The translations under genes and the position numbers were made by a program. The notes beneath the pieces were generated by a model. That model was not told the DNA's origin, did no database searches, and saw only the letters and a list, made by a program, of their open reading frames with translations. 64,000 bases of DNA from Tridacna crocea (lineage: Eukaryota; Mollusca; Bivalvia; Cardiida; Cardiidae), in the NCBI GenBank assembly GCA_943736015.1, contig OX031059.1, forward strand, positions 17,422,001 through 17,486,000. The letters run 5' to 3'. This document shows, in pieces, positions 1 through 64,000 of this stretch; the first letter of the stretch is position 1; each line of letters opens with the position of its first letter.

Positions 1-20
1 GTCATTTGGTAATGAGTTAA
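1..20 (-). mobile_element. PBpal MITE, terminal fragment cut by the window edge
   Basis: ATTTGGTAATGAGTTAA is the long-arm terminus of a minus copy. Confidence 0.6.
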
Positions 21-104
21 TACACATATTCTGCTATTGTAATCCAAAGGCTTGAGCTTCACCCTAGGTCCTTGCTTTTAAATTGGAGTGTCATGGGCGA
101 AGCA

Positions 105-320
105 CCTCAAAATTTTAGACTGGCAAAAACTGAATTCATTTTGTGGATAACAAGATAAACTTAACTCAAAAATTGAAATTTGTTTCCAGCAGAGAAGAAA
201 ACATTGTGGGAAAAGGAGAATATGCTGGTTATCTGCATTTTCTCCTTTTTCTATGATGTTTTCAAAAGGTGTCTATCTTAGGGTTGTGAAAAACCAGGGA
301 TTATTTGGTAAATGGTTAAT
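105..320 (+). mobile_element. PBpal MITE, diverged copy
   Basis: Long arm, centre with several mismatches (ATATGCTGGTTATCTGCAT) and short arm ending TTTGGTAAATGGTTAA. The left TTAA is lost. Confidence 0.7.
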
Positions 321-403
321 CAAGGCATGAACAAAATGAGCTGTAGTGCAACTCAAATGATGTTGTGTAACTCAAATGTCAAGTATTGTGCAACCTTAGT
401 TAG

Positions 404-630
404 TTAACTCATTGCCAAACGACAAAATTTTAGGTTTGTCCAAATTGAAAGCATTTGCAGACAATAAAATAAATGTGAAGAAAGGTTTGAAATTTGTTTT
501 GTGAAGGGTAGAAAACATTGTGGGAAAAGGAGAAAATGCTGGTTACCAGCATTTTCTCCTTTTCCCACAATGTTTTCTAAAGGCTTCTTTCTTGGGGATC
601 AAAAGTAGGGATTGTGTGGTTATGGGTTAA
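404..630 (+). mobile_element. PBpal MITE, reference full-length copy
   Basis: TTAA at both ends (404-407 and 627-630). The long arm has the TTTAGGTTTGTCCAAATTG and GCAGACAATAAAATAAATG motifs. The perfect 67-bp palindrome is at 511-577: a 33-bp arm starting GAAAACATTGTGGGAAAAGG, one central T, then the exact reverse complement. The short arm carries GGCTTCTTTCTTGG and ends in GGTTATGGGTTAA. There is no coding capacity. TTAA target duplication and CCCTTT-like ends point to piggyBac-superfamily mobilisation. Confidence 0.85.
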
Positions 631-1243
631 TGACCCAAAGGATGCATAATGGCTAGCAAGAGCATGAACAGGACATGTTTCGGATATATGAGGGTAATTT
701 CATTCACCTACCTGTATGTTTAAAAGTTCCAAGGCTGTTTAGAACTGACTGATTGTTTGAAAATGTGTACAAGATTTTGAGTGTTTGTTTGGTACTGTCT
801 GATCTTGATCTATACTTGGTTCAAAAGCATTCAGAACTGCCTCCATGTTTCTATGATTAATGCATAGATTCTCTTTGTATACCAGTTTTGCCCAACCTGT
901 CTGCTTTGTTAGGATTAATTTTTGTTATGTAAGGGAGATAACTGAAAGTTACAATATTACAGTTGGATTAGTCTCCCTTGATTGTTTCATGACAAATTCA
1001 ACACTTAAAAGTTGTGTCTCTCAAGAAGAAAGTGACTGGTTTGTCTGCCCAGTTGTTTACCTCTACAGATTTTTTTTTCCCTGTCTTCCTAAAGTCTGAG
1101 CATTTTTCGGAAAGGTAAGATGCTGTTGTAGACAGTAGAGAAGCAGAGAAAGATCAGACTGCACTTAGCATGAATAAGTGACACTTTTTATTGACAGAAA
1201 ATTTCCATTTAATTTACTTGGTAGTCATAGAACAGGTAATTTT
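631..1243. other. No recognisable feature
   Basis: AT-rich sequence without exon signals. A weak GATCAGACTGCAC motif at about 1150 may be a scrap of the dyad MITE family. Confidence 0.5.
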
Positions 1244-1472
1244 TTAACTCTTTACCATACAATCCCGACTTTTAACGACACTGAGAAAGAAAGCCTTTGA
1301 AAGCATTGTGAGAAAAGGTGAAAATGTTAGTAACCAGCATTTTCTCCTTTTCCCACAATGTTTTCTACCATATCCAAATCAAATTTCATTTTTTGCTTCA
1401 CATTTATTTTGTCATCTGCAAGTGCTTTCAATTTGGACTGGTCCAAAATATTGTTGTTTGTTAAAGTGTTAA
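1244..1472 (-). mobile_element. PBpal MITE
   Basis: TTAA-bounded, short arm first. The left palindrome arm carries AGGTGAAAATGTTAG against GAAAATGCTGG expected, so the centre is imperfect. Confidence 0.8.
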
Positions 1473-1700
1473 CTATTAAAGTGCCTTTCATAACTGTTGA
1501 TCTTTTGGCAAATGTAAATATGGATCAGACTGCACAAAACATGCATTCTGATCTTTGACCCAGGATGTCTGCTTATTATCTTTTAACTGTTTGTGAAATC
1601 ATTTGGAGCTGACATATTAAAAGTACACACTATAGTGACAAAGCCATCCTCTGTGCAGTGAGATATTTTCCCCCTGCCCAATGTGGAGGGATATAGTATT

Positions 1701-1905
1701 CTTACGAACGAAGTCCGTAACAAAGAAACAAATGAATAAATGCATGGCAGAAATAAGGGTCGGAGCGGGATTCGAACTCCAAACTCCCGGACGCAAAGCC
1801 AATACCCTAACCACTGAGCCAAAGAGATATCTCCCTGACGCAGTAGCCAGGTATTGTATTTAAATCGGGAGTATGCCATGCAGGAAGGAGTGGTCTCCCG
1901 TAACA
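1701..1905 (-). repeat. TRIM 3' LTR
   Basis: This is the 205-bp LTR following the purine tract. It is about 98% identical to the copy at 2023-2226 by direct reading. Confidence 0.85.
1767..1821 (-). promoter_or_regulatory. tRNA-type Pol III promoter in the 3' LTR
   Basis: Same A box (1809-1821) and B box (1767-1779) at an offset of 322 bp from the other LTR. From here a Pol III transcript would read out into flanking DNA. Confidence 0.7.
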
Positions 1906-1920
1906 CACCCCCTCTTAAAA
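1906..1920 (-). promoter_or_regulatory. Polypurine tract of the TRIM
   Basis: On the minus strand AAGAGGGGGTG runs straight into the TGTTA start of the 3' LTR, the expected place for plus-strand priming. Confidence 0.7.
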
Positions 1921-2003
1921 TCATCATTTATTGATGACTCAAAGCCTTATTAGGCAGGAAGTCCGATTTTGGACAACAAATGGGATTAATGGCTCAATGG
2001 CCG

Positions 2004-2021
2004 ATCCCGGACGAGCCCCCA
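2004..2021 (-). promoter_or_regulatory. Primer-binding site for tRNA-Pro
   Basis: The plus strand reads ATCCCGGACGAGCCCCCA, identical to the last 18 nt (with CCA) of animal tRNA-Pro. In minus orientation it lies one base downstream of the 5' LTR, where reverse transcription is primed. Confidence 0.88.
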
Positions 2022-2022
2022 T

Positions 2023-2226
2023 CTTACGAACGAAGTCCGTAACAAAGAAACAAATGAATAAATGCATGGCAGAAATAAGGGTCGGAGCGGGATTCGAACT
2101 CCGAACTCCCGGACGCAAAGCCAATACCCTAACCACTGAGCCAAAGAGATATCTCCCTGACGCAGTAGCCAGGTATTGTATTTAAATCGGGAGTATGCCA
2201 TGCAGGAAGAGTGGTCTCCCATAACA
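2023..2226 (-). repeat. TRIM 5' LTR
   Basis: This is the 204-bp LTR next to the primer site. It differs from the partner LTR by A/G in the B-box flank, a one-base indel and one base beside the terminal TGTTA. Confidence 0.85.
2089..2143 (-). promoter_or_regulatory. tRNA-type Pol III promoter (A and B box) inside the 5' LTR
   Basis: The A box TGGCTCAGTGG (plus 2131-2143 region) matches TRGCNNAGTGG. The B box AGTTCGAATCC (plus 2089-2101 region) matches GGTTCGANTCC at 10 of 11 positions. They are 43 nt apart start to start, as in tRNA genes. The acceptor stem is not convincing, so this is a tRNA-derived promoter rather than a tRNA gene. Confidence 0.75.
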
Positions 2227-2231
2227 GTATT

Positions 2232-2480
2232 AGTGTTTGTCTGTCTGTCCTTCCTTCCTTTTGTCCATCCATCCATATATCTGTTGGGGACAATATCTCC
2301 CAATACTATTGGACAGAATTTTTGTGAAACTTTATTACACAGATACACTTTTTCGTTTCTTTGATGCAATGCAAAATGGCAGACTGGGAGTGACTTTGAA
2401 AGTCAGTAAAAAAGTAAGAGGAGTCATTCAGAACCCTTCATATTGTCAAAATAGAGAAGTTATATCAACATCAGGATAAT
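2232..2480 (+). repeat. Possible Helitron-like (pearl-type) fragment
   Basis: A CTGT/CTTC/CCAT microsatellite is followed by sequence typical of the start of the tandem-repeat elements elsewhere in the window. No 3' end was identified. Confidence 0.35.
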
Positions 2481-2847
2481 GGTAATATTATGTTAGAGAG
2501 AAAATTCATAGCTGGATTTTGGAGTCACTTTCCTAATTTCTTGCAATTTTGTGAAAATCTCACTAACATGCTGAAAGTTGCTCATAGAAGTATTGATCAA
2601 TGGACTAAGCATACCAGTAATCAATAGCTAGATGATAGGAAATATCTCTTAGTCAAAGAATTAACATTTTTACACATTACGACCAGCAAATAATCCCAAC
2701 AGTTCATTTTTTAAAAAAAAATTATAATAATAGTCTTGTCAATATATCCTGTCAGGCTGTGCTGCAGGCTTTTCAAAAATGAACATTTGCATTCAAGAAA
2801 GCAGATGTGGGTCAAAGTGGAATTGAGTGAATTCGTCATTGAAGAGG
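2481..2847. other. No recognisable feature
   Basis: AT-rich, with an A/T run near 2712. No repeat or exon recognised. Confidence 0.5.
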
Positions 2848-3077
2848 TTCAGAAAACTTTGGCTTTAAATATTTGGACTGGACCGAATTCAAAGCATCTT
2901 TAGACAACAAATTAAATCTTGTAGATATGATGATTTCTGATTTTGAAAGGGTAGAAAACATAGTTGGAAAAGGAGAAAATGCTGGTTACCAGCATTTTTT
3001 CTTTTTCCTACAATGTTTTCTGCAGGCATCTTTCTCAGGGTCATTAAAAGTCGGTATTATGTGGTAAAGGGTTACAG
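2848..3077 (+). mobile_element. PBpal MITE
   Basis: The long arm is of the GCTCAAAT/ATGATTTCTG variant; the centre is nearly perfect and the short arm ends GTGGTAAAGGGTTA. Confidence 0.75.
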
Positions 3078-3290
3078 AAGTGCTGATTACCAGTATTTTC
3101 TCCTTTTCAAACAATGTTTTCAAACGCCATTTTCTCAGGGGTCATTTAAACTTGGTATAATTCTGTAAAGAGTTGCCCTTTACCTAAATCAGTATCCAGT
3201 ATTTCTAATGACCCTGAGGACGAAAGCCACCCTGAGGAGGAAAGCGGTGGAAAACATTCTATGAAAAGCAGAAAATATTCACAATGTTTT
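3078..3290. mobile_element. PBpal fragments
   Basis: A right half of a plus copy (to about 3176), then the short-arm start of a minus copy with CCCTGAGGACGAAAGCC repeated. Confidence 0.55.
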
Positions 3291-3324
3291 GTGTTTCCTT
3301 TTCTCAAAAATTCCTTTGTGCTGA

Positions 3325-4121
3325 GCGCAGGTAGCTCAGTAGCATGTATAGGACTTTAGAACAGTAGGTAGCTGGTTTGATCCTGGGCTCAGCCGATTTC
3401 TTTCCAAGGACTGATGAAAGTCATTGCCGCAAGATTCACTCCTTTCTCCACCGTTGGTTTGAAAATAGTTTTATGGAAAAGCAGCCAATGGCTTGAAAGA
3501 AAATTGTATGAAGCACTGGTAGAAGAATTTGTAGAAAAGCATGGATAGGACAGATAGGTGACTGGCTGCCATGAAATAACTGCAGGCCTCCTAGTGAAAC
3601 CTTTAAAAACCTTTAATTTCAGAGCAAACCTTTAAAACCTTTACATTTCCCCAGAAAACCTTTAAAACGCCAAAATAGCCTGTAATTCTCACTCAAAACC
3701 TTTATATTTGCTCTGACTGGTTGCCGTGCTAGCTTAGGTTTGGTGAAGCTACAGCATTCTGAACAAAGGTGATGTAGATCCTACACTGTAAAACAGTAGC
3801 TATGTATGGTATAAATATGCAGAGAAAATAGGTATACACATTAAATAAGGTATGTATTATATTGCATAATTCAAACAGTATATATATAACATCAAAAAAT
3901 GACTTTGGTATGACTGTGGGTTTAATAAAGAAATGAGAACTTCGACGAAAATAGCCTTTATTTACTCTTTATTTTTTCATATTTTACACTAAAAGGCCTT
4001 TATTTTCATATATTGGAGCCTTTATAAAAACCTTTATTTTTGTTTTGGCCTGCTAGGAGGCCTGTAACTGAAATATTGTTAAAAAAGGTGCTAAACACAA
4101 TACAAACAATCAATCAATCAA
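3325..4121 (+). mobile_element. tRNA-derived SINE, interrupted by a TIR transposon
   Basis: The head has A box TAGCTCAGTAG and B box GGTTTGATCC. The middle has the AGCAGCCAATGGCTTGAAAG core shared with other SINE loci here. The tail runs AACTGAAATATTGTT... to a CAATCAATCAATCAA terminus. The tail is split by the insertion at 3583-4064; removing it restores a continuous SINE of about 310 bp. Confidence 0.7.
3583..4064. mobile_element. 482-bp TIR element nested in the SINE
   Basis: Terminal inverted repeats CAGGCCTCCTAG...CTAGGAGGCCTG, flanked on both sides by TAACTG (3577-3582 and 4065-4070). The interior is built from ACCTTTAAAA / AGGCCTTTATTT motifs and is non-coding. The superfamily is uncertain: CAGG ends suggest hAT, but only 6 bp of duplication are visible. 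Confidence 0.75.
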
Positions 4122-4203
4122 CCTAACCCAATTTGTTGTCTGCAAAATGCCATTAACTGTTGTAACCCTTTACCAGATGGCAAAATTTTAGCCCAGTCCA
4201 AAT

Positions 4204-4432
4204 TTAACCCTTTCCCAAACGACAAACTTTTGGACTAGACCAAATTAAAAGCATTTGCAGACGACAATTCAACACTTGCTGAAAAGATGATTTCTGTCTA
4301 TAATAGGGTAGAAAACTTTGTGGGAAAAGGAGAAAATGCTGGTTACCAGCATTTTCTCCTTTTCCCACAATGTTTTCAGAAGGCTACTGTTCCAGACCCG
4401 TAAAAACCAGGGATTGTTTGGGAAAGGGTTAA
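4204..4432 (+). mobile_element. PBpal MITE, with a truncated terminus upstream
   Basis: TTAA-bounded; the 67-bp centre is intact (loop GGTTACC). Bases 4163-4203 repeat the long-arm terminus of another copy that this one appears to have interrupted. Confidence 0.8.
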
Positions 4433-4679
4433 AGCATTGGCAGACTGACACAATTTCAGTGTGGTTCAGATGTAGCCTGGCATTCAGGCCCTGCATTTAA
4501 GTTGTTCTAATAAACAAGGTACACAACTACGTCAGCTCACAGAAATATGTGTTGTTACTTGCCCTTCTTCTGAAATACAGGTTAAAGAACAGACATTCAG
4601 AAGATTGAGAACACAGAGTTTTCGTTTTTCAGTTTTACTTGATGATTTTGTTTTAATGAAAAGGCTCTATTTAACGGAC

Positions 4680-4848
4680 TGACACCAATCTAGTTCAGAT
4701 GGTGCAATTAATTATTGAAAGTGTAGAAAGCATTTTTGGAAAAAGAGAAAATGCTGGATACCAGCATTTTCTCTTTTTTCCCACAATGTTTTAAAAAGGT
4801 TTCTTTCTCAGGGTCGTCAAAAGTCATTATTGTTTGGTAAAGGGTTAA
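4680..4848 (+). mobile_element. PBpal MITE, long arm truncated
   Basis: The centre is slightly diverged (GCATTTTTGGAAAAAG); the short arm ends GTTTGGTAAAGGGTTAA. Confidence 0.7.
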
Positions 4849-5009
4849 GGTTTAGTGAAGAGCGAAAAGATTTTCTCTTCCTGGTTTGTGTTTAAAGTTT
4901 TTTATCTTAAACTTTTTGCAAATTTTATAATCTGGCCTGCAGAGGATTATTGCATAATGTACTGGTGTACAAATGTTTCAGTCAGACCCTTTACCAAACA
5001 GTCCTGTGT

Positions 5010-5238
5010 TTAATCCTTTACCACACAGTCTGAACTTTTAACAACCCTGTGAAAGAAGCCTTTTGAAAACATTGTGGGAAAAGGAGAAAATGCTGGTAAC
5101 CAGCATTTTCTCCTTTTCCCACAATGCTTTCTTCCCTTCCTGTAACGAATTTCTATTATCGAGTCACATTTATTTTGTTGTCTGCAAATGCATTCAACTT
5201 GGGCCAGTCTAAACTTTTGTCCTTTAGTACAAAGTTAA
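5010..5238 (-). mobile_element. PBpal MITE
   Basis: TTAA to TTAA with a long intact centre (GGTAACC loop). A second, older short-arm start (4986-5008) lies just left. The right TTAA is shared with the next copy. Confidence 0.8.
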
Positions 5239-5650
5239 GTTTTTCCCCCACAACAAAATTTTTGAGTGATCCAATTCAAAGTACTTGCAGACGACAAAGT
5301 AGGACTTGGTGTGACTGAAGTTTTGAAGATTGTTTTGGGAAGGGTAGAAAACATTTTAGGTAAGGAGAAAATACTGGTTACCAGCATCTCCTTTTTCCAC
5401 AGTACTTTCGAAAGGCTTCTTTCTCAGGGATGGTGTGGTGACGAGTTCATCCTTTACCATAAGGTACCAGTTTTTAAAACCCTGTCTAAGAAGCCTTTTT
5501 ACAGCGTTGTGGAAAAATCCTGGTAACCAGCATTTTCTCCTTTTCCACAATGTTTCCAACCCTGTCAAAGCAAGATAGCACCATTTGAATCACATTTGAA
5601 ATTCTGCCAATGCTTTCAATTTGGATTAGCTAACATTTTGTCATCTGGTA
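5235..5650. mobile_element. Two degenerate PBpal copies, plus then minus
   Basis: The plus copy runs to about 5450 and the minus copy from about 5448. Both have shortened, mismatched centres; the second retains a GGTAACCAGCATTTTCTCC half. Confidence 0.65.
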
Positions 5651-5668
5651 CGGCGTGAAGAAGACTGG

Positions 5669-6645
5669 TTTTTAGCTCCATTATATCATGGCCTGGTGTC
5701 TGTTGTGCATGCGTGAATGCATTAACTTTCATTTCAAACATCTTCTCTGAAACTACCCGTCCAAATATGATGAAACCTCACAAAAGTTATCTTGCTTTGA
5801 TCCTCTTCAGAATTTCTTGAAAGAAATTGATTCCTTCAAAAACTGACCAAAATTGAAAAAGAAATCAAGTTTTAAAAATGTTCTTCTCTGAAACCACAAG
5901 GCCCAGGGCTACTGAATTTGGTATGAAGCTTTATTTATTGGACCTATAGCAACAAATTTCTTTATAATAATTATTATATCCATTCCAGGGGGTCACAAGT
6001 TAAACATGAGCGTCCATATGTAGTCATTTCAATTTTAATATTAATAAAGGGAAATAACTCTTGTTATAAAGGAAAAAGTTTGTCACTGTTTACCTCCCTT
6101 TATTATCAGACTGCAGTGATACTTGATGGTGCTATATATTAAAGTTTTTTGATGGAGAGTTTCCTGTTTTCAGGTAGAGTGAATCATTTTGATGCTATTA
6201 GTTATGCTCACTTAAGTGGAATATTAAATTTAAAGTAAGGTTTCTATCGTTCAGTTTTTTCCCCCAAGAACTCCATCTTTCATGCCAGTGAATAAACCTG
6301 CTTGTATTTCGTGACAGTGTTCATTGTTTTCAAAGGCCATCTTTTTCAGGGTCATGAAAACCTCAAATTGTGTTGTAAACTTTACCCCATAAGATATTTC
6401 TATGGTATCTCTAATTGACCCTAAATAACAGCAAGGATGAAGCCGTTTCTTATGTGTGTATGTGACACCTTTTGATAGTGTTGAAAACATTGTGGCAAAA
6501 GGTGAAATTGCTCGTTACGAGCAATTTCACCTTTTGCCACAATGTTTTCCAAAGGCTCCTACAAGCAATCTGTAGAAATGAGTATCTGTGGAGTAAAGGG
6601 TTAAAAAGAAAGTGGATTGATACAAAGCTATCATGGCCCTCTTTG
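5669..6645 (+). mobile_element. Helitron-like element, decayed copy
   Basis: Starts TTTTTAGCTCC like the copy at 10771. It shares a 3' section of about 650 bp with that copy (AAGGGAAATAACTCTT, GATGCTATTAGTTATGCTCAC, TTCATGCCAGTGAATAAAC). It ends at a degraded hairpin, AGCTATCATGGCCCTCTTTG. The tandem core is almost lost. A subfamily B MITE sits inside. Confidence 0.65.
6379..6604 (+). mobile_element. PBpal subfamily B MITE
   Basis: The outer arms differ from the main type (TACCCCATAAGATATTTC; ATCTGTGGAGTAAAGGGTTAA). The centre at 6483-6549 is a perfect 33-bp inverted repeat with GGCAAAAGGTGAAATTGCTC: four positions differ from the main type and every one is mirrored in the other arm. The left TTAA is lost. 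Confidence 0.8.
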
Positions 6646-6937
6646 TCAAAACTAAGTTGGAAATAAAGAAAATCATTGTTCAACCGTTTATTCATGTATT
6701 TGAATGTTTATCATTGAAATCCCTTTTTCATAGAGCATGTTTGATAAAAAGTGGATTAGCTGCTAGTGAGTGAGAAAAACTGTCTAGTGGGAAAAAAAAT
6801 TCAAATAACAACACAGTTGAATAGTGAGGAGAAAAAATTCAAATAGCAACACAGTTGAATAAGTAATCAGTTTTAATTTCAGCTAGATGTCTCCCATCCC
6901 ATAATGCCAAGGTTGCTGACAACAACATAATTCTCTA

Positions 6938-7352
6938 CCACACTATTTGACAATGTAGACTTGTCCATATTGAAAGCATTTGCTGGCAACATTATATATC
7001 TGGCTCAAATAATGGAGTTTCTCCATGAAAGGGTAGAAAACATTGTGAGAAAAGGAGAAATTAATGGCTACCTACATTTTCTCCTTTTTCCAGCAAGTTT
7101 TCTTAAGGTTGCTTTATTGTTTTTAAAACTCTTTAGCAAACAACAAAATTTTATATTCGTCCAAAATGAATGTATTTGCAGATGAAAAATTTTATGTGAC
7201 TCTAAAATTGAAATTTGTTCTGGGAAGGGTTGAAAATATTGTTGGAAAAGGAGAAAATGCTGATTACCAGCATTTTCTCCTTTTCCAACAATATTTTCAA
7301 AAGATTGCTTTCTCAGAGCCGTGTAAACTAGGGATTGTTTTGTAAAGATTCA
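6938..7352 (+). mobile_element. Two PBpal copies in series
   Basis: The first (6938-7110) is diverged and loses its short arm. The second (about 7118-7352) has its centre at 7232-7298 reading GAAAATATTGTTGGAAAAGG, with the same changes mirrored in the other arm (CCAACAATATTTTC). Confidence 0.75.
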
Positions 7353-7487
7353 AGGTACTGTCAGACAGAGCAGGCGCTATTGAACATACAATCTGATCTT
7401 AGATCTGTGCTCCATCATGTTGTAAAACATTCTGGGTATTCTAATACAAAAAATCCAACAGTCATGTCAAACATTTTGAGAAAAGGA

Positions 7488-7690
7488 GCAAATGACAAAG
7501 TTTTAGACCTGTCCAAAATTAAAGCATCTGCATACAACAAAATAAATACGATTTGAAAACAATTTTCAAGAGTAGAAAAACATAGTGAGAAAAGGAGAAA
7601 ATGCTGGTAACCAACATTTTCTCCTTTTTCCCACAGTGTTTTCAAAAGGCTTCTTTCTCAGGATTGTCAAAAGTCAGAATTGTGTGTAAG
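7488..7690 (+). mobile_element. PBpal MITE
   Basis: Long arm from GACAAAGTTTTAGACCTG; near-perfect centre; short-arm end worn (GTGTGTAAGAGAGTTTA). Confidence 0.7.
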
Positions 7691-7754
7691 AGAGTTTATG
7701 AATTTATGCATTTTGTATATTCTTCTTCACTTTGGAAGGGGTGCTGAAGAACTT

Positions 7755-7965
7755 TTAAAACTTTCCACATTGAAGGAAATTGCAGACGACAGTTAAAATG
7801 TAACTCAAAATTAGAAATTTGCTTTTGGAAGGTTTGAAAACAATTTGAAAAAGGAGAAAATGCTGGCAACTAGCATTTACTCCTTCTTTGCCAAATATTT
7901 TCTGGAGACTTATGTTTTGGGGTTTTTGAACTTCGGTATATGTGTTTGTAAATTTTTAGATTTAA
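7755..7965 (+). mobile_element. PBpal MITE, degenerate
   Basis: GCAGACGACAGTTAAAATG and a GGCAACTAGC centre identify it; termini are lost. It lies just upstream of the SSBP exon at 8010. Confidence 0.6.
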
Positions 7966-8009
7966 AGCAATAACATATTTTTCTGAAAATGTCTATTTTC
8001 TCTTTCCAG

Positions 8010-8093
8010 AATCCATCAGCGCCTAGCCCATTAGGACAAATACCACAAGATGGTATGCCAGGGGGTCCGGGTATGCCACCAGGTTTTTTCCCT
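8010..8093 (+). CDS. SSBP: SSBP2/3/4 (Ssdp) internal exon, Pro/Gly/Met-rich segment
   Basis: This is an 84-bp exon (28 codons, phase 0 at both ends) between acceptor tctttccag (8001-8009) and donor gtaagtat (8094). It reads NPSAPSPLGQIPQ followed by DGMPGGPGMPPGFFP. Vertebrate SSBP3 has the closely similar [26 protein letters not shown] in the region just after the LisH/LUFS domain, so the family call is firm. Which paralogue it matches cannot be told, and invertebrates usually have one gene. SSBP proteins bind LDB1/Chip through the N-terminal LUFS domain, stabilise LDB-LIM-homeodomain complexes and are part of the Wnt enhanceosome core. The segment encoded here belongs to the low-complexity proline-rich part downstream. 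The N-terminal exons are not in this window. Confidence 0.9.
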
Positions 8094-8197
8094 GTAAGTA
8101 TATAGAAAAATAAATGGTCTGATTTAGTTTGTTACCAACCAATCTTGAGTGTTAATGACCCTACAAAGAAGGAAGGTTTTGAAAACACTGATTGGGT

Positions 8198-8290
8198 GTA
8201 AGCTGAGTGGACGGTGAAGATCAAAGATTAGACTGCATGATTTGTGCAGTCTGATCTTGATCTGCACTAGCAGCAAAAGCTGCTCATGTA
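8198..8290 (+). mobile_element. GACTGCA-dyad MITE fragment
   Basis: AGACTGCATGATTTGTGCAGTCT flanked by GATCAAAG / CTTGATCTGCAC; central part only. Confidence 0.55.
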
Positions 8291-8518
8291 CCAAAATTTA
8301 ATGTTTAGATTATAGATGTGATACCATCCAGTGGACCCCGACACCTTTTACCGTATGTACTTTCCAAAGAGATACAGTGAGATAAGCCTGTACATCTATG
8401 TACTCTAATCTTTTAATTCTAATGATACCAAATGGATGGTAGGATGGTCACTATTTAATGTACCACCTCAAGATCACTCTAGATTATTGTATGCATCCTG
8501 GACACTCACAAATTGATT

Positions 8519-8945
8519 GGAAGGAGATGGAAAAGAAAGGAGGACAGATGGGAAAAAGAAAATGGAAAAGACAGGGAGACAGAATGAGAGGAGGAAGAAT
8601 GGAAAAGAGAAGGTGGCAAAATAAGAGAAAGAAAAATGGAAAAGAGAAAAAGACAAAATGAGAGAAAGAAGACTGGAAAAGAGGACACAGAATGAGAGGA
8701 GGAAGACTGGAAAAGAGAAGGCGGCAGAAAGAGAGGAGGAAGAATGGAAAAGAGGAGACAAAATGAGAGAAAAAAGAATGGAAAAGGGGAGACAAAATGA
8801 AAAAAAAAAGCAGCATGGAAAAGAGAAGGCGACAAATTGAGAGAAAGAAGAATGGAAAAGAGACAGAATGAGAGGAGAAAGACTGGAAATAGAATGAGGC
8901 AGAATGAGAAAAAGAAATGTGGGAGGAGGGGGAGGAGAAGGGTGA
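8519..8945. repeat. Purine-rich low-complexity tract
   Basis: About 425 bp of mostly A/G on the plus strand, made of degenerate GGAAAAGAGAAGG / AGAATGAGAGGAGGAAGA modules. The Ser/Phe/Leu-rich open frames on the complement are composition artefacts. Confidence 0.8.
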
Positions 8946-8971
8946 TTAATGGGTTGTAGAAATAGTAGACA

Positions 8972-9286
8972 GTGCATACATTACAATCACGTAATATTGT
9001 ACATTATAATTATGTAAAAAAATTGTTTTTAGTTGGAACAAGATTTGGTGCAGAATTTGTAAGAAAAGTTAAGGTAGGCTTGAAGCATTTTTCAGAGCAA
9101 GGCCTTTTGCACCTAGGCCGCGCGATAGCTGGATTCACGCTTTATATTTTGCCGTCACGCAATTCTGTGAATGTGATTGGGGAGCAATTGCGCAATATTG
9201 ATGTAACTCCCGCAAAAAGAAGATGCAGCCGTGTGCTTAAAAGAGAAATTAGAAAAAAAGAGTCAGGTTTCACGTCATTTCAATAA
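8972..9286 (+). CDS. Unrecognised 104-codon open frame in a CpG-richer block
   Basis: Read from an ATG at 8972, it contains a basic C-terminal part (TPAKRRCSRVLKREIRKK) and no domain I recognise. It sits inside the SSBP intron on the same strand, in DNA with visibly more CpG than its surroundings. It may be a fragment of an inserted element or a chance frame. No splice signals or homologous frame elsewhere in the window support it. Confidence 0.2.
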   Translation: MHTLQSRNIVHYNYVKKLFLVGTRFGAEFVRKVKVGLKHFSEQGLLHLGRAIAGFTLYILPSRNSVNVIGEQLRNIDVTPAKRRCSRVLKREIRKKESGFTSFQ

Positions 9287-9620
9287 AATAATTGGAAGTC
9301 CGACAATGCTTCCTTACATGTAGACTGTTCCATGTGGTTTCCGATTTCGTAGTGAAGTTTCTATTAAAGCGGGGAAAAAATCTCTATACTTTCATAATGC
9401 TGACAAATTGAAGAACGCGGCGATTTTAAACTTGCGCTTTGTCATGTATTCCGCCGAAAGGAAACATGTCAAAGACTTTCATTGGTTCTGTTGCCGACGC
9501 CGATGGATCATACGATTGGAAAGAATCAAGTGAAAACAGCGGGGAATAAACTTAACTTTGTCCGACCCCAGATTCTGACTTACTATCGAGGATGCATCGT
9601 AATCGTGAACAAAAATTGAT
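9025..9620. other. CpG-richer intronic block of unknown origin
   Basis: It contains CCGCGCGATAGC, GAACGCGGCGATTTT and GCCGACGCCGATGG, unlike the AT-rich neighbourhood. No terminal repeats were seen, so it is either an older insertion or unique DNA. Confidence 0.45.
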
Positions 9621-10380
9621 GTGTACATCTATAGGTGCACATTATCAATCAAAATTGAGAATCTATAATGTTTTGTGTTAGAAATAAGCTAAGATCAACC
9701 CAGTCGGCATCAACCCATCCCTGTCGGCTGCAAAAATCCAGATCTAGCAAATATCCTAGCAGCCTTTGAAGGCTTGAAAGACAATATTTCCACTTAAAAA
9801 AGTAAATTGACCAGATAAATACATATTTTGTGTATACTTGATTTTCTTTCATCCACCCCCGAAAATTTTTACTCCCCCCCCCATTTTGAAAATTCCATGG
9901 GGGATCTCCCCCTCTTGGCAGACTTCCTGGATGCAACACTGCTTTTGGTTAGGAATAATAGACAAACAACAAAGCATTGATGCAAATACTGCACAGCATT
10001 TCTCTATATTTTTATTTATAAAAATGCATAAAATACTAGCTCAATGTATTACTGTTCCAGCAATATGTACTATGAAGAACTATGACAAAAGGCATCAACC
10101 AATTCTGAAAGTTTACCTTCCAAGCAGTAAAGTCGCACTAACTGTTTTCAAGTTTATGAGTATGGAACAGCTTACAGCATCATAATCTGAACCTTTACTT
10201 GTCTGAAACCAGCACTCTCTCCAACTGCAAATAAGTTTTTGGATTCTGTCAAAGACAGCAATTGTTAAGCGATATTGAATTTGACCCCATCAAGTATGGG
10301 AATCGTTGAGCAACATCAAAATTGTTGTCAGCAAACGCTTGCGATTGGTTCTGTTTACAATTTTGTTGTTTAGTGAAGAT
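9621..10380. other. Intronic sequence with a C-rich scrap, otherwise nothing recognised
   Basis: Near 9850-9935 is a C/G-rich stretch (ACCCCCGAAAATTTTTACTC, CCATGGGGGATCTCCCC) that looks like a fragment of a dispersed repeat. Confidence 0.4.
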
Positions 10381-10610
10381 TTAACCCTTTACCAGATAAC
10401 AAAATTTTAGCCTTGTCCACTTTGAAAACATTTGCAAATGACAATGTCAGTGTAGCTCATATGGTGCCACAGTTCATTGATAGAGTAAAAAACATTGTGG
10501 GGAAAAGGAGAAAATGCTGGTTACCAGCATTTTCTCTTTTTCCCACAATATTTTCAAAAGGCTTCTTTTTAAGGTTCGTCAAAAGTCGGCATTGTGCGGT
10601 AAAGGGTTAA
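10381..10610 (+). mobile_element. PBpal MITE
   Basis: Full length, TTAACCC...GGGTTAA. The long arm is of the GCTCATATGGTG variant. Centre near perfect. Confidence 0.85.
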
Positions 10611-10750
10611 GGGTTTGCTGTAGACACAACAAAGTATTATGAACTGTTTTGCATTATTTAGAAGCAGATCAATTTTAGTGTCAAGAATATCATGGATGGT
10701 TGAAGTCACAGATTTTCTCAACAACAGACCTGTTTACTCTTCTTCAGTTC

Positions 10751-10770
10751 TTAACCAAATAGTCCTGTGT
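10751..10770 (-). mobile_element. PBpal short-arm start split from its other part by a Helitron-like insertion
   Basis: TTAACCAAATAGTCCTGTG is the start of a minus copy; the sequence resumes at 12443 with TTTTACAACAATGGGGAAC. Confidence 0.65.
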
Positions 10771-12442
10771 TTTTAGCTCCACTGGCCGAAGGCCAGCGGG
10801 CTAATGTCATGGCCCGTTGTCCGTCGTGCGTCCGTCCGTCCGTCCGTCCGTTAACTTTTTCTTTAAACATCTTCTTCTCTGAAACTACCCATCCAATTTT
10901 GATGAAACTTCACAGAAATGATCCTGTCATGGTCCTCTTCAGAATTTCTTGAAAGAATTTAATTCCTTCAAAAACTCTGGTTGCCATGGCAACAAAACTG
11001 AAAAATTTTAAAAATCTTTGAAAATCTTCTTGTCTGTAACCGTAAGGCCTAGGGCTACCAAATTTTGCATGTAGCTTTATCTAGTGGACCTCTACCAAGT
11101 TTCTTCAAATTATAGCCCTGGGGTCAAAATTGGCCCCGCCCCGGGGGTCACAAGTTTTACATGGGCTTATTTAGAGAGAACTTTAAAATTCCTCTTCTAC
11201 CTAGGCATAAGACCTAGGGCTACCAAATTTGGCATGTAGTTTTATCTAGTGGACCTCTACCAACAGTGTCCAAATTATAGCCCTGGGGTCAAAATTGGCC
11301 CCGCCCCGGGGGTAACAAGTTTTACATGGGCTTATATAGGGAGAACTTTAAAATTCTTCTTCCACCTAGCCATAGGGCCTAGGACTACCAAATTTGGCAT
11401 GTAGCTTTATCTAGTGGACTTCTACCAAGGGTGTCCAAATTATAGCCCTGGGGTCAAATTTGGCCCCGCCCCGGGGGGTAACAAATTTTACATGGGCTTA
11501 TATAGGGAAACTTTAATAATCTACTCGTACCTAGCTGTAAGGGCTAGGGCTATCAAATTTTGCATGTAACTTCATCTAGGGGGTCTCTACCAAAGGGTGC
11601 CCAAATTATAGCCCCGGGGTCAAATTTAGCCCCGTCACAGTGGGTCACAAGTTTTACATGGGCTTATATAGGGAAACTTTGATAATCTACTTGTACATAG
11701 CCATAAGGCCTAGGGCTACCACATTTTGCGTGTAGCTTTATCTTATGGGCCTCTACCAAGAGGGCCCAAATTTTAACTTTGGGGGTCAAGTTTGACCCCA
11801 CCCCAGGGGTCACAAGTTTTATATTGGCTTTTACAATGAAAACTTGATAAACCTGTCTCATGGGTCACATATTTTAGAGGGCCTTTTATTGAGCAAACTT
11901 GTTTTACAGGGCTTTTTATTGGGCAAGATTAAAAAATCTTCTTGTTTATAAACACACATTTTAGTTTCATATTGTAGGTCTGGGGTCAAAATTGCCTCCA
12001 TTCAGGGATCACAAGTTTAACATGGGCTTCAAAATATAGTCACTTCAATTTAAACATTAATCAAGGGAAATAACTCTTTTTATGAAAGCTAAAGTTTGGT
12101 ACTATTTACTTCCCTTGATTATCAAACTGCTTTGATACATGATTGGTGCTAGACATTAAGTTTTTTGATAGTAAATATTCTGTTTTCAAGGAGTGTGATT
12201 CATTTTGATGCTAATAGTTATGCTCACATGAGGTGAATAATAAATTCAGAGTAAGGTTTTTATCATTCAGCTTATTTTTCCAAGGATTTTACCTTTCATG
12301 CCAATGAATTAATCTACTTGTATTGCCTGACAGTGTTCATTGTTTTTGAAGGCCCTCTTTTTCATGGTCATGAACACTTCAATTTGTGTGGTAAAGGGTT
12401 AAAAAGCCAGTGGAGCGATACAGGGCCATCATGGCCCTCTTG
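10771..12442 (+). mobile_element. Helitron-like (pearl/HINE-type) non-autonomous element
   Basis: Begins TTTTTAGCTCC, followed by the subterminal hairpin CTGGCCGAAGGCCAG and a (GTCC)n microsatellite at about 10830-10850. A core of about five 165-166 bp tandem units follows; CAAGTTTTACATGGGCTTAT recurs at 11151, 11316, 11482, 11648 and 11813. A unique 3' section then ends in AGGGCCATCATGGCCCT (8-bp stem, 1-nt loop) plus CTTG. No Rep/helicase is present. It is inserted in a PBpal copy without a long target duplication. Confidence 0.75.
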
Positions 12443-12660
12443 TTTTACAACAATGGGGAACATGGCTTTTGCAAACACTGTTGGAGAAAGAGAAAATGCT
12501 GGTAACCAGCCTATTCTCCATTTCCTTGAATGTTCCTGTCCATTGAAAACCACATCTCTCTATCTTACCTACAATTGTCATTCTGCAAGTGCAGTTGATT
12601 TAGAGAGGTTTAGATTTTCGTCGTTAAGAAAAGACATAAATCCTGAAGAGCTGAAAAATT
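12443..12660 (-). mobile_element. PBpal MITE, distal part of the split copy
   Basis: Continues the copy begun at 10751: GGCTTTTGCAAACACTGTTGG, centre GGTAACC, then a worn long arm. Confidence 0.65.
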
Positions 12661-12895
12661 GAAAAGAGGCATTCTCCGTACCAATGGTGGTAGTTTCAAA
12701 GATCTTTGTCTTGATAATGACAGACGCAAACAGTGATGATCAAGGAAATTAGCAGCATACAATTTCGATAATATGGATGTAGACTAAATTTTAGATACAT
12801 GATACTTAGAATGACATCAAGTAGACAATGTTGACTCTTTACCAGTCTACAAAATTTTAGACTGTTCCAAATTCAAAGCAGTATCCTGTGTTTTA

Positions 12896-13124
12896 CTTCT
12901 TTACCAAACAACAAAATTTTAGACTGGTCGAAATTGAAAGCACCTGCAGATGACTAAATAAAAGTGACTGAACATTTGAAATTTGTTTTGGGATGGTTAG
13001 AAAACATTGTGGAAAAAAAAGGAGAAAATGCTGGTCACCAGCATTTTCTCCTTTTCCCACAATGTTTTCAAAAGAATTCTATCTTGGGGTCATAAAAACC
13101 ATGGATTGTTTGGGAAAGAGTTAA
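12896..13124 (+). mobile_element. PBpal MITE
   Basis: Intact arms and centre (with extra A residues at about 13014). A long-arm terminus of another copy lies at 12834-12890. The right TTAA (13121-13124) is shared with the following copy. Confidence 0.8.
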
Positions 13125-13341
13125 CTGAGACGGAAGCCTGTCGAAAACAGTGTGGGAAAAGGAGAAAATGGTGGTAACCGAGACATAAGCCTTTAAAAAA
13201 AATTGTGGAAAAAGGAGAAAATGCTGGTTACCACAATGTTTTTACCATTCACAAAGCAAATTACAGTTCTTTAGTCACTTCAGTCTGCGAATGATTTCGA
13301 TTTGTACCAGTTTAAAATTTTGTTGTTTGGTAAAGAGTTAA
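13121..13341 (-). mobile_element. PBpal MITE with rearranged centre
   Basis: The short arm plus left palindrome arm is present twice in direct order (GAGACGGAAGCC and GAGACATAAGCC), and the right palindrome arm is mostly lost. The long-arm end is GTTTGGTAAAGAGTTAA. Confidence 0.75.
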
Positions 13342-13589
13342 GCCTCCCCTTTGCCAGAGCACGACTCATATTTAGAAGGCAATTTTCACCAAGATCTGTG
13401 CTGCTTTCACTTTTCAGGAAGAAATGACTTAACTCTTCACCAAAGGTCAGAATTTCAGCCTGAAGAGCCATATTCCTTTTAGTGGAGAAATCAAGAGCTT
13501 GTTTTGTAAAGAGTGAACAAGAAAGTCATTGACCTTATAATATACACTTATGAATTATGAATAGAATGTTGTCATGCCATTGAATGGTA

Positions 13590-14215
13590 TACTTTTTTGT
13601 AGACAGCAAAACTGTAGACTTGTTCCAATTGAGAGTATTTACTGACGACAAATGTGGATAGAATACCTGTGAATGGGCCAAAATAAAAAAAAACTCCCTG
13701 GGATAAAGAGAAATTGCTGGCTAATAGCATTTTCTCCTTTTCCAACAATGTTTTCGAAGACCTTCTTTTTCAGGGTTATGAGAACTCTGGATTGTGTGGA
13801 AAAGGCTTAATCTTTTACAATTCATTTTGATTACTCTGAAGAAGAAAGCTTTTGATTTCAATGTGGGAAGAAGGGAAACCAAAAATGTCTCCTTTTTCTG
13901 CAATGTTTCCCATCCTGCCAAAGACAAATCAATCAGTGAAATGACTTCACTATACATGTATTGTCTTCAGATTCTTCACTATATTGTCTTCAAATTCCTT
14001 CAGTGTGGAAGAGCAGAATTCTAATGTGTAAAGAGTTAACCCTTTGCAAAAATATACTGATTGTACATGAACATGAAGTAGGCCTTTGAAAACACTGGGA
14101 AACAGACAGTGCTGATAACCAATGCTTCTTTTTTCACATTGTTTTCTACCCTTGAATTAAAAGACGAATTTCAAGTTGTTAGCTTCATTAAATATAATGT
14201 TTGGCTCAAAAGTTA
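13590..14215. mobile_element. Chain of three PBpal copies sharing TTAA sites
   Basis: Plus copy 13590-13810, minus copy 13807-14039, degenerate minus copy from 14036. Each junction has a single TTAA. The second and third have diverged centres. Confidence 0.7.
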
Positions 14216-14599
14216 AATTCAATATGAGCAAGGCCAAAACTTCTTCTCTAATAGAGAGATAAGTCCCATGGGATATCTAGATGAGAGCAGGGAGATCACC
14301 TCAGATTTCTACCTTTTTTGTGATGCATGACATTGTCATACTGACACCATCATTTGGCACCTATCGGTTCCATTGTCATTTCCATGCTGTAGTTTGGCAC
14401 AAATTGGTGAACTTTCCTTTTCCAGATGAATGTTATTTTACCGAGAGTCAGGCATCTTGTGGTTATCACCAGGATTTCGCTCTTTTCTGATACTGTAAAA
14501 TAAAGATAAAAGTAAAAGATAGAGGTCTACAAATACCGCAGTAATTGAAATGTGACTTGATAGCTGACATTATGTCCCCCTGATACTGGATAGTTCATT
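14216..14599. other. No recognisable feature
   Basis: Intron sequence; an open frame at 14281-14490 has no recognisable domain or splice context. Confidence 0.45.
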
Positions 14600-14800
14600 G
14601 CAAGAGGACAAAACATGTTTTCTGAATTTAAAAGCATTTTGTGACCACATAATAATGGTATTTATGTGACAGAATTTTCTTTGAAAGGATGGAGAACATT
14701 GTGGGAAAAGGAGAAAATACTGGTTAACAGCATTTTCTTTTTGTACCACAGTGCTTTGAAGAACCTTGTCCATGAAGTCGGAATTGTCTGGGATAAAGTT
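14600..14800 (+). mobile_element. PBpal MITE, degenerate
   Basis: Centre recognisable (GAACATTGTGGGAAAAGG...CACAGTGCTTTG); both termini lost. Confidence 0.6.
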
Positions 14801-15183
14801 CGAGGTTGAAGCCTCCAAAAGTTCTCAACCAAAGGTTACCTATAATTCTTTTGTCTGAAGTTTCCTTGAACAGAAGTGCTTGGATTTTAAATTTGAACTA
14901 GCTTTTGTGTATTAAAGAAAACCATTGTGAATAACATATACCAAATTGAAATAAGAAAAAGTTTTATCTAAAAACTTGATAGGGTTTTCTTTGACCCTAT
15001 GTGGAAGTAGACTCCCATATTTTCCTGCCCATGGAGGTGCTTGTTTACCCCAAGAGAGTTTGCACTTTCTGGACAATATCAGTCTTAAAACCATCTTAAC
15101 CCCTAAAGCCCAATATGAACCCAAAAGATATTACCAGTCTAGATTATAATTATTACTCAAATAGTCACAATTACAAAGTCTGC

Positions 15184-15642
15184 TTAACCCTTTACCAAAC
15201 GACAAAATTTTAGACTGGTCCAAATTGAAAGTGCTTGCAGAAGACAAAATAAACGTTACTCAAATATCAAAATTTGTGTCCAGCAGGAAAGAAAACATTG
15301 TGGGAAAAGGAGAAAATGCTGGTTACCAGCATTTTCTCCTTTCCCGCACAATGTTTTCTAAAGTCTTCTATCTCAGGGTCGTAAAATCCAGGGATTGTTC
15401 GGTAAAGGGTTGAAGTGTTTAATCCTTTACAGTAATTACCACACAATGACGATTTTTAATGACCCTGAGGAAGAAGCCTTTTGAAAACAGCGTGGGAAAA
15501 GGAGAAAATGCTGGTAACCAGCATTTTGTCCTTTTCCCACAAAGATGGACAAAATTGCATCATGTGAGCCACTCTGAAATTGGCATCTGAAACTGATTTC
15601 AATTGGATAGGTCCAAAATTTTGCTGTGTGGTAAAGATTTAA
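15184..15642. mobile_element. PBpal plus copy followed by a minus copy
   Basis: 15184-15413 (TTAACCC...GGGTTGA; centre with one insertion, TTCCCGCACAATG) and 15419-15642 (TTAA both ends; right half of the centre shortened). Confidence 0.8.
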
Positions 15643-15795
15643 AGTGTTTCAGTAAAGCAAACAATGTAGATCAAAGATCAGGCTACACCTGGTGCAGCCT
15701 GATCTTGATCTATATTGGACACAAAGGCAACCAAAGTTGTGAAAGGTGCTGTATGAAGGTGGGTTGGCATGTTAACGCTGAAAAAGGGGAGTAAG
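15639..15795 (+). mobile_element. GACTGCA-dyad MITE, partial
   Basis: Starts at the TTAA shared with the PBpal copy. Dyad ATCAGGCTACACC...GTGCAGCCTGAT, then GGACACAAAGGCAACC and GTGAAAGGTGC motifs seen in other copies. Confidence 0.6.
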
Positions 15796-16071
15796 CATTA
15801 TCAGCCTCTGTAAACAATGAATAACAGTGTTGTGTCCCTTGGATTTGAGGCAATATGGAATATGTACATGGTGACTTGAAAAAAGTTGGTGCTTTTCAAA
15901 GGGTTTTGCTGCTATGGTTCATAGGTAGCAGTTTTACTGTGTTACTTATGTACCCTAGTTTTCATGGCAGAGAGATCAGAAATCATGGATTATGCAATCT
16001 GATCCCTGATAATTGTCCACTTTATATCTTGGAAAGGTTGATCTTTCATCCTTTACTACACAATCTGGACT

Positions 16072-16325
16072 TTAACCCATTACCACTCAATCCCTACTTT
16101 TGACGCCCCTGAGAAAGAAGCCTTCTGAAAACACTATAGGAAAAGGAGAAAATGCTGGTAACCAGCATTTGAGAAAATGCTGGTAACCAGCATTTTCTCC
16201 TTTTCCCACAATGTTTTCTACCCTTTCCAGAACAAATTTCAATTTTTCAGTCACCTTTATTTTGTCGTCTGCAAATGCTTTCAATTTGAACCAGTCTAAA
16301 ATTTTGTCGTGTGGTAAAGAGTTAA
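16072..16325 (-). mobile_element. PBpal MITE with duplicated palindrome tip
   Basis: TTAA to TTAA. The 25-bp hairpin tip GAGAAAATGCTGGTAACCAG... (16148 onward) occurs twice in tandem, making the centre longer than usual. Confidence 0.8.
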
Positions 16326-16432
16326 AACATCTTGAGAAAGAAGGCTTTGAAATGCTGGTTGCAATTTCTGCTTTTCCCACAATTCTAAGCTTTCAAAGAC
16401 TGCATGTGTTTTGCAGTCCAATCATGTTTGCT

Positions 16433-16657
16433 ACCCTTTACCCCATAAGGCATTTCTGTGGTATCTCTAACTGACCCTAAATAACAGCAAGGATGAAGCT
16501 GTTTCTTATGTATATATGACACCTTTTAATATTGTAGAAAACATTGTGGCAAAAGGTGAAATTGCTCGTCACAGCAGTTTCACCTTTTGCCACAATGTTT
16601 TCCAAAGGCTCATACAAGCAATGCGTAGAAATGAGTATCTATGGAGCAAAGGGTTAA
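16433..16657 (+). mobile_element. PBpal subfamily B MITE
   Basis: Same arms as the copy at 6379 (TACCCCATAAGGCATTTC, ATCTATGGAGCAAAGGGTTAA). The tip of its palindrome is mutated (CGTCACAGCAG). Confidence 0.75.
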
Positions 16658-16830
16658 TTTGTACACTGCAATAACTAGCTTTGATTTAGGCAAGACTAAA
16701 ATTTGTCAGTAGCAAGTCTTCCAGTTTTAAAATTGTCTTGTATATTTACCGATACTTTGAGTTTGGTTCATAGTGATGGCTTTTGCTGACAACATTATTA
16801 CAAAAGTAGTGATATATGCCAACCAACAGC

Positions 16831-17059
16831 ATAACTCTTTACCACATAACAAAATTTTAGACCGGTTTAAATTGAAAGCATTTGCATACAACAAAATAAA
16901 GGTGACTGAAAAATTGAAATTTGTTTTGTGAAGAGTAGAAAGCATTATGGGAAAAGGAGAAAATGCTGGTTACCAGCATTTTCTCCTTTTCCTACAATGT
17001 TTTCTAAAGGCTTCTTTCTCAGGGGCATCACAAGTAGGGATTTTGTGGTAATGGGATAA
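16831..17059 (+). mobile_element. PBpal MITE, just upstream of the second SSBP exon
   Basis: Almost intact; the right end is GGTAATGGGATAA. It ends 46 bp before the exon's first base, so the hairpin lies near the polypyrimidine tract and branch site. Confidence 0.8.
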
Positions 17060-17105
17060 TCAAACATGATAAATAATATTTCTATTTGTGATTCCCTTTC
17101 GCTAG

Positions 17106-17162
17106 CCTCCTGGCTCCCAGCCTTCACCCCATTCAGGGCCCCCTATGATGGGCCAAAATCAA
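17106..17162 (+). CDS. SSBP: SSBP2/3/4 (Ssdp) next internal exon
   Basis: This is a 57-bp exon (19 codons, phase 0) with acceptor tttcgctag (to 17105) and donor gtgagtac (from 17163). The translation PPGSQPSPHSGPPMMGQNQ matches vertebrate GPPGSQPSPHAQPPPHNPSSMMGPHSQ, with a few residues missing in the middle. Spliced to the exon ending at 8093 it gives ...PPGFFP-PPGSQPSPH..., the same order as human ...PPGFFQ-GPPGSQPSPH.... In vertebrates the next residues are PFMSPRY. I did not find an exon encoding an equivalent further right, so the following intron is either longer than 46 kb or that exon was missed. Confidence 0.9.
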
Positions 17163-17526
17163 GTGAGTACATCGTATAGTATCCATGTGTGTTGTGTTGT
17201 GAGTAGTCGAGTATATGTGTTGTACTTCTCTAACAGGACTTTATAAACGGTACCAGCTACCATTCTTTTTTCGGAAGCTTTCTTCTACATGGCAGTTTTG
17301 ACCATACAAGCTGTATATAGATTTCCACATACTTGTGGTAGTAACATTCTGATTCAGGAGAAAAAGTTGAAGGAAAAGAATACCGAGTTTTGACTGAAAA
17401 AAAAGTACACATTAGATTGTACTTACCGAAAGATGGTCTTGAAGTTTTGATGTATTGGTTTTGCAACAGCAGCCAGTGGTCTCAAAATAGTAGCTGTTTC
17501 CTGTAGTTCTTGAAAAGATACACCAG

Positions 17527-17712
17527 GTCCCATATTCACCAACCATTCTGAAGAACATTCTTGGTCTTATTCTTCAAGAATTCATGACTGTGAAAGTAAC
17601 AGAACTTCTGATTGGCTAAACCATTTGGTTTTGCCAATCAGAAGTTCTTTTACTTTCAAATTGACAAAAAGATTCACAGGAATGTATTACACAAGTCCCA
17701 CTTGGGTACTGA
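17527..17712. mobile_element. Foldback MITE, right end truncated
   Basis: Starts CCAGGTCCCATATTCACCAACC. The arms meet at CTGATTGGCTAAACCATTTGG...GCCAATCAGAAG; the outer right part is missing. Confidence 0.7.
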
Positions 17713-18638
17713 ACTCTTGTTAAAAACAGGTCTTACTTTAAATATTCTTGTGAACCTTGTAGTGACTTCTTGCCTCTCATTTCCTATCAATAACAACAAA
17801 TGATAAATAAATCTACTCTATGAATTTTACAAGAGTAAATGGGTTTGTCGACATGAGGAACAGTTTGCCTGTAAAAGAACTTTCTAGAATTTCCTATAGA
17901 AAAGTAACAGCAAAAGCCAATGTACCACAACTGGCCCGAGCTCTCATATCAGTCTGTTCTGGTGAAAGAATTCCGATAGGCCTCTGCTTAGAATCACTAA
18001 TACCAATAAAATAATTATCAAGAAAAGAGCGATATATGTAAATAAAGACAAGTATGGTTTTATTGCTCAGAAATTGTCTGAAATTCTTAATTTTACAACA
18101 GATTTTCATATTTTCAAATATGAGCGCATTATACAACAAATTTTCAGATTTTCAAATTTCGTCTGTATTTTTTTGTCAATAATCAAACATGTTCTCTCAT
18201 TTTCTCTATTCTATTTATTTGTAGCATCTAACCTAGAAGTTTTTAATCTGATCTATAACATTTAATAACAACTCTATACTAGTGTTCCATTTCTAGGTTT
18301 GGATATGTGGTACAGTAGTTTCGAAATGTGACAACATCCCATTTTCTTTTGCTCTCAAGCTCCGTTTCTACTCACTAGAGAAGCTCATTATAACAAAGAT
18401 GTTGGACAGCAACAAAGGGAAAGCACTAAAGCTTTTTCTAGATTTTCCAAAACTTGGATTAGCTCCCTTTAGCTCAAACTAGACAAAATGAGTCTTTGAG
18501 ATGGTATGTTAAGATTTAAGAAATAAGGCATTGAAAACCCTGAAAGCTAACTATTAGTGGATTCTTCATTTTAAAGTATTAACAAATCTTCTGTGTAGTT
18601 TCGTAATCACTTTCTCCAAGTCTCTTGTATGTTAAGGT
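17713..18638. other. No recognisable feature
   Basis: AT-rich; short open frames only, with no repeat shared with other parts of the window. Confidence 0.5.
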
Positions 18639-18867
18639 TTAACCCATTACCACAGAATCCCTGCTTTTGATGACCCTGAGAAAGAAGCCTTTAGAAAACA
18701 TTGAGTGAAAAAGGAGAAAATGCTGGTAACCAGCATTTTCTCCTCCCACCATGTTTACTACTCTTCACAAAACATTAATTTCAAATTTTCAGTCACTTTT
18801 ATTTTGACGTCTGCAAATACTTTCAATTTGTTTATGCCTAAAATATTGTCATTCGGTAATGAGTTGA
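18639..18867 (-). mobile_element. PBpal MITE
   Basis: Left TTAA present, right end GGTAATGAGTTGA. The right palindrome arm has a deletion (TCTCCTCCCACC). Confidence 0.8.
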
Positions 18868-19099
18868 AAAGAGGGAAAATCCTATGTCTATTCTGCTCTT
18901 ATGGTACATTGTGATACATCATTAGCAGGAAACATCTGCATGTGATCCTTCATATCAAATGGTTTTATGTATAAACATGTACTTATTTTTTTTTTGTCTG
19001 TTACCAGTATTTGTTTTATATTTTTTTTTTATCTGCATTGATATTACAAAAGTAATGTTGAAGGCACTATACAGTCAGTTGATCAAATACTGAAACAGG

Positions 19100-19400
19100 G
19101 GATTGTTTTGTAATCAGCATTTCTTTGTTCTCTGCAATGTTTTCTGCCTATTTAAAAACTTAATTCAATTTAGGAGTTACGTTTGTTGATTTCATATGCT
19201 TTAAAATTGGAGTAGACTAAAATTTTGTTGTGTGGCAAACCTTCTGCTCTCTTTATCGCACAGTCTTGAGTTTGAAGAACCCTGAGAAATTATGCTTGTG
19301 AAAAGATTGTGGAAAATGTAGAAAATGCTGATAACTGACATTGTCTACTTTCACCAAATTGTTTTCTACCTATTTCAGGATCAATACAATCATTTGGGGA
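19100..19400 (-). mobile_element. Two degenerate PBpal minus copies
   Basis: The first lacks its left half and ends near 19245 (TTTTGTTGTGTGGCAAAC). The second starts at CTCTTTATCGCACAGTC. Confidence 0.55.
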
Positions 19401-19411
19401 AAAAATAAAAC

Positions 19412-19640
19412 TTAACCCATTACCACACAATCCCTACTTTTGATGACCCTGAGAAAAAAGCCATAAGAAAACATCGTGGGGAAAGGAGAAAATGCTGGTA
19501 ACCAGCATTTTCTCCTTTCCCACAATGTTTTCTACCCTTCACAAAACAAATTTCAAATTTTCAGTCACTTTTACTTTGTCACTTGGCAAATGCTTTTGAT
19601 TTGGACAAGCCTAAAATATTGTTGTTTGGTAATGAGTTAA
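19412..19640 (-). mobile_element. PBpal MITE
   Basis: TTAACCCATTACCACAC...TTTGGTAATGAGTTAA, full length, with a good centre. Confidence 0.85.
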
Positions 19641-19914
19641 TGGGTGTTTATAATTACCCTCAATTTGGACTTGTCTAGAATTTGATAGTTCTGGCAAAGA
19701 GTTATATGCCTTCTTCTCTGTGTTGTCTGTAGTACATTAGCCGATGTAAGGTAATGTGTTAAATTCCTCCTCGCTGGGTTTCTGTCGAGATGACATCGTA
19801 TCTTTTCTCTCCAAACAATATCAGGCAAACTCCATTGATTACTTGTCAGTGAAGCTGTGTTCTAGGCAAGACTACAACCTGTCAACAAATCAGATTTTCC
19901 ATTATCTAAATTGT

Positions 19915-20290
19915 TTAACTCTTTGCCAAACGACAAAATTCTAGATTTGTCAAAATTGAAACCATGTGCAGACTACAACATAAATATTTCTCATAAATTG
20001 AAATTTGGTTTGGAAAGGGTAGAAAATGTTTTAGGTAAAGGAGAAAATGCTGGTTACCAGCATTTTCTCAGTTTTGCACAATGTTTTCAAAAAGGCTTCT
20101 TTCTCAGGGTTGTTAAATGTTGGGATGGTGCAATTAAAAGAGTTAAACCAGTATCCTGTAGATCTATACCAGATGACGCAAGTTTAGGCTTGTCCAATTT
20201 GAAAGCATCGGTGACTGCATATTACAGCTAATTGTGGCTAAAATATATATTTCTTTTAAATGGTGAAAAAAATTGTTGGAAAAGAAGAAA
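19915..20290 (+). mobile_element. PBpal copy plus a truncated second plus copy
   Basis: 19915-20146 is TTAA-bounded. The next starts near 20147 and stops inside its left palindrome arm at GAAGAAAATC, where a half foldback element (20296) begins. Confidence 0.75.
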
Positions 20291-20295
20291 ATCAA

Positions 20296-20405
20296 AACCA
20301 AATGGTTTAGCCAATCAGAAGTTCTGTTACTTTCACACTGACAAAATTCTGAAGGGTAAGACTAAGAATATTCTGAAGATTGGTTGGTGAATACTGGCCC
20401 TGGTT
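20296..20405. mobile_element. Foldback MITE, right half only
   Basis: Begins at the dyad centre (ACCAAATGGTTTAGCCAATC) and runs to GGTTGGTGAATACTGGCCCTGG. Confidence 0.65.
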
Positions 20406-20583
20406 TTCACAACCTCGGGAAAGAAGCCCTCTGAAAACAGCCTTCAGTAAGCGGCATTTTCTCTTTTCCCCACATTTTCTTCTCTTCCAACAAAAATTTC
20501 AATTTTTGAATCGCATTAATTTTGTCTTCTGCAAATGCTTCAAATTTGGACTAGTCTAAAATTATGTTGTTTGGTAAAGAGGT
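20404..20583 (-). mobile_element. PBpal MITE, left end truncated
   Basis: Recognised from AAGAAGCCCTCTGAAAACAG and a complete long arm ending TTGTTTGGTAAAGAGG. It may be the other side of the copy interrupted at 20290. Confidence 0.6.
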
Positions 20584-20702
20584 AGGTTGCACCATATTGA
20601 GCATATTTGACCATATGTAATAAAAGATATTTGAAGGACTGATTTCAGAAAATCCTTGAAGAAAAGTGGTAAACAGAGTTCATTTGTCATACCATGAAAT
20701 TC

Positions 20703-21152
20703 AGTAAGTCTACTTATCCTGGGTTGACCAACTATTCTTCAGATCGTTTCAATTAAGAATATCTTGATTTTTCAGAAATTTCTATATTTGAAAGTAAAAT
20801 AGCTTCTGATTGGCTAAGCCAAATCGGAGTGGCTAAAGCATTATTTTGGTTTAGCCAATCAGAGGTGTTGCGTTCAAATTTGAAATCTTTGTGAATAAGA
20901 CAAAGAATGTTCTTAACTTTTTCCCAAAGGACAAAAATTGAGACTGGTCCAAATTTAAAGCACTTGCAGACAACAAAATAAATGTAACTAAGAAATTAAA
21001 TGTGTTTTTAGCAGGATAGAAAACATTGTTGGAAAAAGAGAAAATGCTGTTTACCAGCATTTTCTCCTTTTCCAACAATGTTTTCAAAAGGCTTGGGGTC
21101 GTTAAAAACCAGGGATTACTTGGTAAAGGGTTAAATATGGTTGGGGATGGAC
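20703..21152. mobile_element. Foldback MITE interrupted by a PBpal copy
   Basis: Left part 20703-20912 (CTGGGTTGACCAACTATTC ... AATGTTC), then TTAA, the MITE, TTAA, and the foldback end ATATGGTTGGGGATGGACCC. The uninterrupted relative at 46600 reads GTTCTTAAGAATGGTTGG. Confidence 0.75.
20913..21134 (+). mobile_element. PBpal MITE nested in the foldback element
   Basis: The TTAA at 20913-20916 and 21131-21134 corresponds to a single TTAA in the target. The centre has mirrored changes (GTTGGAAAA / TTTTCCAAC). Confidence 0.85.
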
Positions 21153-21589
21153 CCTGATGCAGTTACTCAGGTACCTGATGTGAAGCTTTGACCAAAACAT
21201 CTTTTACTTTGAAAATCTACTGCTATAACTTGAGAAAAAGTCTAATTTAAGTTGGAAGCTAAATTCAATTTAGTCAGATAGTTGTGTGTAAGATTAAAAT
21301 CCATTTACCCTAGGGTTAGGGTAGCCTTTCCCAACAAATTAAATTAAGAAGACATGGGGATTATTGAGACTACACTATATACTACTTTATTCTAACATAC
21401 GACATATAAGTTTCATCATTTGCTCAACTAGTTTTAAAAACAGGACCAAGTCTTGTAACTCTGTGAAATAGGCAAATTTTCTTTCAAGCAATTTTTTTGC
21501 CTCTAACCTGTGATGCATGTGAGAAAAGTAGTCATTGGCTTGAAGTTATCGAAGCATTTTTCAATTTACAAATTTGGTGTTGTTCATAT
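21153..21589. other. SINE-core scrap and otherwise unassigned sequence
   Basis: At about 21508-21560, TGATGCATGTGAGAAAAGTAGTCATTGGCTTGAAG resembles the SINE core; the rest is unassigned. Confidence 0.4.
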
Positions 21590-21720
21590 GAATAGGTTTC
21601 ATATTTATTGTCGGAAAAATATTAAGAACTGGTAACCAGAATTTTCTCTTTTTCCTCATACAATGCTTTGCCCAGGGTCACTAAAATTGAGAATTATTTG
21701 CTGAACAGTCATATTCGACA
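21590..21720 (+). mobile_element. PBpal MITE, degenerate
   Basis: Only a worn centre (GAACTGGTAACCAGAATTTTC) and part of the short arm. Confidence 0.45.
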
Positions 21721-21755
21721 CAGGGTTTATACGACATGTAAAACCATCTTTCCAG

Positions 21756-22292
21756 CATCTTCGCAAGCCAAGGGTGATGATCTACCCTTGGCGGATCGAG
21801 CTTGATTTCGACTTTTCCCCTGATACACATTTTCATTGGTTGCAGCTAGCTTTAACTGCATCAAATCAATTTGCTTGTAGTGTTTCATCTTTGGTAACAA
21901 TAGAACAAGGTCGCGACCTTTCGGATAAATATAGAAGGTAAACATGAATACCTCAGTGGATGTGTGCAGGATCTGTAATGATTTATCACCGAAAAAACAT
22001 AGACAAACAATATTTACAGAAAGTTTCAGCATGACCAATCAATTGTCAGAGGTTTTAGGCTATATCCCAACACCTAGAATGTCGAAGTATGTGTGTGGTC
22101 ATTGTTTCATGTTGAATTATGGTATTCATGAGTGGTTTGTAAAACGGTATTTCATTTGCTATAAGAAATATGATGTAAAGGGAAATAATAAGCAGCATCC
22201 ACTAGGAGGCTTATCGCGGGGAATCTGGAAATCGGGCTCGATCAGCCAAGGTAAGATCCACGAGGTGATCGTAAACTTGGCTCATGAAGATG
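21756..22292 (+). mobile_element. 537-bp TIR element with 9-bp target duplication (MULE-like candidate)
   Basis: Begins CATCTTCGCAAGCCAAGG and ends with the inverted counterpart (CTTGGCTCATGAAGATG). The inverted similarity continues inward (ACCCTTGGCGGATCGAGC against GGCTCGATCAGCCAAGG). It is flanked by TCTTTCCAG at 21747-21755 and 22293-22301. A 9-bp duplication and long TIRs fit Mutator-like elements; P and hAT (8 bp) are alternatives. No transposase. A related copy is at 52334. Confidence 0.8.
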
Positions 22293-22354
22293 TCTTTCCA
22301 GTAACTTTTTCATGTGGAAGGGATAGAATAAACATCTTCGTCAAATTTGATTGA
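21944..22354 (+). CDS. Captured zinc-finger-like reading frame inside the TIR element
   Basis: A 136-codon frame starts MNTSVDVCRICND and has a CxxC pair at residues 8/11 and another at 51/54 (CGHC), separated by a segment with LSEVLGY. This spacing resembles the N-terminal zinc domains (ZAD-like) of animal transcription factors and transposon-derived proteins. After about residue 60 the similarity is unclear, and the frame runs through the right TIR and out into flanking DNA, so it cannot be an intact gene. The same start (METYVDVC) is present in the related copy at about 53420, followed by a deletion. I infer a captured exon or a remnant of the autonomous element's gene. Confidence 0.45.
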   Translation: MNTSVDVCRICNDLSPKKHRQTIFTESFSMTNQLSEVLGYIPTPRMSKYVCGHCFMLNYGIHEWFVKRYFICYKKYDVKGNNKQHPLGGLSRGIWKSGSISQGKIHEVIVNLAHEDVFPVTFSCGRDRINIFVKFD

Positions 22355-22684
22355 ATTGTGTTCGCAGAGTTTGTATCCATTATAAGAAAAAACTCCGAGG
22401 ATCAATAGTGTGTTTTATGTCGGACATGGAAATTACATTTTCTAATCTCACAGAAGATTACAGATCCCTCTGATCTAGCCCCATCAGACACATTTTACAT
22501 TATCTCTTTGTAAACAAGAGCCTGCTTTTGAAAATAGTACAGATGAAGATCAGAGGGTAACAAACATGCAGTCTAGTTTTGCAGATATACTGTTCGATAC
22601 TTTCAAAGATATTCTTGATGAAAATTTGCTGGAAAGAATGCTGATACTTTTTACAGACATCTTAATTTATTTGACTTGGCAAAA
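22302..22684. other. No recognisable feature
   Basis: Unassigned AT-rich sequence between the TIR element and a decayed SINE. Confidence 0.45.
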
Positions 22685-22925
22685 TTAAGCCCAGCTGGTA
22701 CTGCAATAGTATCTGAATCATGAATTGGTGGTTGTGAGTTTGATATCAGGTCAAGGCAAACTTTCTTTCGGGTAATTCTTTGCCTTTCATCTCTGATGTC
22801 TGTGTGTGAAAAAAGTAGTCAGTGGCTTGGAAAAAGTTGTGTCAGTACAAGTTGTAGAAATCCAGGAAATGCATGCATAGGTGCTCTGACTGCCTCAATA
22901 TGACTGTACATTGAGGAGAATAAAT
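22685..22925 (+). mobile_element. tRNA-derived SINE, decayed
   Basis: B-box region GGTTGTGAGTTTGATATC, then CTTTCTTTCGGGTAATT and the core GTAGTCAGTGGCTTGG; parallels the better copy at 43150. Confidence 0.6.
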
Positions 22926-23105
22926 GAGAAAATGTTGGTTATTAGTATTTTGTTTCTGAAGCTGTTTTCTTTGGGTTTTAATTCTTAGGATTTTTTAGTA
23001 CATGATTACAGACAAATCTCAGTTCTAGAATGCCATTTATCTTGTCGTCTGCAAATGCTTTCTACTTTGGACAGGTCTAAAATTTTGTCATCTAGGAAGG
23101 GGTGA
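22900..23105 (-). mobile_element. PBpal MITE, degenerate
   Basis: Worn centre (GAAAATGTTGGTTATTAG) and a readable long arm ending CTAAAATTTTGTCATC. Confidence 0.55.
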
Positions 23106-23318
23106 AAAAACCATCAACATCCTATTATAAGAATTGAATGGCTGGATTCTAGCAAGGATGCATTTTCCATTTAAAATACCCCCGATTCTCTGAATTCCAT
23201 TACAACTGTTTTTACGATAAGACAAGAATTTCCTTAGAAATTCTTCCAGAAACCACTGCCTTGTCAAAAAAAAAAAAACTGGAGAAAAATTTACAACCCT
23301 ATCTTGACTGAATCTCTG

Positions 23319-23790
23319 TTAACTCTTTACCATGCAAGAAAATTTTAGACAGGTCCAAATTTGTAGACGACAAAATAAAGGTGACTGAAAAATTGATATT
23401 TGTTCTGGGAAGGGTAGAAAACACTGTGGGAAAAGGAGAAAATACTGGTTACCAGCAATTTCTCCTTTTCCCACAGTATTTGGAAAGCTTCTTTCTCAGG
23501 GGCATCAAAAGTAGGGATTGTGTGGTAATGGGTTAACTGTTGTAGACAATAAAATTTTAGACTGGTTTACATTAAATTTTTACCAATTTAAATTGCAAAT
23601 GAACTAGACCAGAATGAAAGCATTTGCAGAATGTGAATGTGGCTATAATGATGACTTCTGTCTTTAATAGGGTAGAAAACTTTGGTGAAAACAGGAAAAA
23701 ATGCTGGCCACACATTTTCCCTCCTCCTACCACTGTTCTCAAAATCCATATCTGCCAAGAGTCATTAACCTTGGGGTTGTGTGGTGAAGA
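23319..23790 (+). mobile_element. Two PBpal plus copies sharing a TTAA
   Basis: 23319-23536 is good, with a CACTGTGGG centre. The second, from 23533, is degenerate and duplicated within its long arm. Confidence 0.75.
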
Positions 23791-23859
23791 ATAAAAGACA
23801 TTTGTAGAAAATCGACATGTTAAATGTGGCATGAAGAGTGGCATTGGTGCACGAAAGGA

Positions 23860-24660
23860 TTCAAACAGTGTGATGAAAGTGGAAATTCTAATTACCAGCT
23901 GTTTCTCCTCTTCCTACCATGTTTCCAAAACCTTTCTCCTCCAGGGTGTTTAACACTTGGGATTGTGTGGTAAAAGAATATATCTAGTGGTGTTAACCTA
24001 TTACTGCATGATGCCAACTTCTAACGATCTTGGAAAAGAAGCTTTCTTAGAATATTATGGGAAAAGGAAAATTGCACTATTGGAGCTTCATTGAAATTGT
24101 TGTTTGCAAATGCTTTCACTTTGGACAAGGTCCAACTTTCGTTTCCATGTAAAGGGCTAAATAAATGAAATGGACATGGTCATTAAGCAGAGGCAGACTT
24201 CAAAATGTGGTTGTGACTTTTCTAAGGGTATCTATCAAATGATTATATTGTGGAAAAAGGAGAAAATGTTTTTAACCACAATGTTTTCTAATTCCTTTCA
24301 CAGACAAATATCGTCATTGGAAGCCACATTTCAGTTGTCATTTTACAAGACATTTTGAAACTCATTACAAAGTGAAAACTTTAGACCCAAATTGAAAATT
24401 ATATGACAACAAATGAAATGTTAATAAAAAAAATTAATTTATCTTTGGAAAATTACGAAACATCACGGATAAAAGAGAAATTTCTGACAATTAGCACTTC
24501 CTCCTTGTACCCAATGATTTCACAGGCCACACATCCTTGTGGTCAAGGTAAAGGAGAAAATACTGGTGACTTGCATTTTTACCTTTTCTTCTTTTCCCAC
24601 AATGTTTTTTAACCTTTCAAAAATAAGGTCGTCATATTTTTGTATTACATTTATTTCCTC
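23860..24660. mobile_element. Cluster of PBpal fragments
   Basis: Plus fragment 23870-23975, minus copy about 23995-24165 without its right palindrome arm, and further pieces near 24240-24340, 24370-24500 and 24545-24660. All are worn. Confidence 0.5.
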
Positions 24661-24731
24661 ACCTGCAAATAATATAGACGAGATTTTCTGATTTGGAAAA
24701 GGATGGAGAGGGCTTGTGTATGATTCCCTTT

Positions 24732-25425
24732 AAGACCCGTTTACACATTCACGATTTTCTCTACGATTCACGACGATTCACCCAGATTTCTCATGGTCAG
24801 AAAAATCGGGATGGATCGGGATGAATCGTGGCGAAAAGTAGAAATATTCAGTGTCACTACGATTCCAGTAAGAATGTCCACGATATTAGTACGGTGTCTG
24901 TAAGGTATCGCTACGAATCAATGACGATTCATGACGGCATCGCTACAGTCAATGAGGATTGACCACGGTGGCACAACGAATGCTCACGGTGCTTGTACGG
25001 TTCGATACGGTACTAGTCGTGGCCAATCGTGGAGCTCCGTAGCGAAACCGTGGATAATTCGTAGGACAATCGTACACAATTCGTGGTGAATCGTGAGAAT
25101 TCGTGGTGTCAAAGATTCCATGACTGGCTACGATCTCTCACGAATAGCCGCGAATATAGCTACGGTGTCAGTACGAATAAGCACGATTCCGCTACGGTTG
25201 CGCTACGAATTAGGCCACGCCCAATAACCACCACGATTCGCCACGAATGTTTTAAACAGTTTAAAACTTCCGTAGCGCTACCGTGAAGTTTCCCGAATCA
25301 TCACGATTCATCAAGATTCACCACGGTTCTACTACGAATCACCACGGTACACGACGATTTTACAAATCGTGGCCAATCGTAGCGGCACCGTAGCCAAAAA
25401 TCGTGAATGTGTAAACAGGCCTTTT
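24732..25425. mobile_element. CpG-rich TIR element of about 690 bp
   Basis: Termini AAGACCCGTTTACACATTC and the inverse of AAGGCCTGTTTACACATTC, continuing ACGATTTT. The interior consists of dozens of degenerate ACGATTC / GAATCGT and CTACGG / CCGTAG words in both orientations, giving CpG density far above the neighbourhood. It is non-coding (a 67-codon frame is incidental). The target duplication is not clear. Confidence 0.75.
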
Positions 25426-25512
25426 GTAGTGCTGCTGGTCTGTAAGGGTCCTTATGCAAGGCTCTGCAGTCTTGTAAAGGGCCTTAGACTAGCACTTTTG
25501 AAAGCCAAGAAA

Positions 25513-25745
25513 CAAATACTCTACCAAACGACAAAATTTTAGACTGGTCCAAAGTGAAAGTGCTTGCAGATGACAAATAAAACATAAACTCAAAAATTAA
25601 AATTTGTTTCTAGTAGGGTAGAAAACATTGTGGGAAAAGGAGAAAATGCTGGTTACCAGCATTTTCTCCTTATCCCACAATGTTTTCTGAAGTCTTCTGT
25701 TTCAGGGTCGTAAAAACAAGGGATTGTTTGGGAATGGCATAAAAA
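25513..25745 (+). mobile_element. PBpal MITE
   Basis: Good centre (one mismatch, CCTTATCCC). Termini slightly worn. Confidence 0.8.
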
Positions 25746-26031
25746 TTATTTGAGCTGCTACTTGAGATACATTGAATAACTTCCAAACGCCAAGTAAAAT
25801 ACATTTCAAACAAAAATAAACAAATAGCTATTCTGTTAGTTCTGAAGTGTCTGGAAAGTTAAATTCCTTCTGAGACTTAGAAATTTCATATTTATGAATG
25901 GTTATAAATATCGTAGATCTTCCCAAGGAGGTGTGAAGATTGTTTGTTTCTTACAATAATAACAGAACACTTAACAGATATGTAGACAGTTCAATGATCC
26001 CATAGGGAATTTCTAAGAAAGAAAATGAAAT
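25746..26031. other. No recognisable feature
   Basis: AT-rich unassigned sequence. Confidence 0.4.
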
Positions 26032-26525
26032 AATTCTTTACCAAACAGCGAATTCCAGACTCTTCGTAAACTGAAAGCATTCGTAGGAAAGGAAAAAAAA
26101 TCACTTGAAAGAAAAACAGGGTTTCTTGAAAGGAAAAAAAATATGGTGGGAAAAGGAGAAAATGCTGGGCACTAGCAATATCTTGTCATACATTGTTTTC
26201 AAAAGCTTTCTTCATTAGTGTTTTTAAAACATGGGCTTGTGTGGAAAACAATGAGGCAGGCAGTTCCATTTTGGAACTAGTTTATTTGTATAGTATTTTG
26301 ATACCCCAAAAATGGGAAAAATTTTGAAGTTTTTTATGGCTCTTGACAAGGATAACCTTTGCGGAAAAGGAGAAAATGATTACCAGTAGCATTTTGTCAT
26401 TTTCCCAGTGTTTTTCTATCCTTTTAGGTGAAAACAAAAAGTCATGTAATAGTATTGTTGTCTGCAAATGCTTTGGATTTGGACCAGTCTACACTTTTTT
26501 TGTTTGGTAAACAGGAAGTTGGGAA
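26032..26525. mobile_element. Two degenerate PBpal copies, plus then minus
   Basis: Plus copy to about 26255 with the right palindrome arm mostly lost; minus copy about 26330-26525 ending TTGTTTGGTAAAC. Confidence 0.6.
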
Positions 26526-26715
26526 ACAATTGTGAAACAAATCTCATCATCCACTTTAGGCATATTCATTTTTATGCATCTGCAATTTGTGCTTTCAATT
26601 GGGATGTATCTAAAATTCATTCATTTGTTCGTTCCTTCGTTCGACTTGTCCAAATTGAAAATATTTGTTCACAAAGTAATTGTTGCTCAAATTATGGCAT
26701 GTATCTTAGCAAGTC

Positions 26716-27065
26716 TTAACCCATTACCTCACAATCCCTACTTTTGACGACCCTGTGAAAGAAGCCTTTATAAAACATCATGGGAAAAGGAGAAAATTCT
26801 GGTAACCAGCATTCTCGCCTTTTCCCACAACGTTTTCTATCCTATCAATAAACAATTCAACCGTTAGATTCACATTGAAATTGTGGTCTGCAAATGCTTT
26901 CAATTTGGATGGGGCTAAAATCTGGTTATCTGGTAATGGGTTAAAGAAGATATTTTGGGAAAAGGAGTAAATGTATTTTACCAGGATTGTCTTCTTTTCC
27001 CTGTATGTTTTTGAAAGCTTTCATACTTTAGGTCATTAAAAAATCATTTTGTACCAGAGGGTGAA
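26716..27065 (-). mobile_element. PBpal MITE plus an adjoining fragment
   Basis: 26716-26944 is TTAA-bounded and full length. 26945-27065 is the right half of a plus copy abutting the same TTAA. Confidence 0.75.
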
Positions 27066-27301
27066 AGAATTCCTTCATAACCTGTAAACATTCTTTGGCA
27101 TGTACGGTACCATTAATTTTTTTGCTTTTCAAATATTGAAGCAGAAAAACAAGTTGCCACATTCTTGAACTAAACTTTTGCTAAAAACATTGAGGAATGA
27201 GTAATGTTTTTGGTCTGTCTGATTCTATAATTATTTCGAAAGTTATCCATTAGTAATAAAAACTCTATTAGCATGTCTGTTTGTAGAAAACATTGGGATA
27301 C

Positions 27302-27480
27302 CAGGGTCCGTTTTCAAGAATTTCTGGCTGTGAAAGTAACAGAACTTCTGATTGGCTAAACCAGTTTATTGGCTGAACCAAATGTTTAGCCAATCAGAGG
27401 TTTCACTTTCACATTCACAAAATTCTGGAGAATAAGACTAGGAATGTTCTTAAGAATGGTTGGTGAATACAGACCCAGGT
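27302..27480. mobile_element. Foldback MITE
   Basis: Arms from CCAGGGTCCG to GACCCAGG. The centre has expanded (GGCTAAACCAGTTTATTGGCTGAACC); the right arm keeps CTTAAGAATGGTTGGTGAATAC. Confidence 0.75.
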
Positions 27481-27994
27481 TACTCTCATACAATGATATT
27501 AATATTATTCTTGTCATTCACTTAGCAGGAAAATTTTGGCTATTTTGATACTTATATTATTTTTTAAGATAATACATTTACTTCAGTTCATATTAGCTGT
27601 AATCAATCAAAGGGAAATCGATGTATCATATGGGAAAGTAACCCTCAAATTATTTTTGACACAGTTATGTCCCTTGTATATGTTCAAAAAGCAACTACAG
27701 CAAATGTTGGCACACCACATTGAGCCCTCTAGTTTTTTATGTGCTAATTGATTAACTTTGTATTTGGCCCTCACATCTACATACAGACATCTGTAGAAAT
27801 TCAAACTGTTTGAAAGGTTCATTATTAGCTAGGGACTGTACTAATTAAATGCTGGCTGCCTCCATATGTTACATCAATTAAGAGACTTCTGTTCTTTCCT
27901 GAAGGATAATTGGCAGGCTTAAGTTACCTTTAATGAATTCTTATTCACTATTCTACCCTTAAGTCTTGAAAGTAATTACTGTTTTTTGAAGGAC
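27481..27994. other. No recognisable feature
   Basis: AT-rich; no shared repeat recognised. Confidence 0.5.
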
Positions 27995-28850
27995 ATCAGT
28001 AACTTTTTACCACAAGATCCAGATTTTCAATGACCTTGAGAAAGGGACAATGTTTGCCTTTTGCAAACATTGTAACCAGCATTTTCTCCATATCCCACAA
28101 TTTTTTTCTACTCTTCCCAAAACAAGTGTCATGACAGAGCCTCATTTATTTTGTAATCTACAGGTGCTTTCAGTTTTGAATGTTAAGATTTTTGTCCTTT
28201 GGGTAAAAAGCTAGTTCTTCTGGCCCCAAACAGCCTTGAAATTGAAAGACTTGGGTTTTTTTGTAACAAAATGAATACTTCTTTTTCATTACTTTAGTGG
28301 ACTAGGAATTTATCTTTTTCATCAAAGATATCAGAGGAAGTCATATATCATGACATAAACAACATTTTTACTGTCCTATCTTTTGTATCCCTTTACCATA
28401 CAGTCTCAACTTACAAATACTCTGAAAGAGAGGGCTTTTGAAAACAATGTAGGAAAAGGAGAAAATGCTGGAAAACAAGCATTTTATCTTTTTCCCACAA
28501 AGTTTTCTACCCTATCAAAGACAGAATATTTCATGTTAGCAGCATTTAACCATTTACCACATAATGACGACTTTTAACACCCCTGAAGGAGAAAGCATTT
28601 GAAAACATTGTGGGAAAAGGAGAAAATGCTGGTAACCAGCATTTTCTCTTTTTCCCACAATATTTTCTTCCTTGCTGGAAACAAATTTCATTTTTTGAGT
28701 TACATTTAATTTGTCGTCTGCAGGTGCTTTAAATTCGAACTAGTCTAAAATTTTGTCATTTGGTAAGGAGTTAATTAGTCATCTGCAAATACTTTGAATT
28801 TGGTCCAGCCCAAAGCTTTGCCACTAGGTCAATATTACTAGGAGGTCTCT
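27995..28850 (-). mobile_element. Series of PBpal minus copies
   Basis: 27995-28215 (left arm of centre deleted), 28388-28530 (truncated), 28546-28774 (full, TTAA both ends, good centre) and a long-arm terminus 28771-28845 sharing the last TTAA. Confidence 0.7.
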
Positions 28851-29404
28851 AGTCTTGGTTTCTATCTCTTTGTTACCGAAGCCTAAGTAATTTCAACAAA
28901 TTTAAAATTTTTTATTCAGTACATGTATTATATTTTAGATGCATGGGAACATGCTTGTTGAAAAAAAAAAAGGAGGGGGGGGGGCTGTAATCTCCTTGCC
29001 TGACATTTTGGAGTATTGCATTCGGTTTATGAGTGTTCTGTAAACTGTAATAAATAGACTGTTTGTATAAATCCTTTAGCTGCTTTCATTTGGAGGTGAA
29101 GATTCAATTGTAATCAAAATTTACGGCTGATGTAGCAAGTAAACATCTTGAAACTGTCCGATTAAAGAGGTACAAGATCGGACTTTGTGTTCAGTACCAT
29201 CCAGTCTTGATTGATACTGTCAGCAAAAGGCGCAACTGTGCACACCAAGAGGTAATCTCTAAAAATCATACTAATAAGTTTGTTCTCTAGTATCCAAGCC
29301 AGCATGTCTGTATTTTGTATTTATTGAACCAGCTGTATAACTGAAGGAGGAAAATGAGAACCCCTTGAAAGAATATTAATCCTCAAGCTGCTAAAGCCTG
29401 TTTC
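28851..29404. other. No recognisable feature apart from A- and G-runs
   Basis: An A run followed by GGAGG and a G run at about 28963-28984; otherwise unassigned. Confidence 0.45.
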
Positions 29405-29490
29405 ACTTACCCTTTGCAGACTGTGTAGATGAAGATCAGACTGCACAGGACAGGCAGTCTGATATTGAATCTCCACTGCATGATAAGGAG
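29405..29490 (+). mobile_element. GACTGCA-dyad MITE, central part
   Basis: GATCAGACTGCACAGG...GGCAGTCTGATATTG. Confidence 0.5.
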
Positions 29491-29699
29491 ATTTTTTCTC
29501 CAAAAAGTAAGTTTTTTACTGTGGGATTGAAAGTTTTATTTGATTTATTTAGCAGGATAAAGTTTAAACTTAAGTTGTCTTTTTAATGGAAGCATGTGAC
29601 ACAAGGTAACGCTTAGAGCACAGAATAAACCCGTCAGACATTTTTTATTAAGAATTTAGACCCGAATAATTACAATAATCATGGTGGCTTTTGTGTATA

Positions 29700-29819
29700 G
29701 AGTTTCATTAAAGTGAACAGTGCAGATCAAAGATCTGACTGCACATTTTGTGCAGTCTGATCTTGCTCTATACTAGATGCAAAGGGAACTAATGTTGTGA
29801 AAGGCATTTGAAGGGTTAA
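29700..29819 (+). mobile_element. GACTGCA-dyad MITE, right part
   Basis: Dyad AGATCTGACTGCAC...GTGCAGTCTGATCT, then GTGAAAGGCATTTGAAGGGTTAA with a terminal TTAA. Confidence 0.6.
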
Positions 29820-30044
29820 AGACAGACTATTAATTTCAAGGGACCTCAACCAAATTTGGTTGATTGAGTGAGAAACTTTAGATGTTTTCGATATGTCGCT
29901 ATTTGCTTTTTGTCTAAATGGCGATTCATATTCATGCTACAGATGGTGTAGTATGAAACTGGAGATTTTCTTTTACAAAAGTGCAAAAGTTTTATGTTGT
30001 CATAATAATGCACCAACTCAGTTTTTGTTTTCCCGAAATTCATC

Positions 30045-30114
30045 TACCCACAACGTTTTCAAAAGCTTCTTTCTCAGGGTTGTCAAAAGTTGTCATTGTG
30101 TGGTAATGGGTTGA
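30045..30114 (+). mobile_element. PBpal short-arm end only
   Basis: AACGTTTTCAAAAGCTTC through GTGTGGTAATGGGTTGA. Confidence 0.6.
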
Positions 30115-30499
30115 TGCACCATTCTAGGCTGTAGTTGCCTGTTGCAGCCTTATCTTCAATCTCCATTGTCTGCTTTGCTGAAACATTGTAGACAAAAGCA
30201 ACTATAAAATTGTTGTTATTTGAATCATATTTTTAAGTTGCATATGCTTTACAGGTTTAATGGGTGCTCTAAGGGTTAAGTGTCCAAAACATATAGATAT
30301 CTTCAACTGAGGCCCAAGGCACGAGCGCATCACCATTGCTCAAATCCTGATCTGAAGTATCTTGACTATGCATAACAATCATAAACGCTTTACTAGGCCT
30401 AAATTGGGGACATGGGGACATTACTAGTTTGAGCCTTATATTAAACTTTAGTGGTGAATAAAGTTTTATTACTTTCAACATGGACATTCCAGGGCACAT

Positions 30500-31680
30500 A
30501 CGGTATAAAGTGCAGTCTGGTCATGATCAAGAGTTACCAGCAAGGCATCTTACCAACACTAAATACCAAGCATGTAAAACTATGTTGCCTTGATCAACAA
30601 CTAATGCCTAAAAGTTATCTGGTCTTGACCAACAATAAATGCCAAACATCTATGTATAACCTTGTAGCGATGACCAGCAACACATTCCAAGTACCTAATG
30701 TTACCAGGTCATGATCAACAAACATTCAAAGCATCATAAGTGCACTTGTTTTGACCAACAATATATTTCAGGCCTCAAAAAATATATGGTCTCGACCAAC
30801 AATTAATGCCAAGCATCTAAAGTTGTCTGGTCTTGACCAACAGTAGATTCCAAACACAAACTGTCATCTGGTCTCGATCAAAAATGCATTAAAAGCATCT
30901 AAAAATATCTTGGCTTGACATACAATACAAGCCAAGCATCTAAAGCTATATGGTTTCGACCAACAGTGCAATGTTGATCGAGAAGGGATAGCTCTAATTG
31001 CTTGGGATGCATTGTTGGTGGAGAAAGGATAGCTTTCATTGCTTGGAATGCAATGAAAGCTATCCTTTCTGGACCAACAATGCATCCCAAGCAATTAGAG
31101 CTATCCTCTCTCAACCAACAATGCATCCCAAGTAATTTAGAGCTATATTTTCTGGACCAACAATACATCCCAAGCAATTAGAACTATCCTATCTTGACCA
31201 ACAATGCATCCCAAGGAATTAGAGCTATCCTATCTTGACCAACAATGCATCCCAAGGAATTAGAGCTATCCTATCTTGACCAACAATGCATCCCAAGGAA
31301 TTAGAGCTATCCTATCTTGACCAACAATGCATCCCAAGGAATTAGAGCTATCCTTTCTCAACCAACAATGCATCCCAGACAATTAGAGCTACATTTTCTG
31401 GACCAACAATGCATCCCAAGCAATAAGAGCTATCCTATCTCGACCAACAATGCATCCCAAACAATTAGAGCTATCCTATCTCGACCAACAATGCATCCCA
31501 AACAATTAGAGCTATCCTATCTTGACCTACAATGCATCCAAGCAATTAGAGCTATCCTATCTCGACCAACAATGCATCCCAAGCAATTAGAGCTATCATA
31601 TCTCGACCAGCAATGCATCCCAAGCAATTAAAGCTATCCTGTCTCGACCAACAATGCATCCCAAGCAAAGAAGGCTTTCT
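30500..31680 (+). repeat. 41-bp minisatellite array with an internal inversion
   Basis: The unit contains GACCAACAATGCATCCCAAG and GAATTAGAGCTATCC. In the homogeneous part GACC recurs at 31196, 31237, 31278 and 31319, i.e. every 41 bp. Units left of about 30950 are highly diverged (AACAATAAATGCCAAACATC). Around 30975-31065 units are inverted and face a direct block, forming a hairpin. Open frames through the array are by-products. Confidence 0.85.
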
Positions 31681-31741
31681 GGTATTTAGCAACAAAGCAT
31701 TGCAAAGCAAGTAAATCCAACCTTAGAAATCATATCGGTTA

Positions 31742-32177
31742 GTCCTTAAATCTGTACCAGAAGAGAAAATTTAAGACTTGTTCAAATGGAAAGAATTGCA
31801 GACAACAATTTCATCATGGCTGAAATGGTGCAATTATTCTATAGGGTACAAAAATTGTGGGAAAAGGAGAAAATGCTGGTTACCAGCATTTCTTTTTCTC
31901 AAAATGTTTTTTAAAAGCTTTTCCCAGGTTTGTTAAAAGCCATGGCTATGCGGTAAAGAGCTAACTCTTTACCACATAATCCCGACCCTGAGAAAGAAGC
32001 CTTCTGAAAACATTGTGAGAAAAGGAGAAAATGCTGGTAACCAGCATTTTATCCTTTTCCCACAATGTTTTCTTCCTGTTCCAAAACATTTTCAAATTTC
32101 CAACCACTTTTAACTTGTCATCTGCAAATGCTTTCAGTTTGGACCAGTCTAAAATTTTGGTGTTTGGTAAAGAGTTA
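31742..32177. mobile_element. PBpal plus copy joined to a minus copy
   Basis: 31742-31963 (long arm of the GCTGAAATGGTG variant) and 31960-32177 (good centre, TTTGGTAAAGAGTTAA). The junction is CTAA. Confidence 0.75.
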
Positions 32178-32349
32178 AAGGGCCTTTTACAAAGCTTGTC
32201 TACCTTTGCTTTTAAAAAATATGTGGTCTGAAAATTGATCTTCACTATCTACTGTATGGAGACATTTTATACAAAAGCCATGGTAAAATTACATTTCTTT
32301 GGGTTTTAGTCCTAGATGGAATATGTTTATATGGTGTAATTTGGCAGTT

Positions 32350-32853
32350 TAGCCTTTTATTGCATAATCCCAAGTTTTAACAAAGAAAGAAGTCTTTGAA
32401 AACATCATGGGAAAAGAGAAACTTCTGGTAACCATGATCCTCAGTGTTAACAAATTTGAAAAAAAGGTCTTTGAAAATATTGTTGGAAAAGGAGAAATGT
32501 AGCAACCAGCATTTTTTGCTTTTTCCGCAATATTTTTCTACGTTTTACATATTATCCATTTAATCCAATAAACTGATAAACATTTTAAGTGTTGTCAGTA
32601 CTTTCAGAAGAGGCAAGTCCTGAACTCTTTACCACTGAATCCCGGCTTTTAATGACCCAGAGAAGCCTTTTTGGAAACTAAAACATAGTAGGAAAGTAGG
32701 AAATGTTTGTAACCAGCACTTTCTGCTTTTCCCACAAAGTTTTCTATGCTGTCAAAAGAATTTTCAAGTTTTTAAGCCATATTTATTTTGTTGTTTGCCA
32801 ATGCTTTCAATTTGGGCTAATCTACAATTTTGCCGTTTGGTCAAGAATAAATT
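32350..32853 (-). mobile_element. PBpal minus copies, diverged
   Basis: A rearranged copy at 32350-32600 with its short arm and left palindrome twice, then 32624-32853 with a worn centre. Confidence 0.65.
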
Positions 32854-32959
32854 TTGTTTTCTGGTTAAGGGTGAGCATTCTATATGCCTAATAAACCCAA
32901 CAAAATGCTTCAGTTTGGAAAACAAGATCAAAATGTTGCAATTTCAATTTCCCCATAGT

Positions 32960-33085
32960 CTCTATTCCTTCAGCTAAGTAGATAGTGTAGATCAAAGATC
33001 AGACTGCATGTTTTGTGCAGTCTGATCTTGATCACTCTGGCTGCAAAGGTATAATTATAGCTGTGAAAGGTGCTATAAGGGTTAA
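32960..33085 (+). mobile_element. GACTGCA-dyad MITE
   Basis: AGATCAGACTGCATG...TGCAGTCTGATCT, GGCTGCAAAGGTATAATTA, ending GCTATAAGGGTTAA. Confidence 0.65.
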
Positions 33086-33664
33086 TTAGAGTGCTGTTCC
33101 ATTATTAACAGATGCTGTATCCTGAAGCAAAAACAGTCATGTGAATTCCTTGTACCCACACATACCTTAATCTTGGGAATTGTCAAACAACTGTCAAGTT
33201 AGACTGGTAGACTTATTTTCCCATTGGCAGTCACTCTTCTGTATATTAGTTAGACTGGTAGAAATCTCCATTATACTGGTACTTGTTTTTCCCATCACAG
33301 TCACTCTACTCTGCGACATATTCTGAAAACAGAGCAATACATGTTTCAGATTTCAGAGAACTGTCACGTTCAACAGTTTACTCAATAGCAGTATTCAACT
33401 GGTAATTAGAGTTTTTCCTGTTGCACTCCATGTATTTGATGTATACGACCTATAAATTTCATGATTTCGTAACATTTCATGAAACACAAATCTTACGCTT
33501 TCAAAGCATTGTAATGTTCCAGAAGTAAGAAACGGACAATATACAGGTAGGTGGAGCCAATTTTAATTTTTGTGCTTCACAAAAGTTGATCAGTCGAATA
33601 CGGCTAATGATAACATTTTTGACATACCCAGACTAAAACCATTTTCAAATAAGAAATGTGGCTC
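33086..33664. other. No recognisable feature
   Basis: Contains a local partial repeat of GTTAGACTGGTAGA (33199 and 33250); otherwise unassigned. Confidence 0.45.
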
Positions 33665-33900
33665 AAAAGTTGAACTAAATGGCCCTTGAAAAGGTTGAAA
33701 ACATTTTGGGAAAGGGGAAATGCTGGTTACCAGCATTTACCCTTTTTCCCAACAAAGTTTTCAGAGGCCTAGGGCCATTAAAACATTGCCAGACAGGTTA
33801 CCAATGATATTATAAAATTTAAGGAAGAAATCAAGGTTTGAGCTACATTTATTTGTCATCTGCAAAAGCTATCAATTTGTTCCAGCCCAAATTTGTGTGC
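33665..33900 (+). mobile_element. PBpal MITE, degenerate
   Basis: Centre GGAAATGCTGGTTACCAGCATTTACC; termini not clear, and a long-arm piece (TTTGTCATCTGCAAAAGC) lies at 33850. Confidence 0.55.
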
Positions 33901-33904
33901 TAAA

Positions 33905-34090
33905 GTAGAATAGTGTATGGCATGTGAACTTCAAGTTACGGGTCACTTGCAGGTATTGGCTCAAGCCCCACTGTAAGCCATCTAAAATCACTAAAAGTCC
34001 TTTGGATGAGACATTGCAAGAATGTCAGATGTCCCATGAGATGGTGTCCCATGACACAAAGCACAATAAAGAACCTATGGTGTAACTAGG
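33905..34090 (+). mobile_element. SINE-like fragment
   Basis: GGATGAGACATTGC, GATGTCCCATGAGATGGTG and GCACAATAAAGAACC resemble the body of a common molluscan SINE type. No tRNA head was found. Confidence 0.35.
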
Positions 34091-35159
34091 ATGGATTTTG
34101 TCTTTTATCTTGCACTATCACTAGCAACAAATCCAACTGCGATTTCAAAGGTGTTTTTATCAGAATACCTGGCAAATAATGCTATGTAGATCTATGATAA
34201 GACTGCATGTTCTGTTCTACTTGATTTTGATCTACTGTGGCCACGGGTGTAATCAAATGCAGATTCAGTTGGTTCAAAAAGTTAAAAATTCTATAATTTG
34301 GTGACACCCCTCCCCCCCCTTTCCTACTCTAAATTGCCCATTTCATTGATGTGGCAGTGAAAGAGGGTTTATGGAGGACTGTCTATAAATCAGGGGTAAG
34401 ATGAGATTGTGGTTTATTACCTCTATCCAATTTAGTTTCACCCTTAGAGTCCTGAATTATTCAAATGGACATTCTGAAGTAGGAAAAGCAGTTAAAATCT
34501 ACCTATCGCTATGTGAAGGTTGTTTTTACCATAGTATATAACAAAGTAGCATATAGGTCAAAGATTAGACTACATGGTTTGTGCATTCTGACCTTGGGCC
34601 ACAGTGCACACGCAAGATAAGTGGAGCTTATTTCTGAAAAAAAAAATTTTTATGACTTTATCTTCAACCATTAATAGATTTAACCCATACATGCTGATTG
34701 AATCAACAATTCAGTTTGAAAAAAAAACCTGAAAAATAATTCTATGGCAATTTCAATTAACTTTTACTAGTAGCATATCATAAATCACAGAGTAAATCCA
34801 AGAATAGATCATGTAGCAACTTTCTGCACTCTGGTCTCGATCTGCTCTGCAATTTGAAACAGCTTTAGTAAAGGCTAAAATACAATTTCATCAAACTATT
34901 AAACTTCTGGCCCTTCTTGCAATGGTTCCCATGCATATGACTGAAAACATGGATGAATGACATAAATTAACCCAGAAAGTGCAGGAACTTATTCAAGCTG
35001 CTGTTGCAGACAGTGTAGGTCAAGATCAGACCACAGAATATGCTGTGTTACATATTCTGGCCATAACAACAACAACAAAATTCAGATATTTCGGCTGTCT
35101 TTCATAATTGAAACGGTCCGTTATGCCACTTCAGCACTGTAAGAGTTGAACCTGACATC
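34091..35159 (+). other. Dyad-MITE scraps in otherwise unassigned sequence
   Basis: Weak GACTGCATGTTC (34200), GACTACATGGTTTGTGC (34568) and GATCAGACCACAG (35024) motifs; a C-rich run at 34305. Confidence 0.4.
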
Positions 35160-35577
35160 TTAACTCTTTACCACACAATCCCGACTTTTAACACTTCTGT
35201 GTAAGAAGCCTTTTGAAATTATTGTAAGAAAAGGAGAAAATGCTGGTAACCACTATTTTCTCCTTTTCCCACAATGTTTTCTACCCTTCCAAAACAAAAT
35301 TTCAGTTTTTGGGTTGCATTTATTTTGTCCTCTGCAAATGCCAATTCGGATTCAAGTACAAAATTTTGTCGTTTGGTAAATAGTTAACCAGACAATCCTA
35401 ATTTTAAACTATGCTGAGAATTTTTTTTTATGTAACAACATTGTGAGAAAAGGCAGAAAATGTTGGTAGCCAGCATTTTGTCCTTTCCCATTATTTGAAC
35501 CACACTTAGTTCTTTGTCCACAGATACTTTCAAGTCTTAGCATGTCTAATATTTTGTCTTTTGGTAAGAAGATTTAA
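35160..35577 (-). mobile_element. Two PBpal minus copies sharing a TTAA
   Basis: 35160-35387 is nearly intact; 35384-35577 is diverged with a shortened right palindrome arm. Confidence 0.8.
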
Positions 35578-35925
35578 TTTAGAAATAATTGTGAACACAT
35601 TGTGAACAAAGTCATTGTAGACAAAGGGAAAAGTTGACATGGCAAGTCTTACATTTACTAGAACATTTTCAAAGTAAGTCTGCTCAAAACAGGAAAAAAA
35701 AATCTGAAACTGGTGATACACACACTGGTTTGAAGAGCTCAGTACGCCCAAAAGTGATTGAAAGGCACTCAGCGAGATACAAAATTGGAATTGGCAGTGA
35801 AATTATAGGAATTGAATTCTTTTCCATCGTTTGTAAAATGAGCTTTTCAAAGATAATGACATTGGCAACCCTCGGAATATTTGAGGGTTATCTTAACCCA
35901 TTTCCAAAGTTTGAGCTATCAGCCT
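35578..35925. other. No recognisable feature
   Basis: A short MITE scrap (TTAACCCATTTCCAAAG) at about 35893; otherwise unassigned. Confidence 0.4.
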
Positions 35926-36358
35926 TTAACCCATTACCACACAATCCCTACTTTTGATGACCCTGAGAAAGAAGCCTTTGGAAAACATTGTGGGAAAAGA
36001 GAAAATGCTGGTAACCAGCATTTTCTCCTTTTCCCACAATGTTTTCTACTCTTAGGAAAACAAATTTCAAATTTTCAGTCAGTTTTACTTTGTCGTCTGC
36101 AAATGCTTTTGATTTGGACATGCCAAAAATTTTGTCGTTTGGTAATGAGTGAAGTCTTTACCACACATTCCCGACTTTTAACAACCCTAAAGAAGAAGTC
36201 TTTGGAAAACACTGTGGGAAAAGGAGAAAATGCTGATTACCAGCATTTTCTCCTTTTCCCTCAGTGTTTTCTACTCTATCAAAGAGAGAAATCATCATTG
36301 TCTGCAAATTTTTTCAATTTGGTGACTTCCCAAATTTCGTCGTTTGGTAAAGGGTTAA
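35926..36358 (-). mobile_element. Two PBpal minus copies, end to end
   Basis: 35926-36152 (good centre) and 36153-36358 (CACTGTGGG centre with mirrored CAGTG, TTAA at the right). Confidence 0.8.
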
Positions 36359-36577
36359 CTCTTAAAGCGCTGTTCACAACTTAAATTGCCTGTGCGACCT
36401 CTGTAGATCATGATCATCCTGCAAAAAACAGGATGTGAGCCTGATCTTTTGATCTACACACACTGCGTTGCTGAATAGCGGTAGACTGATGCAACTAAGA
36501 TGAAATTTTCTTGTTTTGGTTGTATTTATGGGATGAAAATGTCAGATAGGTTTATTTGTTGGTACTCCATGGGTTAA
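36355..36577 (+). mobile_element. GACTGCA-dyad MITE family, complete TTAA-bounded copy
   Basis: Starts TTAACTCTTAAAGCGCTG and ends CCATGGGTTAA. The central dyad GATCAT...CCTGCAAAAAACAGG...CTGATC is diverged. The left TTAA is shared with the PBpal copy. Its size and TTAA borders match a second piggyBac-type MITE family. Confidence 0.65.
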
Positions 36578-36589
36578 ATAATCATCAGG

Positions 36590-36850
36590 ATATTGGCTTG
36601 TAATAACATTGTGGGAAAGGGAGAAATGCTGGTACTACCTAACGAGTGTTTTATTGTTTTCAAACTATGTTTCTTCACTGTTCAAGGACATTTGAGAGTT
36701 GTCTTTACCCTTCAAACAATCCAGTCTTAGTGACTTTTAGGGTGAAGCTTTCTGAAAACATTGTGTGAAAAGGAGAAAACTGGCACTAACCAGCATTACA
36801 TTTTTATTCCATATTGTGTTTTGCTCCTAGACAAGTCCCACAATTGCAGC
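36590..36850 (-). mobile_element. PBpal fragments
   Basis: GGGAAAGGGAGAAATGCTGG at about 36610 and a worn minus copy from about 36700. Confidence 0.5.
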
Positions 36851-36854
36851 TACA

Positions 36855-37049
36855 TTAACTCTTTACCAAACGACAAAACATTAGACTGGTCCGAATTGAA
36901 AGCACTTGCAGATGACAAATAAAAGATAACTCAAAAATTGGAATTTGCTTTGGGAAGGGTTACCAGCATTTTCTCCTTTTCCCACAATGTTTCCAAAAGG
37001 CTCATATTTCAGGGTCGTAAAAACTAGGAATTGTTTGGGAAAGGGTTAA
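36855..37049 (+). mobile_element. PBpal MITE lacking the left palindrome arm
   Basis: TTAA to TTAA. After TTTGGGAAGGG the sequence jumps straight to TTACCAGCATTTTCTCC. Confidence 0.8.
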
Positions 37050-37084
37050 TATTCATTTGTCATCTCCAAATGAGCCAGGCTTTG

Positions 37085-37250
37085 GCAGTAGGGGACATAA
37101 TGCATCTGGTAAAAGTATCGACACCAGTCAGCCTGGGTGGACACCTAAGCTGAAACTATTCACAATTAGTCAAGTTTCTGTATGTCCAAGGACTAGTTTA
37201 CCTAATGATTAAGTCATTCTTAAAAAGAAAAGAAACTTATTCACCCATTA
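37085..37250 (+). repeat. Dispersed repeat shared with 57865-58050
   Basis: AAAGTATCGACACCAGTCAGCCTGGG, AATTAGTCAAGTTTCTGTATG and CTACCT/ATGATTAAGTCA are common to both loci. Confidence 0.55.
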
Positions 37251-37310
37251 GTATGTGATTAGTATGTGATGGCTTGCTTTACAGTACCATAGATCATAGA
37301 AATACATGAA

Positions 37311-37832
37311 CCCATTACCACACAATCCCTACTTTTGACGCCCCTGAGAAAGAAGCCTTAGTGAAAACATTGTGGGAAAAGGAGAAAATGCTGGTAACCA
37401 GCATTTTCTCCTTTTCCCACAGTGTTTTCTACCCTTCCCAGAACAAATATCAATTTTTCAGTCATTTTATATTGTCGTCTGCAAATGCTTTCAACTTTAA
37501 CCAGTCTAAAATTTGTTGTGTGGTCAAGAGTTAAGACCCTTCTTGCCAGGGCTTGACTGAAATGTTTGGAAGTCTTGACAAGTCAGAAATTTTGTCAATT
37601 GGTTACATAGTAATTATTAACCCTTTACCACACAACAAAATTATCGACTGATCCATGCAAATGCAGACACCAAAATGTTGCTGAAATTGTGGAAGTTACT
37701 ATTGATAAGGTAGGAAAAATTGTTGGATAAAGAGAAAAAGCTGGTTACCAGCATTTTCTATTTTTTCCACAATGTTTTCAAAAGTCTTATATTACTAGGT
37801 CATTAGAAATTGGCATTGTGTGGTAAAGTGCA
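37311..37832. mobile_element. PBpal minus copy, then a plus copy
   Basis: 37311-37534 (good centre with one CAGTG change) and 37617-37832 (starts TTAACCC, centre diverged). Confidence 0.75.
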
Positions 37833-38288
37833 AATCCTCTGAATACTATATTGACCCTTAACAACCCAGTAACAAGTCTAGATCAGACAGCTGAAAACTT
37901 GCAGTTTGGCCAGTGAATAAACAGTACGGACTACGAAAAAAAAGAATCTTCTGTAGTCTAAAAAATTTTATTGTCTTGCTATCTCAATAAAAAAGGGCGA
38001 GCTTACAACATGATACTGATATGAAATCCAGTAAACATGGCTGTAAAATTTATTTTTTTTTTGGTATCCAGATGCCGTTTGATCCGTATCTTGATGGAAT
38101 ATCAATGATATTCTTTACCAACATTATCTTTCCTGTAAAAAAGTCTTTTCAAGTAATGTATTTCACATGTCAGGTGTTATCCAGCCCGTATCAACTTCTG
38201 TTTTTGAATAGCTATCTTTGAAAACGATAGGCCAACCATTAGAAATGATGGGATGATCCTTTTCTCAGATGTCCAGATAAGTTGGGCT
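37833..38288. other. No recognisable feature
   Basis: A 66-codon frame at 38021 follows a T-run and CCAG but has no recognised domain; treated as chance. Confidence 0.4.
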
Positions 38289-38488
38289 GTTTTTACCCTT
38301 AACTGTGTTGCCACACAATTGGGACTTTTAACGACCAGGAGAAAGAAGCCTATTGAAAACTTTGAGGGAAAAGGAGAAAATGCTGGTACCCAGGATTTTC
38401 TCCTTTTCCAACAATATTTTCTACACTATCAAAGTAAAAAATAATCACTTGGTCCAGTCCAAAAAATTGTTGTTAGGTAAAGACTTAA
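38289..38488 (-). mobile_element. PBpal MITE
   Basis: The worn left end is TTAACTGTGTTGCCACAC; part of the long arm is deleted. The right TTAA is shared with the next element. Confidence 0.65.
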
Positions 38489-38558
38489 AGAGCCATTCAG
38501 TTGCCTTTGCACAAAACGTGCAGTCTGGTCTTTGATCCACACTGTCAGCTTGGCTTAA
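38485..38558 (-). mobile_element. GACTGCA-dyad MITE, short copy between two PBpal copies
   Basis: TTAA on both sides; CACAAAACGTGCAGTCTGGTC in the middle. Confidence 0.5.
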
Positions 38559-38685
38559 CTCTTTACCACACCTTAAGGGATATGACTTTTGAAAAAGTTG
38601 TAGGAAAAGGAGAAAATGCTGGTATCCAGCATTCTCTTCTTTCCCCACAATGTTTTCTGCACTTCCAAGAAGAATTTTTTTTAGG
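38555..38685 (-). mobile_element. PBpal MITE, long arm missing
   Basis: Starts TTAACTCTTTACCACAC; the centre is worn; the sequence then passes into the direct-repeat block at 38690. Confidence 0.65.
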
Positions 38686-38689
38686 CTCT

Positions 38690-38995
38690 GGTGAATGGGA
38701 GCTACCTGCACTATAGGGAAATGAAGAAATTCTTAAAAATTCTTCTTTTTTGAAATAGTTAATCAGATTTTGAAATAATTTAGCATTGATGTTCCTTTGG
38801 TGACCCTTTTCAAAAATTTTCGCAAAATTTTGATCCACCAGGAAACATGGCTGTGGTGTATGGTGGCTACTTGCACTATAGGGAAATGAAGAAATTCTAA
38901 AAATTCTTCTTCTCAGAAAAGACTTGAAAAACATTTTTACAGAGGTGATCCTTGGGTGACCCTATTCAAAAAATATATTTGATCTGTCAGGAAAC
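38690..38995 (+). repeat. Two diverged direct units of about 170 bp
   Basis: GCACTATAGGGAAATGAAG recurs at about 38710 and 38872, and GGTGACCCTTTTCAAAAA / GGTGACCCTATTCAAAAA at about 38800 and 38956. Size and character resemble the core units of Helitron-like elements. Confidence 0.6.
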
Positions 38996-39004
38996 TGACT
39001 TGAC

Positions 39005-39420
39005 CACACATTATCAACTTTAAATAGTGTTGAAGAAGAGGACTAAAGAAAACATCTAATTGTGAAAGAGAGACATTTTCTCCTTTTCCCAAGATGTTTT
39101 CAAAAATCTCCCTCATGGATGTTAAAAGCTGGCATTGGGTGGTGGGGGGATAAGCACCATAAAGATAATGGTTTTGGAAAAAAACTAAGGGTAAAGGTGA
39201 AAATGCAGTTAAACATGCTTGCAAAAATGCTGGCAACGGGCATTTTCTCCTTTTCCCGTAACTCTTTTCTGCTATTACAAAAATAATTTTCATTGTTTCA
39301 GCCATGTTTAATTTGTCGTCTGCAAATGCTCTTGAACAGAAGATCCTACATTTATGTTGGTTTGCAAAGATGTAATCTGGATGAGTTGAAGACTTTGTTG
39401 TCTGGTAAAGGTTTAGTATT
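39005..39420. mobile_element. Degenerate PBpal pieces
   Basis: CATTTTCTCCTTTTCCCAAG at 39075 and CATTTTCTCCTTTTCCCG at 39240, with a long-arm end TTGTCTGGTAAAGG near 39405. Confidence 0.5.
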
Positions 39421-39423
39421 TTG

Positions 39424-39652
39424 CTAACTCTTTACCAAACGACAAACTTTTGGACTGTTTCAAATTGAAAGCATTTGCAGACGACAAAATAAATGTAACC
39501 CATATTCTGAAATTTGTTTAGGGAAGTACAGAAAACATTGTGGAAAAAGCAGAAAATGCTGGTTACCAGCATTTTCCCCATTTCCCACAATGTTTTCTAA
39601 AGGCCTTTTTCTCATGGTCATTAAAAGTCTGGATTGTGTGGTAAAGAGTTAA
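39424..39652 (+). mobile_element. PBpal MITE
   Basis: Starts CTAACTCTTTACC; ends GTGTGGTAAAGAGTTAA. The right TTAA is shared with the next copy. Confidence 0.8.
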
Positions 39653-40200
39653 CTCTTTTCCAATTAGAGAAAATTGTGAGACTTGTTCAAATTTGTAACG
39701 AGATGACAATTTTCATGTGGCTCCATTGACAGTAATGGTTTGATAGGGTAGAAAAAAATGTGTGAAAAGGACAAAATACTGGTCACCACCATTTCGTCCT
39801 TTTCCGATGATGTTTTCAAAAGGCTTCTTTTCTAAGGTTGTTATACCCCCCTAAGACAAGGAGTCACCATGGCTGTCTGTCTGTCTGTCCATCTATCCAT
39901 AGACACAACTTTGTCCAGCAAAATGCTTGAACTGTGTTACATTTACTCAACTCTAATTTACACAGTGTTCCTATAGATATGAAGTTTTGCTTGTGCAATT
40001 TCCATGACCCTGCTGCAATTTGTTGTGGAATTATCTCCCCTTGAACTGTTTTTTACTCTTCTGTACTAAACCATTGTGCATTCTTTGACAAAGACATGTT
40101 TCATGACTAGGAGCTAGTGGGAGGGAGTGGTTATAATGCTCATGTATAATGATAGCTCTAGTTAAAACTAAAGATTGTGTGGTAAAGGATTTGTTTCCTT
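39649..40200 (+). mobile_element. PBpal MITE split by a Helitron-like insertion
   Basis: Left part 39649-39840 ends CTAAGGTTG; the copy resumes at 40162 with TTAAAACTAAAGATTGTGTGG. Confidence 0.7.
39841..40161 (+). mobile_element. Short Helitron-like (pearl-type) element nested in PBpal
   Basis: Starts TTATACCCCCCTAAG, has a CTGT microsatellite near 39870, no tandem core, and ends GATAGCTCTAG. Removing it rejoins the MITE as GGTTG-TTAAAAC without a long target duplication; CTAG is a canonical Helitron 3' end. Confidence 0.65.
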
Positions 40201-40307
40201 TTATCATCTCCGCTATTACATTGTTCTTGATGATAGCATTGTTTTGCTTTTATCCTGTATTGTTTCTGCTCAAGTAGTACTTAAGTATTCAAGTAGTACC
40301 ATCTCTC

Positions 40308-41155
40308 AACTCTTCACTACTTCCCGAGGTTTATCGACCCTGAGAAATACAGATCTTGAAATTGTTGTCGGAAAAACAGTAAAAGCAGGTAACCAGTCTT
40401 TTCTTCTCTTCTGAAAATGTTTTGTCCCATTTCAACAAAAGTATTCATCCTTTTAGCCATGTAATTTTTTGCTTAAAAATGCTTGGATAAGTCTGAAATT
40501 TTCTTGTGTGGCAGAGGGTCAACCCTGCCTTGTCCAAATTAAAAGCATTTGGAGAAGACAATTTCATTGTAGCTCAAATGGTGTAATATTTCTTTTATAG
40601 AGCAGAAAACATTGTAGGAAAAGAAGAAAATGCTGGTTACCAGCATTTTCTTCATTTCTTACAATGTTTTCAAAAGGCTTCTGTTCCAGGAACATCAAAA
40701 GTTAGCATTGTATAGTAAAGGGTTAACTCTTTACCACGCAGTCTGCAGTTGTAAGAAGTGGAGATATAAAGAAAGCTTTTGAAAACACTGGTGGAAATAA
40801 AAGAAAAAAAATGGTAAATATCAATTCCTCCTTTTAAAACAAATTTTTTTGTACCCTTTTGAAAGGCAGTCTCCAAGTCATTCTTGAATTGTTTTCTGTA
40901 AAAGGCTAAGCTTTTGTCTTTTGGTAAAGAATTAAATCTTTGGCACAGGACAAAAATTTGGACTAATCCAAACTCAAAAGCATTGGCATATGACAAATTT
41001 GTGTTGGTTCAATTTAGTATTTGCCTTAGTAGGGGTTGAAAATATGGGAAATAGAGGAAATGGTTGATTACCAGCATTTTATGCTTTTCCCGAAATGTTT
41101 TCAAAAGTCTTATCTCTTTTGGTTGTTTAAACTTCAGATTGTTAAGTCAAGAGTT
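40308..41155. mobile_element. Chain of four PBpal copies (minus, plus, minus, plus)
   Basis: 40308-40524, 40520-40726, 40723-40935 and 40932-41155. The last three share single TTAA sites at 40723-40726 and 40932-40935. Centres range from good (40608: GTAGGAAAAGAAG with mirrored changes) to worn. Confidence 0.7.
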
Positions 41156-41272
41156 TGTCTGCTCATAAATTGATTTCTTGTAATACTTTTATATTAATAC
41201 AGTTCAAAGGTTAAATTTTCCTCATATGTACTGATATGTCTTCTGATTAATTAGTATGCCATGTGCACATCT

Positions 41273-41460
41273 TTAACCCATTACCAAATGACAAAATTTT
41301 TGACTTGTCCAAATTGAAAGCATTTGTAAACATCAAAATAAAAGTGATTGAAAATTTGAAATTTGTTTTTGTGAAGGGTAGAAAGGTAGAAAACACAATG
41401 TTTTCTAAAGGCTTCTTTCTCAGGGGCGTCAAAATTAGGGACTGTGTGGTAATGGGATAA
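41273..41460 (+). mobile_element. PBpal MITE with the palindrome centre deleted
   Basis: The long arm is followed by GGGTAGAAAGGTAGAAAACACAATGTTTTC; both hairpin arms are missing except the base. Confidence 0.75.
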
Positions 41461-42155
41461 TCAAATTATAGTTACTGCACTATCTGTGTTGACTCAAACA
41501 TTTACTAAATAACAAAATAATTTGATTCACAATGTAGTCTGTATATGTTTCCTTTGTAACCTAGATATGGAAAACTGAAATTTATTTGTTAATTTACTGG
41601 CATACCATATTTCACCAAATTAGTACTGCCTACTTAATAGTAGTACCTCATTAAATTACTCATTCCAGAGGCCTCAAGACAACTCCCACCAAAGAGGAGT
41701 GACAAACTTACATATAATAAAAGAAATAAGCACACTTTTATGGTGAAAACAATTAAGATTGTCTTCAAATTCTAAAGTAACTCTGGTATCGAAGTATTTT
41801 TCCAGAAAGATATAACAAAGCATACAAGACAACAATAGTAATGGCACTACTAGCTGAGGTACCTAACACAGACAAATATTCTGAAGCTAGGGGCAGTGGA
41901 TGGGAATGCTGTGGTCTCTTCTGTTCTATCCCACAAGTACCAAGAACACTTTTCTACCATACTTACTGCGACAGGATTATGGTGATGATCATGTGTGAAA
42001 GCAGCCAGTGGCATGGAAAGAACATTGTGCGAAATACTGGTACACCATGCAATCAATCAATTACTTTTCCTAACCTGTTTCATTTCCATTTGTTAAAGGG
42101 AGGTAATTATAAGAACCATGATAATATGCCGAGTTTGCTGTAAATTTTCTATTTG
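41461..42155 (+). other. Unassigned sequence with a SINE-core fragment
   Basis: At 41993-42055 the core TGTGAAAGCAGCCAGTGGCA...AATACTGGTACACCATGC matches the SINE cores elsewhere; no head or tail is clear. A 100-codon frame through it is not considered a gene. Confidence 0.5.
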
Positions 42156-42159
42156 TATA

Positions 42160-42640
42160 TTTGAACTCTATTACGCAACAACAAAATTTTGGACTAGTCC
42201 AAATTGAAAGCATTTGCAGATGACAAAAAAGATGTCAAGCAAAGATTGAAGTTTGATTTGACAAGCTTAGAAAACATTGTGGGAAAAGGAGAAAAAGCTG
42301 GTGACCAGCATTTTCTTCTTTTCCCACAATTTTTTCAAAAGGCTTCTTTCTCAGGGTCGTTAGAATTCGGGATTGTGTGGTCAATTTACAAGAAATTGCA
42401 GATGACAAAAAAATATGAATTAAAAATATTAAGAAGGGCAAAGAAGAAAAGGATACTTGCAGATGACAAAAAATATGAATTAAAAATATTAAGGAGGGCA
42501 AAGAAGAAAAGGATACTTACCAGCATTTTCTCCTTTTTCTACAATATTTACAAAAGCTTTCTTTCTGAGGATAGTTTTAAATTGCAAATGTGTTCAGTAT
42601 ATTTTAGAGGAAAAAATTTTGTTGTTCGGTAAAGAGTTAA
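42160..42640 (+). mobile_element. PBpal plus copy and a second with a 60-bp internal duplication
   Basis: 42160-42388 is complete. In 42389-42640 the stretch GCAGATGACAAAAAATATGA...AAGGATACTT occurs twice and replaces the left palindrome arm. Confidence 0.7.
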
Positions 42641-42853
42641 CCTTTTACCACATTATCCCAAGTTTTGATGACCCTGTAGAAAAAAGCCTCAGAAAACATT
42701 GTCTGATAAGGAGAAAATGCTGATTACCAGCATTTTCTCATTTTCTCACAATGTTTTCAATCTTATCAAAGACAGAGTTCACCATTTTGAATACATTTCA
42801 TGAATTTTTTCTTCTGCAAATACTATCAATTTGGACCAATGGTAAAGAGTTAA
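42637..42853 (-). mobile_element. PBpal MITE
   Basis: TTAA-bounded; the long-arm end is shortened (GACCAATGGTAAAGAGTTAA). Confidence 0.75.
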
Positions 42854-43149
42854 TTACAGTATTTTCAAATTCAGAGCATGCTATCCAGCCATAATAATTA
42901 TGCAAAACTAATGTATTTAAAATTAATGTAAGGTTATACCAAATGAAAGGAATGATATTAAAAAATCTGAATGTGAGACCCTTTTGAAATGAAAAGAGCA
43001 TAAAATAGAATATTTGTGTATAATCATCTGTAATATAGAAAGGCATGTCAAAAAAGGTTGTTTAATTTCAATTCAATGGGCAGCCTTACTCAAAATGTTA
43101 AAGAACTTTATGTATCTCAAGTGGCTAACCATTGAAAATAGAAAGACAA

Positions 43150-43405
43150 ATGTCTGCCCGGGTGGCTGAGTGGTGAGCATGTCAGACTCATGACCTGGTG
43201 GTTGTGAGTTCGATACCCGGTTGAAGTGAACTTTCTTTCCGGCGTATTTTCGCCTCTCACCTCTCCTGAAGCAAGTGAGAAAAGAAGTCGGTGGCTTTGG
43301 AAAGAAAGTTGTGTTAGTACTGGTATGAGAAAGCCAGGAAACACATGTATGCTTCACCGACCGCCATGATATGACCTTAGCTGTTAAAGTGGTGTTAACC
43401 CATTA
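43150..43405 (+). mobile_element. tRNA-derived SINE, best copy
   Basis: A box TGGCTGAGTGGTG (about 43155), B box GAGTTCGATACCC (about 43207), then CTTTCTTTCCGGCG, the core AGTGAGAAAAGAAGTCGGTG and GTTAGTACTGGTATGAG. The tail is cut near TGTTAAAGTGGTGTTAA, next to a MITE scrap. Confidence 0.75.
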
Positions 43406-43439
43406 CCACACAGAAAGACAAATGGAGAAAAAGATAATG

Positions 43440-43678
43440 ATGATGATCAATCAGTCCCTCTGTTTTACCCTTTCACTAGACTAGTCCAAATTGAAACTAT
43501 TTGCAGACAAGAAAATAGTCTCGAGAGAACTTTTTTGTAAAGGGTAGAAAAGCTTGAGGGTATAGTAAAAAATGCTGGTTACCAGTATTTTCTTCTTTTC
43601 TCACAATGTTTTCAAAAGGCTTCTTCCACATGATTATTAAAACTCCGGATTGTTTGGTAAACCATTTACCTGATGAAT
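43440..43678 (+). mobile_element. PBpal MITE, diverged
   Basis: Left palindrome arm worn (GCTTGAGGGTATAG), right arm good. Confidence 0.65.
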
Positions 43679-43754
43679 AGATCAAATGAAGCTTTGAAGG
43701 TGATAGTAATAAACCAACAACTTGCCATTCAAAAGCTATTTTTGTCGAAAAATA

Positions 43755-43846
43755 TATTCCATGTATTAGACAGCATAGATCCGAGATCAGACCGCAAGTC
43801 CTGCACTCTGATCTTGTTCTACACTCTGTCTGGAAAAGGTCCTTAA
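43755..43846 (+). mobile_element. GACTGCA-dyad MITE, partial
   Basis: GATCAGACCGCAAG...CTGCACTCTGATCTTG. The right border is the TTAA that starts the next PBpal copy. Confidence 0.55.
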
Positions 43847-44730
43847 CCCTTTACCACACAATCCCGACTTTAATCACCCTGAGAAAGAAGCCTTTTGAAA
43901 ACATAGTGGGATTTTCAAGGAGAAAATGCCGGTAATCAGCTCCTTTCTGCTCAATGTTTTCTACCCTTCCCAAACCAAACGTCAATCTTTCAATTGCATT
44001 TATTGTGTCATCTGCAAATGCTTTCTATTTAGACCAGTCTAAAATGTTCTTGTGTGGTAAAGGGTTGAGTTATGCCTAGCAGCTACCCAAGGATTTACAT
44101 AAGTACCTACAGGTTGCTGTCTGGCTTGCAGTAGACAACTATTGAGGACACTGCAGTAAAGAAAGGTATTCATCATAAATGTATCATGCTGTAAATCTTG
44201 TTCATTATCCATAATGAGATGGAAATCTGCATCTGAATGATGATCTAGAAAATTTTCCTTAGCCCTTTACCACGTAATGACAACTTTTTACAACCCTGAG
44301 GTAGGAGCTTTTTGAAAACATTGTGGGAAAAGGCGAAAATGCTGGTAACCAGCATTTTCTCCTTTTCCCACAATGTTTTCTTCCCTTCCTATAACAAATT
44401 TCAATTCTTTTATCACATTTATTTTGTCATCTGCAAAGGCTTTTATTTTGGGCCAGTCTAAAATTTGTCATTTGGTAAAGAAAAATTACTCATATCAGCT
44501 TAACCCTTTACCAAACAGGCTCTGGTTTTCATAACTTGAGAAAGGAGAATTTTTAAAACATTTTGGGAAGAGGAGAAAATGCTGGTAGCTAGTATTTTTC
44601 TCCTATACCCACCATTTTTCCCTCCTTACATCATTTTAAATTCATCATTCCAGACATGTCTGTAACCACTTTCAGTGATAGAAAATCCAAAACTTGGCTG
44701 AGTATTTCAGTCTTCATCCTTTAATGGTAC
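43843..44730 (-). mobile_element. Three PBpal minus copies
   Basis: 43843-44070 (centre rearranged), 44255-44485 (good centre; left end TTAGCCC), 44500-44730 (worn). Confidence 0.75.
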
Positions 44731-44739
44731 AATTTTTCA

Positions 44740-45080
44740 TTCAACAAGATTGAAAACATTTGCAGATGACAAAATGTAGCTTAAATAATGACTTGTCACG
44801 GTCTATGATAGGAATGAATGCTTTGTTAGAAAAAGAGAAAACAGTGGTTTCCAGGGTTTCCTCTTCAGTCCCACAAGTTGCAACAAGTATATGATTGAAG
44901 GCTTTTTAAAATGAATGCGAAAAAAGAAGAAAAGGCCTGCAGCCAGCATTTTTTCCCTTTCCCAAATTACTATGGTCAACCCATATTCTAAAGTTTTGAG
45001 CCAGAACAGAATAAACTTTGACCGTTTTCAAAGCATTTTCAGACAACAAAGTTTATTCTGTCAGGCCTAAAATCTTCATC
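44740..45080. mobile_element. Degenerate PBpal pieces
   Basis: GAAAACATTTGCAGATGACAAAATG at 44752 and long-arm scraps near 45030. Confidence 0.4.
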
Positions 45081-45299
45081 GTCGGTAAATGAAGTCAATA
45101 GAGATTCTCCTAGTGTTTCATGAACTTTACTATTTTCAAAATGGCAGCCAACATGACTTGGATTGTATCTTTTTTCATACTAGGATCATCTTGCATCTCA
45201 GATTGATAACTTTGATAAAAAAAAGTTTTTGAAGCAAAATGTCATGAATCAAGTGATGGTTGCTATACACCAAGTAGTTAGGAATAGATTATCTGATAT

Positions 45300-46375
45300 C
45301 TAATTCTTTACTGGATAATCCCAAATTTTAACTACTTTGAGGAATGAGCCTAATTTGAAAAGATTGTTGGAAAAGGAGAAAATGCTATTTACCTGGATTT
45401 TCTCCTTTTGCCACAATGTCTTCTTCCCTTTCAAAGACAAGATGGTACCACTTAACTCATTACCACACGACAAAATTTTAGCCTGGTCCAAATTGAAAGC
45501 ATTTGCAGACTACAAAATAAAAGTGCCTGAAAAATCGAAATTTGTTCTGGGAAGGTTAGAAAACACTGTGGGAAAAGGAGAAAATGCTGGTTACCAGCAT
45601 TTTCTCCTTTTTCCAACAGGGTTTTCAAAAGGCTTCTTTCTCAGGGGCGTCAAAAGTAGGGATTGAGTGTTAATGGGTTAACTCTTAAACATGCAATCCC
45701 AACTTTTAACAACCATGAGAAAGAAGCCTATAGAAAACATTGTGGGCAAAGGAGAAAATGCTGGTAAATAGCATTTTCTACTTTTCCCACAATATTTTCT
45801 ACCCTATCTAAGACCAAAATCACTATTTAATTTGTTGTCTGCAGATGCTTGGAATCTGGTCCAGTCCAAAAACTGTTTGGTAAAGAGTTCACCACATTTG
45901 TCACCTGCAAGTACTTTCAATTTGGACAAGTCTTAAACCATTACCACACAATCCCTACTTTTGATGCCCCTCAGAAAGAAGCCTTTAGAAAACATTGTGG
46001 GAAAAGGAGAAAATGCTGGTAATCAGCATTTTCTCCTTTTTCCCCCTTGTTTTCTACCCTTCACAAGACAAATTTCAATTTTTCGGTTACTTTTATTTTT
46101 GTCGTCTGCAAATGTTTTGCATTTGGACCAGTCTAAAATTTTCTCGTCTGGTAAAGAGTTAAATCTTGTTGTGTTTGGAAAAGAGTTCAGATCATTATTA
46201 CTCTTTTAACAAGACGACAAAGTTTTAGACTTACCCAAAGTGAAATCAATAACAGTTGACACATATTTTTATATTTTTTGAAGGATAGAAAATGTTGTGG
46301 TAAAAGGACAAAATGCTGATTCCCAGCATATTCTCCCCTTTCCCAATGCATTTTCTAAGGCATTCATCCTTACAA
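45300..46375. mobile_element. Cluster of five PBpal copies
   Basis: 45300-45450 minus (truncated), 45452-45681 plus (full), 45678-45891 minus (shared TTAA), 45933-46162 minus (full) and 46205-46375 plus (worn). Confidence 0.8.
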
Positions 46376-46599
46376 ACATTTTAACATTGTTTGCTTGTAG
46401 GTAGAAAAAAGCAACAGGAATTTAATGCTGGAGAGAGATTATGTACGACCACATCTTTAAGTGTGCCATCCTGTCTCCTTTTTGCATTAAGATACTTAGG
46501 CAAAAGGATTAAATGGTCTTTTACACCACTTTTAACATTATTTCAGTCAGAGCATGGTTACAGCTGATAGATACATGTAATTATATTATTAATGCTCCT

Positions 46600-46797
46600 G
46601 GGCCCGTATTCACCAACCATTCTTAAGAATATTCTTTGTCTTATTCTTCAAATTTTTCTGACCGTGAAAGTAACAGAACTTCTGATTGGCTAAACCAAAT
46701 GGTTTAGCCAATCAGAAGTTCTGTTACTTTCACTTGGACAAAATTCTGAAGAATAAGAACAAGAACGTTCTTAAGAATGGTTGGTGAATACGGGTCC
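46600..46797. mobile_element. Foldback MITE, best copy
   Basis: Two arms of about 95 bp from GGGCCCGTATTCACCAACC to GGTTGGTGAATACGGGTCC meet at GGCTAAACCAAATGGTTTAG. Each arm carries AGCCAATCAG, a match to the NF-Y (CCAAT) consensus. CTTAAG in each outer arm supplies TTAA targets. Confidence 0.85.
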
Positions 46798-46802
46798 AGG
46801 TT

Positions 46803-47690
46803 GTATTATGCCCCCCTTCAAAGAAGTGGGGGTATATTGCTTTACTAATGTAGGTCGCTCGGTCGGTAGACCTTACCTTGTCTGGATAATAGCTAGACAC
46901 AGAATTGACCTAGCATGGAAAAATTTGGCACAGACATGCATCTTGGAGTGTAGTTGATCCATCCCTATTGATTTTGAGGTCAAATGTCAAGGTCACAGTG
47001 ACCATTAACATGCCGATACATAGACCAAACCTTGTACGGATGATAACTAGATACAAAATTGACCTAGGTTCCTCAAATTTGGCACAGACATGCGTCTCAG
47101 AGAGTATATGATACCTATTGATTCTAAGGTCAAGGTCTCAGTGATGCCAACATGTTGATATATAGACCAAACCTTGATAACTGGACACAAAATTGACCCT
47201 AACTTCTTCAAATTTGGCACAGACATTCGTCTCAGAGTGTACATGATCCTATCTATTTTGAGGTTGATCGGTTAAATGTCAAGGTCACAGTGACCGTCAA
47301 CATGTTAATATATACCGAACTTGTCCGGATGATAAGTAGACACAGAATTTACCTAGGTTCCTCAATTTTGCACAGACATTTGTATTGGAGTGTAGATGCT
47401 CCCTATCAATTTTGAGATTAATCCATCAAAGGTCAAGGTCACAGTGTCCTTCAACTTAATGATATATAAACCAAAAGTTTTCCAGATGATAACTGGACAC
47501 AGAATTGACATAGACTCTTCGAATTCAGTACAGATCGTCATCTCGAAGTGTTAATGACCCCAATGGATTTTGAGATTAATCCATATAAGGTCACAGTGGC
47601 CTTCAACTTAATGATATATAGACCAAACCTTGTCCAGATGAAAACTACACAGAGAATCGACATACTACTGGTCAATCATGTATGTCCGAC
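46803..47690 (+). mobile_element. Helitron-like element with about 155-bp tandem core
   Basis: Starts TTATGCCCCCCTTC with the inverted GAAGTGGGGGTATA, then GGTCGCTCGGTCGG. Five to six diverged units follow (CAAATTTGGCACAGACAT at 46925, 47077 and 47213; later units decay) with AAGGTCACAGTGACC. The 3' end was not found. Confidence 0.65.
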
Positions 47691-48539
47691 TCACTATCAA
47701 ATTTGTCCAAATCATTATCTTTATGGGGTTACCTCTTTTAAACATGCATTTCCCCTAAAAATAGACTTATTTCAGCTGAGAAGACTTTCATATGCTTTTG
47801 CGAAATACCAAGCGAGCTACCTGCAAAAACCAGTCTCCAGCATGGTTTCACATATAGACAGAATCAGTAAAGAAATTTTGAGGGTGTCCAACTCATTATC
47901 ACTCCACCCTACTGCCTAAGTTAAAAGTCTTTTTGGTGTGTCCTTGAGCAGACCATTGCAGAGTCGTAGCTGAGGGCACATGAAACTCAGGTAAGACATG
48001 AAATAAGTTCTCTGTCACTGTGATATAATGAAAAGTTTCCTGCTGAAAGCAGTGTAAAATCACTCTCAAACAGATGAAATAAATACAAACATTCAAGAAA
48101 GGGATAGGCTTTAACCAGTTATGCAATTTTCCAGTTGATTACAAAAGAATAGATTGCAGATGCCAAGAAAAGGGTACTTAGGAGAAGATAGTTTGTGATA
48201 CAGGGACGGATTGCCTTTTTCCAAGCAATTAAATCTTTAATTAGGCCAGTTTATGATACAGAAGATCACAATAATTAAAGTGTTCCACCACAGCTGGGCT
48301 TCTTTTAGATATCAAACTGGCTTCTAAATAGAGAATAGATTTAACGAACAAATTTTTGATACAAATTTGCAGCAGCTACTGGAGGAAATACCCTTATCTA
48401 ATCTGGATTATAAAGATATACTGAGGTCTAATACATATGAAAAAAAAACTCTCTTCTTCATGTAATAATGGAAGTTTCTGTCTCCAAGAGGGAAAAAGCC
48501 AAAGGTTGTAATTTCTCACAGCTTGGCTTAACAATAATG
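47691..48539. other. No recognisable feature
   Basis: Unassigned sequence; frames here have no recognisable domain. Confidence 0.5.
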
Positions 48540-48684
48540 CTTTAACAACCCTAAATAAGCAAGGCTTTTGAAAACACTGTGGTAATGAGCATTTTCTTCA
48601 TTTACCTCAACATTTTCTATTCCTTCATTTGTTACACATTTGATTTGTCATTTGAATGATTATGCTCTTGATTTGGACAAGACC
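48540..48684 (-). mobile_element. PBpal MITE, diverged, interrupted by the subfamily C copy
   Basis: Short arm and centre are recognisable; the expected long-arm end (GTGTGGTAAAGAGTTAA) appears at 48917-48933, after the next element. Confidence 0.55.
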
Positions 48685-48908
48685 TTAACCCTTTCCCAAA
48701 CAACAAATTTTAGACTCTTCCAAACTCAAGATTTTGCAGACGATTATTTCGAATTTGATAAAAATGGCCGAAAGTTCTCCAAATGGGTAGAAAACACTGG
48801 GAAAAGGAGAAATTGCTCGGTACGAGCAATTTCTCCTTTTCCCACAGTGTTTTCAAAAGACCTGTACTGTAGACACGTAAAAAAAGGGCTTGTTTGGGAA
48901 AGGGTTAA
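48685..48908 (+). mobile_element. PBpal subfamily C MITE
   Basis: TTAACCCTTTCCCAAAC...GTTTGGGAAAGGGTTAA. The palindrome tip is GAAATTGCTCGGTACGAGC, with two mirrored differences from the main type, both also present in subfamily B. Confidence 0.85.
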
Positions 48909-49249
48909 TATATACTGTGTGGTAAAGAGTTAAACATAATGCTGTGCAAGTAATAGCTTTACCACTAATTACATGTTGCTTCCAAATGGCTTTAGTGATA
49001 GCATCTGTACACAGGTGGATCTTCAGTAATATCCAAGCATCTTCAAAAGCATCTCATTACACTAGGGAAGTTGTTCTTGCTAATACAAAAGCAAGCAAAT
49101 ATAAAATTCTATCTCTGTGTTTATTCAGTGCAGCAGCAAGTGCTCAAAGAGTTTTTTTTTTTTTAAAGGCCAGACAGTTAGTCTGCAAGACTTTCTTGTA
49201 TCCCTGCTGAACTCAAATTCCACAGTTCAGAACCACAACCTTGATTGAT

Positions 49250-49400
49250 AAACTAGTGGAAATGACTTTTACTTTAACTCAATCAAATTGAAAGCATTTG
49301 CAGACAACAAATTTATTGTAGTTCAAGGGATGAATCCTGTCTTTAAGAAGGTAAAATGCTTTCGGTGAAAATGTTATTGGAAGAGACGAAATTGCTGTTT
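49250..49400 (+). mobile_element. PBpal fragment
   Basis: CAAATTGAAAGCATTTGCAG followed by a decayed centre. Confidence 0.45.
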
Positions 49401-49492
49401 GTTAACGTTTGCTCCCACCATCAGATCTCCAGATAGAGAGATTGATTTTGATTTCAAAATTGAAAATATTTGATATTCTCAAGTAAACTCTA

Positions 49493-49562
49493 TGTTGTGG
49501 GTACTCATTAGAACTGTCTTGTTAAGACAATTCTAATGAGTATATATAACATAGGGTTTGTA
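49493..49562. repeat. Isolated 70-bp near-perfect hairpin
   Basis: GGGTACTCATTAGAACTGTC pairs across a GTT loop with GACAATTCTAATGAGTA; outer ATGTT/AACAT also pair. It is unlike the MITE families in this window. Confidence 0.6.
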
Positions 49563-49984
49563 AGAGAAATAATGCATTTAGAATACCATCACTCTCTCTT
49601 ATCTGGAGCTCTGAGTCCATGATGTCAGAGGCATCCATGTTCAGGGTCCGTGTTACTGGACATTGATTGGTGCAGGGCCATTTTAGTTACAAGAGGAAGG
49701 GTGCACAGTTTTTTGAAGCCCATCCAGTTACTGGATGTGTCCTAGGATTCTTAACTAAGGAATCAAGTTTACAATTGCTCATCTAACCTAACATGTGAAT
49801 CAGCATAGTAGCATGTTACAAATGCTAGGAACAATGGGAGGAAAATGCTATTGATGTCATGGTTTCAATGTTCAAGTTGCACACTTGAAACAATAAGTGC
49901 AGTTGTAAGTACAAAATTACCGTTACAACTGTTTTTGAAACAATCCTCAGTTTCATCCACTTACAGCATGTACCTTTACTGCAT
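49563..49984. other. No recognisable feature
   Basis: Unassigned sequence. Confidence 0.45.
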
Positions 49985-50763
49985 TTAACTCATTACCAAA
50001 CAACAAAATTTTACGTTTTTCCAAATGGGAAGCATTTGAAGACAACAAAATAAAAGTGACTGAAAATTTGAAATTGGATTTGTGAAGGGTAGAAAACATG
50101 GTGGGAAAAGGAGATAAATGCTGGTTACCAGCATTTTCTCCTTTTCCTACAATGTTTTCTAAAGGCTTCTTTCTCAGCGTCGTCAAAAGTATAGGGATTG
50201 TGTGGTAATGAGTGAAACAACCATGAAATAGAAAGTACTTGAAAACATTGTAGGGAAAGGGCAAATACTTGTAGCCAGTATTTTTACCTATCATCCCATT
50301 TTCAGCCCCATAATTTTTGTCAGTAGAGCGGTATGGGGTTGAGTTGGTTCTCTTGTCCCTCATTTATATGCAGTAGGTGTAAAGAACATAGACAAGAATA
50401 ATAAAAACGCATCATTTAAGCATTCTGTATTCATTAGCAAACACTTTGTCTTGACAAAGAAAAAATTATATATAAACACTTGAATGTAAAGACATTTATT
50501 TACCCTTTCAGCAGCAGTAAAGAAAACAAGACTTAACCTATTACCAAAAGACAAAATTTTAGGTTTGTCCAAATTGAAAGCATTTGCAGACAACAAAATA
50601 AAAGTGACTACAAATTGGAAATTTGTTTTGTGAAGGGTAGAAAACATTGTGGGAAAAGGAGAAAATGCTGGTTACCAGCATTTTCTCTCTTCCCTACAAT
50701 GTTTTCTAAAAGCTTCTTTCTCAGGGTCATCAGAAGTAGGGATTGAGTGGTAATTGGGTAATG
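49985..50763 (+). mobile_element. PBpal plus copies at 49985-50214 and 50533-50763
   Basis: Both begin with TTAA and have good centres (first: one base inserted, GGAGATAAATGC). A worn minus fragment lies at 50225-50300. Nothing was recognised at 50301-50532. Confidence 0.8.
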
Positions 50764-50849
50764 CTTTTGTAAATGACAGAGATCAAGATCAGACTTCACA
50801 GAACATTCTTATCCAGAATCTAACTGTGATGTTTGCTTCCTGTTTAAGC

Positions 50850-51100
50850 AATTTCATACCAAACAGTCTTGAGTTTTACAGACTTTATAGAAGAATAGTT
50901 AGAATGCTTTGGAAAACATTGTAGAAAACGGAGAAAATGCCAGTAACCATACTTGTTGATGGCCATGTTTTCTTGGCCACCTAGGACATTGTTTAAACAT
51001 TATAAAATAACTTCTCAGTGATGAATATGAACCAGGTACTCTCTTCCATGTATTGTGTTTAAGACAAATTTTAACATTATTCCAGTTAGATTGGAGCAAC
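50850..51100 (-). mobile_element. PBpal MITE, degenerate
   Basis: ACCAAACAGTCTTGAG and GGAAAACATTGTAGAAAACG; the right half is lost. Confidence 0.5.
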
Positions 51101-51115
51101 CAGTGAACCTTTCCA

Positions 51116-51192
51116 TGCCATAGTGGAGTTTCTTTACCAGTACTTTGCCAGTACTGTCAAAGCCACTGGCTGCTTTCACAGATGGCTATTGT
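51116..51192 (-). mobile_element. SINE-core fragment
   Basis: On the minus strand TGTGAAAGCAGCCAGTGGCT is followed by AGTACTGG twice, as in the other SINE cores. Confidence 0.55.
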
Positions 51193-51324
51193 TTAGATAA
51201 AGAACAGCTACAAAAGAGGAATAACAGACTTAGGGAAACAACGTCATTACCATGAGTTGTAAAAATGTTTTCATTCCTATAACACTTTTTGAAGACATTC
51301 CTGAGTTTGAACAACTGTACACAA

Positions 51325-51896
51325 AGATGACTTATAAATATATTGTGGGAAAAAGAGAAAATGCTGATAACCAGCATTTTCTCGTCTACCTACAATTTTT
51401 TTACTGGTCAAAAGGCAAATTCCATTGAACTAAACATGTAAGATTGCTTATCTGCAAATTTTTTCAGTTGAATGGGGCCGAAATTTTTTTTACATTGGGT
51501 AAGGATTCAAGTCTTTACCATACAATTACAAGTTTTAACGACACTGCGATAAAAGAAACCTTTTGAAAATATCATTGTAAAAAGACAAAAGGCTGATCAC
51601 TGGCATTTTGTAGTTTTCCTACAACAATTTTTACCCATTGAAAGACAAGTATGATCAACTGAGCCACATTTAACTCTTTACTATTTTAAAACAACAATTA
51701 TTTTTTTGACTGGACCAAATTCAAAGCATCTGTGAACAACAAATTAAATCTTGTTAACATGATTTTGGTAGGGTAGAAAATACTGTGGGGAAAAAGAGAA
51801 AATGCTTGTTACCAGCATTTTCTCCTATTCTCACAATGTTTTCTTCATGCTTCTTTCGCAGCGTCATTAAAAGTCTGGATTGTGTTAAAGAGTTAA
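51325..51896. mobile_element. PBpal copies: two worn minus, one plus
   Basis: 51325-51515, 51510-51668, then 51670-51896 with TTAA at both ends. Confidence 0.65.
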
Positions 51897-52009
51897 TTCA
51901 CCATCTGCAGCTTTCAATGTGAAATAGTCTAAGACTTTATTGTTCATAAAGAGTCAATGCAATGAACAAGAGTCAATGCAAACCTATTTGACTAGACTGG
52001 TATCAGTCT

Positions 52010-52238
52010 GTGAACCCTTTACCATATGAGAAAATTTTAGACTGGTCCAAATTGAAAGCAATTGCAGACAACAAAATGAATGTGACTAAAAAATAGACAT
52101 TTGTTCTGGGAAGGATAGAAAACACTATGGGAAAAGGAGAAAATGCTGGTTACCAGCATTTTCTCCTTTTCCAATAGTGTTTTCAAAAGGCTTCTTTCTC
52201 AGGGGCTTCAAAAGTAGGATTGTATGGTAATGGGTTAA
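52010..52238 (+). mobile_element. PBpal MITE
   Basis: Full copy; the centre has CACTATGGG against CCAATAGTG, a partly mirrored change. Confidence 0.8.
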
Positions 52239-52333
52239 ACTGAGCATTTTTATTAAAAAAAAATCTTGGAGTAAAACTGCAAAACAGTTCTCAAATGTTC
52301 TGAATGCCTGTATTTCAGGAGTCAGCTAAACTT

Positions 52334-53632
52334 CATCTTCGCAAACCAAGGCTGACCATTCACTGCGCTACTCTACCCTTGGCGGATCAAGCTTGATTTC
52401 TACATTCCCCGATACACTTTTTCATTGGATGCAGCCAGCTCTAACTGCAACTAATGAAATCTCTAGTAGCATTTCATGGTTGATAAAAATAGAATACCGT
52501 GTTTTGGTGCGTATAACACGCACATTTTTTCAGCTCTGAATAATTTCAAACTGGGGATTGCGTGTTATACGCTACAATAGGCAAAACCATGTTTTTCTCC
52601 GGGAAAATCAGCCGTATACCTGTTCAAAGTGAGGGGGGTTTAAAACGGTCAAAGTTCTCTCGCCACAGTGTTAACTTTGTCATCATCCCATTTCAGCTTT
52701 TACCGATTTAAAAAAAAAAACATTATGTTTTATTTTTGTTAAAATGTACTTGTTCATTCGTAATTTGTGGATTAGAATTCGTAATTTCCCGATTCTATCA
52801 GCCATTTTGGCAATGGCGAACGTACCCCGGAATGATAAATTTTATATAGATTTACTGTTATCGTCTGATTCGTCTTATTTTTTTTTTACTCTTTGTTAAT
52901 AGCTAAAATTGAACAGTTATAAAAGAGTAAAATAATGATTCAGAAAGAAATGAATGATTTAAAAATATATATATTTATATATATTTATTGCTACTTTTTA
53001 CAAAAACTGTGATTTACATGATATAGATCTATGTTTATTTCACACCTGACACATTTGTCGATCGAGGCGAGAAAATAGGCGACTATGATGTGGTCATCAG
53101 TTCAATGTGTGAATTTGCAACATGTCATAAGCTGGCATGTTTTTATAATCCCCGAGTACACATCGAATCATTACCATTTCCACTTTGATTAAAAATGGTT
53201 ATTTCCCTTTGATAAAGTATCGCCATTTACAATTTTTCAAGATGGCGACCAAAGCTTCACATGTAACGATATTTTGGTCAATTTTTGATGCGTGTTGTAC
53301 ATCCGAACAACCTTTTTTCCTCGGATCTGATGCTGAAAAAGGCCTGCGTGTTATACATGCCAGCGTGGTATACACAGCGTTTTACGGTAAGATCGCCACT
53401 GTTTGAATGGAAGGTAAACATGGAAACCTACGTGGATGTCTGCTTATCGCTTCATGTGTATTCGTAAGCGGTTTGTAAAACAATATTTCATTAGCTTTTA
53501 AAAAATATGATGTAAAGGGCGGTAATAAGCAGCATCCAATAGAGGGCGCATCACAGGAATCTCGAAATGGGGCTCAATCCACCAAGGTAAGATCTACGTA
53601 GTGTTCGTAACCTTGGCTCGCAAAGATGATGA
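52334..53632 (+). mobile_element. Second copy of the TIR element of 21756, with a nested insertion
   Basis: Left end CATCTTCGCAAACCAAGG; right end CCTTGGCTCGCAAAGATG plus ATGA. Flanked by CTAAACTT on both sides (52326-52333 and 53633-53640). It shares CTACCCTTGGCGGATC, TTTTTCATTGG and AAGGTAAACATG with the other copy, lacks about 130 bp of the zinc-finger-like frame, and is interrupted at 52495-53389. Confidence 0.8.
52497..53387. mobile_element. 891-bp TIR element with TA target duplication (pogo/Tc1-like ends)
   Basis: Ends TA-CCGTGTTTTGG... and ...GCGTTTTACGG-TA. Inner inverted parts are GTATAACACGCA...TTTTTTCAGC against GCTGAAAAAGGCC...TGCGTGTTATAC. The uninterrupted copy reads GAACAAGGTCGC where this one has GAA-TA...TA-AGATCGCC, confirming the TA duplication. 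No transposase frame was seen. Confidence 0.8.
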
Positions 53633-53640
53633 CTAAACTT

Positions 53641-54400
53641 GTGTACCTTGTTTTATTAGAATGACTAAAATGCAGGCCTGAATGCCAGGCTAATATTTTA
53701 CCACAAACATAATTATCAAACAAATTAACTGTCACAAAAAACACTGTGGGAAAAAAAGTATCCATTTCGTTTGGTATTCAAGTTACAATGTGTTTTCGAT
53801 ATTTATCCAGCTGCGGAGCATTTCGTGTATACCCTGACAATTTCATCTGTTTATGTATTTATTATCTTTCTGTCAAAAAACAGGACTAGAAGCAGCAGAC
53901 TGCTAAGAGGCAATGCTGTTGATAATGGTAGAAGCACATGTTGCATCCTTATCCTAATGTAAAAAGACAAAGCCACATAATATAATTCATAGGAAACCAA
54001 TGTGGAAATTGAAGAAAATACTTATAGAATTTGATGGAGTTATCCTTTTTTTGCTTCTTGTAAAGTTTCCAAAATAATAATGTAACTGGTAATTCTTTAC
54101 CTGTTCTTTATAAGCTTCACAAATATTTCATGTTGATAGTAAAACTCCTCCTCATGTTGCTATTTCAAAGACATTGGAGGGGGAATAATTATAGCCTTAT
54201 CAGGCAGAGTAGATCTAAGATCAGAATGCACATTCTGTGCAGTCTGATCTTGATATTCTCGTCAAATTTTCAGTGTGAGATTAAGATCAAGCTGTTTGTT
54301 TTGACTAGTTCAATCTTGATCTACTCTTTCTACTTTGGCATCTTAACCTGAACCTTTGTGCATCATTTATGAGAACTTCAAAATTTGTCTATTATCTGTG
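53641..54400. other. Mostly unassigned; one dyad-MITE fragment
   Basis: 54195-54345 has AGATCAGAATGCACATTC...GTGCAGTCTGATCTTG. An ACACTGTGGGAAAAAAAG scrap of PBpal is at 53740. Confidence 0.45.
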
Positions 54401-54406
54401 TATTAA

Positions 54407-56218
54407 AGCCCCTGTAAAGTCCAAAAAATGTAATTTTCACCATTGATATATCGAGAATATAACAGATAACCCACAACAGCACACATAAGATCAGAGAAAA
54501 CCCAAACGTATCAGTGATTGCATCGGTTGCCATGATATACGTGTGCAAAAATGCATGGAGAAGCCTGTCGATTTCAGGGATGCCATTGATCAAGTTAACG
54601 TTCATTTTCTTTTATGTATATTCATATTAGATCTTCGAGAACGTCGCGTTATAACATTGCATCTCATTGCATCTCATAAGTACTATGACATAGTACACAG
54701 GGCTATTGTTTACACTTACAATATTAAGTTATTGGAGAGTAAGATTGCTTATTCTGAACCTTTTTTATACGCCCGTCGATGACGGGACGTATTATGGGAT
54801 CACCCGTGACAGGCGGGCAGGTGGGCGGGCGTCCGGGCGGGCGGGCGGCGTCCAGTTCTTTGTCCGGAGCATATCTCCAAAACTATTCTACCTAGGGTTA
54901 TGAAATTTCATGGGTGGATAGATCTCATCAAGGGGGAGTGCAGTGCCCAGGAACCATAACTCTTGCTTGCTCAATTTTTGAGTTATTGCCCTTTGTCGTT
55001 TTTCATACTTGAATTTTGTCCGGAGCATATCTCCAAAACTATACTAGCTAGGGTTATGAAATTTCTTGGGTGGATAGATCTCACCAAGGGGGAGTGCAGT
55101 GCAGAGGAACCATAACCCTTGCTTGCTTAATTTTTGAGTTATTGCCCTTTGTCATTTTTCATACTTGAATTTTGTCCGGAGCATATCTCCAAAACTATAC
55201 TAGCTAGGGTTATGAAATTTCTTGGGTGAATAGATCTCACTAAGGGGGAGTGCAGTGCACAGGAACCATAACTCTTGCTTGCTTAATTTTTGAGTTATTG
55301 CCCTTTATCATTTTTCATACTTGATTTTTGTCCGGAGCATATCTCCAAAACTATACTAGCTAGGGTTATGAAATTTCATGGGTGGATAGATCTCATCAAG
55401 GGAGAGTGCAGTGCATAAGAACCATAACTCTTGCTTGCTTAATTTTTGAGTTATTGCCCTTTGTCCTTTTTTCATACTTGCCCTTTATCATTTTTCATAC
55501 TTGATTTTTGTCCGGAGCATATCTCCAAAACTATACTAGCTAGGGTTATGAAATTTCATGGGTGGATAGATCTTATCAAGGGGGAGTGCAGTGCACAGAA
55601 ATCATAACTCTTGCTTGCTTAATTTTTGAGTTATTGCCCTTTGTCGTTTTCCATACTTGAATTTTGTCCGGTGAATATCTCCAAAACTATACTAGCTAGG
55701 GTTATGAAATTTCATAGGTGGATAGATGTCATCAAGGGAGAGTGCAGTGCATAAGAACCATAACTCTTGCTTGCTTAATTTTTGAGTTATTGCCCTTTGT
55801 CGTTTTTCATACTTGATTTTTGTCTGGAGCATATCTCAAAACCTATACTAGCTAGGGTTATGAAATTTCATGGGTGGATAGATCTCATCAAGGGGGAGTG
55901 CAGTGCGCAGGAATCATAACTCTTGCTCGCTTAATTTTTGAGTTACTGCCCTTTGTCGTTTTTCATACTTGAATTTAGTCTGGTGCATGCCCCAGCTTTA
56001 CAACTTGGGGTAAGACGGGCGTATCTTGCGACAGTTTGCCGCTCTTGTTAATTCAATGTAGTAACCTTTTCCTGTATTGATGATAAAGGAATAAGTGATG
56101 ATCAGCCTGTGTTGTCATTTCTGTTTAAAATGTCAATAAACTTAGTTTTCATGGTAAAAATGAAATTCTATTGTAAAAACACATGTTTTTATATTTGGAC
56201 TTTGTTGTGACTTCTTTA
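54407..56218. mobile_element. Possible TIR element split by the Helitron-like element
   Basis: AAGCCCCTGTAAAGTCCAAA at 54405 and its weaker inverse (TTTGGACTTTGTTGTGACTT at 56198) enclose the 54767-56047 insertion. Inner inverted similarity includes ATTTTCACCAT. Confidence 0.35.
54767..56047 (+). mobile_element. Helitron-like element with seven 156-bp tandem units
   Basis: Starts ATACGCCCGTCGATGACGGG (hairpin), then a G/C-rich GGGCGGGC microsatellite at about 54812-54848. TTGTCCGGAGCATATCTCC recurs at 54860, 55016, 55172, 55328, 55508, 55664 and 55820. Spacing is 156 except for one 180 step caused by a 24-bp duplication. It ends GACGGGCGTATC, the imperfect hairpin GCGACAGTTTGCCGC, then TCTTG. 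Confidence 0.8.
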
Positions 56219-56450
56219 ACGCTTTCCTAAACAAGCACTTGTTTTTACGTATCTGCAGTCTGTACAAGTCTTTTGAAAACACCATGGGAAAAGGAGAAAT
56301 TGCTCATAACGAGCAATTTCTCCTTTTCCCACAGTGTTTTCTACCCATTTGGAGAACTTACTGCCTTTTTTATCAAATTTGAAATTGTCGTCTGCAAACT
56401 CTTTGAGTTTGGAAGAATCTAAAATTTGTTGTTTGGAAAAGGGTCAAGCT
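56216..56450 (-). mobile_element. PBpal subfamily C MITE
   Basis: TTAACGCTTTCCTAAAC; tip GAAATTGCTCATAACGAGC; ends TTGTTTGGAAAAGGGTCAA. Confidence 0.8.
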
Positions 56451-56695
56451 TTTAACTATATGTTATAATTGCCAAATTTTTAGACAAATCCCAGCTGAAA
56501 GCATTTTGTATATCACAATTGTATGTCTGAAATGGTTAGACTGGTCTGTGACAGGATAGTAAACATTGTGTGAAATGGAGAAAATGCTGATTACCAGCAT
56601 TTCCTCCATTACCCACAATGTTTCCAAAAGCCTGTTCACTTCTCAGGCTTAGGAAAACATGGATTGTTTTGTGGAGAGGGTAGTTTAGCTTCAAT
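56450..56695 (+). mobile_element. PBpal MITE, diverged
   Basis: Follows the subfamily C copy directly; centre with GTGTGAAATGGAG; worn ends. Confidence 0.6.
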
Positions 56696-56976
56696 ACTTG
56701 TCTGCAAAAGCAATCAACTATTCCCATTTGTAAGTACCAGCAAAGATAATGTCATCCACTTTTCAACATAATGGGCATATTATTTCTCTTATTTTTCCAA
56801 CCTAATGAGACTTCCTCTTTTGAGCTTTTGTTGAATCAATTCCAGATCAAGGATCACTGTAAACAGCAGAGTTACAGAGTATAAATCCATTTGGCAGTTT
56901 CAGCAAAATCATACTTAGATTTCTTTGCTCTTCACCTGAGGGCAAAATTCAATTTGTCGTCTGTGAATGCTTTTAT

Positions 56977-57259
56977 GTAACTCTTTATCAAAGGACAAAA
57001 TTTTGGACTAGCCCAAATTGAAAGAATTTGAAGACGACAGTTTCAGTATGGCTCAAATGGTGTATTTTTTCTGTGATAAAGGTGAAAAATATTGTGGGAA
57101 AAGGAGAGAATGTTGGTAACCAGCATTTTCTCCTTTTCCTACAATGTTTTCTACCTTTCCCAATGCAAATGTCAAATTTTCAGTCACCTGTTTATAATAT
57201 TTTATCGTCTGCTTTCAATTTGGACCAGTCTAAAATTTTATCGTTTGGTAAAGAGTTAA
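56977..57259. mobile_element. PBpal hybrid with two long arms
   Basis: Left of the centre is a long arm of the GCTCAAATGGTG type. Right of it is an inverted long arm of the other type (CAGTCACC...GTCTGCTTTCAATTTGGACC), ending TTTGGTAAAGAGTTAA. No short arm is present. Confidence 0.8.
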
Positions 57260-57864
57260 GTGATAGGACCCTGAGTTACAGAAATACAGATAGTCAAAGT
57301 ACATAAAGATCAGAGAACAATATGCAGCCTGGTCATGGATTAAAATTTTTATGTCATTTTTATGGACTGAAAAATGATCCCCATACCATCTACTCAAGCC
57401 ATAGTGTTGAATATAATTAACTGAAGACGGTAAGACGTCCTATAAAGCATTCTGTATTAAATGTAAAATGCCTGATAAGGCAAGGTCCACAAGTAATTTG
57501 ACAGTCCTGATTGTATGCACATACTTGTGGGTGCGGGGCTTGCAAGGGTTGTGTTTATATCAGTGGAGGAATGTTTACTGGTAAATTGAATGTTTCTGTT
57601 GACATTGGGCTTTGAGTAATTATAAATGAGGGATGATATAGAGGCGACACCTAGCGGGCTTTATTGCTTAATGTATGTTTGGGGAAACGAGCTGTCTCTT
57701 ACAAAACCTGTTGTCCAGATAGCTGAAAGAAAACCTTTGTTGGCTTGAAGTACGGTACATAACTTTGAGATTTTCAATTCATTGATCAAGTAGCAATGTT
57801 GTCAAAGTTGTCATAATATTATGTAATATGAAGAGTCTTGCTCTGTGAAAAAGGGGCTGAATGC
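57260..57864. other. No recognisable feature
   Basis: Unassigned sequence. Confidence 0.5.
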
Positions 57865-58050
57865 TTTTGCGAAAAGTATCGACCTAGGTCAGCCTACACA
57901 GTTTGCACAGGCTGACCTGGGCTGAAACTTTTAGCAATTGGTTTATTTTTTGTATGCCCAAGGAGCAGTCTACCTCATGATTGAGTCAGTTGTGTAAAAA
58001 AAGTGGATATTCAAGCTCCATAACTTTCTGACGGTTGGATTAGTTTAGTG
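57865..58050 (+). repeat. Dispersed repeat shared with 37085-37250
   Basis: AAAGTATCGACCTAGGTCAGCC, the dyad partner GGCTGACCTGGGC, then TGTATGCCCAAGGAGCAGTC. Confidence 0.55.
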
Positions 58051-58065
58051 GATCACTGAGATGCA

Positions 58066-58990
58066 TTAACCCATTACCACACAATCCGTACTTTTGACGA
58101 CCCTGAGAAAACATTGTGGAAAAAAGAGAAAATGCTGGTGACCAGCATTTTCTCCTTTTCTCACAATGTTTTCTTCCCTTCCCAAAACAAATTTCAAATT
58201 TTTAATCACATTTATTTTGTTGTCTGTTTTCAATTTGGACCAGTCTGAAATTTTGTTGTTTTGTTAAAGAGTTAAGCCTCCGCCCCTTTCCTTATCAATT
58301 TTCAATATTTGAGTTACGTTTATTCTGTCGTCTGCCAGTGCTTTCAATTTGGACGAGTCTAAATTTGGACGAGTCTAAAATTTTATCTTTTGGTAAAGAG
58401 TTAACTATTTCCCCTGCTTCATAATCCCTTTACTAAATGATGAAATTTTAGACTTAACCTGATCCTAAGCATTTGCAGGAAACAAATTGAATGGGGCTCT
58501 AATGGTGGAAGTTGTCATTTAGATGGAAGGACAGGTTGGCTTTAGAAAGATGAATGGAATTATGGAATTAAAAAAAAAAATATCCTTCCATTGTTGGGGG
58601 GGGGGGGGAAATGATGATGGCCTGTACAGGAATGGGTTGAATGTTCAAGAATTATGATCCTTTTAGATTGTCTATCTCCTGTTATTTCAGAACACAGGCA
58701 ATCAATATTGAAACACTGAAAGCCTTTTTCAAATTCCATTTTTATGAGACAAAAATCCCCATTAGCCAAACAACATTGATTAATCCTTCCACAATCCTGA
58801 GTTTTAACAACCCTTACGAAGACGGCTTTTGAAAACATTGTGGGATAAACCAGCATTTCTCCCGTTTCCCACAATGTTTTCTATCTTGTGAAAGAACTTG
58901 GGTTTCTTTTTATCACTTAATTTTGTAGTTTTCCAAAGCCTTGATTGTGAAAGACTAGAATTTGTTGCTTTGGTTAAATGTTAAATTTTT
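58066..58990. mobile_element. PBpal cluster
   Basis: 58066-58275 minus (TTAA both ends, short arm shortened), 58290-58404 long-arm end with a tandem TTTGGACGAGTCTAAA, 58425-58600 plus fragment, and 58778-58990 minus with the left arm of the hairpin cut. A G-run lies at about 58597. Confidence 0.7.
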
Positions 58991-59062
58991 CCCCCTTGCA
59001 AACAACTCTTTCCATCTAAACCCTGTTTATTTTTGAAAATATTGGGACAAAAGTGGGGTGTA

Positions 59063-59265
59063 AGTGGTCGTGAGGTAGAGCGTTGACCTCATAACCTAAA
59101 GGTCTGGAGTTTGATACCCGTGAGCAGTTGTCAACATTGGAATTTTTCATTGGCCCACACATTCGGATTGAGTAATAGTGTAATTCCATGAAGCAGAATC
59201 GAGAGAGATTAGTGTCAGTTGTAAGAACTTGTTTCTCAATCAATGTAAAATAAATATGTTTAAAC
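59063..59265 (+). mobile_element. tRNA-derived SINE of a different type
   Basis: Head GTGGTCGTGAGGTAGAGCG and B box GGAGTTTGATACCC; body GGCCCACACATTCGGATTG; A-rich end AATGTAAAATAAATATG. Confidence 0.5.
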
Positions 59266-59493
59266 TAAAGAGACTTTGATGTCATGTCTATTTTTGCCAA
59301 AGTGTTTTTCATCTTTGAAGCCTTGTACTGTTCCGGCTGTTGCCCCAAACAATTTTACAACAATGTTTTCATTTAATTATTTAGAACTCATTGAAAGGGG
59401 CAATTAGTGATGTTTCCTACCCTTTAAAACAGAAATGGCATTGTTGTAATTTTTCATTCATTTTTAGTTTGCCATCTGTAGATATTTTTTTGA

Positions 59494-59718
59494 TTAACCC
59501 ATTACCACACAATCCCTACTTTTGACGCCCCTGAGAAAGAAGCCTTCAGAAAACATTGTGGGAAATGGAGAAAATGCTGGTAGCATTTTCGCCTTTTCCC
59601 ACAATGTTTTCTACCCTTCACAAAACAAATTTCAAATTTTCAGTCACTTTTATTTTGTCGTCTGCAAATGCTTTCAATTTGAACCAGTCTAAATTTTTGT
59701 CGTTTGGTAAAGAGTTAA
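59494..59718 (-). mobile_element. PBpal MITE
   Basis: Full length with TTAA at both ends. The hairpin tip is trimmed (GCTGGTAGCATTTTCGCC). Confidence 0.85.
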
Positions 59719-60019
59719 GTCAAGTTTGAAATAATGTCTATATATGTCAATCAGAACTGACAATAGTCACTTCTACCGTAGTTCTCCTCTCACAGTAGAA
59801 TATTTTTAAATGATGTGGGATGTAGCCTTGCGTAGGAAAATGCATATTGTGCAAAGGATTGTTCAAAGACACTCCAGACTGGAAACACATTGAAAGGTGT
59901 ACCATCCCCTTGAATACAGCTTAACATTTGTTGAAAGGACAGACTTTTAAGAATATCTGGGGGGGGGGGACCTCCTGGTTATATGGAACTATCTTTACAT
60001 GAAACTCCGCTCATTTAAA
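59719..60019. other. No recognisable feature
   Basis: A G-run at about 59960; otherwise unassigned. Confidence 0.4.
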
Positions 60020-60369
60020 CCATTTACCTCACACTTTTATGTTCTGTTGCCCAAGAGGAAGAGGGGATTTGAAAACACTGTTGGATAAGGAGAAAATGGT
60101 GGTTACCAGCATTTACTCCTTGTTTTACAATGTTGTTTTTTTTACTTTTTTTCAAACAGATCCATCTATTTGAGGTAGTTTATTTGCTGTCTGTAAAATG
60201 CAATTAGAACTCTTTACCAAAAGACAAAATTTTGGACTGGTCCAAATTAACAGCTTTTGCAGACAAAAATTAAACAAATTGACTTAAAAATTGAAATTTG
60301 CTTACCAGCATTTTCCCACAATGTTTTCAAAAGGCTTCTATCTCAGAACGTTTTGTGGTACAGAATTAA
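60020..60369. mobile_element. Worn PBpal minus copy, then a plus copy lacking a palindrome arm
   Basis: In 60206-60369 GAAATTTGC is followed directly by TTACCAGCATTTTCCCACAATG: the left hairpin arm and part of the right one are gone. Confidence 0.7.
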
Positions 60370-60403
60370 TTTTGAAAACCGACAGCCTACCTACTATAAG
60401 TTT

Positions 60404-60632
60404 TTAACTCTTTACTACACGACAAAATTTTAGACCGATTCAGATTGAAAGTATTTGCAGACGACAAAATAAAGGTGACTGAAAAATTGAACTTTGTTCT
60501 GGGAAGGGTAGAAAACACTGTGGGAAAAGGAGAAAATGCTGGTAACCAGCATTTTCTCCTTTTCCCACAGTGTTTTCAAAAGGCTTCTTTCTCAGGGGTG
60601 TCAAAAGTAGGGATTGTGTGGTAATGGGTTAA
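60404..60632 (+). mobile_element. PBpal MITE, intact, CACTG variant
   Basis: TTAA both ends. The perfect palindrome 60511-60577 has CACTG/CAGTG in place of CATTG/CAATG, the change present in both arms. Confidence 0.85.
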
Positions 60633-61743
60633 ACTAGTTGACAAAGTACCTAGAGAGGCTTATAAGCAATTTCTGTTCCCTTCCCGCAATGTTTTCACAA
60701 CTGGATTTTTGTAGAGGCCTCAACCATAGATTTTCGTATTGAAATGATTAATTTTGAATTTTAAATCTTTTCCTGAACACACCCTGCAGTTTCGTAACTC
60801 CAAACAATAAAGAATTGTAAATTCAATGACATTGAAGGATAGCTTAAAAAGAATTATTAACCATAAAGCTGACATATCATGGATAATATATGTAAAGATG
60901 AAACCTTGTTCATGATACTTGCATGAAATTTGAATTGCACTTAATGTCACTCAATGTTTAATTTCATTTTAGACCCTGGTAATTTGATTTCTTTCAAAAT
61001 TTATTACTTTTTGTGCAAGCTTGGGTTTGAGCTGTATAGCTTGAAATGAAATAGTAATGAGATTCAGTTGAAAATGAAACGCCATTTGCTGAAAATGACG
61101 CGCCATTTGCCAATAGGATTTTCAGAAGTAAAATGTTAAATTTAAATCTATACTGTACAAAACTCTGCCATGGTCTGGTATTGAATAACTTGTCCTTTTG
61201 CTTCTATATTTTAGTCAATTTTATAGTTGTGATAGGTTATTTTGAATGTACATTTTTTTGCACTAGATTTTTATAAAGGCATAATTAAACCAGATTTTAC
61301 CCCAGTTATTTTCCCTATGAAAAGGCAATGTTTGTTGCTGTTTTTAAGAAAGCTGATATATTACAAGGAAATTTCAAAAGGACAAGACTATTTAGGCTCT
61401 AAGGATCGTTTGGTAAACAGTAACTGTTAATAAGTTACTATCATAACTATCTTTCTAATAAATGATATGCTTACAAAAAGTTAGAAAAAGATAGTAACTG
61501 TTATTACATGGAAAGGAAGTCATTCAAAGCTATCAGAAAATCGTCCACATGAATAAAATGAAACAAAATGTCATTAAAAAAGACACAGGATTATAGAGGA
61601 GTAGGAAATACCGGTACACGTATATATAACAACCATTGGAAAAGAAAAATATTATGTGCAGTCATTTACTTCAAAATGCGGACCTCTAAATTACTCTGAG
61701 AATGAAGTATATTGAAAACACTGTGAGCAAAGGAAATGATCTG
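60633..61743. other. No recognisable feature
   Basis: AT-rich, 1.1 kb without a recognised repeat apart from a short CCGCAATGTTTTC scrap near 60686. Confidence 0.5.
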
Positions 61744-61972
61744 TTAACTCTTTACCACACGAGAAAATTTTAGACTGGTCCAAATTGAAAGCATTTGCAG
61801 ACAACGAAATAAAGGTGACTGAAAAATAGAAATTTGTTCTGGGGAGGGTAGAAAACACTGTGGGAAAAGGAGAAAATGCTGGTTACCAGCATTTTCTCCT
61901 TTTCCCACAGTGTTTTCAAAAGGCTTCTTTCTCAGGGGCGTCAAAAGTAGGGATTGTGTGGTAATGGGTTAA
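61744..61972 (+). mobile_element. PBpal MITE, intact, CACTG variant
   Basis: TTAA both ends; perfect palindrome 61851-61917. Very close to the copy at 60404, suggesting recent activity of this variant. Confidence 0.87.
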
Positions 61973-62386
61973 ACAAATTTCAAGCATTGTCATCTTATAT
62001 GCCACAATTATTTAACTGTCTTATTTTAAAAGAAACTTTCACTTCACCCACATTCAATTTGTTTTCTATAAATCTTTTGAAGCTGGACTAGTAAAAGAAC
62101 TTTGTGTGGTGAAGAGCTAGGAAGATGCATTTACATCATAAAACCAAATTTTTAGTAGTTGAAAATCTGAAGGATTATGCTCTTGATAAAGATAATAGTG
62201 ATCAAAATGATATATTTATAAAAATTATTTATTTTTTTATTTTTCTGATATCAAGAATTTAAGATATTGTGGATAAAAGTGTAATCCAGACATGGTGCTC
62301 CTCATATCTTCAAATAATGATCTTTACCAGACTAAAGTAATAGATTAATCTCTGGTTATTTCTTTTACAAGGACCGCCAGCTGTTT
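61973..62386. other. Unassigned, with one long-arm scrap
   Basis: TTCACTTCACCCACATTC... to GTGTGGTGAAGAGC (about 62040-62120) looks like a worn long-arm end. Confidence 0.4.
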
Positions 62387-63002
62387 TTAACTCATCACAG
62401 AATGACAATATTTTAGGCTTGTCCAAATCGAAAGGATTTGCAGACAACAAAGTTAAAGTGACTGAAAATTTGAAATTTGTTTTCTGAAGAGTAGAAAACA
62501 TTGTGGGAAAAGGTGAAAGAGCTGGTTACCATTATTTTCTCCTTTTCCCACAATGTTTTCTAAAGCCTTCTTTCTCAAGGTCTTTAAAAGTAGGGTTGTG
62601 TGGTGATGTGTTATCCTGACTCAGTTTGGTCTGTGGACCATTAACATGTAATATATAGGCTGTATTATTTACCCAGCTCTTCTGAAATTTCATCCAAAAT
62701 TTTCATGTTTGTCATAGTACTATCTTGGACATCTTCGGAAATGGGTCAAAACTGGTTAAAAAAATTAGATTCAACCCTGAAAAAGAGCTGTTTGGAAACA
62801 TTATGGGAAAAGGAGATGAAAACATCATTGGAAAAGGAGAAAATTCTGGTAAAGTTCTGGTCACAACCAGAAAGTTCTTTTTCTGCAATGCTTTCTATCC
62901 TTTCAAGAAACAAAATATCAACATTTTCAACCACAGGTAAGTTTTGTTCTGCAGTTGCTCTGAATTTAGACATGTCCAGAATTCTGTTGTTTAGTCAAGA
63001 GT
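62387..63002. mobile_element. PBpal plus copy and a rearranged minus copy
   Basis: 62387-62613 has its right palindrome arm partly changed; 62770-63002 repeats GGAAAAGGAG twice in its left half. Confidence 0.65.
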
Positions 63003-63340
63003 AAATGCTTTCTTGAATATATCTGCATCATTTGGTGAAAAAAGGCAGGTCATAAATAACAATCTAGTAATATTGAAAAGTGTTCCATGCTGTTAATTCT
63101 GTTATTTATGGCCCATTTTCATCTTTTTCCTTCAAAGAAATAAATCAAGATCAAATTCTTGACCCCACTTGTCATTTCCCAATTGCTAGTCCTTTTAACA
63201 GTGTCCTTGGGTTTAGCTATTACTTTGAACATTTTGTGGGAAAAAAAATAAGTAATTGCATCCTACAGGCAAGTACTTCTTTTCCAAAGATAATTTTTAC
63301 ATGATGAAAAGAGACCTTTTTACTATGACACCTGCCACTT

Positions 63341-63383
63341 TGAGGGAATAAATAGAGGACACTTTGAGGGAATAAATAGAGGA
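63341..63383 (+). repeat. Two tandem 23-bp units
   Basis: ACTTTGAGGGAATAAATAGA occurs twice in succession. Confidence 0.7.
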
Positions 63384-63398
63384 TATTTGTTTTTTTCG

Positions 63399-63511
63399 GT
63401 GAAATATAGAAATTTGTTTCATCGAGTGAACACCATCGGTAATATTTTCACAAGTGGCGCAGCCGATGACCGATGGTGTTTACGAGATGAAATAAATTTT
63501 GATCTTTCACC
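63399..63511. mobile_element. Small foldback element
   Basis: GGTGAAATATAGAAATTTG... and its inverse ...AAATTTTGATCTTTCACC, continuing inward to GTGAACACCATCGGT against ACCGATGGTGTTTAC. The unpaired middle contains GTGGCGCAGCC. Confidence 0.65.
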
Positions 63512-63554
63512 TTAAAAAAAAACATATATTCTGTTCATTTCATGCTTTTAACCC

Positions 63555-63842
63555 TTTCTGGGAGGAGCTTTATCAAAATCCAGTACAGTTCTTTTCCGTT
63601 TTTCCCCGTGGCGTACCCCTCCCGCATAGCAACGCTTTACAATATTACGTCAAGCGCGAGAAATGTAAGGTATATATACATCATATTTCCCATTAGGTTG
63701 TTAGGCACGCGCAATTTACCTAGGCAATGAGAACGTGAAAATCGGTATTTACACTGGTTGCACCAGTGTAAAATAGAAAAATATTTTCACTGCTATTTCT
63801 CAATATCCAACCGGAAAGCATGGAATAATGCAATATATGACT
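63555..63842. other. CpG-richer stretch with an 11-bp hairpin
   Basis: TTTACACTGGT-TGC-ACCAGTGTAAA at 63748-63772. The surrounding CCGTGGCGTACC and TACGTCAAGCGCGAG are unlike the AT-rich flank. Possibly part of the same repeat as 63399-63511. Confidence 0.45.
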
Positions 63843-64000
63843 TTAACCCTTTACTCCGTAGATACTCATTTCTTCGCATTGCTTGTAGGAGCCTTAGGTA
63901 AACATTGTGGCAAAAGATGAAATTGCTCATGATGAGCATTTTCACCTTTGTCAAATGTTTTCTATGCTTTCAAAAAGGTCTCATATACACATAAGAAACA
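63843..64000 (-). mobile_element. PBpal subfamily B MITE, cut by the window edge
   Basis: TTAACCCTTTACTCCGTAG is the short-arm end; GTGGCAAAAGATGAAATTGC marks subfamily B; the centre is mutated. Confidence 0.75.

Follow-up and report, generated by a model that had tools for sequence, protein, structure and literature searches.

The 527-bp element on the minus strand at 2226-1700 of the window (the whole 64-kb stretch of DNA analysed here) is probably a Helenus-type TRIM whose template RNA is made by Pol III from the A and B boxes of its 5' LTR. The initial annotation of this DNA had proposed a tRNA-type Pol III promoter within the LTRs, which remains the best reading, but the combination is not new, as a TRIM with a tRNA-type LTR promoter is already known as a kind in Helenus (PMC10886601). 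The features of the window copy are as follows.

1696..1699, no strand: left target site duplication GTAT, 4 bp (frame backed by genome copies)
1700..1905, minus strand: 3' LTR, 206 nt (repeat search and alignment)
1768..1778, minus strand: B box of the 3' LTR (motif)
1811..1821, minus strand: A box of the 3' LTR (read from the letters)
1906..1916, minus strand: polypurine tract AAGAGGGGGTG (read from the letters)
1906..2021, minus strand: internal region, 116 nt
1917..1920, minus strand: TTTT in the internal region of the window copy, next to the polypurine tract
2004..2021, minus strand: primer-binding site, 18 nt (exact match)
2022..2226, minus strand: 5' LTR, 205 nt (repeat search and alignment)
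2090..2100, minus strand: B box AGTTCGAATCC of the 5' LTR (motif)
2133..2143, minus strand: A box TGGCTCAGTGG of the 5' LTR (motif)
2146..2155, minus strand: palindrome GAGATATCTC, hinge of the head-to-head loci (LTR 73-82 in the 206-nt frame)
2179..2186, minus strand: TATA-like TTTAAATA, 24-31 nt upstream of the putative RNA start
2227..2230, no strand: right target site duplication GTAT, 4 bp (frame backed by genome copies)

The two LTRs (1700-1905 and 2022-2226) differ by two substitutions and one indel. The near-identical terminal repeats of the initial annotation are therefore present, but at 206 and 205 nt rather than 204 and 205, with T1700 reassigned and a unit of 527 bp. This reassignment follows from the primer site, which abuts base 2022, so that T1700 is counted in the LTR and the duplication reads GTAT (1696-1699 and 2227-2230) instead of the GTATT proposed earlier. 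With the frame set in this way, 27 of the 30 genome copies that scored best are flanked by an exact 4-bp duplication, one by a 5-bp duplication and two by none, and one of the latter sits in a tandem array; the 5-bp duplication was dropped accordingly. The other landmarks stood as first described. The primer site TGGGGGCTCGTCCGGGAT is exact at 2021-2004 of the minus strand, abutting the 5' LTR, where shuffles expect none, and we take it to be the complement of the 3' 18 nt of tRNA-Pro. The purine tract AAGAGGGGGTG lies at 1916-1906 of the same strand, and in both LTRs the A and B boxes lie on the sense strand with starts 43 nt apart and 32 nt between them, a spacing that suits tRNA genes. The internal region, at only 116 nt, is too short for LTR retrotransposon proteins.

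Resemblance to a tRNA was confined to the promoter. ARAGORN called no tRNA gene at default settings; relaxed settings returned 79 matches across the window, mostly intron-bearing, which were taken as chance. Rfam gave no tRNA match for the element, and hence the promoter part alone is recognisable as tRNA-like; the tRNA-like stretch folded no better than its shuffles (z 0.67). Within 1600-2330, Rfam showed no 5S rRNA match with E up to 1, and Rfam miRNA matches scored under their gathering thresholds and were discarded. Exact-pattern searches of viral and prokaryote collections returned zero matches.

Searching the genome (1.05 Gb, 31 contigs) with the element, a check suggested by the initial annotation, revealed a large family. 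Full-length matches at 96-100% numbered 44 among those listed, with 40 of 1,649 candidates scored. An exact internal 18-mer occurred 2,082 times (reversed control 0), an LTR 34-mer with up to 3 mismatches 5,390 times (control 0) and an exact A-box 24-mer 2,717 times (control 0). The first 100 listed A-box 24-mers, on contig 1, fell into 64 places comprising 33 doublets, one array of four and 30 singles; the doublets were spaced by 322-325 bp in 31 cases, 334 bp in one and 642 bp in one, and 17 of the 30 singles, having no exact internal 18-mer within 450 bp, are candidate solo LTRs. Tandem arrays of LTR-internal units were seen directly in the loci that were read (labelled L below). A positional sample was formed from the first 30 internal 18-mer matches on contig 1, which represent 28 places with two arrays counted once each, and 20 of its 30 loci were intact two-LTR or multi-LTR elements, including one (L042) with a palindromic 5' LTR. 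An exact 4-bp duplication was found at 18 of the 24 sampled loci examined; the other six were four decayed or truncated loci, L045 and L042, and in L042 a TTTT is readable as a duplication on both sides, supposing that the last LTR base mutated. The flanking duplications, which the earlier annotation had proposed to test at 5 bp, are mostly of 4 bp, with 5 bp in 1 of the 30 best copies. Identical LTR pairs in 17 of those 30 copies indicate a young family. Older relatives were 69-86% similar, and some had a longer inter-box stretch.

This copy structure also settles whether the element could be two adjacent, independent tRNA-derived SINEs. A single 206-bp unit does carry SINE-like A and B boxes, but the paired LTR structure, on which the initial annotation had staked its proposal, recurred in the 20 intact loci of the sample, 31 of the 33 listed doublets kept the 322-325 bp spacing, and the 4-bp duplications, primer-binding site and polypurine tract are all present. 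We therefore ruled out independent SINEs, for which we see practically no chance.

The available parts of the Helenus description (Kojima 2024, PMC10886601) define these elements as TRIMs with tRNA-like LTR sequence, found in fungi, animals and one plant, with A and B boxes, a primer-binding site and a polypurine tract. According to the same parts, bivalve Helenus primers include tRNA-Pro, animal duplications are 4 bp, tandem arrays are known for LTR-11_DR, bivalve members are recorded from Pteriomorphia only, and Pol III use is deduced from conservation, with no experiments (PMC10886601). The Pol III claim is repeated in the accessible portion of a 2026 meeting report. The element described here likewise is a TRIM, of 527 bp with a 116-nt internal region, and was intact at 20 loci of the positional sample. 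Both of its LTRs contain the two boxes at a tRNA-like distance (the loose motif pair in all but one of 103 young LTRs and in 4 of 10 older ones), a primer-binding site adjoins the 5' LTR and a polypurine tract the 3' LTR, and the duplications are of 4 bp (27 of 30 best copies, 18 of 24 sampled loci examined). Pol III transcription, the further trait proposed for Helenus and TRIMp3, is probable for this element, and the avoidance of TTTT bears on it indirectly. Since the testable defining features, the mobilising partner apart, were found here, we filed the element as a Helenus member, an assignment made by description. It adds an absence of TTTT from most young copies and integrated R-U5 palindromes, neither of which was found in the available text of PMC10886601, where a text search returned no mention of TTTT or termination.

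Other miniature elements are less similar. Cassandra is a plant TRIM with a 5S promoter in both LTRs, whose transcription is said to end within the 3' LTR (PMC10886601, available parts). Our element shares with it a Pol III-type promoter inside both LTRs, but unlike Cassandra and Ajax it has a tRNA-type promoter and, by Rfam, no 5S-derived LTR sequence, and in contrast to an ending in the 3' LTR those of its young LTRs that were read are without TTTT. The bivalve biv-TRIM, in the portions available of its description (Satovic 2019, PMC6934838), has repeats of ~200 bp, an internal region of 77-80 bp with a conserved segment, a polypurine tract that is mostly GGGGAGA, and no unambiguous primer-binding site. 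From what those portions give, the present element is similarly a bivalve TRIM with repeats of ~200 bp, but its internal region is 116 nt, its polypurine tract is another one, and the conserved biv-TRIM segment was not seen by eye. Titles and abstract openings among the papers listed in literature searches yielded no further report of a tRNA-type TRIM.

Four consecutive Ts are a stop signal for Pol III, and the LTR, which is T-rich with nine TTT runs, contains zero TTTT. Dinucleotide shuffles of the LTR expect 2.37 TTTT runs, and 3.2% of them have none (P(0)=0.032). Across copies, 28 of the 30 best were without TTTT throughout the element, the exceptions being L014 and the window copy, in which Pol III would be expected to stop at 1917..1920, ahead of the 3' LTR. 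All 20 intact elements of the positional sample, including two arrays of ~850 bp, were also without TTTT (lengths checked in best and sampled copies, 526-852 bp), and three of the four decayed or truncated sampled loci examined contained it. Among LTRs of at least 93% similarity TTTT was found in 0 of 103, compared to 7 of 10 older LTRs, in a sample that is not neutral, since roughly half of the 103 belong to copies chosen for their similarity. In some older LTRs the TTTT lies between the boxes. Mutations showed a related trend. At TTTT-prone sites of 102 LTRs, rates elsewhere predict ~13 changes to T and six were seen, all at one site and in LTRs without a TTTT run; the sequences themselves suggest that a neighbouring T was also altered. 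Genome-wide, a C-to-T change that makes TTTT (giving a T7 run) occurred in three LTRs, none paired, and its matched control in 15, among which are three pairs with a spacing of 322 bp; the corresponding G-to-T changes, at two TTTT-making versus one control, showed no depletion in counts that are uninformatively small, and the two pooled gave 5 versus 16. TTTT-making changes thus appear depleted mostly as expected, an effect that is modest and weakened by shared ancestry.

Two other accounts of these patterns have to be weighed. The absence of TTTT might reflect chance and descent, with a founder that lacked TTTT and young copies that inherited this state. The recent common ancestry of the young copies, the merely 0.032 probability for a single LTR, the G-to-T result, and the small expectation among changes present in at most two copies (2.8 TTTT-making expected, 0 seen) are all compatible with this account. 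It is nevertheless unlikely given that sampled young copies which differ between the boxes are all without TTTT, that the six changes seen against ~13 expected fall at a single site and made no TTTT run, and that the TTTT-making C-to-T change is rarer than its control (3 versus 15). Alternatively, this may be a conventional TRIM whose transcription relies on Pol II and a TATA-like U3 box, with the tRNA-like stretch a roleless relic of a SINE inserted in the LTR. Here the conservation of the boxes matters, and it was weaker than the earlier proposal required. All but one of 103 young LTRs keep the loose A/B motif pair, as do 4 of 10 older ones, but when 196 windows were ranked for low variability over 113 LTRs the A box came 32nd and the B box 101st, not clearly above the background of the whole LTR, and in this sample box conservation gave no support as functional proof. 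The least variable windows instead begin at LTR 45-48 and overlap TTTAAATA, at -31 to -24 of the putative RNA start, so that a Pol II start also fits. Avoidance of TTTT, on the other hand, is unexpected under Pol II, and young copies with the motif pair differ by no more than one base in the distance between the boxes. On balance we regard a Pol II-driven TRIM as quite unlikely.

A separate line of evidence concerns the position at which the RNA would begin. At 14 loci the primer site is followed by something other than the familiar internal sequence; most of these loci were still relatives of the element. Three of them (L071, L073, L084) consist of the reverse complement of R-U5, then R-U5, the 18-nt primer site and an unrelated flank, with no target duplication clear by eye; in a fourth (L083) a palindromic 5' LTR is followed by the internal region. 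The hinge lies at GAGATATCTC (LTR 73-82) in L071 (with one change), L073 and L083, and elsewhere in L084. An exact 30-nt head-to-head R-U5 hinge occurred at 38 places in the genome (reversed control 0), of which seven were read (L042, L073 and L086-L090). Three are bare palindromes: L086, 258 bp long, has U5 at either end and is flanked by an exact AGAC duplication, and in L088 and L089 the duplication matches at three of four bases. L042 has a palindromic 5' LTR, internal region and normal 3' LTR, L090 is a palindrome with one shortened arm joined to the internal region, and at one side of L087 the 18-nt primer site adjoins a piece of LTR. Overall, three of the ten palindromic loci read are bare, four end in a copy of the 18-nt primer site and three are joined to the internal region, and nine of the ten share the GAGATATCTC hinge.

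The simplest interpretation, to which we give slightly less than even odds, is that these loci are integrated minus-strand strong-stop cDNAs of the element. An RNA beginning with the self-complementary GAGATATCTC would allow two minus-strand strong-stop DNAs to prime each other at their 3' ends, and the resulting rcU5-rcR-R-U5 palindromes may, at least sometimes, be inserted via their U5 ends by integrase. If so, the RNA would begin ~12 nt ahead of the A box (LTR 85), where a Pol III start is expected. In window coordinates the putative start is then near 2155, at the hinge palindrome, rather than near 2190 as the initial annotation had it. It is also possible, if unlikely, that the palindromes are DNA-level rearrangements at the 10-bp palindrome, independent of reverse transcription: replication slippage at GAGATATCTC, a palindrome in its own right, could make such junctions, the hinge of L084 differs, no duplication is clear by eye in L071, L073 and L084, and the reading covers just seven of the 38 exact-hinge places. 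The structure of L086, a bare 258-bp palindrome bounded by U5 on either side and flanked by an exact 4-bp duplication, speaks against such rearrangements, as does the ending of L071, L073 and L084 at the 18-nt primer site before unrelated flank. Copying of a tRNA primer normally stops at 18 nt. Titles and abstract openings among the papers listed in literature searches gave no report of integrated strong-stop palindromes. Strong-stop integration, if true, would be a side route making promoter-bearing palindromes and perhaps the LTR's own U3.

The U3 half of the LTR resembles a degenerate mirror of the R half (window 2194-2105, minus strand; LTR 34-123 in the 206-nt frame), at 70.7% over 75 nt in L004, with a mirror of the B box seemingly absent. 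Shuffles reached the mirror score in 15 of 1000 cases for L004 and in 132 and 143 for two older LTRs, and an origin of U3 as a mirror image of R is suggestive only.

Animal Helenus families are mobilised by Gypsy elements. For the present family, a Gypsy element adjoining L073, with a SCAN-like gag and an integrase upstream of the reverse transcriptase, gives a hint of such a partner. Beyond its pol gene comes sequence that resembles the LTR ends of L076 and L077, two loci with the tRNA-Pro primer site (75% over 71-80 nt). The idea that L073 is itself an autonomous partner with the same LTR was dropped, since palindromes of this type have different flanks at L071 and L084. The 5' leader of the Gypsy element is repeated just after pol (97.5% over 200 nt; L073 1532-1729 and L085 joined 6388-6587), and beside the L073 palindrome are 24 nt that match part of the Gypsy pol exactly in reverse complement. 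L076, L077 and L079 are related elements with the tRNA-Pro primer site ~5 bases past the apparent LTR end, and the next 1.5 kb on that strand holds no frame of at least 100 codons.

Several unrelated features were observed alongside. A ~230-bp repeat has many copies in the window (404-630, 16832-17059, 35926-36153, 45452-45681, 61744-61972 and others), the pairs shown being about 81-94% alike; nearby flanking DNA contains a long near-perfect hairpin (L001 311-379), and with this hairpin in view the repeat may be a fold-back MITE. Self-comparison revealed tandem arrays in the window at 54859-55988, 11016-11850, 31050-31723 and 46867-47664, with offsets of about 156, 165, 83 or 124, and 154 bp, respectively. 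The mitochondrial contig C31 (L038-L040; 29,009 bp) contains a 97-bp unit ~70 times at 11001-17749, and part of the contig reads N; the protein genes of C31, identified by eye, share a single strand, with one weak tRNA call opposite.

Returning to a Helenus-type TRIM transcribed by Pol III, the life cycle can be outlined from the sequence features. The RNA would begin near LTR position 73, extend across the internal region and the 3' LTR, encountering no TTTT there, and end at the first TTTT in flanking DNA. It would be primed by tRNA-Pro through the enzymes of a partner Gypsy element, copied by ordinary strand transfer and integrated with a 4-bp duplication. Each new copy would regain the promoter through the repeated LTR that contains it. 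The Helenus proposal, in which SINE-like Pol III transcription is combined with LTR-type replication, gains sequence-based tests from this family, namely young copies almost free of TTTT, terminator-making changes that are rare and unpaired, and palindromes in which the RNA start may be recorded. Its thousands of copies, many of them near-identical, make the family well suited to a direct RNA test. If the host is a heterodont, as we tentatively suppose, the range of Helenus would reach beyond Pteriomorphia.
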